DNA of 64,000 bases from Isoetes taiwanensis (taxonomy: Eukaryota > Streptophyta > Lycopodiopsida > Isoetales > Isoetaceae), in assembly GCA_021234155.1 (NCBI GenBank), contig JAJEKV010000002.1, positions 22,644,942-22,708,941 on the forward strand. Reading direction: 5' to 3'. The translations under genes and the position numbers were made by a program. Positions 1 to 64,000 of the stretch are shown here, one piece after another. The notes under the pieces were generated by a model, which was not told the origin of the DNA, ran no database searches, and worked only from the letters and a program-made list of their open reading frames with translations. Position 1 is the first letter of the stretch; every line of letters begins with the position of its first letter.

Positions 1-43
1 AATTCAATATTGGGAGCCCATTGGGAGACACAAGAAGGGCAAC

Positions 44-247
44 TTGAAGGAGCAATACACCGATTGCTGGGAGAAGAAGTGGAGGGCAAATTATGCTGAT
101 CCTCAAAGGAGGGAATTGGTGGAGTGTGTGGTATGGTCATATCCAGGTTCTCACACTGCAAAGGACAACACACACAAGATCCCAAAAAGGGAGATGGACA
201 AAGCCATGAGCAACCCCCATGCTATATCATTGTATGAGGGTAGATAA
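44..247 (+). CDS. Unrecognised 67-aa reading frame upstream of an A tract
   Basis: The frame is open from the left edge of the window to a TAG at 247, so it is probably the 3' end of something longer. The peptide is basic and polar (many K, R, E, W) with no motif I can name. A 12-A run follows about 110 bp downstream (about 357-369) without a clear AATAAA signal. An ORF followed shortly by an A tract could be a retroposed 3' end or the end of a host gene. No function is proposed. Confidence 0.25.
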   Translation: MKEQYTDCWEKKWRANYADPQRRELVECVVWSYPGSHTAKDNTHKIPKREMDKAMSNPHAISLYEGR

Positions 248-369
248 TATTGAGAAGATTGAAAACTTTCTCAACTAGTGGTTTGTAAAATTTGTGAGGA
301 AAACAAGTAACCCAATTCTTTGTGTGTGATCTGTAATTCTATTCAAGCAATCAATTCAAAAAAAAAAAA

Positions 370-1463
370 TTATGGGGTGTGAGTCCCATTTTCAGTCCGA
401 GTCCCAAAATGCAAGATTTGTCCCACTTTAATTAAATACGACTTAAATCTAATATTTCTGTAAATTAACTGTGACAAATGCATGAAAAGGTAAAAAATTC
501 TGGCGTCCCAAAGTTGCCGCCAAATTTTTTTACGAGACGTTACACTTAAGGGCCCATATAGTAATGGAGACGCCCCTAACAACCGTTAGGGGCAAATTAT
601 CTCTAAATGCGAGAGTCCACGAGAGTCCAATAAGTGTACTCTCGCCTCTCTCTTATAATCTCTCCTCCCATTTTGTCTCTTCATCATCTCTCATCATCTC
701 TCGATTCACATGTGGCCGAGGCTTCTCTCTCTCATTGGATACTTTATGGTTTTTTTCATTTTTTTGATGATGTGATGAAGTGTCACTTTGGGGTTTTTTT
801 CATTGATGAGATAGAATGATCCTCTTTTTTTAACCTTGATATGATGTTTTTGTTGTTTGGAGTCTTTTAAGAATGCAAGCGGGAACTACTTAGTAATGTC
901 GAGGATGAGAAAAAAGCAATATTTGTTGCCTTCAAGCACCCTTTATGATGCTTACGGAATGCTCCACGACAGGTGCTACTTACATCAGACTAGCATACGA
1001 TAATAGTTGTTAAATCTTAATAGAAATGTGAAGCATCGTTAAGGAGCATTCGTTAACCTAACTAAACCATTTTACCCCCTCCTAACTTAATGCCAGGTGT
1101 TAATGACACTTGTGTGAACTCCAGATAGCTAATTTTTCTAATATAACAGAGTTTTAACCTCCAGTATAGAGACATTCTACTTATCTCAGGCTGAGATTCA
1201 AAACTTTCTCATCTATTAGGGTTATAAGTACATGTCAATGCCTACCCTTCCTATGCTTGTTGCACAAGCATGATATTGTAAAGAGGAATGTTTCTTAAAC
1301 ACATCGCAAACTTGGATAATTATATGAAGACAAAGAATATGTGAGAGAACAAAGAATATGTGAGTGGATGCATCCCCTTGTTGTATACAGGAATGTCCCC
1401 TAAACGAACATTCTTGCAACGTGGAAAAGACTTAGGAGACATTCTGATGCAAGTAAAAAGCTT
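370..1463. other. No gene seen
   Basis: AT-rich sequence with only short chance frames on both strands. The stretch 620-830 is rich in CT runs and T tracts. Nothing resembling a coding exon, tRNA or element terminus was found. Confidence 0.5.
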
Positions 1464-1540
1464 AAGAATGCAGGTAAACACTTCGGAATGCAGGTAAACA
1501 CTTCAGAATGCATGGTAAACTCTCCGGAATGAAGGTAAAC
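1464..1540. repeat. Four-copy tandem repeat, about 20 bp unit
   Basis: Four degenerate copies built around GAATGCAGGTAAACACTTC run head to tail. The third copy carries an insertion (CATGG) and the fourth reads GAATGAAGG. No coding context. Confidence 0.75.
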
Positions 1541-2210
1541 AAGCAGTAGAAGAAGAACAGCCGCCGTAGAAGCTCTGATCCGTGATCAAATTTTTTTTAC
1601 TAACATTCTTTGTTTAAAACAGTGCCACGTGGCTCGGCGCTACTGGCGAACGCAGCAGAATGTCTCCTAAGTGTTTTTTACGTTCTAGTCATGCTCTTCT
1701 GAATATTATTATTCATTATAAATAACTAGTAATGGGAGTCCGATGTTGCCAGGCATAAATACAGTTCTATTGTAGGAATTGAACTTAATTGCTTGCATTT
1801 GTGGATGATGTTGCCTCTTGTTGCATTTGGATAATTTTCTTCTAGATGTCCTATATAGGGGAAAATGATATTTCCTAACCTTACAAATGAGAGGAGGTGC
1901 GTTAACTTTGGGGTAGCCTCATTTGTATTGCCCTATTTTGGCAATGTGGATGAAATGTGACATTCATTTTGCACCATATGTGCTAACATATGTAGAGCAT
2001 TTGTTGGAGTTAATATAAATATGTTTAACTAAATACGTTGCTTGTTCATTGAGTTATGTGATGTAGTTTGATAGCATGTGTGGCACTTCTAGCATGGGAG
2101 CCCCGAGGAGCGACAGGTTCAAGTTCGGATCTAACTAATAGATCCTAAAAACTAAACCTTAGTTCTCATCTAAAATACAAAAGAACATGCTATGATTATT
2201 AGATCATTAT

Positions 2211-2891
2211 TTGCATGCAACATGCTCTCACAGTCTTGTAATTTATAAGTCTATTAGTGCAACATGTTTGCCTACAAAAAGAATGTGGCATGAAAGGCTA
2301 AGCCATACCCATATGAATAATGTAGAATTCATGATTAAACAAGAATTGCTTGCAGCCACAATTGAGAATAGGCAAAACTTTATTTGCAAAGTATGGATGT
2401 CGGGAAAGCACTCGAGACTTCTGTTTCCAAAAAAATGCTATGAGAGCAAGTCATGCGTTAGATTTAGTGCACACAATGATTTGTGTTGGCTGCTCAATGT
2501 CACGAGCATGATAGGAAAAAGGTATTTCATAACTTTTATTAGCAATTTTCTCAGGAAACGTAGGTGCTTCTTAAGGCCTAAGAATCAAGCATTCAATGCA
2601 TACAAGATATTTGAAGCTGAATTTGAACGTGAAACTGGAAAGAAAATAAAATGCATAAGAAATGGCAGATGGGGAGAATTCTTGTTAGATGAATTCAGAA
2701 AATATTGCGCAATGAGAGGGATTCGAAGGCAACTTAGCTGCAGCCATACACCTCAACGAAACGGGGTAGTAGAGAAGAAAAACGAGACCATCTTAAATGC
2801 AGTGCATGCCATGCTCAAGCACACTAATCAAGTAGCAGATATTCTTATAAAGGCTCAACAAGTTCAGATTGCAGTTAGGAGTTTCATCTGA
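2211..2891 (+). pseudogene. Ty1/copia pol remnant: pre-integrase and integrase fused to the polyprotein tail
   Basis: A 226-aa open frame. It starts with a GAG-pre-integrase motif (WHERLSHTHMNNV, about residues 26-38), then a decayed zinc-binding segment, the core start HNDLCW (about 90), IRNGRWGEF where copia integrases have a D-N-GGEF motif, and the HTPQRNGVVEKKNET box (about 180-194). Immediately after 'HAMLKHT' the frame switches to NQVADILIKA, which matches the extreme C-terminus of copia RNase H (VADI(L/F)TKA). The rest of integrase, all of RT and most of RNase H are therefore missing in one in-frame deletion near 2820. The first integrase Asp region is weakened and the second Asp is replaced by Gly, so the product would be inactive. 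A purine-rich stretch follows the stop, as expected before a 3' LTR, but I could not delimit an LTR. Confidence 0.75.
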
Positions 2892-3268
2892 TAACCAATA
2901 CGCCATGAAGGAGGAATGAAAAAATTTTGGAGCATTTTTTTCATGCCATATTTGTTAAAGTTGTTGTTGTTCATAGTTGATGCAGACATCCACTTGTAAG
3001 TGTATCTGATCATTGCAAAGGTAAGGAAGGAGATTGCATACTAGTTTTGTAAACAAGTGCAGACATTCTTATGAAGTTTTACATGTAAAGGGTTGTAAGA
3101 TTTACAAGGGTTCATACTATTGACATGCATGGGATATATTTGTGCACTAAGGCTCAAGCCTTGTAAAATTATTTCAATGAACATTGTAAATTCTTCCAGT
3201 GTATAGTTATCGCAAATGGTTGTTGATGTTTTGTTGATTGTCCCACACGTCGTATTCGGGCGCCATAA

Positions 3269-3400
3269 GGCTGGGTTCACATGCACCTTCACGACCCTCA
3301 CCATCACGTAAAAGGGCTCACCGTTTTATGTCCACCATCGCTAATTTGCATTGGGCAAAACAGCCCCCCTCTCTGGCGATGGTTGCATGTGAACCGGCCC
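3269..3400. mobile_element. 132-bp MITE, PIF/Harbinger-like
   Basis: The left end GGCTGGGTTCACATGCACC is the near-perfect inverse of the right end GGTTGCATGTGAACCGGCC. The element is flanked by TAA at 3266-3268 and TAA at 3401-3403, a 3-bp duplication typical of PIF/Harbinger elements. A second inverted pair (ACCATCGC / GCGATGGT) lies inside. There is no coding capacity. It sits about 300 bp upstream of the inferred 5' UTR exon of VPS29. Confidence 0.7.
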
Positions 3401-3719
3401 TAAATATTGGCCAATGTCGTGATTGAACCATGCTAAAACTGAGTGTGTATTTTTGTGGTTTAAACACGACACTGGATATTCCGTGGGCGTGGTTCAAACA
3501 CGACGGTGCGCAATATTTGCAGCGCTCGGTATTCAGGTTTAGGGCATAAAAGGAACAGTTGCCAGTTTCAGATTGTCCAGCTTGATGCAGGTTGAAGTGA
3601 CGATCTGCTTGATGCACGAGGCGATTTGACTGCTTCATTCAAAGCCGCTGGCATCTGATCTGTTAAGCTGCAAGGGTCTTGGTCGGAAGAGGATGAAATA
3701 TCTCTAGAGTTCAATGCAG

Positions 3720-4143
3720 GTATTCGCATTGTTTGAATCTGTTTTGCTCACTCTGTTCTTCAAAGGACGTTGATCTAGAGTAGGTCAATATTTTATAGTC
3801 ACATTATGTCATTTCATAATTTCTATCAAAAAATTTCAGGGTAGTCTTCGTGTTACTGGCCCCCTCTAACGAGGCAAGAATTTGGCCGTTTAGATCAGAT
3901 TTGTACGGCCATTTATTGCCCATAAACAGTCATTACAACCAGGAAAGATGTTTGCCATGAATTTTGAAGTGTCATCCTAGGTTATACAGATCTGTATTGA
4001 GAGGTTTATTAGAGTCAGCAGATGTTGATCAATCACCATGGATTGCAATTTTCAATTTCGGAATTTTAGCAAAGATATGTATGCTGTCAATGGGCTGATA
4101 GAACTAATGTTAGAGTTCTTGCAAATAACGTATCTTTATGCAG
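3720..4143 (+). other. Candidate 5' UTR intron of VPS29
   Basis: A donor (GCAG|GTATTC at 3720) and an acceptor (TTATGCAG ending at 4143) bracket AT-rich sequence just upstream of the VPS29 start codon. The exonic sequence before it (about 3600-3719) would be 5' leader. This is inferred from splice consensus only; no transcript evidence is available here. Confidence 0.4.
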
Positions 4144-4203
4144 GAAATATAGGACAGACAGCGTAAGCGTGCAGCTCATTTTTGAGGACATAGAACAGTT
4201 GCA

Positions 4204-4900
4204 ATGGTTCTAGTATTGGCTTTGGGTGATTTGCATATTCCACACAGGGCACCAGATTTGCCTCCAAAGTTCAAGTCTATGTTGGTACCTGGGAAAATAC
4301 AGCACATTCTCAGCCCTGGAAACCTCTGCATCAAGGTTTGTAATCTACTGCTATATGCAATAATGCGAAGCACTTTATGATATGGAGAACAGAAACTTTC
4401 AGGAAGTGCACGACTATTTGAAGAGTCTGTGTGCCGACCTGCATATAACACGTGGTGAATACGATGAAGACACACGCTATCCTGATACCAAACAGCTGAC
4501 AATAGGCGGATTTAAACTTGGCATCTGCCATGGCCACCAGGTTTATAATGCTGCTTTAAAATTTGGCAATATTTTCTAAGCTTATTTCTTATGTACAAAG
4601 TCTGTTCAGGTGATTCCTTGGGGAGATCTTGATTCTCTGGCAATGTTGCAACGCCAGCTTGATGTGGATATCTTGATCACTGGACACACACATCAGTTCA
4701 AAGCCTATAAACATGAAGGAGGGGTCATAATAAATCCTGGTTCTGCAACTGGTGCATACAGTAGCATTACTTATGACGTTAATCCAAGCTTTGTCCTCAT
4801 GGATATTGATGGCCTTCGTGTGGTTGTTTATGTGTATGAGCTTATAGATGGTGAGGTGAAGGTTGATAAAATCGATTTTAAGAAACCACAGGCTGCATAA
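4204..4900 (+). CDS. VPS29: VPS29, retromer cargo-recognition subunit
   Basis: Three coding exons, 4204-4335, 4403-4540 and 4610-4900, separated by introns of 67 and 69 bp with GT-AG ends, all in phase 0. They encode 186 aa, close to the usual 180-190 aa of plant VPS29. VPS29 has a metallophosphoesterase-like fold and binds VPS35 in the retromer, which recycles sorting receptors from endosomes. Seen here: the N-terminal [25 protein letters not shown] at the end of exon 1, the ICHGHQ box ending exon 2, the TGHTHQF motif and [11 protein letters not shown] in exon 3, and the acidic-hydrophobic tail [13 protein letters not shown]. Family knowledge: the phosphoesterase site is largely non-catalytic and serves as a binding surface. 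No stops or frameshifts, so this is probably a functional single-copy gene. The start is the first ATG after the inferred leader and matches the conserved MVLVLALGD opening. Confidence 0.95.
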
Positions 4901-5199
4901 CTTGGGTTCAAAAAAGAAGTCAGAATAACATTGTTTCTGTTAAAAGTTTACATACCAGTCTTTGTTTATTGGATTTTCCGGTGTTTAATCATGTATATTT
5001 GAATCCTTCCATGTATAAATAGACATAAAACGGAAGTTTTGGTTAAGGGAATAGACTGAATATTGTCAAAGAGAAATAGGAGATATATGGGGTGGAATAA
5101 ATAATTGAAACGAGTATTTGCTTGCTTGTGTATTTAAAACATATGAAGGATCAATAACTTGTCTAAGTTGGGATACCCACAGAAACAGAAGAGTTGAAG

Positions 5200-5298
5200 A
5201 AGGGGTTAACCACCCCTGCGAGGCTGTTACAGCCAGTAAATGGGCGAGCTCGGAGGGGCGATGAGCTGTAACAGCCGAGCAGGGGTGGTTAACCCCTT
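5200..5298. repeat. 99-bp near-perfect palindrome (foldback element)
   Basis: Two 34-bp arms face each other: AAGGGGTTAACCACCCCTGC plus GGCTGTTACAGC on the left, and their reverse complements on the right, with only two adjacent mismatches. The roughly 31-bp loop is GC-rich. It lies about 300 bp past the VPS29 stop codon. A foldback/MITE-type insertion is likely, but no clear target duplication is visible. Confidence 0.8.
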
Positions 5299-5356
5299 TA
5301 ACCGGCAGGACTAACAACTTTCACTCACCATAGCTGAATTATCCCACCCATACCAT

Positions 5357-5445
5357 CCACAACAAGATTATCACACCAGAGCAGTATTATCGGCACCCAC
5401 AACAGGATTATCACATCCACACGAAGATTATCAGCACCCATAGCT
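5357..5445. repeat. Degenerate repeat, about 20 bp period
   Basis: Four spaced copies of (A)GATTATC/GTATTATC separated by CACCC- or CACA-rich sequence. This looks like a short decayed minisatellite next to the palindrome. Confidence 0.5.
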
Positions 5446-5919
5446 GAAACCGAAGCAAATCCAGGGATTCTGAATTGGGCTGGAGCTGATTCCGGCCTCT
5501 CAAAGGGTTGGGACTAACAGTGGAGATGAATGCGAGTTAAGGATCAACTAGTAAACGGGTGCCCGACGTTGTCAGGCTAATGTCTCGGCGTGTGTTTTTC
5601 TCGGTCTTTAACGTCTATATATGCAACTTTTGACAACAATACATGTTGATACTGGCAAGAATGGATATCGTTTGTTTTTATAATTATATTTGTTATTGAA
5701 ATTGTGTAATGACAGTATCATCAATATATCAATTTTGCGTTTAAAGAATGAATTTTAGTAGGGTAAACAACGCTTTATAAAAAATGGGAGGGCAATTAAA
5801 TTTTCCTCTGAAGACAAAAAAATTTGGGAAGACAGAGTCAAAACTTATATTCAAAATCTCACTCTTAGAATTAGTTAAGTACGTCAACAAAAATAGGTAC
5901 AATATGTCCTGATTCATTG

Positions 5920-5991
5920 GCGTACTTTAGTTCATTAGGGAACTCTAAATATGCGGCGTACTTTAGTTCATTAGGGAACTCTAAATATGCG
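5920..5991. repeat. Perfect 36-bp tandem duplication
   Basis: The 36-bp unit beginning GCGTACTTTAGTTCATTAGG occurs at 5920-5955 and again, identical, at 5956-5991. Perfect identity indicates a recent slippage event or an assembly duplication. Confidence 0.9.
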
Positions 5992-8900
5992 TCTCTACAT
6001 GGCGCACATCACCAAGGGCGCCTAATGTTGTACTTATTTAGATGCTCCGGTGATATTTTCACTTCCCCTACAAATAACATCTAAATCAGGGTAAAAGTGA
6101 AATCCGCGTGCGAGTCATAGATTTGAACTGCCTATGATGTCTCGTGACTATCAAATGTGCAAAACAACTCATCTCAAAGATAGGCTATTATAATGGAATT
6201 GGATACTGCCTCTTAGGATGAATTGATTTATAGGTTCTAAAATATGCTCCGTTACGTATCCAACACACGTTCCACTAAAACGCCAATTCGCCAGTGCAGT
6301 GTTGTTTGCCATTTAATGAAGAGGCAAACAATTGGAGGTTAGTCAAAGCACTACATACATGTATTCCATCCTCCACCGACCTCCTACGAAGTCGTCGTTC
6401 CCTTAGGTAGACGTACAATGGGGCTTAACAGAAGGACTTGTCTCCCACGAGTTGATGCTTACAGAAACAATGAACTAATTCTTTGGTACAGAACTATGTA
6501 TGATGCTCATTCGACTTAGTCAAGAAGCAATGCCGATCATCTACATGTGTAACAATAGTCATATTTTATGCCAACTGCGTGCCTCCTATTTCGCAATGTT
6601 GTAATGAAATGTATGCCAAGTCAAGACACCCCAAGCAAAGAAAAAAAGCGGAATCATAGATCCAGCTGAAAGGCATTCAAATGGCAAATAGTATGTTTTT
6701 TAGTTGTTTGAATGATGCAATCGTTGTGGTGTGGAGACGTTTGGAATGTTGGTGTTCTAGTGATTATGCGGATTGATGGGTAGCTTGTCTTCTAACAGTT
6801 ACTAACATTTCAGCACCATCAGCACCCTATAATACTCTAATCTTCTTTTGCAAGAGTATCTAATTGTCCTCATTTTATTGGGAATTGATATGCTAGGGAT
6901 GTGGACATTAAATTTGAAGAACTATTCCTCTGTTTTGGGATCAGATTTGGCATCCTTGGGTATCAGAGGTTCACTTCCATGAGTTTCCTCCCTATGGAAT
7001 AAAGCAAGCAATTATTGAATATTGTTGTCTTTATGGGCAACAAAATATTCTAGTATGGCTGGCTGTATTTTTTTTAGACATGAAGGTTTTCCCGTTGTCA
7101 ACTCAAGGAAAGTTTGTGGTCCTGTCTGTCCAAACACTTGAGTTCCATATAGACATACTACACTTATGGATTGAGCCAAGGAGTACCAATGGATTGTTTT
7201 AGAGCTCTGCACAAAAGACATAATGGTAGGATAGAGGAAATTTCAAAAGGCCCAGTTAATTTTTTTTGCAGCTGATTTGCAATGTTGCCCTTGCATGGAA
7301 AGGTATGACCATCATGGGAGCTGTCCAAAATACTGTATTATTTGTCCAATCCAAGGAAACGCTATAAGTGACCATAACATTCATTTAAATGAGAGCATCA
7401 GCAGATGTAAAGATATGCCTGCATCTCAAACCAGAGTTTGTTGACATACTACGTAGATAAATAAAGGTGACAATCCCACCATTAGCATTTGTGCCAGACA
7501 GGTGTGCAAAGCAGTGCCCAATGCATATATGCAGCAGAGAATATTCCACTGACACCATTCTTAGTAGCAAATGCAGGTGTACAAACAGCATATACATCCA
7601 AATAAGGCGTATCCTAGCTCCCTGCACTACATATGTACTGCAGAAGACATTCCTAACCCTGCAATCTGAAGAAATTTATATTGTCTAGAGCAGTGTTGCA
7701 ACACCAATTTGTGCACCTCTGTCAAATTTACGGTGCCAAAGTGTTAAAACTTTGGTTGCTTCTCAAGCTGACATTACTATGTGATGCTTTCCATGAAGGA
7801 GACATGAAATTGGTGTTTCTTAGGGCATAGTGCAGAAAAGCCAGAGCTGTAGCACCTTTGAAACATCTAAATAGTAAAGATATATAAGCTTTCATAATGT
7901 GTTCCACAAGTCCATTCAGAAAGTAAAACAACAGATCGAGAGGTGTTTTCTAAGAATTAAATATATCACAATTTCTGTACATGGCTGTCATATGCAGAAA
8001 TCAGTCTTATTTAGTAAGGATGTTGCATAAAAATTACGCAGCTAAACCCATGCAAGAACAAAGAATTCTCAATTGCAGAAAATGGTGTGAACGACACCTG
8101 GAGCTGCTTTGTTTAAAGTTGCTTTCCTACCCTCACCATATCAAATCTGTGTGCTTTCCAAAGACAGGCAACGTTTTCTTCAGCATGTTGGAACTCCATG
8201 TGCAACTCTGACAGCTTCACAATAGCAAGTCTTAGACGGCACAGCTCCAACAGCTCCACATAGGAAATTTAACAGTCCCATTCTACATTTAAACGTATAC
8301 AAATACATATTTTTAATAATTTTATATGCAGCAGCTTGTTACTCCATTGCCTTCGATGTTACTATTCCCATCCTTGCTCCCCTTCCCAGGCATCCTATGT
8401 CCACCATCAAAATCTTGTAAATCTAGAAAGAAAACGAGATTTGAATTGACAACCCCCCTCATTTGAGAATCCGAACTAGACTTCACAACAGTTCATCTGC
8501 GAATTGTGCTCCTTAAACATATCTTATCCACCATAGGCAGATCTTTAGAACGCCCCATGTTACATATACTGCTCCTCAACAAAGATATTATTTTAATTGG
8601 ATATGAGTGTTCCTTTTGAAACTTCAAAAAATCCTTGTAACTGTAAGTCATATACACACATTCTTACCTTCCAAATGCCATAAAATGAAATCTTTTGCCA
8701 TAGCTCAGCCAGATCCCAGATATTCATCCTGTAATCTAAGCACAGACAACCCGAAACATATGAGCGAAGGAATGTAGGATCTGATTCAAACAGATGCAAC
8801 ATGAGAAGACAAGACAAAAACTGAGAGCAAGTTAGCGACCGTGATCACAATTAGCACAATATTACAAGAATAAAAGGAAGGTTTGCGAGGTTCTTTCTTG

Positions 8901-9123
8901 TTTCTAAATTGGCCCTAAGCATAATGCTTTCATCTACAACTTGCCATTGGGGAATAGAAACATGTCCTTTTCAGGAAGAAAACATAGTAGTGTTATCTGC
9001 CATCTGGCATAGATTTGTCCAACGTCCTTCGCTTAATGCTCTCATACTTGTTTCAAAAATACTGTATGTTAAAGCAATTGACAATTTCTCAGTTTTATGA
9101 CACAATTTGCATTCCTCAGTTGC
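5992..9123. other. No gene seen between VPS29 and the PPR gene
   Basis: Three kilobases of AT-rich DNA with only short scattered frames of biased composition. No domain motif, element terminus or conserved exon was recognised. The part nearest 9123 probably contains the 3' UTR of the minus-strand PPR gene. Confidence 0.5.
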
Positions 9124-11112
9124 TCACTTGTTTAAATGACTTGCACACATTTTGAGCTGTTTCAACTTATAAACCTCCTCCTCCATGTGAGCATCAGCAT
9201 ATATATTTGACATGAGGATGTATGCCACATCACAATCTGGGCCTGACGCAAGAATGTGATAAAAGCACTCCCTCCCTGCCTCCACATTGGTATGCATCCT
9301 ACAAGCACCGAGCAGGCTTGTCCATCCCACATTATCTGCAACCATTGTAGTTTGGATCAACTCTTGTGCTTCCTTGAAAAATCCTGCACGCCCCAGAAGA
9401 TCTACCATACAGTTACAATGGCAATCAGCCGGTCTTATTTTATGATGATCTCTCATAGAAATAAAATACCAACGGCCTTCATCCACCATACCAGCACGAC
9501 TACATCCAATGAGTATACTAGCGAGAGACATCTCGTCTGGCTTTATTCCTGCTTTCTGCATTTGTCCAAAACATTCTAAAACCAAATGAACTTTGCCATA
9601 TTGAGCATATCCTGCAATCATTGCACCCCATGACACTATGTCTCGAAGTACCAGTTTATCAAAAACCTGATGCGCTTGCTCTATGTTACCACATTTAGCA
9701 TACATATCAACCAAGCTATTTCCTAATACATTTACCTTAAGTCCCTCCCTGATGATTTGTTCGTGCATTAGCTTCCCTTGTTCTAACGCTCCCATACTTG
9801 AACAAGCTTTTAAGATGCTCAAAAATGTAATTTCGTTTGGCTGAATGCCCTTGTATTGCATTTGTTTGAAGCATTCTAGAGCTGGAAGACCGTTTTCATG
9901 CAGAGCATATCCTGCAATAATGGCATTCCATATCTCTAAATTTGCTACTACGCCTTCCTGTTGCATCTGCTCCAAACATTCTAAAGCTAGATTATCTCTA
10001 CCATGCTGGGCATACCCTGAAATCATAGCCCCCCATGAAACCACATCTCGTTCTGGTAAGTGGTCAAAGATCTCCCTTGCCTCCTCCAGCTTACCACTTT
10101 TAGCATACATATCCACCAGTGTACCAGCTAATACAGCATCCAGTTGAAGCTTTGCTTGAATAATCTGCTTGTGGATGGCAATGCCTTGCTCAATTGCATC
10201 TACGCTAGCACAGGCGTTCAAAATGCTTGAAAACGTGATACGATCTGGTTGTATACCTTCTTGTTGCATTTTATCATAACAGTCTAAAGCTAGATGGGTT
10301 TTTCCATGATGCGCATATCCTGCAATCATTGCATTCCAGGACACCACATTTGGTTGTATGCCCTCCTGTTGCATCTTCCTAAAGCACTGGAAGGCCTCGA
10401 GAAAATTGCCTTTTTGTGCATATCCTGTGATTATGGTGTTCCATAATATAATATCTGGCTTTATACCTTCTTCCTCCATCTTCTCTAAACAATTTACTGC
10501 CCAAAGACCATTCCCATGCTGAGCATGACCTGCAACAATTGAACCCCAAGATACTATGTCTCTATTTGGGAGATTGTCAAATGCATTCCTTGCCTCATCT
10601 AAATTTCCACATTTAACGTACATATGAATCAGTGCATTGCCCACAACAATATCTGAATAGAACCCACTTCTTAAAATTTTCCCGTGAATGATCCTTCCCC
10701 GAACAACAGAGTGGGAGGTCACACAAGCTTTGATAACAGCAACAAGGACGTACTTGTCACCTTTCACATCTGATAGCTGCATTTGCTGGTATAATTCAAG
10801 AGCCAACAAACCATGTCTAAGTTTAGAACTCGCCAAGATAATTGCTGCCCAGGTATAAACAGTTGGACTTCCAATTCTATGAAATGACTCATTTGCTTCA
10901 AGCAAACTACTATGATGAACAAACAGACGAATGAGGTGATCACCTAAGACGGATATAGAAGCTAGCCCACTATGAAGCATAAGCAATTGCAATCTTCTGC
11001 TGCAATGCAGATCTTTTCTCCTTTCACATTGCTGCAAAAGATGGTATGCACTATCTCTTGTTATTGGAATCCTTTCTAGTTGTGCTGAGACATGAGTTTT
11101 CAGTCCCTTCAT
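9124..11112 (-). CDS. Pentatricopeptide repeat protein, PLS class with short E-type tail
   Basis: One uninterrupted 662-aa frame. A short N-terminal segment (residues 1 to about 45) is followed by tandem PPR motifs to about residue 570, recognisable from repeats such as VDMYAKCGNIEQAHQVFD, RDIVSWGAMIAGYAQYGK and KMQQEGIQPNVVSWNAMIAG. P, L and S variants alternate as in plant organellar editing factors. After the last repeats comes an E1-like segment (VGWTSLLGACRMHTNVEAGR, about 590-610, then YILMSNIYADA), and the protein stops at about residue 662 after LKQLKMCASHLNK, with no complete E2 or DYW deaminase domain. Family knowledge: such proteins enter plastids or mitochondria and bind specific RNA sites, recruiting a deaminase in trans if they lack their own. 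The N-terminus has no obvious presequence that I can call with confidence. The gene is intronless, as PPR genes often are. The exact RNA target is not predicted. Confidence 0.92.
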   Translation of the reverse strand: MKGLKTHVSAQLERIPITRDSAYHLLQQCERRKDLHCSRRLQLLMLHSGLASISVLGDHLIRLFVHHSSLLEANESFHRIGSPTVYTWAAIILASSKLRHGLLALELYQQMQLSDVKGDKYVLVAVIKACVTSHSVVRGRIIHGKILRSGFYSDIVVGNALIHMYVKCGNLDEARNAFDNLPNRDIVSWGSIVAGHAQHGNGLWAVNCLEKMEEEGIKPDIILWNTIITGYAQKGNFLEAFQCFRKMQQEGIQPNVVSWNAMIAGYAHHGKTHLALDCYDKMQQEGIQPDRITFSSILNACASVDAIEQGIAIHKQIIQAKLQLDAVLAGTLVDMYAKSGKLEEAREIFDHLPERDVVSWGAMISGYAQHGRDNLALECLEQMQQEGVVANLEIWNAIIAGYALHENGLPALECFKQMQYKGIQPNEITFLSILKACSSMGALEQGKLMHEQIIREGLKVNVLGNSLVDMYAKCGNIEQAHQVFDKLVLRDIVSWGAMIAGYAQYGKVHLVLECFGQMQKAGIKPDEMSLASILIGCSRAGMVDEGRWYFISMRDHHKIRPADCHCNCMVDLLGRAGFFKEAQELIQTTMVADNVGWTSLLGACRMHTNVEAGRECFYHILASGPDCDVAYILMSNIYADAHMEEEVYKLKQLKMCASHLNK

Positions 11113-11589
11113 GAACCCTGTTTGGAAATTCTGTCATATAACACGTTACATTAAAGAAACGTAAAAGGAGCATGCTTACATCTTCTCGCTGTTTCAAGGT
11201 TGAGAGACTGATAATACTCTGTATGAAGTCAAAATACGGCAATCAGTGCGGTGGACGTTGGACCATATCTGTGCTAGTCCGTTGATAGATAATAATAATA
11301 TTAGCAGAACCTCCATGGTCTAGTTCTAAGAAACATGTGTGGAACATTGTAAGGAGCACAAATTACCACTACAAGAAATTTACCTTGCTGCGAACATTTC
11401 TTTGGTTGGCCGCCTTGAACATTTCTTTGGTTCCAAACCTGTGGAGTTGAACCATTAACGTTCAAGGTCTGATAATACAATGTCTGTCTGAAGTCGGAGT
11501 CGGAATGACGTGAAGGGTTTTCAAGATTTTTAAGGACTACTTAATATTGATTTATAGAAATTAATGGTGGTCAGTGTTAGTGGTGAATC

Positions 11590-11697
11590 CCCTTAAGACA
11601 TTGAAACCATCTATTTGTTCCATAAAGCTCATTAAATCCAACGCCCTTAAGACATTGAAACCATCTATTTGTTCCATAGAGCTCATTAAATCCATCT
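11590..11697. repeat. 54-bp tandem duplication
   Basis: Two copies of a 54-bp unit starting CCCTTAAGACATTGAAACC, differing at a few positions (for example AAAGCTC versus AGAGCTC). They lie upstream of the PPR gene in otherwise featureless DNA. Confidence 0.85.
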
Positions 11698-13663
11698 GTT
11701 TGAGGCAACTCGTAAGAAGAGGAATACACTGCATTGGCACTCCAGTTTATATGCATATATAGTTTTTAGTGTATAATTCCATCCAAATGGCTCGAAAGTC
11801 CTATAGTAGAGTGCCCTAGCACCTCCATTTGAGGAGCCCAAGATGCTATATAACCAAAATCTTACGTTGCATTTTAAAATTTACATAGAAATCTCCACAT
11901 AGATCAAGCACTAGCAAATCATTCAATTACTAACAAAAAAGAGTCATAAGATAAGGGGAAAATGAGGTAAGGTAAAGAGGCTCGAAAGCAAAATTATATA
12001 TTTGTTTATAATTGATGGGTCTAAATTGATACATCTAAGATCCCCTTTTTTTTTGGTGCGTACGCCTACGAAGCACCTCTCAGGTATGGGTTATTTGGGA
12101 TCATTAGATCCTGGTATATTCTAAACAAATGCCAAATCAACGGTCAAGTAATATACAGCTCATACTCACGTATAAATGAACACTCTCCATTATGTATGTT
12201 TTATGAATGATTTGAAATACAGAACGCAGAACTACACTCAGAACTACACCGGAATGGAAACTTTAGCAAGAAAACAAACGTGAACAAAACTGGCATCCCT
12301 CACTTAACAAAATGGCCCAGCTCTGCGACGAAATCATCCCAGTTTTGTAATCAAATCGGTCGAGCTCTAGTTTCGTCTGTCATTGATTCGTTGCAGGCTG
12401 TTAGTCAAATAAAGCTAGTAGTCAGGTAGTATCTCTTGCATTTTATCTAGAATCTTAGTTAGAAAGCTATGGATATTGTTTGGCTATCCTTCATGAATGC
12501 TTTGTTTGATTGAACTGATTCGATAGAATCTTGCAAGCACGGATTCCACGAGTGATTATTGTTTGGATATCCTTTATGAATGTTTGTTGAATTTTAACCC
12601 ATTCCATCAAATTTTGCAAGTACATATTACAATGAAGAAATTGTTTGTTGAGCCAGATTTCTATGGCTTGCAGAAATTCTGGGCCTCCAAAAAAATACTT
12701 ACAAATTCCAGACACAGGGGTTACACAGGGTTATACTTAACAAGGTTATCCCTTTTAATATTTTTCATCATTATCCACTTGCAGCCAAAAAGGGTGTGAC
12801 TAATCATTACAACTATCAAGCCTGTTAGGACCAAATTTTACAGAAGAGTCTCTGCTTTTGTGATAGATTGGAAAAAAAAAATTGAAATCTTGAGACCGCG
12901 ATCCTGCATTGAGCACTTCAAAAATCGAACCCAAGGATTGGAAATGCATGTGATCTAAAATAATACTACTCTGCAGAATTATGTCGAAATCTGCACAAAA
13001 TTCCATGGCAGTAGAAAGCTTCAATCTGCAAATTATACGATTTGAAAAATTTTGATTTGGAAAGCAAACTACATGATCAATTCCGCATCAAAATTTCATC
13101 TCTTCAATACTTGAAGAGCAAATTAGAGGCCGGATCTGACTTGTTCAATTTCATTCACGCCGATTCTTCGTCTTGCATGAATTCAGTCTCCAGAGTCAAA
13201 TTTTTCTCTAGGAGTTTTTCAAGAAATCTTAATTGTTCTAAGGAAGTTGGGGCAGTGACAACTATCACGTACCACACATGCTTATGCCAGCGGAGAGCCC
13301 ACAACAAAAGCACAAAAAATAGCACACTATAAAGTTTGGTTGGGCTACATTCTGATTTATTACCCAATAAGGTGCTGCCATGTGGCAAGCATTCTTTTCA
13401 GGAATGTTGGGTTCCAAGATCATTCAAATTTTACTCGCATTCTTGGATTTTACTCACATTCTAGTTTCTTGAATAAACTTACAAAAGATTCTTGAATAAA
13501 GCTGGGGAATTGTGTAAGAAAGTATTGGTTCATGTCTGAATTTATCCTAAAGGAAAAGCTAGGTCAAGGCATGGTTATATTTACATGAGCCGATTTTATA
13601 CAATGATATTTAACCTGTTTATAGTTTTGGAACTAAAATTGGCAAAGGGGATTTCGGTCCAAT
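11698..13663. other. No gene seen
   Basis: AT-rich sequence between the duplicated 54-mer and the LINE insertion site. Several short frames exist on both strands, but none has a domain motif, a splice-consistent extension or a family signature. Confidence 0.5.
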
Positions 13664-14212
13664 GAAATCCGATCTCTAAGGTTCATTCGGCGAGATCTGT
13701 GAAAAAAACACTATAGTGGGGGGAGAATGAACGTTAGGCGCAGGAAGAGGCATCGTCTTGGGAAGCGTGCCGAACCAGGTCCCGATGGATGAGGCCTTTC
13801 TGGAGGCTGTTCTCCAGGGACTTGGGTACCCGAGCATTCCCTTAGATCATGATGTGACAGTAGCTTACCTAGATAGCATAATTAATCAGACGTACACATC
13901 TAATTCTAGGATAGAATTTTCTAGGCAGGCCTTCGGAACCCATTATCTCTGTATCCTATGCTTCGATAGGGTGGGATCTTTAAGAATTTCGGCTCACAAC
14001 ACAGGATATCTTGCAGCAGGAAGATACTCAAGAAACATCTTTCAAATTTCAGTCCTCGAACGATTTGGCACGGAACCTCTCTGGCATTGGTCGACATTCT
14101 TTGATCTTAGGCCGGTCCAGTTCTTGACGGATCTGGAAATTGTAGTTTGGAGGTTTGCCTTGGCGAATTAGTTCTTTATTTCTTGTCTCAGGAAAGTATC
14201 AGGAAAGGAAAA

Positions 14213-16491
14213 ATGGCGGAAATAGGGAATCGAGGGAAGGGGAAGAAGGCAATCAACACGGAGAAGCAAAGAGAGGATGAGGAATGGAACATGATCTTCA
14301 GGCTGGAGGACAGGAACGATGTGGCATGGAAAAACCTCAAAGAACTGTATGTTGCCTTTGAGATCATTAAAGATCAGCAGAAGGTGGCTACATTTTGCAT
14401 GGATGTCTCGGGGGAGGGTTCGATCTGCGCTAGCTTGGACAAAATCAAGAAGCTTGAAGAGGATTACAGTAGTGGGCGGGCAAATGATAGGGATAGGGTG
14501 GGCGGGCAAATGATCGGATGTGCTCTGGACGAGGCATCGAGGAAGCCATGGGAGATGAATGATCTCTACCCCCCGAGTCGAGCTGTTTTTATAGTGAAGT
14601 GAAAATTATTGATGTGAATTATTGGTGTAGAATGTAGGGCCATTATTGGGCTTCTACAAGTATCATGTACACGTACAAGTATAACACATAATTTGTATGT
14701 ATATGTGTATGTTAATTACCTCATGTTTGTTGGGCTCGAGAACTAGGTAAAAGTATTCGTGCTTGAGCAAATAAGGTGTGCTTAAAATTCTCAAAATTGC
14801 GTTATTTTATCCAATTAATGAAATCATGCTTTTGGGCATGGAACACTCTGGAAATCTTACAAGAAATGGATAGAAACCTCTATAAGCTCATCATGGCTAA
14901 GCAAGGGCATAGTGAAGAGGACTGCTGCAGTTTGAAAAACAATATATTCCAGAAATCCATGAACGAAATGCTTAATAGGACAAAGGAGATTCTGGTGGAG
15001 ATGGAAAAGCTTAAATGGAACTCAATGGCCTCAATTAAACTGATAAGGAGGTGGGAAGATGCGAATGATCAAGTAATCGAGAGACAGCGCAGGATATGCA
15101 AGAATAAACTTTCTTATGATGCAACCGTGCTTGATAATGTCTCCAAGAACTATGAAATTCATCAGATCCGCTTAAAAAATGATACCAAGGCATGCAAGAT
15201 CCGGGACAGCAACGGGTTCTTCAATCCTACAGAGGTTGGTCAGTGTGACTGCAAGAATTGCGAAGAGGTGCAGATCTCCATGCTGAACAAAAACAGTACC
15301 AAAGTGGGGGACCACCATATCCGAAACAGAGCTCCAGTCTTGGGTAAAAGCGACACGGCCAAAGGTTTGAATGTCCTCTCTTACAAAAATGCTCTTCTTA
15401 ATCAAGTTAATTATGATCTTAATTCGTCTTATCATGCTAATGAGAGTAGAAGTGAGATTAAGAAAGATCTTTATGGTATCAGGGATTCCTCGGCCTCAGA
15501 CTTGTACTCTAAAAAAGGGATCCTTATCCATTTTCCTGATAAACCCCCATCTCTTGGAGAGGTTAAGTTCTGGATCACTAAGATTCAGAGAGTCCCGATC
15601 CTTTCTATTCTCAAATTAGACAACAAAACATTCCAAATTCTGTGCTTTGACGAGAATAGTGTTGGATCTATTCTTAGGAAAAGATAGGATAATATTGGAA
15701 ATAAGGAATTCTTTATCATGAGGTGGAGCCCGATCTTTATCCCAGGTAATTATGATTTAATATCCACATCCACCTGGGTAACTTACCCCAATTTACCGCC
15801 CAGTCTCTGGACCAAATCTCACCTGCAAGCCATATCTGAGAATTTGGGAGAAGTTATCAGCATAAACATTCCCCAGACAAATTTCCCCTCAGTGTGCATT
15901 TCGAAGAGAATTAGATCTGAATGGAGAAGGGAGGTTACAGTGAAAGTTTCTGAATACACGGTATTCAACTTGAAAATTGAATACTCTAAAATGCCCAAGA
16001 AGGATATGGATAAGGGCAAAGGAATAAAGTTGGAGGAAAAAGTGAACAGATCTACCCCCCTTATCATTAGACAAGAATGGAGGCCCAAGAATACTAATCT
16101 GCAGAACATGGCTAAAAAAGGGGAGAGTAGCAATTGCCCAAGCAATCAGGGTATTGAAAATAGTGAGGACCAGGTAAGATATGAAGGTAATTTCAAATTT
16201 GATAAGAATTGGATCCTCACTTTTAAAAATATTGACCTCTCTTTTAAAATCAATCCGGGATTCATGACTGTCTCCATCCCCCAAACTGCTCCTGTTATTT
16301 TTCAAGAAGATATCTATATTAACAAAGAGGAGCATGAGCATTCTAGTGATAATGAGAGTGATGATATAAGTTGGCAGCAGGTCAGTCATAAAAAAAGAGG
16401 AAGAGGCCAAAAAAAGATCTATTTTGGACCTATTAGGGTTAGTCCAAGAAAGGCAGCTATTCAATCCAGAATAGCTAAGAATAATCAATAA
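14213..16491 (+). pseudogene. LINE ORF1 region (nucleic-acid-binding protein), broken
   Basis: Three successive open segments: 14213-14602 (starting MAEIGNRGKGKKAINTEK), 14776-15687 and 15718-16491. The second has a coiled-coil-like, Lys/Glu-rich N-terminal half and a cysteine cluster CDCKNC (about 15245-15262) preceded by CKIRDSNGFFN. The third contains a block (IFIPGNYDLISTSTWVTYPN ... LWTKSHLQAISENLGEV) resembling the DUF4283-type RNA-binding domain of plant L1 ORF1, and ends in a basic tail. Stops near 14602 and 15688 separate the pieces. The product would bind LINE RNA as part of the retrotransposition particle. Confidence 0.7.
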
Positions 16492-16499
16492 AGTTTTTG

Positions 16500-19400
16500 A
16501 TGTTAAAATCTATCAAGATGATTACTTAGAATCTCCAAGGCATTAACAATAGTATCAAAAGGGATAGATTAAAGTTTGTTTATCTAACCTTTGCCCTGAT
16601 ATTCTTTTTATCCAGGAACATAAGATCCATGATCCCAATCATGAAAGGATTATTTCTAATATTCTTCCTCCTAATTATAATATTGGTCCATTGTTGCTAA
16701 CAATTCGTCTGCAGGAATAGCCATAGCATGGAGTCACAGGATTAACATGGAAGATATTTATATGATTAATGATACCAATGGTAGATGGCAGACTCTTGTT
16801 GGTAGAATAGACTCTTGCAAGATTGCCTTTACTAATGTCTATTCTTATCATGAACCTTCTGAAAGATCTTTGATGTGGAGCAGAATTAACAACAGCTTGA
16901 GTAATTTGGATGTGGAGGATTGTGTTATTTGTGGAGACTTTAATATGGTCACAGACAGATTTATGAAGAATAAAAATTTCAGGAATCTTCTTCCTCAGGA
17001 AAGATGTGCCTGGGACAACCTTCTCTCTTCTCATAATTTGACCTTGGCCAGAACCAAACCTCAAGCCTTTAGTTGGTCTGACCACAGAATAGGTCCTATC
17101 TGCTGCCTCCATGATAGGTATTACCTTAGTGAGAATCTGTGGAACAGCAGCAGCAGAGTTGATAATCTTGAAGGCTACACTATTTCTGATCATTATCCCC
17201 AGCAGATTACCATTTCAGGGGATGACAGGGGCAATAAAAGAAAGGCCTATTTCAAAATGAATACTAGCTTGATGGATAATGATGATTTTATGGTCAAACT
17301 AGGGGAGATTATCAATGGAAATCCTAAGCCCACTGGAAACACAGGTTGGATGTACTGGTGGATTGATATGGCCAAAAAAATAAAATGCTGGCTCAAAGAA
17401 TGGGGCAAGAATATTTATAATCAAAATAGAGCTCATCTTCAGAACTTGAGGCAAAGCATTATTACAGCAAGTGATGAGCAAAAAGGGGAGATAAAAAGGC
17501 AAATTGAGGTCGAGGAAATTAAAATTGCAAAAGGATGGAAATTAAAGGCCAAAATAAAAGAGTTAAAGGAAGATGAGAGATGTAATTCCAAGTACTTCTT
17601 TAATAAAGCCAGATTCATGATGAAGAGGAATCATATTCATGAGGTCAGGGTGGATGATAATTTAATTTCTGAAGATAAGGACCTCAAACAAGCTGCAGTT
17701 GATCACTTCAAGAAGCTTATGGGATCCAATATGGACTCTACTCCAATGGTTATGGAAGAGTTTATTTGTCTAAATAAAAAGGTCAATGATGATCATAACT
17801 CATATCTTACTAAACCTTTTGTGAATGACGAGCTTTTGCAGGTTGTCAAGAATATGGAAAATGGCAAGACCCCTGGCCCTGATGGCCTTCCAGCAGAATT
17901 CTTTAAGAAGACTTTGGATGCAAGAATTAATACCAGTTTTATTGCTTTAAATCCTAAGATTGACTCTCCCAATACCTTCTCGGATTACAGACCTATTTCT
18001 CTCTCCAATGTTATATATAAAATTATTTCAGGAGCTATTGCCTTGAGACTTAAGACCATTTTGAACATCATTATTAGTAGTTCTCAATCAGCCTACCTCA
18101 AAGACAGGTTTATTTTAGACAATGTGGTAACAGCTATTTTGGGACTCCAATGGGCAAAAGAAAACTCGACATTACTAAGGCATTTGATACAGTAAGTTGG
18201 AATTTTTTATTTAGATGTTGCAGGGCTCTTGGTTTCAGCAATGAATGCATTCAAATATTTGAAGCCATTCTGCACAACTCAAGATCAGCAGTTCTCATAA
18301 ATGGTGAGTGCAGTCCTTTTTTCACAATCCAAAGAGGAGTAAAACAAGGTTGCCCCCTTGCCCCATTCCTTTTTCTGATTATTATGGAAGCCCTCCATTG
18401 TAGGCTGGATGTTGCAAAGAATACTAACCTTATTAAAGGTCTAAGGCTCCCTGAGAATCCTCAGGTGGATCAAATTCTAAATGGGCATTTTGCAGACGAC
18501 ACTTTTTTATTAATCTCAATGGATGAGAATTCCATTACAAATGCTCAAAGAATCCTTGGAGAATTTGGTGAAGCTTCAGGGTGTAAAATTAACCCTGCCA
18601 AATCAGCAATTCAAGCAAGAGATCAAGAAAAGGGATAATTGATGGCTTTAACCATGGGATGTAAGTATAACTCTCCTAGCACTAGTTCAAAGATCCTGGG
18701 TATCCCTTATGCAATCAGAAGTAATGCTTAAGATCTATGGGGAGGTATTATTGAAAAGTTTTACAAAAAGGTTGATACTCTGAACTCTAAATATCTTTTC
18801 AAAAATGGTAGGGCAGTCATTGCTAATTTTATGATTTCTTCTTCTCATGTGTATCAATCTTCAGTTATTCTTGCTCCAAAAAAGACTGCTAACAAATTGC
18901 AGGGAATTATTGGTAGATTCATAGCCTGTGGGCAAAACAGGAGGTGCTGGCACCCGGTCTCAATGAAAGAGTGTTGCAAATCAAAGAGTAATGGAGGACT
19001 GGGAACTATTAATATTGAGAAGCAAGGGATGGCCTTGGCTGCCAAGTACTTCTACAAGGCCTGTTATAACTCCATCAAGCACCCTATATCCATCCTTATT
19101 AGGCATTATATTGGAAAATTTCATCCTTATGGGTGGAGGTCACTGAAAATGGAGCTCCCCCACTCGATCTTTTTTCCCTTTACTGTCCCAAATTCCACTC
19201 CAGGTATTATCAAGAAGTGGATCAAGGCTTGGGATCAGATTAAGGGGATGTACACTTGGAAAGAAGGACTGTCCATGGACCAAACTATCTTTTGGAATCC
19301 AGCAGTCCTTCTCAACAACCCCAACCTTTGCCTGGCTTGCCACTTTCCGGATCAGGCCAGGCTATGGAAGAGCAAGGGAATCATATTTATCAGGGATCTT

Positions 19401-20066
19401 TTTTATACTAATGGCATTATTCCCTTTGACAGATCGACTTTGGCAGAAGAAGGAATACAGACCAGAACCCTCTATGATAATGTTCTTAATGCCATCATGC
19501 ATAACCACTGGACTCATGAAGAGGATTCCTGGCTAAATGAAGGAAAAGAAGGTTATGCTGTTAGGAAAGCATATAAATATCTCATGAGGGGAGAAGGAGT
19601 CACTATCCATACAAAATGGGAGGTTCAACCGGATAGGTGCATTAAGAATCTGAGATTTATGTGGAAGAGTCCCATTAATCCGAAGATTAAGTCATTTATG
19701 TGGCAACTATGGCATAAAGCTTTGGCTACTAATTGGAAAAGATACAGGTTATCTATGGCCAATTCTGACATCTGTGAAACGTGCCTTGGAGCAAAGGAGG
19801 ATGAAAACCATCTTTTTAGAGGGTGCCTTTGGTCTGAGTGGACTTTAGAGCTTGCCTCAGAAATTCTGGGTTATGATCTAATTCATCTCAGTGATAAAGA
19901 CTTTTTTATGCCAGAGAATCCCAAGGATTGGAGAATTTTTATCCTTCTATGGAGGATATGGAAGGGCGGGAACTCTTTCATTTTTAATTGTGAAATTATT
20001 CCACCAGAAGGAATAATTAAGCAGTTCCAATTTGATATTAAGTGGATTCAAGAGATTAATGGGTGA
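16500..20066 (+). pseudogene. LINE ORF2: endonuclease, reverse transcriptase, zf-RVT
   Basis: The endonuclease is seen as PDILFIQEHKIHDP (about 16595), VICGDFNMVTD (about 16925) and ISDHYPQQITI (about 17185), with a frameshift near 16700. RT motifs follow: GKTPGPDGLPAEFFK (about 17868), DYRPISLSNVIYKII (about 17983), DITKAFDTVSWNF (about 18168), RGVKQGCPLAPFLF (about 18330) and GHFADDTFLL (about 18484). About 45 residues normally found between AEFFK and the SFIAL motif are missing near 17915, and the frame shifts near 18165 and at 18638. A zf-RVT-like block with CETC and H/C spacing (about 19770-19835) closes the ORF. The enzyme would nick target DNA and copy its own RNA from the nick; this copy is inactive. 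Confidence 0.85.
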
Positions 20067-20067
20067 T

Positions 20068-20385
20068 TTTATGATTGTAGGTACTTTATGTCTTCTGATG
20101 CGCAAGCTTAAGTGGAGAAAGATGGATCTAAATGCGAATAATGAGTGGATAAAAATATTCGGAGCAACCAATGTACTGGAGCACATGGAACGATGCCAGT
20201 GTGGTTGCTGTTGTGACCAGAATTACAACATAAGAAGAGAGTTAATCTGCCAAGCAAAAGACAGCAGGGGCCGGTTCAATATGGCCAAGGCAAAATCTTG
20301 CATGTGCATCTACTGCACTTTTCATGAGAAGACAAAGGGAAAGGCAAGGAAAATTAGGAATCACCATCTGAAATCTTATCATTGA
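20068..20385 (+). pseudogene. Cysteine-rich segment downstream of LINE RT
   Basis: An open stretch beginning after the RT stop. It has RCQCGCCCDQN, then CQAKDSRGRFN, then CMCIYC and a basic HHLKSYH end. The spacing C..(K/R)DS.G.FN..C.C..C repeats the cysteine block of this element's ORF1 (CKIRDSNGFFN...CDCKNC at about 15195-15262). It could be a detached tail of ORF2 or a third small ORF. I do not recognise it as a named domain. Confidence 0.45.
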
Positions 20386-20830
20386 ACACTCTATCTATTC
20401 CGAAGTTACAGACTTTTTTCAATTATAGGTTGATCCCTGATATTAAATCAGGTTTTTTTGGATCACCTTTCTATTTTAGGGTTCCTTCTCCCTTGAAAAA
20501 GGAGTTTTTATAAAATCTCTTATTTAAATATATATAGAAGCCTTCAATAAAAAAAAAAAGAAATCCGATCTCTAAACTTTGTGGTGCGGTGGTTGATCCA
20601 AAACCAACTGCGTTCGGTTAGGATCTGGTTTTAAAAATAATGAGCATTAACAGAAATGCAAGATCGGCATCTTCTGAAACCAAATCGGCCAGTTCAGTGG
20701 AGAAAGGTTTGGAATTAGACCGATTCTTAGCTGGAAATATGAAATGAATAATGCACCAATCTATGAATGAACAGTGCACTATGAGTTAAAATTAAAGGTC
20801 ATTATTTCAGTGGTGGTTATTTTTAACAGA

Positions 20831-20984
20831 TGTTGAATGGGATGTTTATATTCAATGATTGCATTGTGTGAAATGCTAAAGAGTTGAAACTGGTTGCCAT
20901 GCAAGCATACTTAATTTCTAAGCTGGGACTAGGTATGATTGTGTAGAAGGTTAATATTCTAACCTCTGTGCTCTATATTTTACA
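20831..20984 (+). repeat. Probable 5' LTR of a Ty1/copia element
   Basis: The segment begins TGTTGAATGGG and ends TTTTACA, so it has the TG...CA ends with short inverted TGT/ACA of LTRs. It is immediately followed by a tRNA-Met-like primer-binding site and then by a copia gag ORF. No second LTR was found downstream of 26550. Confidence 0.55.
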
Positions 20985-20986
20985 TT

Positions 20987-20998
20987 TGCATCAGAGCT
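20987..20998 (+). promoter_or_regulatory. Primer-binding site, initiator tRNA-Met type
   Basis: TGCATCAGAGCT resembles the plant copia primer-binding site TGGTATCAGAGC. It lies just after the LTR end and 5 bp before the gag ATG. Confidence 0.6.
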
Positions 20999-21185
20999 AA
21001 CTAATGGCAACCAGACTTGGATCCTCCTTGTTGAGTGGTGTGGAGACTTTTCAAGGAGAAGCTGGCTTCCAAGCATGGAAGGAGAGGATGAAGGATGTAC
21101 TATTGGCTAAAGATCTTTGGGATCTCGTTGAAGGAGTTGAACCAGATGAAGGTGAAAGCAGTGCAACCTCAGGAGGTAATGCTGC

Positions 21186-21690
21186 TGTCATGAACCTACG
21201 CGAAAACAAGGAAAATACGTGGAAAATACGCAAGAAATACGGAAGAAATATGCCAAGATAGGCAAAGAATCTGTTATAACAATACAATGCCCCCCAAAGG
21301 CAAGCAGGAACACGAGACAGATGCCTAGAAGGCTCAAGACTGGCATTGAACCAGAATGGTTTGACAAGAAGGAGATGCCTCCTTATATATGTAGGCCAAC
21401 GATCAGGATCGCGCCACTCCAATGGATGAGATCATGCCAAGTGTCGCGCATGCATGTAGGCTCTAGAATATTCTAAAACCTCCTGGAAACAGCCCCCCAT
21501 ATGAGAAAGACATGAGGAATGTCTTTAACAAATATTGGTAGGGCACTTGGCAAAGGTGTGTGACTCGCAACTAGAAGGTTGCGAGTTCAAATCTTGCTTC
21601 GTGCAACTACTCTTTTGCATCCGTGTGACGACTGTCTTTTGTACATACGAGTATAATGTTCGTATGATATAAATATCCGTATGGTCGTCA
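21186..21690 (-). repeat. Chromovirus 3' LTR
   Basis: Begins TGTCATGAACCTACGCG and ends TGGTCGTCA on the plus strand. It aligns along its length with 25181-25697, differing by scattered substitutions and a small indel near 21280. It is the 3' LTR for the minus-strand element. Confidence 0.88.
21535..21606 (+). other. tRNA-like segment inside the LTR
   Basis: TTGGTAGGGCAC resembles a tRNA D-arm/A box. Further on, GCGAGTTCAAATCTTGC forms a T-arm-like stem-loop with a B-box-like core. Between them, GTGTGACTCGCAAC could be a decayed anticodon arm. The same block recurs in the other LTR (about 25548-25619). There is no paired acceptor stem, so this is not a functional tRNA gene; a tRNA-derived SINE piece fixed in the LTR is possible. 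Confidence 0.35.
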
Positions 21691-22111
21691 CACCATCCCC
21701 CTCCTACGACGGCGACGAGTCCTCGAAGCTGGGGCTGGAGTACTCAAACTTGGCTTATCCGGGTAACGGCGGTGAAACTCCGCAATTTTATCAGGAGCAT
21801 TACTCAGATTCTTGGCAGGCTCCCAGGTTCTATCATTTGGCGAGTAACCTTCCCAATCGACAAAGTAATACAATCGTCGACGAAGAAACTTGGAGTCCAG
21901 AATCTCTCGAACCTCGAACTCCTCATGATCATCAATTTCTACTGGTGGTGGCGGCGGAGGAATGCGATCTGGGAAGGTATTGACTATGTAGGGCTCCAAT
22001 AGAGAAACATGAAATACTGGATGAAGGCGAACAGCTGGAGGGAGCTCGAGCCACATTGATGATCTGAGCCGTGATCTGGTAAGGACCAAGGCGACGATAG
22101 TCAAGCTTATC
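21688..22111 (-). pseudogene. Chromovirus C-terminal region with chromodomain
   Basis: The frame includes LELPPAVRLHPVFHVSLLEP (the post-integrase linker of gypsy elements), a proline run, and a canonical chromodomain (about 21924-21770): EFEVREILDSK, YYFVDWEGYS and RTWEPAKNL. The preceding linker LDYRRLGPYQI lies in another frame at about 22080-22110, so there is a frameshift near 22050. Chromodomains of chromovirus integrases bind modified histones and direct insertion. Here the domain survives without its integrase. Confidence 0.85.
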
Positions 22112-23287
22112 GCACTCCTCGAAAGAATCCACTATTGCCAACAACTCCTTGTCATAAATGGGATAGTTGATTTCAGCAGCCTGAAACTTCCATGACTGAT
22201 AAGCGATTGGATGCAATTCATAGTCATCCCCTTCCTGCGACAAGATCCCACCAAGCGCAAAATCAGAAGTATCTGCTTCGACAACATATGGGCGCAAAGG
22301 ATCTGCATGAGCAAGAACTGGCGCCATGGTGAAAGCATGCTTTAGGGTAACGAAAGCAGATTCCGCTTCCACAGTCCATTCAAATGGCACGTCCTTAACC
22401 GTGAGGCGTGTCAAAAGAAGGGCAATCTCTGAATAATCCTGAATGAAACGCCGATAGAAATTGACAAACCTAAGAAAACACTGAACACCCCAAACGGATG
22501 AAGGTGTTTGCCACTCCAGAACAGTGTTGACCTTTTTGGGGTCCATAGAGACTCCATGTGGAGTGGTGCGATAACCAAGGAACTCCATATTATCCTGCTC
22601 AAACTGACACTTCTCAAGTTTGGCATATAACCCATGTTCACGAAGCTTCTGAAAGACCTGTCAAACATGCCTCTCATGTTCTTCGAGAGTCTTAGAATAA
22701 ATAAGAATATCATCCAAATAGATGATAACAAAAGTGTCTAAGAACTCTCAAAAGACATCATTGGCCATAGGCTAGAATATTGCCAGAGCATTGGTAAGTC
22801 CAAACGGCATAACTGTGTACTCAAAATGGCCATACCGAGTACGAAAGGTTGTCCACTCATCACCCTCCCGGATCCGAATAAGGTTGTAGGCACCTCGAGG
22901 ATCAATCTTCGTAAAATAATGCGCACCTTGGAGTCGTTCTAACAACTCTGGGATCATAGAAAGCGGATACCGATTTGGCACTGTGATTTTATTAAGGCTG
23001 CGATAATCAACGACCAGACGCAGTGAATCATCCTTCTTTTTGACGAAGAAGATAGGCGCTCCAGCAGGAGACTGAAAATGTCGAATGAAGCTAGTGACTA
23101 GATTTTCTTCAATATAATCCCGCAAAACCTTCAACTCAGCGAGAAATAGACCATATATCGAATCATATAGCGACATTGTCCCTGGCTGCAAATCAATAGG
23201 ACAATCATATGGACGATGCTCTTGGAGTTTGCTGGCCTTGAATTTGTCAAAAACATCAGAGAAGTCGCCATATTTATCTGGGAGCAT
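22112..23287 (-). pseudogene. Chromovirus reverse transcriptase and partial RNase H
   Basis: RT is visible as APIFFVKKKDDSLRLVVDYR (about 23060-23000), RYPLSMIPELLERL, the TKIDPRGAYN box, FEYTVMPFGLTNA (about 22810) and IIYLDDILIYSK (about 22715-22680). Two in-frame stops lie between 22771 and 22660. RNase H begins around ADTSDFALGGILSQEGD (about 22270) and runs to YDKELLAIVDSFEE, ending at about 22115, where it is joined directly to the post-integrase linker. Catalytic RNase H residues downstream and the whole integrase are missing. Confidence 0.85.
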
Positions 23288-23439
23288 TGAAGCAGACTTC
23301 GCTGGTGCCAGCTAGCCGACGGATGAACCTGGATTGCAAACACTGAACTTGGATCTTGCCTTCTAGATTTATCGAACTCGCGAAGAAAAATCTTTGAGAT
23401 ACGAAACTGAGGGCATGAAGAAGCCTCTACAAAAGCAGG

Positions 23440-23690
23440 AGCAGGAACATGAGCAGGAACATGAACGTGAGCAGGAGCAATTGGAACATGAACTGGAGCA
23501 TGAACTGGATCAAGAACTGGAGCAGAACAGGGACTGGAGCAGGAACATGGAGCAGGAGCAGAAACCAGAACTGGAGCTGGAGCTGGGACATCATCAAGAA
23601 TATGGTCAGAATCTGGGGCATGAACTGGAGCAGAGGCAAGAGTCGAATCAGAACATGGAACATAAACAGGAATAGCAAGGACGGAATCAG
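23440..23690. repeat. Low-complexity minisatellite (GGAGCA / GGAACATGA units)
   Basis: Runs of GGAGCAGGA, GGAACATGA and GGAGCTGGA with 6- and 12-bp periodicity. On the minus strand it lies in the spacer between protease and RT and would encode a Pro/Leu-rich low-complexity linker. On the plus strand it gives a spurious Glu/Gln-rich frame. Confidence 0.7.
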
Positions 23691-23700
23691 GGGCCTACGA

Positions 23701-24197
23701 TACTGCACGGATCGAAATCGATGTTGGTGTAGAGACCTGATCTGCAGATGAACTGGAACTAGAGCTAGAACCAGCAAATCGAAATGATCTAGTACGCCAA
23801 TCAATCTGCGGGTTATGTAGCTCGAGCCAGGGCAGACCCAAGACTGTTGGTGCATGGGGGTTAGCAATGAGATTGAAGGAAATACTACAAGAAACTACTC
23901 GAACAAAACCTGAAGAGGCGCAGTACATTCTGTGACTGCACCCGAGGAGATCTCCTGTCCATCAATCACTTCGACAGAACCAGGATGCTCAACCTTACTT
24001 CTAGGGATGGCGTGCTTACTGGCGAACGCACTATCCATAAAGCAAGCATTTGCACCACAATCAAGTTGCGCCAACACTTGCAATCCTCCAACTTCTGATT
24101 TCAATGATATAGAGATGAAGAATGCTTTGGTGACCTTATCCGATGGAATAAACATGTCAAAAAATGTGAAAAGAGTCTGAGAAAAGGCGGCCAGCTG
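23701..24197 (-). pseudogene. Chromovirus aspartic protease
   Basis: Contains LAQLDCGANACFMDSAFA (about 24085-24030), the retropepsin active-site region in which the usual D-S/T-G reads D-C-G. Next is SKVEHPGSVEVIDGQEI, and in a second frame SFNLIANPHAPTVLGLPWLE (about 23880-23820), the conserved ILGLPWL-like box, followed by a serine-rich tail. A frameshift near 23905 separates the halves. Confidence 0.7.
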
Positions 24198-24211
24198 ACG
24201 AGAGACTCCTA

Positions 24212-25173
24212 CTACTCGGACCGGCCCCTGAAGTTTTCCGACTGATTTGAACGTTTCATCGGGCATCCACGAGCAATATGGCCAGCTCCTCCACAGTAGA
24301 GGCAAAGGTTAGCCTCTCTCCGACGCTGCTTCTCGACGGCAGATAAAGGTCCTCGAACTGCCCGATCAATCTGCATAGGCTCAGGTCCTGACCTGCTGGA
24401 TTCTACTAATGACGCCGGGGAGGACGTAGCTACAGGCGCTTGTGTGATTGGGAAGACTTGACTACGTCTCTCTTTCCTACGTTCGAAGAGCCGATTATCA
24501 CATCGAATTGCAAATCTGATGGCTTCTTCCAAGCTCTGGGGATCCTCCATAGACAACAACATATCTTTGACATCCTCACGTAACCCCTTCAGAAACAATC
24601 TCGAAGTGCAACATCATCCTAGGCAGTATCTACTGCAATTTGACGAAATTCTGATGTGTATACTGAAGCTGGACGAGAGCCTTGCCTTAGATTGCAAAGT
24701 TTTGTAACTGCTGTACGCTGACGACCAGTGTCTCCAAAGCATACCTCGAGCTCTGCAGTGAAAGCAGCAAAATATTGCAACTCTGGGGCTCTTTTTTCCA
24801 ATAAAGGAGCAAACCAACTTAGGGCTGGTCCTGTGAGGAGGGAACCAATCAGCCCAACTTGTTCCTGGGCCGTGGGATATCTATGAGGGTAGAGCTGGAT
24901 CACAAGCTTGATCTGATTCAAAAAACCACGGAGCTTGGACCGAGTGCTGTCAAACTTCTCTGGCAGGCTGATCATAGGCTCTGATAGCTGCAATCCAGAA
25001 CTAGAAGCAGATTCATGTGAAGCAACAAGTTCCTTAAGCTCTTTATTGTCCAACTGCAACTGCTGGCATACTTGAACAAGCTGCTGGACCTGCTGTAATA
25101 AAGTCGAAACCTCCTCCATAGATATAAAATCACCATATACGAGCAAAAACATGCTTACGATCAGAGCAGACAA
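24212..25173 (-). pseudogene. Chromovirus gag with zinc knuckle
   Basis: The first half (25173-24619) has a glutamine-rich coiled segment (VSTLLQQVQQLVQVCQQLQL) and a retrotransposon gag core: YPTAQEQVGLIGSLLTGPAL, SWFAPLLEK, YTSEFRQIAVD. After a frameshift near 24615 the second half gives FLKGLREDVKDMLLS and the zinc knuckle CLYCGGAGHIARGC (about 24310-24268). The two halves would form one capsid/nucleocapsid protein. Confidence 0.8.
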
Positions 25174-25180
25174 TTCAAAC

Positions 25181-25697
25181 TGTCATGAACCTACGCGAAA
25201 ACAAGGAAAATACGTGGAAAATACGCAAGAAATACGGAAGAAATACGTCAAGATAGGCAAAGAATCTGATATATGAACAGGAATCAAGAGTACAATACCC
25301 CGAAGGCAAGCAGGAACACGAGACAGATGCCTAGAAGGCTCAATACTGGCGTTGAACCGGAATAGTTTGACAAGACGGAGATGCCTCCTTATATATGTAG
25401 GCCAACGGTCAGGATCGCGCCACTCCAATGGATGAGATTATGCCAAGTGTCACGCATGCATGTAGGCTCTAGAATATTCTAGAACCTTCTGGAAACAGCT
25501 TTGCATATGAGAAAGACATGAGAGAATGTCTTTAACAAATATTGGTAGGGCACTTGGCAAAGGTGTGTGACTCGCAATTGGAAGGTTGTGAGTTCAAATC
25601 TCGCTTCGTCCAACTACTTTTTTGCATCCGTGTGACGACCGTCTTTTGTACGTACGAGTATAATGTTCGTATGATACGAATACCCGTATAGTCGTCA
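25181..25697 (-). repeat. Chromovirus 5' LTR
   Basis: Direct-repeat partner of 21186-21690. It abuts gag on the minus strand. It carries the same tRNA-like block, here with GTGAGTTCAAATCTCGC. The divergence between the LTRs implies the insertion is not very recent. Confidence 0.88.
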
Positions 25698-26550
25698 TAG
25701 ATGCAAGTGAAGAATCTGTCCATACTGGAACTGGAACTAGTGGAAGCATTGCAAAAAGGGCTCAGCAGGCCAGGTGTATTATATCAAGCAAGCTTAGTTC
25801 AAGTATCATGTTCAAGCTCAAAGGAAAGTCGCCAAAACAAATGTGGGATTTTCTACTCAAGAATTATGAGGTAAAAAACTCTTCTCAAATTGAGATGTTG
25901 GATAGGGACTGAGGAAGCTGAAGTTTAGAGAAGAAGATCTGACACATTTTTTTCAAAAATATGACAATATCGTTACTGACATGGAAGCAGCTGGAATTCC
26001 CATAACCAAAGATTTTCATGTGCTTTCTTTGTCTCATGTGTTTTTCTAAGTTTGAACAGCTCTCTACACTAGTAAGAAGTGTTGCTAGGAACAGAGAGAA
26101 AGTTGAATCGATTATCAGAACTGAAATCGAACAGAGAAATAATTAAAGAGGAGGAAGAAGAAACTGCAGAAGTTCTTTATGCAGGAAAGAGGAAAGGACG
26201 ATTTGACACGAGCAAACTTGGACCTTGCTTCATCTGCAAGGCATACGGGCATCTAAAGAGCAAATGTCCCAAAGCAAAGGAGAAGGAGAGCAGGTGTTAT
26301 AATTGCGAAGGCTTTGGCTACATGTCACCAGCCCTGCCCGAGTCCAAAGGGTTCAGCAAGGAACAAAGGCAAGGTTGGTAACTCTGCTGTAAAAGGAAAG
26401 AGTAACACTTACACAGCAAGAAATGAAAATACTGCCAGTGTGAATCAAGAAACGAGTTCAGAAGAGAATGACCCAGGTGCAGAGGTAACAAATAATGTTA
26501 TTTGCACTATTTCTGAAAAAGAAACTAACGAAAATGATGATTGTTGAAGG

Positions 26551-27429
26551 TGTTCCTGGCAAAACCTTCAACCTCAGTAGTATAGAACCTCCAGGTTGCT
26601 TAAGGCAACCACTCTGAGTGAAAAGTCCCAAGCAGAATGCTCAAACAATGATTACAAACCACTTTTTCTAAAGGGAAAAAAGTATGTCTAGCAAGAATAG
26701 ATGCCAGATGCAAACCAGAGCAAGTTTACTCATGATTCTGGATGCCAAAGCTGCTCAAGATCTTGAAGGATGTTGGGTATAAAGTCAGACAGACTTTGAT
26801 TAGAGCAGATCACTCAAAAATGCATTCCTGACCAGGTCAATTTTTGGTCAATATCCCTGGCAGAGACTCAAATTTTCTAACTCGATCAATAGGATTTGAT
26901 ACTTGAATCCCTTTCTAATATGTCTGCACACAAGGGTTAAGAATGGGGCCAGTTTTGGATTTTAGGTTTGACTGTCTGTCACAGAGTGTGAACAACAGCA
27001 GGCAAATCTTGAACCACTAGATGTTTGGATGTACCTTTTTTGGTTTTTTGAGTAATATCAATGCCAACAATGCTTATATAGATGATAAGATACAGATCAC
27101 TCGAGCAAGATGTATACATGGGGTGATCGGGGCAGAATAATGGTCTAGTAGTGCAAGCTCAAATTTCTACCACTGGATTATGCAGATACTTTAACCATTA
27201 TGATCCTATGCTACAGATGCTTATGTGCAATAGCTTTGCTATTTTTCTTTTGTGCTAGAATGCAAGGAATGAGTGTTGTATGATATCAGACACAAAGTCA
27301 ACAGGAAACTTTCACAAATTTGTCAACAAGGATCGGATTTTCATCCAATTCAGACACTACAAGAGAATGATGGTTCTGCGTCAGAGCAATCGTCAGATAG
27401 TCTTCACAAAACAGACAACTGCCCAGACT
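26551..27429. other. No gene seen
   Basis: Degraded sequence downstream of the copia gag remnant. No pol motif or LTR copy was recognised. It may be decayed element DNA. Confidence 0.45.
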
Positions 27430-27690
27430 TTACTAGCTGACGATGTACCTGACGATTTTTATCTGACGATGAATCGTCAAAAAAATCGTCAGTTTTCTGA
27501 CGATTAAGCGTCAGAAATATCGTCAAAACAAACGTCAGGGTTCGTCAAGATTATCGTCAGGAAAAACGTCAGAAAAATCGTCAGAAAAATCGTCAAAAAA
27601 ATAGTCAAACAAAATAGTCAGCAAAATAGTCAAAAAAATCGTCAACAAAATAGTAAAAAAATCGTCAAAAAAATCGTCACAACAATTGTT
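27379..27690. repeat. TGACG/CGTCA-rich 12-bp minisatellite
   Basis: About 19 copies of CGTCA or its complement TGACG lie within about 310 bp, mostly in units AAAAATCGTCAG. The first part (27445-27510) contains both orientations, so CTGACGATTTTT and AAAAATCGTCAG can pair; later copies are in one orientation and decay to ATAGTCA. TGACG is the core of plant TGA-class bZIP binding sites, but no adjacent promoter can be assigned. Confidence 0.8.
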
Positions 27691-27720
27691 ACCAAATTTG
27701 TCAGTTTGTTTGTCCATTTA

Positions 27721-28740
27721 TATTTTGTGTAGATTTGCATTTTATTAAAATTTGTATTGATTTGCAGTATGTCTGCATTTTCCATTATGCAGCTTGTAAT
27801 GCTGCTGAAGCTGAACATGAATTTAGGCTACAAGTTATGAAGAAATAAGAGCAATAAGTAAAACAAGAACTCCTTTATTTAAATGCAGTCACAAGACAAA
27901 GTTTACATGTAACAATCTCTTCAATGCCAACAAGAATAATGTGGCAAGGTGCTCATTAAGAGTTTCGTTTCCTTGTTGCGATATGCTTGTTCTTAAAAAA
28001 TCTTTTGATATTCTATAGTCCTGAACCTGAATTTCCAAAATACACCAAACCCATAGATTGGTCATAATTGTCAGCCATGTTCAGGTTTATAAGTGAAAGC
28101 CTCAACCTTAATCACATCTACCATAACCACATAATCTCTACAATCACAATATTACATAAGCATATCCCTCACCTGGACATTAGTTTCTCCTGCCAAACCT
28201 ATAAGTTTTGCCAGGCTAGCCTGCATCATAAATGTGGATTGTAAGCACACATGATATGACATAGTTTTTTTTAATCATATTATAGTTTTAACACAAATTC
28301 TAACTTCATTCCACAATTCTTCATTAGAAAAATAATTTCAGTGACATACCTTGTTAACAGCAGAGCATATGAATTATCTACACCATTTGATCTTCACGGA
28401 TATAAGCCCGAGTGCATGCCATGCTGGAACCATCTACCATCATTACAGTCTAGTCATTTAACAAATCCAATATATCTATTTAAGGGTAAAAAACATGCAG
28501 ATGCAATTTAAGGAGAATAACCAGTCAACCATTTGTATCTGTAGAATGAGGGCAATAAACAATTTTGCAGCCACATTAGGCAGGAGACGATCCACTGCAA
28601 CAGATATTTCATAGCCCTAGAATACTAGAAGCAGTATCAGAGTCTTGGAAACAAGATAGTATACCAGGCCATTGCATATCAGATTAGAATCCAGGCTCTG
28701 AGTAGCTATAGCGGCCAAAACAGATCATCTATCCTTGCAA
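27721..28740. other. No gene seen
   Basis: AT-rich, frame-poor sequence. It may be intron or 3' flank of the RhoGAP fragment on the minus strand, but no further exon was recognised. Confidence 0.4.
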
Positions 28741-29400
28741 ACGGGCCAGCATAAAGATGCACTGAAAATTTATATTTCTTGTAGCCGAGCTTGAGAGAAT
28801 CCTCTTCAGGTTCACCTTCTAAGTCGTTTTCTGCATCATGCTAACCCTCTACTTCATGCATTTGCAATGTCTCATCTTCAGATGATTCTCCACTTTCACT
28901 ACCTTCAATGTGAGGATACATTTCTGGAGATTGGGGACCTTGTTGAATATCACTATCCTGCTAATTGGTATCAGTAAGTAATACTCCCTTATTAATTTTG
29001 GATAACTCAGAAGAAGTGAACCTCAAATATACTGTCATATTCTTCAAGCAGTGTAGTCACAATAGCCTGTGCATTGGTTGCAGCAGCAGTTGCTGCAAGA
29101 AGCTGTGCAGCATTGTCTCCACTGATATCAGAATCATCCTCAAGACCACATTCACCAGCCAAAAGTGGTCTCAATAAGAGAGGTGCCATGCATGCTGCCA
29201 CTGCAGATGCCGTCATCCGGTTCTCGTGGGTGTAAGATGCAACAGCCCTCATCATTCTCAAAACTCTGAACAGGAGTAACCCATTTTACTACTTACTCAC
29301 AAAACATAAAACATAAGACAGACTTCAGCCTCAAGAAGAGTGATGAGTGCTGGTCAGTTCCAGTCTTTGATACTCATTGGATTCTGGCAAATAAAGATGC
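28741..29400 (-). pseudogene. REN1-type RhoGAP (ROP GTPase-activating protein) fragment
   Basis: One clean exon at 29265-29022 encodes 81 aa from the C-terminal half of a plant RhoGAP domain: HENRMTASAVAACMAPLLLR, PLLAGEC and IVTTLLEEYDSIFE are characteristic of the PH-RhoGAP REN1 family, which turns off ROP GTPases in polar growth. It has an acceptor (TTCAG) and a donor (GAG|GTTCAC). The next exon starts at 28957 in the matching phase: DSDIQQGPQSPEMYPH, then an acidic Ser/Glu stretch, interrupted by TAG at 28843-28841 but continuing open to about 28770. A weaker upstream exon (PALITLLEAE) lies near 29370-29340. The rest of the gene (PH domain, first half of RhoGAP) is not seen. The stop and missing exons suggest a decayed gene copy. 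Confidence 0.75.
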
Positions 29401-29526
29401 CATGACTTGAGTTCTTATAGGGACCAAGAAGAAGGGACACTTTGCAACGTAACGAGACAAAAATGATATCTCTGGAAATACTTCCATCACAATAATAAAT
29501 TTGATCCATAAAAGCTCTGTTATAGA

Positions 29527-29700
29527 CAAAGGAAGGAAGGAAGGAAGGAAAAATTTTTAACGTCCACGGAACCCAATCGGGTTATGGGACCAAGTACATA
29601 AGGGACCGAAGTCCTGGACCGAAGTCCAAACAAGAACATGGGCCGAAGCCCTTAAACCAAAGCACAACGTGAGCTAGAACACAACCATCATGACCCGGAT
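29527..29700 (-). mobile_element. LINE 3'-end fragment with (TTCC)n tail
   Basis: On the plus strand a (GGAA)n run is followed by TTTTTAACGTCCACGGAACCCAA. The same arrangement occurs at the 3' end of the LINE at 56980-57030 (TTTTAACGTCCACGGAGTCCAA). Read on the minus strand, both are a LINE 3' terminus followed by a TTCC microsatellite tail. This copy has no RT coding sequence, so it is a severely 5'-truncated insertion. Confidence 0.6.
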
Positions 29701-31288
29701 TAAAAACCACCTGGGAAAAAACCGTTGCCAGGATGACTATGGCTGCTCACCGATCCAAAAATCCATGCTGTTGCACAAGCAACAAGCATACCTTCATACC
29801 TCCAGCAGGCAAAGCTTCACCAAGCAACTCCGAACCGTAACCTCTTCACAACTGGGTGCTGGAAAACAGACGCCCCCAACGCCAATCGCCCAGACACGCA
29901 GGGAAGGCGGCGCTCAGAAAAACCGCTCAGGGAAATCGCCCATCGGAGGTGCCTCCTCACCCATCCACCAGCCCTGCGCCAAGGCGCCAGCACCCCCAGG
30001 TATGCGCGCAGGCGGACATCCACTCAGGCACACACAGGGGCGCCATCCGTCACTGCCGCTGCTCCAACGCCATCCATCACTGCATCCGCTCGGGCAGGCC
30101 TCAGGCAGCGCCTCAGGCAGGCCTCCATGAAACCAAATAGCTGGTATTAAACAACAGAAATAGTTTACAGATTACAGTCAAGACCCACCAGTCAGCATGT
30201 TGTAGTTGAGCAAACTATTGTCAGCTCCAAACCGGCCATCATTGTATGCCATAGATCTGTAACAACCATTTTATGTTAGCAAGAACTCAGTTCGATTTTC
30301 CTCAGCTGCTACAATTATTTGACCTTTCAAAAAACGAATGGCCGGAATGGAACAAAAAATCTACCTTCTGAGCTCGATGGTCTGTCTGATCTTTCTGCCA
30401 AACTAAAAGAACAGGCTGGTCCCCCAGCCTCTTGTTTTTTGCTCGATGTTCAGAACGAAATTCCAGCCAACTGCCAATATGGAGGTATGTTTGGCAGATC
30501 AATGGAGCTGCAATGGATTGAAAACAGATGGTGATGGTAGATTTGAGGATGATATGAATATGATCATGGGGGTGATCTGCAAATGAACCTGCATGGATAG
30601 TGTGATCATTAGTAAAGAATATGAACTGCTGGATGGAAGTGTACTGACAACAATCTAATGGATTAGATGGAGAAGAATGAGGATTTGAAGTGTTTTATGT
30701 GAATCAACTCTTGTACAGATGAGTATGGAATGGATGTTTCAGGGTGCACCTGCATGTGACAAAAGATTCATTAGCATAATGAGCTGCTGTTGTGGAGGGG
30801 ATGGCAGCAGCTACAGAGATGAAAGTGAATGAAGAGAAGTGAATGAGTGTGAGATGTATGATTGCAAATCCAGATGCTCCTGCATGGAATTCAGATCTTG
30901 AGCAGTAAAAGTGTTTGTTTTGAACCTTGAATAAGTTAACACCTGCACAAATCTCCTGTTCTTGCATTAATAGTGGAAACCTCGAATTAAAAAGTTTAAC
31001 TTATGCAAATACTGGAATTCAAAATCAAATACTACTTACCAAATACTCCTGCATTGTTTTTTATCTTTTTTTTCTTCTTTTTTGCTTTCTTTGCAATATT
31101 AGTCGACCAAAAGCAAACTAAACTATCCTACCTACAAATTCTGAATGAACTTTTAGCTAAACAAACTTAAGGCAACATGTTGTTGCCAATACCTTTTCAA
31201 ATGTAGGATATTGATAGGATTCAACAATTCTCTGCCACCAAGCACATCTCTTAGCCAATAAGAATCTTTACCTGCTTTACCAATAACT
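29701..31288. other. No gene seen; GC-rich island at 29850-30130
   Basis: The segment 29850-30130 is much richer in GC than its surroundings and is open on both strands with Pro/Arg/His-rich translation, without a recognisable domain. The remainder is AT-rich. No gene is proposed. Confidence 0.4.
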
Positions 31289-31690
31289 TCAAGGCCCTTC
31301 CCAAAGGTTCTCAAATTTAGCTGCTATGTCCTCCTTTGCTTTGTTCCATTTTAATACAAGCTCACCCGATTTGAGAGTGCCTTGGAGTTTGTGAGCAGCT
31401 TTGAATGCTGCAATATCCTTGGCCTTTTTAATCATAACAGCATTTTCTGCTTCATACCTGTGTTCTTCAAGCTGCATTAGCCTCACATATCTTTCTCTTA
31501 GTGCATCATCCATTTCTAAGTTTATCTGATATGCCAGTCTAAGTGATGGAAGTTCAAGCTCAATTGGCACCACAGATTCTATGCCATAGACCAGAATAAA
31601 AGGTGTGTGTTTGTTGGAGGCCTTAATAGTGGTTCTCTATGCCCAAAGTGCATCATGAAGTTTGAGGTGCCAATCTTAAGACCAGTCCCA
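31289..31690 (-). pseudogene. Ty3/gypsy integrase C-terminal fragment
   Basis: On the minus strand: WHLKLHDALWA, then HTPFILVYGIESVVPIELEL (about 31600-31545) and PSLRLAYQINLEMDDALRER, then a basic alpha-helical stretch and GELVLKWNKA. This is the post-catalytic region of gypsy integrase (HTPF.LVYG...P.E.E.PS, GDLVL). A stop interrupts LWA*RTT. No LTR, RT or integrase core accompanies it. Confidence 0.7.
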
Positions 31691-33729
31691 AAATGTCAAA
31701 AGCATATAGAAAGCAGAGTAGGTAAATCAATCCTAAACCATAAGAACAACTCGCACTAATCCATAACATGGATTAAAAATGGCGACATTAAAAAAAAAAG
31801 TCCAGCTGGCATGAAAAAAGCCACGTCAAATCCACGTCTACTTTTGTAACCTACAGTTCACACTGCGTTCTGGACGCATCGAACGCCATCGCCAGATGCG
31901 GCGGTAGCTTTCAAACAGGGTGCAAATTTAGTCCGCTTGTTTGGAGCTTGGAGTTTATTCGACAAAACGCTCCAGGTATAAAGAAGAACCTAGTCATCAA
32001 TCTGGGTTTCTTTGGCTTTGTTTCTTTGATTTTTGGTTCAATCTGGATTTAGGTTCAGGTCAGATTTTTGTGCCCCACTTCGGTCCAAACCCTTTGCAGG
32101 GGGTCCATATAGAAAAGTTGATTCAGTCTGATGCTCGTAATCCCTATCTGTAGTGTCTATTATGAAGGAAAACAAACCTTTTCGAACTTGTTCTTGCACA
32201 GCTGTCGTTCAAGAAGGCGAAGAACACAACAATTTGGCCCACTTGTAACCGCAGAGGTTGATTTTTTTAAGCTTTGCGCAGACGTAGCAGTACTACATTC
32301 GGACGAATTATTTGAATTCAGACATCTGAGAAGATTCAAGAGCTAAATAAGCATGGAGCCCATCTTCTATGGAAATGGAAAGAAGCAAAACAAATCTACC
32401 GTCATTCACCACAGGGCCTGCATAGATTGGAATGAAAGTCCACCAAGTAGAAATAAAAATCTGTCCTGGAATGATAGGAGTACCTCTATAAACCTGGCCA
32501 TGGTCGATTCAAGATATAACACATATAACACTCTTCACCTAAAAACCTAAAGGTCATGGAGGGGGGTTCTTTATTGTTCCACATATCTACCGCATACGAA
32601 CCTGTTATTTTTAAATCTACAGTATGAATTGTATCTGCATTTTCTTCATGACCAACAGTAAGATAAAAGGCTGAAACTTTTGCATAGAAATGAAGTATGT
32701 GGAGCGTCAATCAGGTAATTGCAAATCCCAATCTTGCCATGCTCAGCCAGTAAGACTGCTGATGATAGCTATAAATGATCAATTCCCATTTCACTTTCCA
32801 CTTTTATCAAAGCTAATTGTGACACATTACTTGAATGATAGGCATACTCAAATGTAATGGTAGCTTCCGTTCAATGGTTTTTATTATTTTTATGAGCTAG
32901 AGAGATAATATCCTTTACCAGAACTCCTGATGTGCCAATAGTATCGAGGTATTGCATGTTGTATGGACATTGTCGACCTATAGAGATTAAAGCATTAAAG
33001 GGGAAGCCATGAATTTGCAAATGTGGTGTCTTACCAGCCAAAGAAGCACCAAGATCTACCGTCAAATTGCGATATGAGAATATTAGTGGATTGTTTGTTT
33101 GAAGCATGCGACCATGATGAGCTTTGTCATGAAGGAACAGGAGATCATGAAAACTTTGGTGTTTTTTATGGGCCACGATTGGCCATTCATTATATTTTGA
33201 TGATTGTGGTTCCTGTCTATATGGTCATGAACCCCCCCTGCATGACCAAGCCCTCATCATTCTTGGCTCAACATCTCAGTCTTTAGCTGATTCCTTTGAT
33301 GTTTTGACTGCCTAACTTTGGAGTGGATAACTTAAAGGAGGCCATAGTAATTATCATTCTCTCATCTTCAAAAAACTTATAGCTATGCTTCCTTTGGGGC
33401 TACATAGCTGCAAAAGGAACTTTCCACGGGTTATGCATCTTGATGCATGATTAATAAACCTAGTTTTTCTATTAATTTATATAAGTTGGCTTAACTAGGT
33501 TTTCCAGTCAAGCTAGATATATATCTGATCATAGTCAGCTGATCACTGAAACATTTGTCTATTTTTAGGTTGGCCTTATTTAAAGACGATCTTTCCGCTA
33601 AAGAACATCTGTTTTAGACGATCCTTGGGCACAACAGACAATGGTTGGGCGTTCTCAAGCTTTTATTGGTTTTCTCGTTGTCTTTACAATCATTTGCATA
33701 AATTTGAGCTTTTACTTTATCCATTCCAG
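31691..33729. other. No gene called; probable upstream region of the SLX9-like gene
   Basis: No confident exon was identified. The first exon or exons of the SLX9-like gene (start codon and basic N-terminus) should lie here or just before 33730, but I could not pick them out. An A run occurs at 31789-31800. Confidence 0.4.
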
Positions 33730-34870
33730 GTGAAAAAGAAAACAGCCCGCCAAAAAATTCGTGAAAAAGTAGCCAAGCAAACTGGTGACAAAGGCAATGA
33801 GGTCCGTTAGTTGTTTTTGGTCAATATGAGAATGAAAGGATACTGAGATATTCAAGTTGTCTGAGGCTGCGACTTCCGTTTGCAGGACATTTGTGACATA
33901 TCGTCTTTGCCAAGGTTAGACAAACCATATCTTTTTTAGTTAACTGATTATCGTTCATACCCTTTTGATTACAGTGATTTACATTCTATGTCCTTTTTGC
34001 AGTATATTAGGGAGTGATCAACAAAGAAAAGTTGGAAAGAAGATCACAAAACAACTTACTTTTTTAAAAAGTTTGTTTCTCTTGCTATTTGCCTTTCAAA
34101 ATATTACCCGACCGTCCCTCATTTTTCTTCATGTTATTTTCAGAGTTGAAAGAAAACCAGGCTCTCGTATCTGTGAAGAAAACCATCCATAAGGTAACTG
34201 ATGCATTATGTTCTGTTCATAATAAATTGAAAGAGGACCTCAAATTGCAGATATATTTAATCTATAAAGTTTGTTAACATCTTTCGATATTTGCATCATG
34301 CTAGAAGGATGCATCTGCCGAAATTTATAGAATGTGGTATCATGTCATACATAGGATCTCCTTGACTTACAGATATGTTTTAGATGTTAAATTTTGCTTT
34401 GAAAAAGGTGGCTGTACTTATGGAGTGGTGGGTGTATCTTTTGCAGAAGAAGCATAAAAAAAGGCATTCAACATCTGGCAAATCCTTAAATGACCTTTCA
34501 TCCTTGGCTGATTTTCTTCCTGATTTGGCTTCTATGTCAAAGGGCTCGAAGCCTCCTAAAGTTCCAAAGGTTCTTCATAATCGTTCTCGCCAAAAACTTG
34601 TGTATGTACTTTGGACAAAGCATGCCTACTTTTATCTCTTGGGATTTTACTTAATAATCTGTATGCAGGGTCAATGAGTCAAAACAGTTCTCAGCAGTTT
34701 TAGCTCATCCAGTGTTCCAAGATAATCCTTTTGCTGCAATTCATAAGCATTTGTTGAACACTATACCGAACTTAGAAAGCAAGCAAAAGGCAGTAGCTGC
34801 CAAAGACCCGAAGAAATCTAAAGTTAAAAGGAAGAAAGCAAAGCAGCACGACTCTATGGACCTGCTATAA
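33730..34870 (+). CDS. SLX9-like ribosome biogenesis protein, six 3' exons
   Basis: Exons 33730-33801, 33886-33914, 34003-34070, 34144-34193, 34447-34601 and 34669-34870 join in consistent phase with GT-AG introns. They read a basic N-terminal part (KKKTARQKIREKVAKQ), DICDISSLPSILGSDQQRK, then KENQALVSVKKTIHK, KSLNDLSSLADFLPDL, NRSRQKLVVNESKQFSAVLA, HPVFQDNPFAAIHKHLLNTI and a Lys-rich tail. The order DL..L...LP, RQ(K/Q)L....FS.(V/L)L.HP.F...P..AI..HL is that of SLX9/FAM207A proteins. Those act in the nucleolus in 40S precursor maturation and export. No stops in the joined exons. The start codon exon is missing from this call. Family assignment is from motif memory, not a search. Confidence 0.75.
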
Positions 34871-35371
34871 AACAACAGCTGTGCTATGGAGGGCATGCGA
34901 AGGACATGAAGGAAATAAAGTAGATAGGCAGTACTTGTATCTTTGGTTTCTTTGTTCTCGACCAATATTTTACTTAATAGAAGAGAGTTCGTGAAATTGA
35001 AAATGCTAGCTAAAAGTAGTGTTTTCTTGATCGCTGTAGTTTGGTTGTCCAAGGCATTCATGTTGACCATTCATCAATTAAGAAATTCTCGGCCATCCTA
35101 ATCCGGAGCTCCTTTCCAGAGTCGTCCTATGCCCGTGATAGTGATGGAGATTATGCCATGTTTTATAATTGGCAAATCGTGGTGGTGGTGGTGGGATTAT
35201 GTGGCATTTTGGAAACCCTTGGAATATCGTAGAACGTGCACCCTAGGAGCCACCATGACTCTCTTGAGAGAATCTTTGGGTTCATTGGAGAGAATCACTC
35301 TCTTCACAGAGATATGGCGCCTTTTTTTTTCATTTTTTTCTCGACTTGCTGATTTGCACACCTGCAGATGT

Positions 35372-35465
35372 GGCAAATCAATTTGGGCGTGGATCTGACT
35401 TTGCACGCTTCACGGGTTGGCAAATCAATTTGTGCGTGGATCCGACTTTGCACGCTTCATGGGGT
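35372..35465. repeat. 47-bp tandem duplication
   Basis: Two copies of a unit beginning GGCAAATCAATTTG(G/T)GCGTG, starting at 35372 and 35419, with a few differences. Confidence 0.85.
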
Positions 35466-35607
35466 GGCTGTGATTCTAGAATCATAGATTTCTTCCAACT
35501 CTGTTATTCTTTCGAGAGAACCACATAATCGAAAGAATCACGTCTACTCTGTGTATGTTATACACAATGAATCCAAAGGTAGTGCTGGAGGCTTTTCCAG
35601 AGGGGCC

Positions 35608-35693
35608 AGATGCATTGATGCAAGAGTATAGCTCCCAACACAGGGCCAAGAGATGCATTGATGCAAGAGTATAGCTCCCAACACAGGGCCAAG
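35608..35693. repeat. 43-bp perfect tandem duplication
   Basis: The unit starting AGATGCATTGATGCAAGAG occurs at 35608-35650 and again at 35651-35693 without differences. Confidence 0.88.
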
Positions 35694-36419
35694 AGACACA
35701 TGTTGATGCCTCTAGATGAGAACATACTTGGGGCTAGACGAGGATGTTGACATAAACATGCTTCTCCACCATGTTCAATAAATCCAACTTTTTCATAACC
35801 GAGGGAGGGTGCTCGGTAGTGGAACAAGGGCCACAAAATGGACGCCAACCGGCACCTCCGTGGCCCTAAAACCTCCCAATCGTGAAATGTTTACCTAACC
35901 CTAATGGTTCACTCTGGAGCTCTAGTCCGGCTGGAGTTTATCTTCCACAGCACGACAACATGCACAGAAGGAACGCGTATCTACTTGCATGGATTTTGAT
36001 CTGACCGTGATGGCACACCCAACGACCAACATTTTTCCAATTTTGAAGCGAAATCAAAGGTTTTGCTGAATGTATCCTCCATATTTCAAGTATTCGGCTA
36101 TTTCAAAGGTCTATAGATCAGATTTTTCTTGTCCTTGCTTGGCGCCAATTTTCCCTCCATGAACTGGTCGTCTAGAATTTTCCCTCCATGATCTGGAAAG
36201 ATCTTTGAATCCTATGTCTGCAGTTCTTTGTCCTTCTAGAACCCTTGATTTTGGCGGGTGTTTAGGATTGACTACATGGCACTTGATCCAGCTTTCTCGG
36301 TTTGCTCCAATCATATTGCTCAATGATGCTATAAATTTGTGAGTTCTTTTAGGGCTCTTCATTTCTATTCTGCATTTGCTACTTGTTTTCCTTGCTTTTG
36401 ACCCTCTCTCAGTCTCAAG

Positions 36420-37373
36420 ATGCAATTGAGGGGAAGATCAGTTGCAGCTTTGGCTCCTCCAGTGAAAGCCATCCGTAAGAAATCTGTCAGCAAACCTGGC
36501 CTTACTTATCCCAGCCCTGCTTCTACTTCTCTTGGGGGAAAGAGGATTAGAAGCATGGCTAGAGCATCATGGACTGAAGATCAAATGAAAGATGCTGTTG
36601 ATGAAGTTGAAGATGGCTTATGAGTCTTAGAAAGGCTTCTAAGTACTATGGAGTACCTCTAACTACTCTTAGAAGATGGATTACAGGTGAGACAGATCAG
36701 AAACATGGATCAAAGCAAATGGCTTTGACAAATGAAGAGGAGGATGAAGTTCTTCAATGGTGTTTTCAAATGATTGAGGAAGGAAGGGGGAGAAGGTTGC
36801 TAAAATGTGTATCAGCAGAGCAACATCTTTTAAGGATGGGATACCAGGGAATAAATGGTGGAGGGGATTCAAGAATAGGCATCTAGAATTGACTCTCAGA
36901 AGGCCAGAACGTATTGAAGTATAAAGAATTAAGGCAATGAATTCTGTCAACCTTCATGCCTTCTATTCCACACTTGAAATGTTGTATTGTGACCTTAGTC
37001 TAGATGCCTCTAGGATTTGAAATGCTGATGAGATAGGCATTCAGGTAGGCAATAGGATTGGAATGAAGATTATAGCACCAAGAGGTATTAGAAATATTTA
37101 TGAAAATATCCCTACAAATAGAGAGTGGCTTACTGTGTTAAGCTGTGTCAATGCAGCAGGAATTAGAATTCCTAACCTCTATATCTTCAAGGAAAAGAGA
37201 CTGAGAAATGCAGATCTCATTGCTGGTTGTGAATGGGGGGCTGCCATGGCATTTCAAAAGAAAGCTTGGGTGATTAATTGTTTGTTTGATGCTTGATTAG
37301 ATATTTTTTAAAAAAATGTCTCTGGTGGTATAAGCAAAGAGATATGTGATGGTCACGGTTCTCATGTGACCTT
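36420..37373 (+). pseudogene. Pogo/Tigger-like transposase, N-terminal and middle part
   Basis: The reading starts at 36420. WTEDQMKDAVDEVEDG leads into the helix-turn-helix SLRKASKYYGVPLTTLRRW (about 36623-36679), typical of the psq/CENP-B-type DNA-binding region of Tc1/mariner-Pogo transposases. A one-base frameshift at about 36618 separates the two. Then ALTNEEEDEVLQWC (a CENP-B-like second helix), a stop-containing stretch, the first catalytic region NADEIGIQVGNRIGMK (about 37021), NREWLTVLSCVNAAG, IPNLYIFKEKR, KAWVINCLFDAW, and the second Asp in CDGHGSHVT, ending at 37373. The DDE core resumes at 51381. At least two further nonsense changes exist, so the gene is dead. Confidence 0.82.
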
Positions 37374-37781
37374 TGTAACAAAACCTGGGCACTTGATGGG
37401 CCAGTAAACGTACTTTTGTACATATGTACACATATATAACATTTATCCAGCACGAGTTCATGATTTTCTCTGTTTGGAAAAAGGATTGTTGCAGAGCATG
37501 AAGGCAGGGAGCAATTCTGGGCAATTTTGAAGCCCGATTTTTGATGCATGATATCTCAAAAACCCGAGATCCTTTTTAGGTGATTTTTCTTATGATAGAA
37601 AGTCTTCTGTGTAATCTTTCCGGAATGGTCTAATCAGCCCAAAATTTATCTGTAGGCAAAAGTTATGACAGAAATAGTGATGCTGGGTCAGAATTGACTG
37701 CACTATGTATGTTCTTCTGCAGTTTGAATCTTGGAGTTAGAAGACGATCTTTGGAGGCGCAAGCAATTGCAAGGGGCTCCA

Positions 37782-38358
37782 TGTTAGTCCTGTGCCTCCT
37801 GGGACAGGACTATTCATGCATACGACAGACCAGGTCAAGCTCAAGGATCCTCAGTCAGCCACGGGTCAGCCATCAAAGGCTCATGAGAAGACCAAGCGGC
37901 CAGACCACCTTGATCAAAGCTTTGTGGCCCGTCAACAAGAGCCCGCTTCGGACAAGTGGCGACCCGTCCGCCCGCGTCGGCGTCGGCGTGATTCTAGGCA
38001 CTTCAAGAGGCACCGCCAACATTCACCAAATCGGGCCTCCTTCCGAGTCGGCACAGAGATCGGTCGAGTGTCTATATTGGGCCCAAGGCCATTGTACTAT
38101 ATATATGAGTAGAGCTAGCACATGAGTTTTGAGATGAGTTTTGAGTCTTGTCTCCTTTCAGTTTTCTCTCTATTGCGAGAGCTCATGTATGTTCATCATT
38201 GATATCAAGGAAGCTTATCATCTTTCTCTCATTTGTTTGTTTTCTTCTTCTTCTTCTCTTCTTGCAAATCCCGCGTGACATAGTCCCCGGACTCTCTGTT
38301 AGATCCACGGGTCCTCCGGAGGGCTGTCTTCGGGAGTTCGAACCCGGACCCCAAAACA
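37782..38358 (+). repeat. 5' LTR of the 11.5-kb gypsy element
   Basis: 577 bp. Contains a TATA-like ACTATATATATGAG (about 38096-38109) preceded by TTGGGCCCAAGG, followed by a CT-rich region. The distal half is almost identical to the 3' LTR, while the GC-rich proximal half differs by clustered small indels. Confidence 0.9.
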
Positions 38359-40438
38359 TGCGCCATGCATTGCCGGAAGTGCGATTCCATCCTACTTTCT
38401 TACATGCGCCATATGCTGCGTGGTAATTTCCACGAGGAAGAACTCCTTTCTCAGACGGCCTCTCGCTTGGGGCGCCATCGGCGTCGAAGCTTAGCGACAT
38501 GTATGGATCTGCTTATGACATAGAGGAGGCCATCTTGGTCTAGGGCTCGGTCGGCGCCACCCACCCCTCGTGTCTGTCGTCCCGGTTCCCGCCCCAAAGC
38601 GTGCAAACATTGCTCACAACCTCGGTCCCCTCATCACTATCGGGAGCCTTATCGGGCTCAACCTTCTCAACCGTACTTTCATACCCACGAACATGCCTAC
38701 ATCCATCATTCTTGGGGCCATCGCCTCTTCCTTCACAACCATCATCTCCCGGGTGGGCACGGCTATCCACCGTCTCCTTTGCGCCTACCGGGGAATATCC
38801 TTTCCCTCGTTTCCCCTTTGCCCTTCCGTTTTACAACCTTACGGATCTCAAAACCAATGCTCCGGCTCGCCCGGTTTCTCAACATGAGTCACCCCTTCAT
38901 CGGGGTCCCGGGCACCATGCCACATCCAACTCAACCTCAATATCCTCACTATCTTTGTTCTGTCCATTGGCACTTTCACATCTACCTTTCGGACTCTGAA
39001 CCGACTTATCCCACCTTTGGCAACACGAAAGGCAAACCGTTAGACCAAAGTGCTCGGGCCCACATGGAAGAATTTGAGGCTCTAGCTGTCCTAAATGGTC
39101 ATGCGCAACCTCAACTGAAATTCCACATCTTTTCCACCACCTGCGTGGCTCTCCTCATCAATGGCTCATGTCCAACAAAAGCCATTGGAAACAAGACTGG
39201 TCGAAATGAGGCGCTTTTACGTCTCATTATGGAACCACGGATGATGATCAACTTCATCTCAAGCAACTCAATGAACTTCAACAAGAGCCCACTTGAGTGC
39301 AGGGATTTTTGCGGATCGACTTCACATTACGCTAAGTAAGCTCAAGGAATACCCCACACGAGGCGATTTTTTGGTGCGGTTTCTCCAAGGACTTCCTCCG
39401 GCTATTCGACTCATGGTGAATACTGCGTCCCAAGACTTTGGAGCAGGCTATCGACCTTGTCAATCACTTTCGATCAATGTTTCCTCGGCGTGGCTCTTCA
39501 AGAGCTCCGTTCATTCCACTGTCATGGTTCCCAAGCGGTACATCCGGCCTCAACACGCTAATCCACGGCAGTAGTCAAATCTGGTGCCATATTTGCAAAT
39601 ACCAAGGCCATTTGGCAAATGAGTGCAACTCCACCAATGGCCCGCCTCATTGCAAAGCGATGCAACATGTGCAATCATGCCGCGGAAGAGTGCACTTTCG
39701 ACTCATCCCACACCGTTCATAACAAAATGGTTTATCAAGTGCAAACCACACCTCGGCAACAATCGCACTATCGCTGACCACCGCCCGCGCAACCCACTCA
39801 ACTCTATCGACAGCGGGGAGCAACCACGGGGATCCAACCCCGTCCTCCTTTTGATCCTTCTAAAGCTCGGTGTTATCTTTGTCAAGAATGGGGTCATACC
39901 ACCCGCGGCGTGTCCTCAACTTCCACAAGTTCAAGTACGGCTTCACGGCACAAATCAGACCACATCGGTCCGCCTCACGGCTTACCAACTCTGGATTGCT
40001 AATGGCAAACAAGGCCCCGGACCAGTTCTTAGAAGCCACCAAGAGCGCCTCGGCAATCACGCTATCAACCAGCTCCAACAAATCAACCTCGAATTTGGAT
40101 CAACAAGCACAAGAGGAAATTTTTCGGGCACTTAATCCTCGGTCCGGTAGTCAAATTGGGTTGGTTTAGTTTCACGCCGGACCAAGGCATCACGTCCTTT
40201 GACCATTATTAGAATGGCACGCGCCACGCGCCTTGCGGTTGACACCATTCCTCATGAGGACGAAAAAAAGGTTCACTTTGCACCTGACAAAAGTTCGCCA
40301 AAGCATTTTGAACCTCATGCAAGCTGCGGAAGGCCGCACATTGGCAAATGTTCATGCCACCACTCGAGCTCAACAAAGACAAGATACATCTCAACCTCCA
40401 CGCTCTCAGACGTATCCCAATATTGCTGCCGAGGTTGA
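38359..40438 (+). pseudogene. Gag region of the gypsy element
   Basis: Leader to about 38560, then overlapping broken frames. One holds the first zinc knuckle CHICKYQGHLANEC (39585-39626; CX2CX4HX4C). A second knuckle, CYLCQEWGHTTRGV (about 39866-39907), has its last Cys replaced by Val. The upstream capsid part is fragmented (for example LQGLPPAIRLMVNTASQDFG at about 39388-39447). Confidence 0.7.
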
Positions 40439-40910
40439 CTTACTCAAAGAAGTTGCTGCTTCACTTCCACGCACTCCAGCACCAGTGGAACCCGCAGATC
40501 CTTTTTCTCATGTGCCTCTAGAACTCCAAGAGGAGCTAGCCAAGATCAAAATTCCTTTAAGTTTGGCAACCATTTTGAAACTCTGTCCTGCTCTCAAGGA
40601 CCAGTTACCACTCCCAACTGTTTTAGTTGGGGCTGTGGCTACCTCTACACCCACGGTCCATGCCACGGTGGGTAATCAGCAAGTCAACCATGTTCAAATA
40701 GATGGAGGTAGCGAAGTCAATCTCATCACGGATAAACTCCGCAAACAAATGGGCATCACACAACTCTTTCGTGCCCCATATGACATCAAATTGGCTAATG
40801 GCCATATCACGCGACCTCAAGGCGTCACACCTATTCTTCACATCAACATTGGTGATCTCCGCTTCCCCATGGAATTTGGAGTTTGGAAAGGCTGGCGAAG
40901 ATCCAAGTGA
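40439..40910 (+). pseudogene. Aspartic protease of the gypsy element
   Basis: The frame 40233-40910 includes NHVQIDGGSEVNLITDKLRK (about 40686-40745), the retropepsin active site with D-G-G in place of D-S/T-G, then KLANGHITRPQGVTPILHIN and a substrate-flap-like segment. It cleaves Gag-Pol in functional copies. Confidence 0.65.
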
Positions 40911-41639
40911 CTATGAAATGCTGGTGTGAGACCTTTTCTCCGCCGGGCAAAGAGTATCCATTCTTGGGCCGCGGACGGTTAGTCATCACCGATGGTCATC
41001 TCAATGCCACCATGGACTTGCAAGCGAGGCGGGATCATTTCGTTGACAATGCGGAACCCCTCTCTCGGATTACGCATTCTGAAGAAGCTCAGAATATTTA
41101 TCAAGTTCGAGGCTCCACTTGCGAGTGCGCCTCGTCATCCTACCGAATATCTTTGATCCTTGGGGAGAAATGACTCTTGATCCGGGACGGTGGCCGCGGG
41201 TGCTTTGCTTGACCCTTACGGCTCCTTGCAATCGAATCCAGCGTGTTGATCACTTTTCGGATCTTTGAATCTCCCGCAACTCTGTTGATGTACATCTTTG
41301 TCATGAAGCAACCCTCTGCTGGATGGCGAAGCAACCCCTCTTTTCACCACGCGCCAAAGTGCCACGCATCCGGTTATGCTCCAACCTCCTGCGCACACAT
41401 TGTCGGGATCTTGAAGTAATACCCCATATTCGGACTCGAAGTCGAGATTGTGGGCGTCGGCAACAATCAACTTTGTCGCATTCTTGCAAATCTTAGGCTC
41501 CTTATCGTAATTGGGGGCCGTCAAGCTCATTCAAAAAATTCAAACACATTTTCGCTGGAGTTACAAAGATCTTGGGGAATCAACAAAAGCTTGGGGAACT
41601 CACCATTCCTACCAAATCGATGCCACGACCCGGTGTAGC

Positions 41640-42930
41640 AACAGCGGCATCTCTGGCTCAACCCTAATTACCGAGTGATGGCGTCAAGGCGGAAATTGAC
41701 AAACTCCTTCTTTGCAGGTTTGATCTATGAGGTCAAACATTGCGAATGGGTGAGCCCCATCGTCATTGCCCTTAAACACAATGGTAAGATCCGGCGTGCG
41801 TGTGGACTATCGGAAACTCAATCGAGGCCCACGGGCGTGATCATTTTCCACTTCCTTCACGGACGAGGTTACGGAAGAGGTGGTGGACATGAGATGTACT
41901 CCTTCATGGATGGTTTTTACGGCTACAATCGGATCTCAATCAAAGAATCGATCAACTTAAGACTACTTTCACCACCCGGTAAAGGCACTTTTTGCCTACA
42001 AGGTGGTTCCTTTTGGATTGTCAAAGTCTCCATCCACATTTCAACGCATCATGCTCTCGATTTTTCATGATTTCATAAAGGAAAATCCCTTCTTGCAAAT
42101 TTTTCAAGATGACTTCTGCGCTACGGTTCCATGGTGACCATTTGGATAAATTGGAACTTCGTCTTCGGAAATGTGATGAGTCGGCATTAGTCTCAATCGA
42201 GAAATGCACCTTTTCGTCACCTCGTGTGTCTGTTAGGCCATGTTGTCGAAAGCGGGTATCACCACGAGATCCCGCCAAAATCGAGTTTGTGTGCTCAAGG
42301 CTCAAGCACCGGCCAATATCAAGGAGACACGCTCTTTCACGGGTAAGGTCAATTATTACTCCACCTTCATACGGACTAGCGGCCATTGCAGATCCCATTC
42401 ATAAACTCACGGGTGGCCGAATCCACGGGCTTGGAATTCCGGGCGGATCTTTGCTTTTCAACGGTGAAGCTTTTGCTTACTCGAGGCACGGTTCTTGTTC
42501 CTCCTCAATGGGACAAGCCCTTTCCGCGTTCATGTAGATGTCTCGGCGTTTGCTATTGAGCTGTTCTTTCTCAAGAATATGATGCGCACAGCGACAAACC
42601 AAATCGCTTCGCCCGGTAGAAAACTCAATTGGCGCAACTATATTACGCCGCGGGCGTGAAGCTTTGGGTCTCATTTTACGTGTCCAGCGCTTCCGTCATT
42701 ACCTTTTAGGCGGTCAAATCAAGTTCTTTGTGGACCACCAAGCACTCCTCTATTTGATCAACAAGTCGCCCACGGGCCGCATTGCTCGTTGGGTCCTTCT
42801 TCTCCAAGAATTTGCTCCTTTTGAAATCGTTCATAAGGCGGCAAATCTCATGTCGTTCGGATTATCTTTCACGCATCCACCACGGATGATCCCTCAAGCT
42901 GGAGTCTCGAGGCGCCTTTCACGATGCTTT
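41640..42930 (+). pseudogene. Reverse transcriptase and RNase H of the gypsy element
   Basis: RT motifs in several frames: CEWVSPIVIALKHNGKIR (about 41738), MYSFMDGFYGYNRISI (about 41893) and the catalytic box FQDDFC (42100-42117), in the position of YxDD. RNase H/linker: GLILRVQRFRHYLLGGQI (about 42665-42717), FFVDHQALLYLINKSPTGRI (about 42726-42785) and ARWVLLLQEFAPFEIVHKA. Many frameshifts. Confidence 0.78.
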
Positions 42931-43139
42931 CGGCTCTTTTTAGTCACGGCAACACCACATTGGTTCCATGATTTTCAGCGGTACCTCCTCACGGTGCCCT
43001 TCCACCGAAGGCGAGGCGCTCTCTCTCACCTTAGCGGCAATCCGTCGCCATCAATTTCTCAGGAGGTCCGTGACTACACCATGGTTGCGGGACATCTCTA
43101 CAAAAAGGGTAAGGACACCATCCCGGTGTATTTGTGTTC

Positions 43140-44290
43140 TACCTCATGAAGTTCGGATGTTGTTCGAGAAGCTCATCAAGGGCTAGGTGGTGGTCATTTT
43201 CATGGTGACACCCCGACGCGACGCAAAATCCTTCTAGCTGGGTATTATTGGCCCACGCTCTTCAAAGATGCTCCATACGCCAAGACGTGTGGCGCTTGCC
43301 GGCCGGTGGGGCGCCCACGCGCCCGTGGCGCTCTTCCCTTGGCGCCGGTCGCCACGCCACTTCCCTTCAGCAAATGGGGAATGGACTTCGTGGGACCTAT
43401 AGATCCTCCCGCGGCACACCCGCGTGCGATACATTCGGTTCTCACCGACCACGCCACCAAATGGGCGGAAGCTTGTGCACTTCGGACAACAACTGCGGCA
43501 AGCACGGCTAGGGTCCTCTATCAACAAATTATCACGCGATTCGGCTGCCCCACCTGAGCTGGGTCGTGACCGTGGTGTTCATTTCATCAATCATACTATC
43601 AAGGAGCTGACGGATTATCTCGATACATCATCACAAGAGCACACCTTACTATCCTCAAGGTAATGGTTTGGCGAAAGCACCAACAAAACTCTCGGTCACC
43701 ATTCTCAAGAAAATTTGTGGCGCTTCCCGCACTGATTGGCGAGACAAAACTTCCCTCTTGTTCTTTGGGCCTACAATACTTGTTTCAAGATTGCTACCGG
43801 TCACACTCCTTTTAAATTGGTTTATGGTCGGGAAGCTCTCATGCCGTTTGAATACATCCTTCCAACACTCCGTTTTCAAGCGGCTCTTGCTCATAATCCA
43901 CTGCTTTGCACTCCAAGAAAGGGTCTATCAATTAGAACAGTTGGATGAACCCGACGGGATGCTTATATTCGTGTTCTCCATGGACATGAGTTGCAAAAGT
44001 CTTTACATGACAAACGTCGAAGACAAAAACATTCAAAGAAGGCGATTTGGTTCTTCTTTATGATTCCGGTACAAAAATTTTCGGGTAAACTCAAGTTTCG
44101 TTGGCTTGGCCCTTATCAAATTGTTCAAGTGGTTAGACCAAAGCGTTTTCCAACCTGGCGAGTTAGATGGCACTCCATTACCTACATTGGTTAATGGTTT
44201 TCGTCTCAAAATATTTCATCACACGGGGCAGCGAAAATCAACACACGAGTCTGATTCAAGGCGCTTAAACACCACAGAAAGTGACTAGAA
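43140..44290 (+). pseudogene. Integrase of the gypsy element
   Basis: The HHCC region is recognisable as HQGLGGGHFHGD and later CGAC (about 43170-43300). The core has KWGMDFVGPIDPP (about 43375-43410), HATKWAEACALRTT, DRGVHF (about 43570) and NGLAKAP where the catalytic Glu box NGLAE/ST is expected. Then [20 protein letters not shown] (about 43793-43852) and KFRWLGPYQIVQVV (about 44094-44135). No chromodomain follows. Confidence 0.8.
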
Positions 44291-44360
44291 AGGCGGCATA
44301 TTCTATTATAGTGGAGATTTTTTACAAAATGTGGGCGCAGCCCGGCTATTTCGCTATGGG

Positions 44361-44376
44361 CTTTGCCCTATATATA
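44361..44376 (+). promoter_or_regulatory. TATA-like box between pol and the extra ORF
   Basis: GGGCTTTGCCCTATATATACAA, a GC-flanked TATATATA, sits about 80 bp after integrase. It resembles the arrangement in the LTR promoter (GGGCCCAAGGCC...TATATATATG). It could start a subgenomic RNA for the downstream ORF. Inferred from sequence alone. Confidence 0.35.
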
Positions 44377-45222
44377 CAAAAGCGGGCTCGAGAGCCCTAT
44401 CTACTAAGTCCTAAGAGGAAAAACCCTCTACTCGGGTTGGAGCGAGAGGTGATCTTGAGGAGGAGATGGTAGAGGTTACGCTCCGGATCCGAAGGTGCAG
44501 AACCACCTCCATCCCGTTGGTCTTCGGGTCGGGATGTTCACCATCCCGCACACACGGCCCGTCCATTCGAATACCACCCGGTTGTGGCGGCGCCAAAGGT
44601 CCGAACAATTCATCTTGCGGGTAATCCACTCCCGGCGGTTCGTGGGCATAGTGCGGTCCTCGTTCAAACCAGCGGCGGCCATACCGGCGCCATCGGATGC
44701 CTTCGTTACTCCGGTTCGTCTTATATAGCCAACGAGGAACTCCTTGTCGGCGTGGACCAATCACACAAATCGTAGCGTGTTTTGCAATGCAAATTTGTTT
44801 CTAAAATGAGAATCTTTTCTCCCGCGCATATCTAGTCATGGTACCTTCGACACGTTCCTTTTAATGATATCCCACTTCGAGTTACTGCATTGAATGCAAT
44901 TCCTTCTTTTCACGCCCGTCGAACATTAATGTGTGTTCTTTGCCCCTGTCACCTCAGATCCTTCTTTCCGTCTCATCCTCACCGTTCATTGCTTCTCCCC
45001 TACGTTTTTTTGGGACTTAGCCAAATTTTTGCCTCTCAATACACTTCTTGGCATCTTTCAACACGACACCATCAAGCGGCTCGGTTTAGCCCTCTTCATA
45101 CCTCTTCGCCTCCAGTTGTGCGCCCTAAAAAAACCTTTTCGTTCTTCTGCGCCCTTGTCCTCTGTGCTCGACTTTCGTCCTCCGCCTTTGAATCACTCTT
45201 CGTTTCTGCAAATCGTTACCAT

Positions 45223-48200
45223 GGCTGCCCCAAGATTTTCTACACTTCAAGCTACTGCTCCCAAGGATCCGGCTCTTTTTTGCATCAGTATCCTTCTGGC
45301 GCCCACTTTCGGTGAAGCCCTTGTTGGCCCAAATAAAGAAGTCATTGAAGCGACACAAGCTTTCTGAATTCATAAATGGAACTTCCGGCTCCAAATCCTG
45401 ACCAGTTGACGCAGTTCATCGCCAATATCGTTAACAGCCCGCAAGGCTACACCACTGTGGTCGATGCATTAGAGGTAATTTGAGATCTCATTTTGTCCCA
45501 TTAAGGGATGCTTAAAAAGCCACATCAGCTTTTTAAACTGTCCAATAAGAGAAGAGCTCCAGTGTATTTTATTCCGGTATTATGTGGCGTAGTAATTAAT
45601 GCAGTTCTAACTAACTTTTGCGGTGTCATTTTTTCTACTATAACTTTTGATCAAAAACTCAGGATTCGAACACTATTTATGGCAATGGATTCGTCTCCTC
45701 AAGATCTTTCTAATGACAACCCATTGTTATATCTTTTGGGATGTAAATATATAAGAAAAGAACAAAAAACCATATTTTTTAAGGTTAACACATATGGCTT
45801 GTATTGAAATACATCATAACCATATATCACTTGAAAGATCTTTTCATTTCGCATCTAATGCAACAAACGCCGCAAACATTTTCATGAGTAGATCAAAAGT
45901 TATAGGAAAAAAACTACGACAATGAAGTTGTTAATCTTTGCATTAATTGCAGTTTGATGTAGAGTAGTCATTCTATTGGAGGATTCTTATGGGGACAAAA
46001 GGAGATCTCAAATTACCTCTAATGGCATCACCATTTCGCTGACTCAACATTTGATTTCTGAGGCCTTGTTTATCATGGTGCGCCATCTGGGATCTCGATG
46101 TCCGCGAGTTTGGTGCACACGCTTATCATGCCAATGTCCATCGTCGACCAATATCGACAAGCCTCCACGAAACCTTTGTTAAATTTACGTGGCGCCAAGT
46201 TCCTTGGGTATTCTATCAAGAACACCCATATCAATAAGCCTTTCTATAACACGGTCCTCACCGCTACACACTCCAACCACCACATAGATTGGCCCCAAAT
46301 GATGTTCTATCGTCTTCTCCAAGAAATGGACGCCGCCGGTGCCACTTCCATTTCTGAAGTTTTACGTGGGAGGCCACTTTCAAGCCCTCATCCGTCATTA
46401 CTTCCCTCCCACACCACCAAATTCTCATAATTCCACTCGGCTCCTTCCAATAACTCACCAAGGTGGCACTTCACGCCCGTCTTTCCCCTGGTCATGTCCA
46501 AAGTCCCGCACACCCATGTCCTTTGTCTCCTCCTCCGCTACACCATCCGGTTCACACCATTTTTCCCAAACATCACAAACTGTGGGGCAGTAGGCTCCAC
46601 CACCACAACACCCTCGTGGGTTGTTGTATCAATATCGCCAGGATGCTCAAGCCGCCGCTCTCAAGTTACAAGAATCCCAAGGCGGCTCTTATGAGCGGGG
46701 TTCAACAGGCACTAGAGGCCTCGATGCCGCGTACACCGGGACCTTCAAGCCGCCCTTTGCCCAAGTTGCAACTTTGGAGGCCAAACTTCAAGACAAGCAC
46801 GAAGCTCTCTTTTATGGGCTCATGCGGATCTCAAAAGTGCACAAGATCAAGTCAGCCAACTTGCAGATCAACAGGCTCAGCTCCAATCCGAAATTCAGAA
46901 TTTATTGGAGCACAACAAGTCCAAAGCCGCTCTCCTGAGTACCAAGGACGCAGATATTGCTAAGCTCAACGCCTTGTACTCCGAACTTTGTGAAAATTTC
47001 AGCACTCAAGTTCAAAACCTTTCAGCACGGGACGCTCAAGTTGCCTCCTTGACGGCTCAGCTTTCTACACAGACCTCTCAGCTCACCTCTCTTCAAGATC
47101 AGCTTACAGAGGTGCAGAAACAGAAGATACTGGATGACGCGGAGATTGCCGGGCTTCGTCTCAATACTCCGGGGAAATCCTCCTCCCGTGTCAACACTTC
47201 TCCGAACGGGTCCGCGTGACCGATCCGCCGGCGCTAGAACGGGACAACCGGATACGTGATCTTGAACAACAGCTACAGCAAGCTATTCAGTCTGCTGATG
47301 AGGCTCAAGCAAAACTTGACGGCCATACCGCCATTCTTAACAGAATGCCTTTGGACTTCCCAGTTCCTTCCTGCTATCACGATTATGTGGTTGCTCGCCG
47401 CCACCTCTTCCTTTTCGGTGGCATGCGGCGGATGGACTGTGGATATTCCCTCGGCAGAGGCCGATTTTCTTCGGATTTGGCCAGAACTCTCCATTGAAGA
47501 CAAAGGGTTGTGCTGTGCCCTTGTGGTCTTTGATCTCATACACTGTGCCGATCCAGACTTTCTCACCTTCAGAGTTGTTCAGCCCATGGCTTACATATTT
47601 CATGATTTCTATCTGGGTGATATACAGGAACACTTCGGAAATGGGCCACGCCAGCTCTTTCAAGGTGACCCCACTGTGCAATGGGTGCTTCAGGATAACA
47701 ATCCATATCTGGCGGATCCTGCTCAGACCCAAACTCTTCATCAAGAGTACATGCCTGAGCTGGCCAATCATTTATCTCTCTGGCAAGCGGAAGCGCTGCA
47801 ACAGATAAGGAAGTATCTAGGACATCCCGAGGATCTTCCCTATGCACAAATTTATATGCAGCACCTCGCCGGATACAATCAATTACGAGCTCTGTTGGAT
47901 AGCAAGACGGTCCCCACGGGATGGGATAGCCCTCCTGTCAACTCTCAACTCTCTGCTTCTCTTTGGGATCGCTGGTGTCAAGCTCTTGATCCGGATCTTG
48001 TCAGTCAATTCAGGGAGACCGCTCAGCAACCCACGCCCACGGGCATGGTTCCTTCTCCCTATGCTTCCCTGGGCGTACCTCCACGCCCCAGGTTCCTGAC
48101 TTCTGATTGGCGCCTTCCTTTTTGGACCAAAGTCATGGATGGTCATGCCGGATGGACTCCACCTCAGATCTCGACGGATCTCCGGTGGGATCCACGTTTT

Positions 48201-48557
48201 GTTCGCCGCTCACATTGGGAAGAAGGTGCCACTCTGGATACCACCACGAATTGGATCTACATTGCTAATGAGCGTGGTTGGCAACGGCCGGCGGATGCGC
48301 TTCATGGTCTTGATACCTTCTTGCAGAATGCCACCACCTCACCTGATCCTTCAGTCCATCTTCAAGCGGGTTTTTGTGCTGCCCTCAAATGCATTTTGCT
48401 AAGCTCCTTAAATCGGCAGCGTCCCATTTTTCACTGCAATCCGAATGCCAGTGTCAGTGCCTTTGGCCTCCAGACCTGTCTCCTCATGGAATGTCAAGAC
48501 ATTTCTTTGACGCCCATGCTGCCCTTTGAAGACATGGTACGCTCGCTTTCTTATTGA
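45223..48557 (+). pseudogene. Extra ORF region (ORF3) of the gypsy element, function unknown
   Basis: Starts around MAAPRFSTLQATAPKD (45223) and MELPAPNPDQLTQFIANIVN (45374). It continues as overlapping frames: ITISLTQHLISEALFI (about 46024-46070), FYNTVLTATHSNHHIDWPQM (about 46240-46300), a coiled-coil tract rich in Leu/Gln/Ser heptads (46905-47310, e.g. LSTQTSQLTSLQDQLTEVQK) and a long intact frame to 48557 (about 390 aa after the coiled coil), with DKGLCCALVVFDLIHCADPD and WDRWCQALDPDLVSQFRETA. The last part is not decayed although pol is. Position downstream of pol is like the envelope-like ORFs of Athila-type elements, but I see no signal peptide or clear transmembrane segments. A 478-bp AT-rich block (45475-45952) with GT...AG ends may be an intron. 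Confidence 0.55.
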
Positions 48558-48733
48558 TGCAGATCCCGCCTTTGGCCAAAACACTCCTCCCGCTCTTCAA
48601 ACACGCCGGGATCTCATTAGCGATTACCATAATGGTGCCCGCCCCTTACCCCGTGAGGATCACTTTCGCACAGATGGCTTCCCGCCCTAAACACTTCCTC
48701 CTTTTCTTCACTCGAGTGTCGTTTGGTGGGGAG

Positions 48734-49326
48734 TGTTAGTCCCTGTGCCTCCCGGTACGGGACTATTCATGCATATCTGACAGACCAGGTCAAGCTCAAG
48801 GATCCTCGGTCGGCCCACCGGGTCAGCCATCAAAGGCTCCGAGAAGACCAAGCGGCCAGACCACGCAAAGGTCAAAGCTGCGGGCCGTCAACAAGAGGCA
48901 CCGCCGGACAAGTGGCGACGACCACCGCCGCGTCGGCGTCGGGCGTGATTCTAGGCACTTCAAGAGGCACCGCCAACATTCCTCAGAATCAGGGCCTCCT
49001 TCCGTGAGTCGGCACCGAGATCAGTCAGAGTGTCTATATTGGGCCCAAGGCCATTGTACTATATATATGAGTAGAGCTAGCACATGAGTTTTGAGATGAG
49101 TTTTGAGTCTTGTCTCCTTTCAGTTTTCTCTCTATTGCGAGAGCTCATGTATGTTCATCATTGATATCAAGGAAGCTTATCATCTTTCTCTCATTTGTTC
49201 TGTTTTCTTCTTCTTCTTCTCTTCTTGCAAATCCCGCGTGACATAGTCCCCCGGACTCTCCTGTTAGATCCACGGGTCCTCACAGAGGGCTGTCTTCCAG
49301 GAGTTCCCGAACCCAGACCCCAAACA
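48734..49326 (+). repeat. 3' LTR of the 11.5-kb gypsy element
   Basis: 593 bp, preceded by the polypurine tract and followed by CTCCA (49327-49331). Contains the same TATATATATGAG promoter core (about 49060-49071) as the 5' LTR. Confidence 0.9.
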
Positions 49327-49331
49327 CTCCA

Positions 49332-51380
49332 GAGGTCTATGCATGAAGAAATTCTCAGGTGTGGTTTTGCTATTGATCAATTGAGATGCTATGAGTTTCC
49401 ATGATTAGTCTGTACATAATTTTTGCATGCAAATATGATAAATTATGAATTTGTTGGAGGCTCATAAGGCTATGGAAGATAACTAGTGAGTAGAACATCT
49501 TTGGAAGGGCTGATTCTGAGGCAAGAAGGTCTGAAAATGCTTGGGAAGTGCCGGTATAGGCTTGAATCAACAGATTTGACATGTTTTGAACCTTCTTTGC
49601 TGGACGTCTACAACTTTTGGAACTAACCGGTCATGTTTCGTTTTCTCTTATTTATATTTGTTTGATTGACTTTTCTCTAAAAATACTATCTATCTATCTA
49701 TATTGCATTGGTCTAGTATTTTGTGCTAAGCTAAGGAGTTAATTAAGAAATAAACCATTGGGATGGGCATCAGTTGCCTTGCATGTGGATGGAATCAGTG
49801 GAGACTGCCACAGATTGCTCAGAATAGTCACAAGAATTGTAATAGTAAGGAAATGCATTATTTTGAATGATTGTAATCTAATAAGAAATATAAGGATTAA
49901 TAACTCTAAAATGGTAAAGAACCTGACAGATTGACCTCTGAGATGGCTCTTAAGTAGATCCTCCTTGACAGAAGTAAAGGAGAATATGAGCATCTGGGTA
50001 GCTAATCGGCAAGTTGAGCATGAAGCTTAAGAGTTGTACCATCTGTGTTGTTTTGGCTCCTAAAGGTGGAGCTATGATTCAGAATAATGTGACAAGAATT
50101 ACATGCAGTTGCGGTCATCATGGTATATTGATTCTTAAGTGGAAGTGCTGGGTTTTTTTCATTAGTTGCATGTCTAAACCTCTTTGCTATGGAAAGTAGG
50201 TTTATAGTAAAATATATTAAAACCATAGCTAATGATTGAACTGTAACTATTGAGATGGAACTTTTGAAATAAGCATGATATGGGATTGAGAAGTTTGACC
50301 AAGAGAGTCATATGAATCTTATGGAGACTTTTGAATACGGCTATGGCATGGAGCAATGCTTGAAGTACATAGGTGTTGGATCTATCGGCTTGTGACTTTC
50401 TCGACATGTTTGGATTGTGATCATAATCTTCACCAATGAGTTAGCTACTTCGACATGGTTAGATTGTATGGCACCCTCGGCAATGGCAAGATCTAGGCAC
50501 ATGTTTAGTAAATATTGTAATAAACATCACATGTCATGGTCTTTGCATTGTTCCACAGTTGTCATGGTATTTTGATGTCTCTTGGATCCTCTGAGGTCGG
50601 GCTTCTAGGTTTAGTGGACTAGGTTGCTCCAGCATGCTCATGTTCATCTGTGTTTCTCTATGATATTCGTGTGCTCTGTGACACCGGGCGTAGTTCTTCT
50701 GGTAGGGATGCTACGTCACCTCTGTGACTCCATGGTACGAGGTCCCCCAACAGCAGATTTGGGCTGGAAAGGGTATGCGCATACGAGGTTACTCTTCCAA
50801 CGCGGCTCGGAATATGAGCTGGCTGGGCATTTCTCTGCTAACAGGGCCTGCATGTAGGCTGGCTGTGCTTCCCATTGTCCCAGAGCTATGGTTATGATGT
50901 TTTGATATTTTGGCTATGTTCCTTTGCTTCTAATGCTCATGTTTGGTACTCCTTGGATTAGGTTGTCATTATCTAGCACTGTACTCACATAGAATCTTTT
51001 GTTTTGCTTGTGCTTATGTCTTTGTATCCAAGATTCCAGAGTATCCATGCATGCAGAGGCAGCCAGGGATCCCCACTTAGTCACAAGGACTAACCCCAGT
51101 AAGTGCATGTGCAGTGAATGAGCAAGGCGGTGGTCAGGTGGATGGTAGCATTGCAGCTGTGGATCGTGGTTAAGGGAGAATTTTCGATTATATATTGAGT
51201 TAGATATTATGAATGTATTGAGGATATTGTTTCCTCTAGATATTGTTGTTGCATATAATGGATACTTCAGAAAGATTCAATTCTTCACCATATCAAATTT
51301 TTTGTCATATCAACCTAGATTAGTGCAAGATTGACAAGATCTCGAGTTGCCAGGAGGATCAACTCGGCAGGCTCGTCACA
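49332..51380. other. Right part of the probable solo LTR
   Basis: Continuation of 37374-37776 after the nested element. There is no coding region on either strand. It includes a short (TCTA)n run near 49688-49701 and ends CTCGTCACA at the transposase junction. Confidence 0.5.
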
Positions 51381-51660
51381 ACCTTGAAAGCAGTCCAGCA
51401 TGCCAAGGAAATTGGCCTTCACATGTTGCTGCTCCTTGCCCATATATCTCATAAATTATAACCACTAGACGTGGCTTGCTTTGATCCATTTAAAGCACAA
51501 TTCAAGAATGTTAGAGGTAGATATATGCATAATCATGAGAATGTGCAGCCAACCAAGAAGGACACGGCCTCTTTGATTTCTCAAGCGATTGCAGCATCTT
51601 TAACCCCCGACAATATTTGAGCTGGATTTCATAAAATAGGTATTTTTCCTTTTAATATTG
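51381..51660 (+). pseudogene. Pogo/Tigger-like transposase, C-terminal catalytic part
   Basis: Reads TLKAVQHAKEIGLHM, then ISHKL*PLDVACFDPFKAQF (about 51448-51510), which carries the third catalytic Asp of the DDE/DDD triad in the PLDV box. Then KKDTASLISQAIAASLTPDN and AGFHKIGIFPFN (about 51621-51655). It continues the reading of 36420-37373 in frame when the insertion is removed. Two nonsense codons (in HKL*PL and NI*AG) show decay. A LINE interrupts it again right after FPFN. Confidence 0.82.
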
Positions 51661-51681
51661 TAATTGTAATTGTAATTGTAT
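51656..51681 (-). repeat. Hexanucleotide tail of the minus-strand LINE
   Basis: TAATTG repeated about four times (TATTGTAATTGTAATTG...). On the minus strand this is an (ACAATT)n microsatellite at the LINE 3' end, as in LINE groups that end in a simple repeat and not poly(A). Confidence 0.75.
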
Positions 51682-51747
51682 TAATCAAGCCATTTAGGCC
51701 CCCAGGCCTCTATGGCAAAGTTTTACAAAACTAGTACTAGTAAGCGC

Positions 51748-52473
51748 TCATTCTAGAGCATTATTAAATTCATATTCTTCCATAAGATTGAACAAGCCAA
51801 TTATGTCTTCTCTTTCTTTCAACACTTCTCTAATGTACGAACTCAAGGTATGAGCAGGAATATCAAACAACTCCTTCAAGGTAGACATGTAAATTCCATG
51901 CTTGACCCTTATATGTTCATAAGAATAGCATTCCAATAAAGCATGCTGTTCTGTCTCTATCTTTGGGTCCAGACAACCAGGACAAAACCTCTCCTCACGA
52001 GCTAACCCATGCATTCTACCAGTCTCAATATGTAAAGTATGGGATGACAATCTGAGCTGCGAGATTGCCATTCGTTTCTTTCTGTTGATATGAGAGGCTA
52101 AGTAAGCTTGAGCGGTATAATCATTCAGATCATTTATCTCTGCTAGGTAGGACCTTTTCTTCGTATCACCGTCTGCATTTAACTGCCACATTTTTTTAAC
52201 TGTTATGCATGTGACTTGTTCATGTACTTCCTTAAACTTTGTTGACATTGGCCACATCCCATGTCCAAGCCATCTAGCTGCCCATCTTCTTATATCAGCT
52301 TGCCATCCTCTTTCTCTTGACTGTTCAAATGCCAACCTGGGCCATCTATCCAAGTCCATAACCAGAATTCTATTTACATAGGTGATGGTTCTGCAAAGCG
52401 CCTCTACCTCTAAGGGCAGTAAGCCTGCTTCAGCAAGGAGCATGCAATACGGTGTTTGAGATTTCACACCCAA
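51748..52473 (-). pseudogene. LINE C-terminal domain with CCHC-like zinc motif
   Basis: Ends the RT polypeptide. Contains RLSSHTLHIETGR and CPGCLDPKIETEQHALLEC (CX2C...HX4C, about 51990-51934), shared with the LINE at 57190-57534. This is a likely nucleic-acid-binding tail. Confidence 0.7.
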
Positions 52474-53491
52474 TTCCCAGAGGAGGAACCTTTTTGAATT
52501 TTTTCAATCTCATGCCAGCATTTTTTAGAAAGTCCGGGCCCCCAGATTGGGCTGCCATACAAAACTACTGGCTTCACCTGTATGCCGAAAAGCAACTTCC
52601 TCAGATTCCAGTGCTCAAAATTATTCATTTTGCATTGATGCATCATATTATAATAGGCCCTAAGCCCCCCAGAGGCTCTCTTCCGGGCTGCTACAGTCCA
52701 CCTATAGTCATTTGTAACATCTATGCCAAGATACTTATATTCTTTTACCTGTTCCAAAGGAATCCCTCCGACTGTAAAAATGGTTGAGTCACGGCCACCA
52801 ACAATCATTACCTTGGATTTAGCTGCATTAATTTGCATACTATTATGCTCACAAAACTCCTGTAGCACATCCAAGTGTTGTTGAAGCCCATTGGCAGTTT
52901 TGGAAATCAAAACTATGTCATCCGCAAAAAGTAATAATTGCACAATATACTTACCTAGTTTTGCTCCAACTCCACCAAGTCTCGCCAACCATCCCTCCAA
53001 ATCATCTATGAATAACCCAAAAAGCATTGGCGAACAAGGACATCCCTGTTTAACCCCAATGGTATTATCAATGCATTCAGGCCTGTAAAAGGAAAAGAGA
53101 GCTCAACCAGGACTTTGTTATAAAGACAAGCAACCGCTTGCCTAATTTCCAATGGTACCTGCAACAGTTCTAACCGCGAGGCCAGATCTTTTCTTTTTAC
53201 CTTGTCAAATGCTTTCGCTAGATCTATAAAGGCAATATATCTCTTATTATTTGATCCCTTTGCGCCCTCAGCCAACACTCTCAAAGTAGCCAGATGGTCA
53301 AGAGTAGAGTATGCTTCTCTAAAACCTGCTTGCCCAATTGCTCGCCCAGCATGAGAGTCCGCCCAATCTGTAAGCTTTTTTTCAACCATTGCGGCAAATA
53401 GTTTAGCAAATATACTACCCACAAGAATTGTGCGGTAGTTTTTAATTTCATCTCTGTCTCCAGATTTATATATCGGGATAACTCTATTCAA
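52464..53491 (-). pseudogene. Reverse transcriptase of the minus-strand LINE
   Basis: RVIPIYKSGDRDEIKNYRTI (about 53485), IGQAGFREAYSTLDHL, AFIDLAKAFDKVKRKD (about 53235) and, after a frameshift near 53080-53030, MLFGLFIDDLEGW and LLLFADDIVLIS (about 52940-52905; the FADD catalytic pair). It copies its RNA at a nicked target. Confidence 0.85.
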
Positions 53492-53576
53492 GCACCGATC
53501 TTGTGGAAAATGTCCTGTTAAAAGAGCTTCATTCTGATTTCAGCTAAGAGGGCATGAAGTGGACGACCTCCCCATT

Positions 53577-54977
53577 TTAACAATTCGGTGACATACCATT
53601 AGAGTCACTAGCCCGGCCATTGCCCATAGCCTTCAAGGCTTCTTGTACATTATGTCCTGTAAAAATTGGAGTGGCATCTCCCTCACAAACCATCTGGTCC
53701 ATATGTGGCGTATTATATAAATCTTGTACCCATGCCAACAATTCCTTTCTAGAAATATCACCCATCAAGTTTTGCTTTTTAGACCGGTTAAAAAACCTTT
53801 TTGGATCTATCTCCATTTCATGCATAAGCATTTCAGTGTGTTTTCTCATCCAAGCTCGTTTTTTTCGCTTGATAAGCTTTTTATAATGAACAAAGTTATC
53901 AGGATCCTTGGATTGTTTCCATGTCTCTTTTGCTGATCTGCAATCCAGGTCAAACCACTTACTATTTGCCCATTTCTGTCTCTTTGGCTTGGTAAGCCCA
54001 AATATGGACTGTGCTGCCTGCAAAGTGAGATTCATAAGAGTTTTGCTTCTGTCTTCTAGTGACCCTTGCCACTGTAACTCCATCAACTTGGCATCTAAGG
54101 CTTTTTCATAATCAGTTGCACGTCTATAACATAGCTTCAGTCTTGGTGGTGGTACTGCCGCTGGCACTTTTCTGTTAGCTTTTACATCCAATGTAAATAC
54201 ATAAGGAGTATGATCAGAATCGATATTCCTATCTAACATGGACAAATTCGTCACTAGATGTAATGCATTTGGATCACCAATAAGGTAATCGATTGTGCTG
54301 CTACCATTTGATTGGTAGTACGTGAATCCACTAGAGTTGGGAAATCTAGTAATCCCATTGTACATAATGAAATTAAACGCCTCACATAATGCAATTATAT
54401 GCTTGCCCATCTTATTAATAACCGTATCTGCTGTCTTGCGAGGCCAACTAGCTTGTAAATCTGATTGTTCTACAAGCCATAATGGGTTCTCTTCCTCAGA
54501 TAGAAGAAAGGCTTGCCTATTGCTCACACGACCATTAAGGTCTCCTGCAATAAACACCATACCAGACTCTCTATATGTTGAGATGTCGACTGCAAGATGT
54601 ATAAAAGGATCGTCAGCACATAAGCCATCTGTAGAATAAACAGGTGCTGGATAAGGCTCAAGAGGAGCAAAATAAGCAAGTGCCACATAAATTTCAACAG
54701 AGTTATCCTTTAACTTCAGCCAAATATACTGTGAGAATTTATCTTTGCTAACAACTGAAACTGTCTTTTGTAGATCCTTTTTCACATAGCAAGCAACTCC
54801 ACCCCATCCCCTTTTGCTATTGCCCAATTCATTCCAGACTGAGTCCAACAGACAAAAACCTGGGATTTCTAAAAGTCTACTATTTTCATGTTCCCAAGTT
54901 TCAGTGAAAGCTAGAACATCACATCCCTGAAACATTTGGATATTGCTCAAAATGGTATCTTCGCACAAACCATGCAC
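53577..54977 (-). pseudogene. Endonuclease and linker of the minus-strand LINE
   Basis: 466-aa frame. DVLAFTETWEHENSRLLEIP (about 54920), GWGGVACYVKKDL (about 54805), MVFIAGDLNGRVSN (about 54565) and IDSDHTPYVFTLD (about 54225-54190) are the APE-type endonuclease boxes. The rest is the linker before RT. The frame is intact across its length. Confidence 0.85.
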
Positions 54978-55349
54978 ATTCCATACACAGTGGAATTGAT
55001 TTGAGCGACTAGCTGAACCTGATCCCCTTTCTCTCCTTGTTCTTCTCGCAGTTCTCCTTGCTCTTCACGCAATTCAATGACCACTTCCTTCAAATCATCC
55101 AGATTTACTTTCAAGGCTTTGATTTCTTCTCTTGCTGCCTGCACTTCCTCCCTTGATGCCTTAATTTCCTCCCGTGCTGCCTTGAGCTCTGATGAAAGCT
55201 GCCGGATCAAGTGCAAAAGGTCACAGCCATCCAGTTCGTCAACCTCCTTCTGAGTCGTAAGCCTGGTTTGGCTTTTCCGCCTGACATCAGGTGGTTTCCC
55301 GCTCAGTCCAGGTAGTTCCGACAATTTTGAGCGCAAACCTGCGCGCCCT
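54947..55349 (-). pseudogene. ORF1-like coiled-coil segment of the LINE
   Basis: Heptad-rich peptide AREEIKASREEVQAAREEIK and repeated ELREEQGELREEQGEKGD (about 55190-55030). It overlaps the endonuclease start in another frame. The basic N-terminus RRKSQTRLTTQKE is consistent with RNA binding. Confidence 0.6.
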
Positions 55350-55351
55350 AG

Positions 55352-55808
55352 TATTGTTATATTAATCAATAGTAAGGCTATACTAACAGATCCATTAGCT
55401 GATAGGATGGTTGTGATTGAAGATGATCAAGAATTAGACTTAGATGTGAATGATGATGAGATGGCAGCAAACTATCTTGCTGATCTTGCTGAAACAATGC
55501 ACATGCAAGCATATAATTTGCAGATGCCTCTTTCTCCAGGCCCAATTTCCTCTGATTGTGCAGATATTCCAGCCCATGTACCTGAATAACATCATGTCCC
55601 TGCTCCAATTCCTGAAATTTTACATGCTCCAGATCTACCTGTTGACACAGTCCACCCGTCCAATGCAGCTAGCAAACTTCATATTAAGTCTAGGACAAAG
55701 AGAAGCAAGCTTCCAGAGGCACTTATGGGCAAACTCTTTGTTACATCGGATGAAATGACAGGAACAAGGTCAATTATTCAAATCATAGGGTTGATGTTGC
55801 CTGGATGA
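55352..55808 (+). pseudogene. Pogo/Tigger-like transposase, C-terminal tail
   Basis: Resumes as SKAILTDPLADRMVVIEDDQ, then acidic DLDVNDDEMAANYLAD. A TAA at 55587-55589 interrupts it, and in the same frame follow PAPIPEILHAPDLPVD and RTKRSKLPEALMGKLFVTSD, resembling the basic-then-LT(S/A)DE tail of related transposases. It ends at TGA 55806-55808. Together with the two upstream pieces it gives about 550 codons, a normal length for the family. Confidence 0.65.
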
Positions 55809-56626
55809 AGGTAGCTTTCCAGATAGAGATCTCTGGAATTGCCATGGCTCATAAAAATAGTTTACAGGATAAATCGGATAGTGCTTGGTTATCTATAGGA
55901 AAATTTGAAGGTTTCTATAACATCTTTGTGTGTGATGATATGATTATTATTGACGATCATTTTATGATATTCAGAACTGCTGATTGCTCTCACATCGAGG
56001 ATGAATTGTAAGCCCAATTTTCTTGATCTTTCTAATTTTGCGGCTGCTACAGAAATCTTCAACAATGAACACTTATGGCCTCTTTCTCCCTCTATCGACC
56101 AAGACTTGGAGAAACTTAAGCCTTTTCTGCTTAATGGCTATCAGGCCCACATCCTTGATAGGTTCCTTTTCTGTTATGAGAGACTACTATCTGAAAATCA
56201 ACTCCTTCATTTCAGAGATATGTTTTACCACCACAAGGCCTTACAGATGCTCATGATGAGGCACTTATCCTCTTCTCGGACACGGCTCCTCTTTGGTTTT
56301 TTGCCTTTTCCCCTGAGCGGAAAGAAATTGGATGGCAATTGGATCCGATAGCTACAGATTTGGTGATCATAGATGAAGAGGACATTGAATTGGACTTTGA
56401 TCTCTTCCTTCAAGGTGTTTGATTCTGGACGTGATTCACATTTTTGGATCAGTGTACCCTGGGGAACCCCCTGTTCCCTTTTCTATAGTCCCGAGACTAC
56501 CTTTTTTCTTGCAAGCTTCTGTTTATAAAAGCAAAAGAAAGGTCTTCAACCTTAATGGTTTTTTGTTTTCCATGTAATTTCTTATGATTAATATAAATAT
56601 TCCTTTTCTTCAAAAAAAAAAAAAAA
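55809..56626 (+). pseudogene. Poly(A)-ended unit with unidentified ORF
   Basis: Open segments 55805-56011, 56001-56235 and, after one frameshift, to about 56421. They contain KPFLLNGYQAHILDRFLF, LRFSENQ-like text and an acidic end (EEDIELDFDLFLQGV). An A15 run (56612-56626) follows about 190 bp after the stop, after a TTTTCTT run. This is a retroposed cDNA or a 5'-truncated LINE end. The protein is not one I know, and no target duplication was found. Confidence 0.4.
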
Positions 56627-56629
56627 GTG

Positions 56630-56835
56630 TGCCTCCGCTATATGAGAATAAAACTTTCTCACGTCCTTGTAATTCATAGATTCTGCTAGGGTGTCATGTA
56701 AGAATCTTGCTCTTATTGAAAGTGCAACAATTCTTATCTTGCTAATTAGCACTTCTCTTCTCATCTTGTGTCTCTTTAGTCTTGCAAACTGCGCAATCTC
56801 TCTAATGTCTCTGTATGTATTAAATAATCAACTCG
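56630..56835 (-). CDS. Unrecognised coding-like tract
   Basis: A 65-codon open stretch: REIAQFARLKRHKMRREVLI, then IVALSIRARFLHDTLAESMN and DVRKFYSHIAEAH. It ends abruptly at the poly(A) junction at 56627, as if interrupted by that insertion. Basic and helical in character. No family recognised. Confidence 0.3.
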
Positions 56836-56936
56836 GATCCCTATTTCCGTTGTCCTAAACCCTCTAGGTATCTTGTCATCTGTTTGATGACGAACCGTTG
56901 CTCTGAAGTCCATCTCCTTGGGTATTGATGCACATA

Positions 56937-56975
56937 AAGAATAGTATTGATGCACATAAAGATTAAATTAGAATA
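56937..56975. repeat. Short tandem duplication next to the LINE tail
   Basis: TTGATGCACATAAAGAATAGTA is followed by a second copy of TTGATGCACATAAAGA. It abuts the (GGAA)n tail of the LINE. Confidence 0.6.
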
Positions 56976-56979
56976 GAAT

Positions 56980-58944
56980 AGAAGGAAGGAAGGAAGGAAG
57001 TATATTTTAACGTCCACGGAGTCCAACTGGCCTATGAGATGGTCACAATACAATATATCAGATAGTATCCAAACACAAAAGAAAACCACAAAGTCCTATA
57101 CAATGTGTCTCTACCACTGGGACGAAAAAATCCCCCCATGTGGGAGGAAAAACCCTTGTAGTAGGCGTTCAAATTCCCTATCTGGGTGATCAAATTCCCT
57201 GTGCTGTGAGGGACTCTCTGACAGTGGAGACTTGCAGAATGTAGGACGCAAGATGTGCAACCATTGGCGAAGCCAGCAATTGATGAATTGCTATCTCAGA
57301 GCATCTGAAATCGGCATGAGCTGCTCGGATGTGTGCATATGCCGGACACTCCTGTAGAGCATGGTGTTCATCTTCTACTATCTGCATGTGGCAACACTGG
57401 CATAGTCTCTCATGCCGGGGGATTCTCTGCCCTCCATCCGTACCCCAGCGGCCTGTCTCAATTCTGAGATGGTGGGACCCTGTCCTCATTGCAGCTATGG
57501 CTCTCCGTTTCTTGGTAGAGATGTGTGCCTTCAAATATCAGTGTGGACCATGTTCCAGTGATGGATTAACCTGCGTGTGGTAGTGCTCTGTTTTGGGCTT
57601 CGCAAGAGTGCGCACATCCCACAGAGAGGCAGCAAAGCGCTCATTCAAACGCAGCTCTTGTTCCCCGATATCCGGCATAGCCATAATTTGTTGATAGTCT
57701 ATGGACCATCTTGCGAACCACCTCTTACAATGCTCCTGCCACACTCTCTTCAGTCGTTGTGGCCCTTGTGCCAATAACAGAGCCTGGGGAGGGAGACGTT
57801 GTGCATCCATTCCGTCAACCTTATGGAAATACGCAAGGTGCCTGCGCATAGCAGAATGCTGCAGAGGCCAAAAACCCGTCTCATACAACAAAATCGGATA
57901 AGGCACCGTGTCTCTGACGCCTAGGCTGTATGTCAAGAAGGCTTTCTGTACCCTCTCTAGCTTATTCCAGGTGTTCTTGCTAATTGCTGGACCCTAGACC
58001 TCTACCCCATACAACAATCTGGTTCAACGAGTGCTCTGAACAGGTGTGCTTTGCGTGCCCAATCGCAGAGATCTATTCTGTAACAGCTATTCTGCATTGC
58101 ATACATGGCTTTCCATCCCCCGCTGACCCTTCTTTCTACACAGTCATCCCATAGCATGTTAGCAGAAAAATCAATTCCCAGATACTTAAAGATCCTTAGA
58201 ACATCCATCCTTTGTCCTCTGTAATAGAAGTCTGGGATATCATGCTGCGCGGATAAGATTGCCAGCACCTTGGTCTTCTGCTGGTTCACGGTCATTCCTG
58301 CTATGTCGCAGAATCCACTGAGAGCGTCCAAATGTTCCTGTATACTCCTAGATGTATTAGACAATAAGGCGACATCGTCTGCATAGAGCAATTGTTTTAT
58401 TGTATATGCCTCTGGCAACTGTGGGCCACCACCTCCATGTTCTTGCATCCAGGTCTCCAACTTGTCAATATAGATTCCAAAAAGCGTTGGACATAATGGA
58501 CATCCCTGTTTAACACCTATGGTGCTACTCACTCGGTGATCTGACGCAGGCAAAGTGGCATATATTCCGTCATATAGCCTGTAGATGGCATTTTGCAAGT
58601 CCCATGGGACATGTAGCTCCTGCAAGCGCTGCCCCAACAGGTCTCGAGGGACCGTATCATATGCCGTCTTAAAATCCACGAAACAGCAATACAAGTCACG
58701 TCATGCATTGCGGCTAGCTTCCATAAGAATTCTGAGAGTAAACATATGGTCAATCGTGGAGTGGGCAGGGCGAAAACCTGCCTAGCCAACTGCACGTACT
58801 CCAGTTTCCTCAGCCCACTATGTGAACTTCTTCTCCAACACACCTGCTAGAAGTTTTGCGAGTAATGGGCTCACCATGATCATACGGTAGTTGGTGGAGT
58901 CATCCCTACTTCCCGTCTTATGAATAGGGGTGACCTTGCTAACC
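56980..58944 (-). mobile_element. LINE, 3' half with (TTCC)n tail
   Basis: Runs on the minus strand from the insertion junction (58944) to the microsatellite (GAAG repeats at 56980-56999). It carries RT and C-terminal domain. The 5' half of the same copy is at 62139-63425; the two halves meet at adjacent codons once the transposon 58945-62138 is removed. Confidence 0.85.
57190..58944 (-). pseudogene. Reverse transcriptase and C-terminal zinc domain of the split LINE
   Basis: RT boxes: SKVTPIHKTGSRDDSTNYR (starting 58940), CCFVDFKTAYDTVPRDLLG (about 58690), STIGVKQGCPLCPTLFGIYI (about 58540) and LLYADDVALLSN (about 58400-58365). In another frame downstream, LRIETGRWGTDGGQRIPRHE and CQCCHMQIVEDEHHALQEC (about 57410-57355) repeat the zinc motif of the other LINE. 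Stops near 58000 and 57540 break it. Confidence 0.85.
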
Positions 58945-60016
58945 CCCGGGGACTTCACCATTAAGAACCCGTATAGACCAACATCGTGACTGGTAGGGGG
59001 TTTTTTAATAGGCAAAGGGGTCCGTAGACGGGCGGGTTGGTTGTACGAAAAACCAAGTTCTAGCAGTACTCAAAACGTTAGGGGTGGTGGGCGGGAAATG
59101 GCGCTCCCGCATGGATCCGGGTAGGGGTATAGGGCATTCGTCTGCGCCGTTACACCCTTCTGCAGTCGTCAAGGCTCCAGAATGGCTCCAGAATGATAGA
59201 ACCAAGAAGCAAAACTTTCTGGCATTCCGACATAGGGTTTCAATCAGCAGGGGAGTCGGAATCTCTGATGCAGAGGAGTCGTGAAGGAAAGAAAGCTTAA
59301 GGTAGAATCTTTTCCTTTGAGTACGATTTTTAACCTCAAAACTTGGATCTCTAACACAACTTTGGATTTCTTTGTCTCATATGACTCTTGATCTGCTTAA
59401 AAGCTGGCAAATTCCAAATGGGTTTAATCTAAATCTCTGATATCTAACGTGGATTTAGGGTGTACCGATTCTTGAGATTATGGCTATGGTAGCAGTCTCT
59501 TTCAACTATGGAAGATCCAGCTCAAGTGGTTTGGTTGTCCTAAAATATAGAAATTTATTCAATGGAAGGAGGATATGGTTATCATGATATCATAAGTTTG
59601 ATGCTAATACATCTTGTTCTAGAGCATCATTATTGCTAATAATCATCCATGTGTGCTCTGTTTTATATTCTGCAGTGCATCATTTACCACCATAATCTAT
59701 TATGGATGATCCATTTGTCAATCTGTAGTCAATAACCATGTTCTTGTTCATCCTAGATTGGCATTGCTGGTTGTTAATGGAATAAATCTGCTAGGCCTAG
59801 CTCATATGCATTATCTGCTTTGTCACAAATCCTGGCATGGGTTTGCTAAGAAATTTCTGATTACCACTTAACGAGCGAAGAAATTGTGAGGAACATCATG
59901 AACTTGTGATTCACATAAAGTGCCGATTTGCTAAAATCAATAACATTGAATTAGATATGATAATATTTGTATAGCCATTTTTCAATTTATCACAGTTGGC
60001 TGTGGTTATTGTGTAG

Positions 60017-60944
60017 ATTGTGGGTTGCTTAGTGGAGGATGAACATAAAGTTCTGCTTTGCAAGAGAAGCATTCAACCATCATATGGTCTCTGGCAAGTG
60101 TTCCTCTTGTGTTCTCGTAAAAGGATGACGCTTCAATAGCTTGTAGCCATTTGGGTACCTTTTATAGGACTCTACCTGCGGGCTATATGGAACTTGGAGA
60201 GTCAGCTGCTGAAGGGGCTATGAGAGAAACCAGGGAGGAAGCACAGGCAGATGTTGAGCCTGTCTCTCTTTTTGCCCACCTTGATATACCTCGTATTGGA
60301 CAGGTTAAGCTGCATCAATGTTGCATTTATGTATTGGATTGCCAACACTGTTATATTGTGCTGACTATCTTGTCATTCATGCAGTGCAGAGCTATATAAT
60401 ATTTCGTGCCAGGTTCAAGAATCGGCACTTTGCTCCAGGATTGGAGTCCCTTGAATGCAGACTTTTTGACTTGGATGAAATACCCTTTAATAAGATTGCT
60501 TTTTCCTCTGTTAATGTGGCATTACAAATGGTGCGTCTCTGATTCTAAAGATATATAACGCATTTATAAATTCTCTCTCTCTCTAATGCTTCATATTATT
60601 CCTTTGCTTTGTGCAAATTGTTTGATTGCACTAAGTGATACTAGGGAGCCAAGACAATGTTGATGTGCAATGGCTTTTATTGTTACAAAGTGATCTTATA
60701 TGCATGTGCCTCAGGTGCTTGTCTCAGAATATTAATGAGTTGCATGTTTGCAGTATCTTGATGACTATAGGTCAGGTCGATTCAAGGTGCACCATGCTGT
60801 CATCGATAAAAGGTAACTATTGTCCTTTTCTGCCTTGGAACCTAGAAGATTGGAAGGATGTATTTAGTGTGTTATTTTTCTAGGCTTGGTGCTGGTCCAT
60901 CCGATTGTGAAGGTTTTGTTCTTCGGGACCATTTGTCGCATTAA
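60017..60944 (+). CDS. NUDT23-like Nudix hydrolase, C-terminal five exons, captured
   Basis: Exons 60017-60093, 60168-60303, 60390-60530, 60754-60812 and 60884-60944 join to 158 codons including TAA, with no stop. They read [88 protein letters not shown] and a tail ending DHLSH. This is the order and spacing of plant plastid NUDT23 (ADP-ribose/FAD pyrophosphatase type). The first intron uses a GC donor (CTG|GCAAGT). The Nudix box GX5EX7REUXEEXGU is kept except that the final Gly is Gln (REEAQA). The transit peptide and zinc-ribbon exons of the family are not found upstream. The segment lies wholly inside the TIR element; introns show capture from genomic DNA and not from cDNA. Whether it is expressed is unknown. 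Confidence 0.85.
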
Positions 60945-61711
60945 CACAGATACTTTAGCACAGATTCACTATAAGGTATATTTCTTGTAAGAATGAAGAG
61001 AGAATGGGGAAAGCAGATTTTTCCTGCACCGAGCAAATTTATGGATAAAGATAATTTATTCTTGTAGCTTAAGTAAGCGCTGATTATGCTTTCAGGATAT
61101 AGAAGAAATGAAGTGTAAATTGCATTAGCTATTTTTTTTAATGGAATATTATTGCTTAATCTTTTGTTCTTTGAACAATTTCCTATTTCTAATCATTGTG
61201 TCTGTGTCGACATATCTGAATCAACATAAGGGACCACCTGCATAAACAGGAATCATAAACATGTTTAATTGTATCATGGTCAGTACTATGCCCACAAACG
61301 CGAGAAAATTGCTTCCTGGTTTTAATGGTTTGTCATCTAAAGGTAGACAAAACAAATTGCAAGTAATTAATGCGCCTTCATTGTGCAATGAGCTTAGAAT
61401 ATACTTGGTTGAATATAAAAACATCTACTAATCACGTCAAAGCACCATTCTTTTCTAATTTCTACTGTTTACCTATAAGTCCATTCTAGACTTTTAATAA
61501 GTTATACTAAGTCCATTAATCCTGGAGTTTTATTAAGACAATCATATTCTACTTCAAAATTCATTCTCATATAAACACATCCTTCACTTATGCGCGGCCA
61601 CACATTTATTAATGTTATAAAATTGACAAACGTTGCCTTGCTAATATCAGCATGTTGCTGTCGAAATAGCATATATGCATGATAAAGGGAAATACATGTC
61701 AGGACACATTA

Positions 61712-61738
61712 GCCCGGCAATGCCGGGCACACGTCTAC
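61712..61738 (+). other. Helitron-like 3' terminus
   Basis: GCCCGGCAATGCCGGGC is a 7-bp-stem hairpin with a 3-nt loop, followed after six bases by CTAC and then T. Helitron 3' ends have a short GC hairpin 5-10 bases before CTRR and insert before T. CTAC departs from CTRR at the last base. No 5' TC end or Rep/Hel gene was identified. Confidence 0.4.
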
Positions 61739-62138
61739 TCCCTAATCAACTTAGATCCCCCTTTTAACCTTGCATTATGATGTTAATCCCCCTTTTAACG
61801 TTGCATTTAATATGGGCTTCTATTTGAATAATCAAACTCCAAACCCCTACAACAAACTAGCTTAGCTAGCTCTTGTAATGACTAAAAAAATATTCAAAAA
61901 ATGATGTGTTACCATGGGCTAGGACTTTTCTTATGGTGTCCAGTATATGTATGGGAAAGGGTATATGGATTGCTAGTTGGGACTGGAGTACATGTACGGA
62001 TAAGGGGCCAAAAATTAAAATTCATATGTACGTATGGTTGGGGGGTTTCGCCCGCAAAAAGCCGTATACAGGGGGGTTTCAGTCGACCCCTTGCACGCAC
62101 ATGCCATATGCTCTATATAAAGGGGTGAAGCCCCCGGG

Positions 62139-63425
62139 TGCTAACCATCCATTCCTATGGGAGGCCCTCTCTAATGGCCTGATTGATTATCACTGTCAAA
62201 GGCCCTAGCAAAGCTGGTCCACTCCATTTCAACAGCTCGGCCTGAAGTCCCTGCAAGTCCTTTGCTTTACCATTAGCAAGATGTCTAAGACCCTGGTGGA
62301 TGTCCTCCTCTGAAAGCTGTAGCGTTTCTCTTAGCTGATCTGATACCTCATCGCTCCTGGGGGGTCATACAACTCCTCCAACCGTTGTCTCCACTGGTCT
62401 GAGGTAACATTTGCCTCTTATCTAACACTCTACACCAAAAGGCTTTTGGTTCAGTCATCAGCAGATCAAACATGCGCTGCTGATTTTCTGCAATATACCG
62501 ATGCTTTTTGGATTTCATGAATGCCTTATAGTCCCTAATGGCCTGTTGCCAGCATTGTGGATTTAAAATGGGGCATAGCTGGCTCTTTAGAGCCTTACAT
62601 TCGGCGTCAAACCAGGGGTTCTGAGGGAATTGCGCAGTGTCCCTTTGCGGGGCTTTCTTACTGCAAAGAATTCACTGGCTGCTGCGAGTAAGGCCTTCAC
62701 CAACTCACACTTATCATGCAATGTATAGAGGGCATCAATCCCTTGTAGCTCACGTTCAAGCGCAACCTCATATTCTGCTTACTTCCAATAGTTCGGGGTG
62801 TATCCCAAACCCCGAGAGCGTTTATCCTGTGGGCACGCAACTGAGTATCTCCAACCCAAAGTGACATAAAGTGGATAATGGTCTGACAAAGTCTCTTCAT
62901 CTCTTGTTCTTGTTCCTGTCGCGAAATCTCTAATCATATCAAGTTCTGACACTGGAGCTAGGAGATAGTCCACCACGCTGGCTCCACTATCGCATCTGTC
63001 GCTTCTGCAAGTAAAGCCCCCTGATCGCGGCCATCTGAGCATACCATTGCAGATCACCATGTCAAAGATCTGGCAGAGCAGGACCAACTCTTTTCCAAAG
63101 GCTCTAGAGACTGTATCCTAGGACCGTCTTGCATGCTGGGGCGCACCTGTCTCTAGCCAAAGTGGGTTGGAGTCCGCATTTCCCTGGAAGGTGACCGACT
63201 AACACTGTGCCGTACGTGCATTGAAATCTCCTAATAAAAACACATGACCCTCCTGGCGATACTGCTCTATGTCAGCATACAGTTTCCTATCGGGCATATG
63301 CATATCTATATCTGCCTGATGAACCCTGTAGAACTTAGAAGTTTCATCTATAGCATCTTTGAAGTAGCACGCGACTCCTCCATACCCTCGCTTGCCATGG
63401 GCAGTCAGAACACTACAAGAGAATA
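62139..63425 (-). mobile_element. LINE, 5' half: endonuclease and linker
   Basis: Minus strand: GKRGYGGVACYFKDAIDE (about 63390), VFLLGDFNARTAQ (about 63240), CDSGASVVDYLLAPVSELD (about 62990) and ETLSDHYPLYVTLGWR (about 62905-62850) are endonuclease boxes. Further on LRHLANGKAKDLQGLQAELL (about 62300-62240) leads toward RT, and the reading stops at the transposon junction. The N-terminal endonuclease block is missing, so the copy is truncated at about 63425. AGAATA-like sequence at both outer ends may be its target duplication. Several stops are present. Confidence 0.82.
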
Positions 63426-63524
63426 AGCAATTTAAGTCACTAGTTTCATCATTTATTTGCTTAAAATCGCTCTTTCAAAATTTTTAACTTTTGATACAAT
63501 AATTGACGGTAGCTGTTGATGAAA

Positions 63525-63960
63525 TCGCGTCATCTATATCGTCACTTGTAGCATCACCAATAACTTCAACTATAGTATCATATTTTATATCATTGTGGTG
63601 ACATAATAGTATCATTTGTAGCATCATCTATAGTTGCAGTTATAATATCATGCATTTTATCCTTGTGGTGCTATAATGGTATCAGCTATAGAATCACATG
63701 TATTGTTATAATTAAATCATTCATAATGTCACCACGAGTGCTATAATAATGTCAACTACAGCATCACTTGTATTGCTATAATTAAATCTCCCATAACGTC
63801 AACATAAGCGTCATCCTTTATATCATCATTTCTAACATGATTAGTATCAGATGTAGCATCATTAACAATGCCACATATAATACTACGCGGAGGTTATGAT
63901 TGTATCATTACTAATGCCAAGTATAATGTCACATATTGTTACAAGTTAGACTATAATTAT
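63525..63960. repeat. Degenerate tandem array, about 70 bp period
   Basis: Successive units start near 63595, 63665 and 63735 with (T)GTGGTGCTATAATRGTATCA, then TAGMATCACTTGTATTG and ATAATTAAATC. Less regular copies lie on both sides. It is AT-rich, non-coding and satellite-like, and continues toward the window edge. Confidence 0.6.
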
Positions 63961-64000
63961 ATCAAATATAATTTCAAGTTTTCCATGACCTATAATATCA

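Follow-up and report, generated by a model that had tools for sequence, protein, structure and literature searches.

Gene capture by hAT and other superfamilies of terminal inverted repeat (TIR) transposons has already been published for angiosperms. According to excerpts of the respective studies, every class II superfamily of grapevine contains transduplicated gene fragments, hAT and PIF included (PMC2528002), and Pack-TYPE hAT, PIF, CACTA, and Mariner elements were described in rice and maize in a survey covering Arabidopsis, rice, and maize (PMC8903248). The first-pass annotation of the DNA analyzed here had called such capture little described outside angiosperm MULEs and Helitrons. The restriction to MULEs and Helitrons did not hold in view of these hAT, PIF, and other elements, whereas the words "outside angiosperms" stood uncontradicted, because both studies, as far as the excerpts go, are angiosperm work (PMC2528002; PMC8903248). 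Fern, gymnosperm, and lycophyte were absent from the main text, in its available part, of a 2026 review on gene capture in plants (PMC13317346), and a limited, weak literature search turned up no lycophyte case of gene capture by a TIR element.

In the 64,000-nucleotide stretch of DNA analyzed here (the window), a non-autonomous cut-and-paste (TIR) transposon probably took up a genomic piece of NUDT23 and then inserted into a LINE, in the manner of a Pack-TYPE element. The insertion and its surroundings comprise the following features.

58002..58936 (-): LINE reverse transcriptase, downstream part (Pfam RVT_1, 1.6e-20, in 58002-58700)
58937..58944 (unstranded): left target-site duplication (TSD) TGCTAACC
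58945..62138 (+): TIR element of 3194 bp, read as a probable non-autonomous Pack-TYPE element
58945..58959 (+): left TIR CCCGGGGACTTCACC
62124..62138 (-): right TIR, which reverse-complemented is CCCGGGGGCTTCACC
62139..62146 (unstranded): right TSD TGCTAACC
62147..62364 (-): LINE reverse transcriptase, upstream part of that frame beyond the insert

The 15-bp inverted ends, the perfect 8-bp duplication, and the length of 3194 bp given in the first-pass annotation were all recomputed and matched. The TIR pair was identical at 14/15 positions and the TSD at 8/8 on both sides of the insert, and the ninth base beyond the TSD was unequal (T vs G). Inverted ends longer than 15 bp were rejected, since the local alignment ended at 15 bp. 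When up to three mismatches were allowed, the end pattern had three matches in the window, namely both TIRs (0 mismatches) and 18567-18581 (3 mismatches), at a chance expectation of 0.97 matches per window; without mismatches, the ends were present nowhere else in the window except at the 58945-62138 insertion. Inverted ends adjoining an 8-bp repeat at a distance of up to 15 kb matched at no more than 12/15 positions in 20 windows simulated with a first-order Markov model, and the runner-up in the real window likewise reached 12/15; ends of at least 14/15 with an 8-bp repeat had a calculated expectation of ~0.001 per window under independent bases.

The base composition of the element was also uneven. 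The outermost 100-bp bins were richer in GC (left 0.53 and 0.55; right 0.56) than the core (0.27-0.51), as would be expected where an element's own ends flank captured DNA, with the second bin from the right end at only 0.41. In a shuffle-free count, the outer 250 bp of each side contained 4 and 3 copies of GGGGT and likewise 4 and 3 copies of AGGGG, versus 1 and 5 copies, respectively, in the inner 2664 bp. A Pfam scan of the two left-half ORFs, 59012-59284 (+) and 59008-59376 (-), gave zero matches, and a second captured gene in this half was rejected on that ground.

Taking out 3202 bp (3202 mod 3 = 1) restored a single minus-strand reverse transcriptase frame over the join, having 4 internal stops in 386 codons. 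With the stops masked as X, the rejoined frame aligned to the other LINE of the window at 41% identity over 151 columns spanning the join (E 2.7e-51 for the linked segments), and the only gap, of 1 residue, lay ~5 residues before the join, with none at the join itself. The host retrotransposon is an older, broken LINE cut by the insert exactly at the duplication, and the rejoining of reverse transcriptase codons noted in the first pass was borne out. Elsewhere in the window, a PPR protein was located at 9124-11133 (-), with 29-41% identity in the best 120 of 6340 matches (conifers, Diphasiastrum, ferns, bryophytes, and others), and an Rfam search returned 0 matches.

Between the ends of the element lie five NUDT23-like exons, each detected by tblastn with NUDT23 homologues.

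60017..60093 (+): NUDT23-like exon 1, with acceptor AG and donor GC
60168..60303 (+): NUDT23-like exon 2, containing the Nudix box
60390..60530 (+): NUDT23-like exon 3
60754..60812 (+): NUDT23-like exon 4
60884..60944 (+): NUDT23-like exon 5, with stop codon TAA

As had been claimed, these exons are separated by introns and open through to the stop codon: the splice signals were intact (five AG acceptors; donors GC, GT, GT, and GT), and the joined exons gave 474 nt, or 157 aa, open to TAA and including a Nudix domain (Pfam NUDIX PF00293, 3.3e-15). Because the five exons are colinear and retain four introns, the captured copy is not a processed retrocopy. The first captured exon starts directly after the M of NPKM and contains no ATG, and the frame 5' of it runs into a stop, the TAG belonging to the exon's own acceptor. 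Among the matches listed, no credible exon for the zinc ribbon (PF14803) or the transit peptide was present in the window, the best stray match (30019-30261, E 0.008, 25% identity) containing a stop. The captured NUDT23 copy is a 5'-truncated, catalytic half of the gene and not the whole gene; of the "captured Nudix hydrolase gene" proposed earlier, the NUDT23 fragment with introns was retained, and the whole gene, whose 5' exons and start codon are absent, was not.

Given its intact exons, the copy could alternatively be viewed as an ordinary NUDT23 locus flanked by unrelated LINE pieces, with exons continuing beyond 58945-62138, a contrary case that the first-pass annotation itself had named. 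The exact LINE rejoin and the N-terminal exons not seen in the window, among the matches listed, led us to reject this reading, whose probability we consider negligible: the LINE pieces form one frame, are contiguous in LINE coordinates, and are cut exactly at the duplication, and such ends with a duplication have the very low expectation calculated above.

The captured copy showed 71-74% identity over almost its full length to the best-scoring NUDT23 homologues. Among the 214 homologues listed (the best 120 of 1586 and the best 120 of 7996), the highest BLAST score belonged to a protein of the liverwort Marchantia paleacea (240 bits, 74%) and exceeded that of Selaginella (235 bits, 71%), a ranking that speaks against a lycophyte host; neither a parental nor a near-identical protein was found. 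A tree of 31 of 120 homologues and the copy placed the latter beside Selaginella with a support of 97/93, and a second tree with bryophytes added (25 of 214 and the copy) placed it with Selaginella at 81/77, at a fork that was not starred. The captured copy grouped with Selaginella in both trees, in one of them weakly.

In the conservation test, 35/120 homologues covering fewer than 153 of the 157 columns were dropped and 85 were kept. The captured copy retained 53/54 near-invariant residues, with 1 changed, and 31/85 kept homologues deviated as often as, or more often than, the copy. Since a change of 1/54 becomes unlikely under neutral drift above ~4% divergence, either the capture was recent (at most ~4% neutral divergence) or the copy has been under selection. 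This single change, together with 0 stops and 0 broken splice sites, would also fit a living gene, in which the start codon comes from a new upstream exon and selection maintains the translated Nudix domain. We consider this improbable, however: the same data are explained by a recent capture, the first exon has no ATG behind a closed upstream frame, and the four upstream in-phase ATG/donor pairs listed, the best-scoring ones, each reached 5 in an ad hoc score covering 9 donor positions and would give 1-6 residues. A chimeric start exon was rejected as a candidate, those four pairs being weak. The copy is more likely to be a passenger gene fragment than a stand-alone Nudix domain, which could exist only if an upstream exon supplied the start codon. 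Even less probable is a further scenario in which a TIR element with ends neither cleanly hAT nor MULE, active in a lycophyte, lifted precisely the catalytic Nudix domain of NUDT23 without the zinc ribbon, and selection now maintains this domain as a new enzyme gene standing on its own.

As for the superfamily, hAT ends usually have A at position 2 and a G at the fifth position; those of the present element (CCCGGGG) share the G but have C in place of the A. These ends would suit a MULE, MULEs being the classic gene carriers, or a different superfamily that makes 8-bp duplications, a reading that overlaps the preferred one, differs from it in the superfamily alone, and seems to us rather unlikely. 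The grapevine study, in its excerpts, bears on both sides of it: MULEs may have short or absent TIRs, but their TSDs in grapevine are always 9 nt (PMC2528002), and here the ninth base differs. The measures of the element (3194 bp, 15-bp TIR, 8-bp TSD) were within the ranges of 2.5-5 kb, 10-25 bp, and 8 bp described for hAT in the available part of another source (PMC3942097).

The element also contains a repeat that complicates the origin of the captured piece.

61637..61739 (+): Helitron-3'-end-like decayed repeat, common to 5550-5659 (-), with a 7-bp-stem hairpin at 61712-61728

The two copies of the repeat were 71% identical over 110 columns (E 6e-7), and each contains a 17-nt hairpin whose stem is 7 bp long; one base pair is changed on both sides, and another is G.T in the 5550-5659 copy. 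The hairpin is followed by CTAGT in the 5550-5659 copy; at the place corresponding to CTAG, the 61637-61739 copy has CTCC. The 5' end of Helitrons is TC, TCTMTAYTA-like. In excerpts of the maize study, plant Helitrons are stated to terminate with CTRR, frequently in the form CTAGT and frequently preceded by a palindrome, and to carry gene fragments (PMC2575219). A nested capture is conceivable from these resemblances, in which a Helitron with its 3' end at the hairpin 61712-61728 took the NUDT23 piece and afterwards either lay within the TIR element or was transported by it. Against it, no TCTMTAYTA with up to one mismatch was found on the plus strand of 58945-61740, perfect hairpins with CTRRT were absent, in a strict scan, from both strands of the window, and homology upstream of 61637 was no better than in shuffles (best score 27 vs a mean of 29.3 in 100 shuffles). 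Moreover, the hairpin of the 5550-5659 copy folded no better than shuffles (z -0.27), the inner copy has CTCC, and the repeat may be an old one from the 3' flank of the parental gene, so that we regard a Helitron origin as doubtful. In view of this Helitron-like remnant, capture by the TIR element itself is no more than probable, a Helitron being the other candidate. A gappy, at best tentative alignment ran from 61063 on, upstream of the repeat.

Under the preferred reading of a Pack-TYPE insertion, a TIR transposon would itself have taken up, at the DNA level, NUDT23-type Nudix hydrolase DNA that starts in the intron preceding the Nudix domain and runs past the stop codon. Transposase supplied in trans would have inserted the element into the LINE with formation of the 8-bp duplication. 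It would behave as a transduplicating (Pack-TYPE) element, with dimensions closest to, and suggestive of kinship with, hAT. On its own, the element is a further instance of a gene fragment travelling as a passenger. As an example of a cut-and-paste transposon carrying a gene, probably in a plant other than a seed plant, it is clean: the empty site, the ends, the duplication, and the cargo can all be read. Copies and a parent, if found in a lycophyte, would point to TIR elements transduplicating genes widely among vascular plants, and a stand-alone Nudix gene under selection, if true, would add the earliest-branching living vascular plants to the range of Pack-TYPE exon shuffling.

In common with Pack-MULEs, the element has gene fragments with introns captured between inverted ends, whereas MULE TSDs are typically 9 bp and the TSD here is 8 bp. 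Helitrons are not known to possess a TIR or to produce a TSD, unlike the present insertion, which has both. The gene-carrying maize Helitrons, as excerpted (PMC2575219), resemble it in gene-fragment capture, and a Helitron-3'-end-like hairpin lies inside the element. A hAT-like structure with exons and introns between the ends is shared with Hatvine-6 and other transduplicating class II elements of grapevine; in the excerpts, however, Hatvine-6 copies share transposase and TIRs (PMC2528002), and no transposase was seen here in the two left-half ORFs scanned. The Pack-TYPE elements of rice and maize are, in the available part of the survey, non-autonomous TIR elements with a TSD and gene-derived DNA (PMC8903248). 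The present, probably non-autonomous element resembles them in this structure and differs in the host, here probably a lycophyte. Their hAT members have 8-nt TSDs (PMC8903248), as does the element described here.

The insert lodged in the LINE, a 3194-bp terminal inverted repeat (TIR) element, was found to end in 15-bp inverted repeats identical at 14 of 15 positions and to be bordered on both sides by a perfect 8-bp repeat, TGCTAACC, in accordance with the inverted ends and target-site duplication (TSD) proposed in the first-pass annotation. When the whole window was scanned for 8-bp direct repeats directly flanking inverted ends over spans of up to 15 kb, the runner-up to this pair reached 12/15, the best ends in 20 simulated windows never exceeded 12/15, and the calculated expectation of flanked ends matching at 14/15 or better was about 0.001 per window. 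At zero mismatches, the end pattern occurred in the window at the insert's two ends only, and a third match (18567-18581) had three mismatches; when that many are allowed, chance alone should give about one match. Close to the right end, at 61755-61807, a 22-nt sequence is directly repeated, the two copies sharing 95% identity and beginning 31 nt from each other. The insert and the other features of the window are as follows.

58945-62138: the insert
52464-55064, minus strand: the second LINE of the window
61637-61739, plus strand: hairpin repeat within the insert
5550-5659, minus strand: the other copy of the hairpin repeat
9124-11133, minus strand: PPR gene, one open frame of 669 aa that includes an E motif
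21185-21690 and 25180-25697: probable LTR retrotransposon, its two direct repeats (~500 bp each, separated by ~4.0 kb, piecewise identity 93-97%) enclosing RNase H/RT coding sequence
27492-27718: array of ~12-bp units with a CGTCA/AGTCA core
37923-38288 and 48879-49251: direct repeats ~10.96 kb apart, 78-100% identical in pieces (172 nt at 100%), likely LTRs belonging to a young retrotransposon, within which an ORF gave a sub-threshold aspartyl-protease match (E 0.0025)

The PPR protein had no close relative among the best 120 of 6340 matches (29-41% identity).

Deletion of the insert together with one duplication removes 3202 bp, which is no multiple of 3, and leaves one minus-strand reverse-transcriptase frame spanning the join. 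The rejoined frame aligned across the join with the second LINE over 151 columns, 41% of them identical (linked segments, E 2.7e-51), the sole gap being one residue about five residues before the join; the interrupted LINE is decayed, with 4 internal stops among 386 joined codons. The exact rejoining of codons claimed earlier was thereby reproduced, and the continuous frame and alignment show that the two LINE pieces are halves of a single copy in which the insert landed.

The cargo of the insert consists of five plus-strand exons encoding 157 residues up to the stop codon, with Pfam assigning the product to NUDIX (E 3.3e-15), which bears out the five NUDT23-like exons predicted at first reading. 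All five acceptors are AG and the donors are GC, GT, GT and GT; the GC donor (GCAAGT) is that of the first captured intron, at 60093/60094. Among the matches listed, the top-scoring homologues were plant NUDT23 proteins and their relatives (71-74% identity, aligned almost end to end), partial matches reached 79% identity over 75% of the query, and the best-matching solved structure was 3cng (E 3.8e-37). Full-length homologues additionally possess a transit peptide and an N-terminal zinc ribbon (PF14803). In a tblastn search of the window with seven of them, the matches listed, covering four queries and part of a fifth, recovered the five exons and included no credible zinc-ribbon match, the best stray one (30019-30261) having E 0.008, 25% identity and an internal stop. 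Since captured exon 1 begins with the residue that follows NPKM and the frame upstream of it is closed, the captured piece starts in the intron directly before the catalytic domain and lacks a start codon. Confidence is high that a TIR element with part of a NUDT23 gene as cargo was inserted here.

In a 32-row NUDT23 tree the copy paired with Selaginella (support 97/93), as it did in a 26-row tree including mosses and a liverwort, there at 81/77, below the level starred by the tool; among the BLAST matches listed, the liverwort Marchantia paleacea (240 bits) scored slightly above Selaginella (235 bits). The host is likely a lycophyte. Across the 85 of 120 listed homologues covering the region, 54 positions were near-invariant; the copy deviates at one (V to I, first residue), and 31 of the 85 deviate at as many or more. 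In neutral simulation from the present sequence, the probability of no stop and at most one change at these positions fell from 0.08 at a divergence of 3% to 0.025 at 4% and to <0.01 at 5%. Either the capture is recent or selection kept the exons, and a recent passenger is the simpler reading because the frame is closed and the start is missing.

The two hairpin repeats matched at 71% over 110 columns (E 6e-7), and each contains a hairpin of 17 nt, whose 7-bp stem has one pair changed on both sides (G-C versus A-T). They resemble the 3' end of a plant Helitron, as described in the excerpted text of PMC2575219, and could be the trace of a Helitron that carried the gene piece first; relative to shuffled sequences, the element's hairpin folded better (z -3.05). 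The other copy's hairpin did not (z -0.27) and includes a G.T pair, it alone is followed by CTAGT, a strict scan of the window found no perfect hairpin before CTRRT, and no Helitron 5' end was recognised inside the element. A strong 3' hairpin is present in just 9 of 35 maize Helitrons, according to the same excerpt (PMC2575219). The repeat could instead be an old one that lay 3' of the parental gene.

The element itself is most likely non-autonomous and would have been moved by a transposase encoded elsewhere. Its outermost bases differ from those usual for hAT ends. Element, TIR and TSD lengths all agree with those given for hAT in the part of PMC3942097 available. As the sizes agree and the outermost bases disagree, the insert is provisionally filed as a Pack-TYPE (transduplicating, gene-carrying) TIR element, hAT-like in size; confidence is moderate that it belongs to a Pack-TYPE family and itself made the capture. 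For Pack-CACTA, the sections seen of a review describe neighbouring insertions whose aberrant excision yields a hybrid element around chromosomal DNA (PMC13317346), a route that would fit a captured piece with introns and 3' flank. A limited literature search found no lycophyte case of such gene capture. The assertion that this class is little described outside MULEs and Helitrons was not supported as far as angiosperms go: the kind of element is already known, because hAT, PIF, CACTA and Mariner elements that captured genes have been published for angiosperms, as extracts of PMC2528002 and PMC8903248 report.
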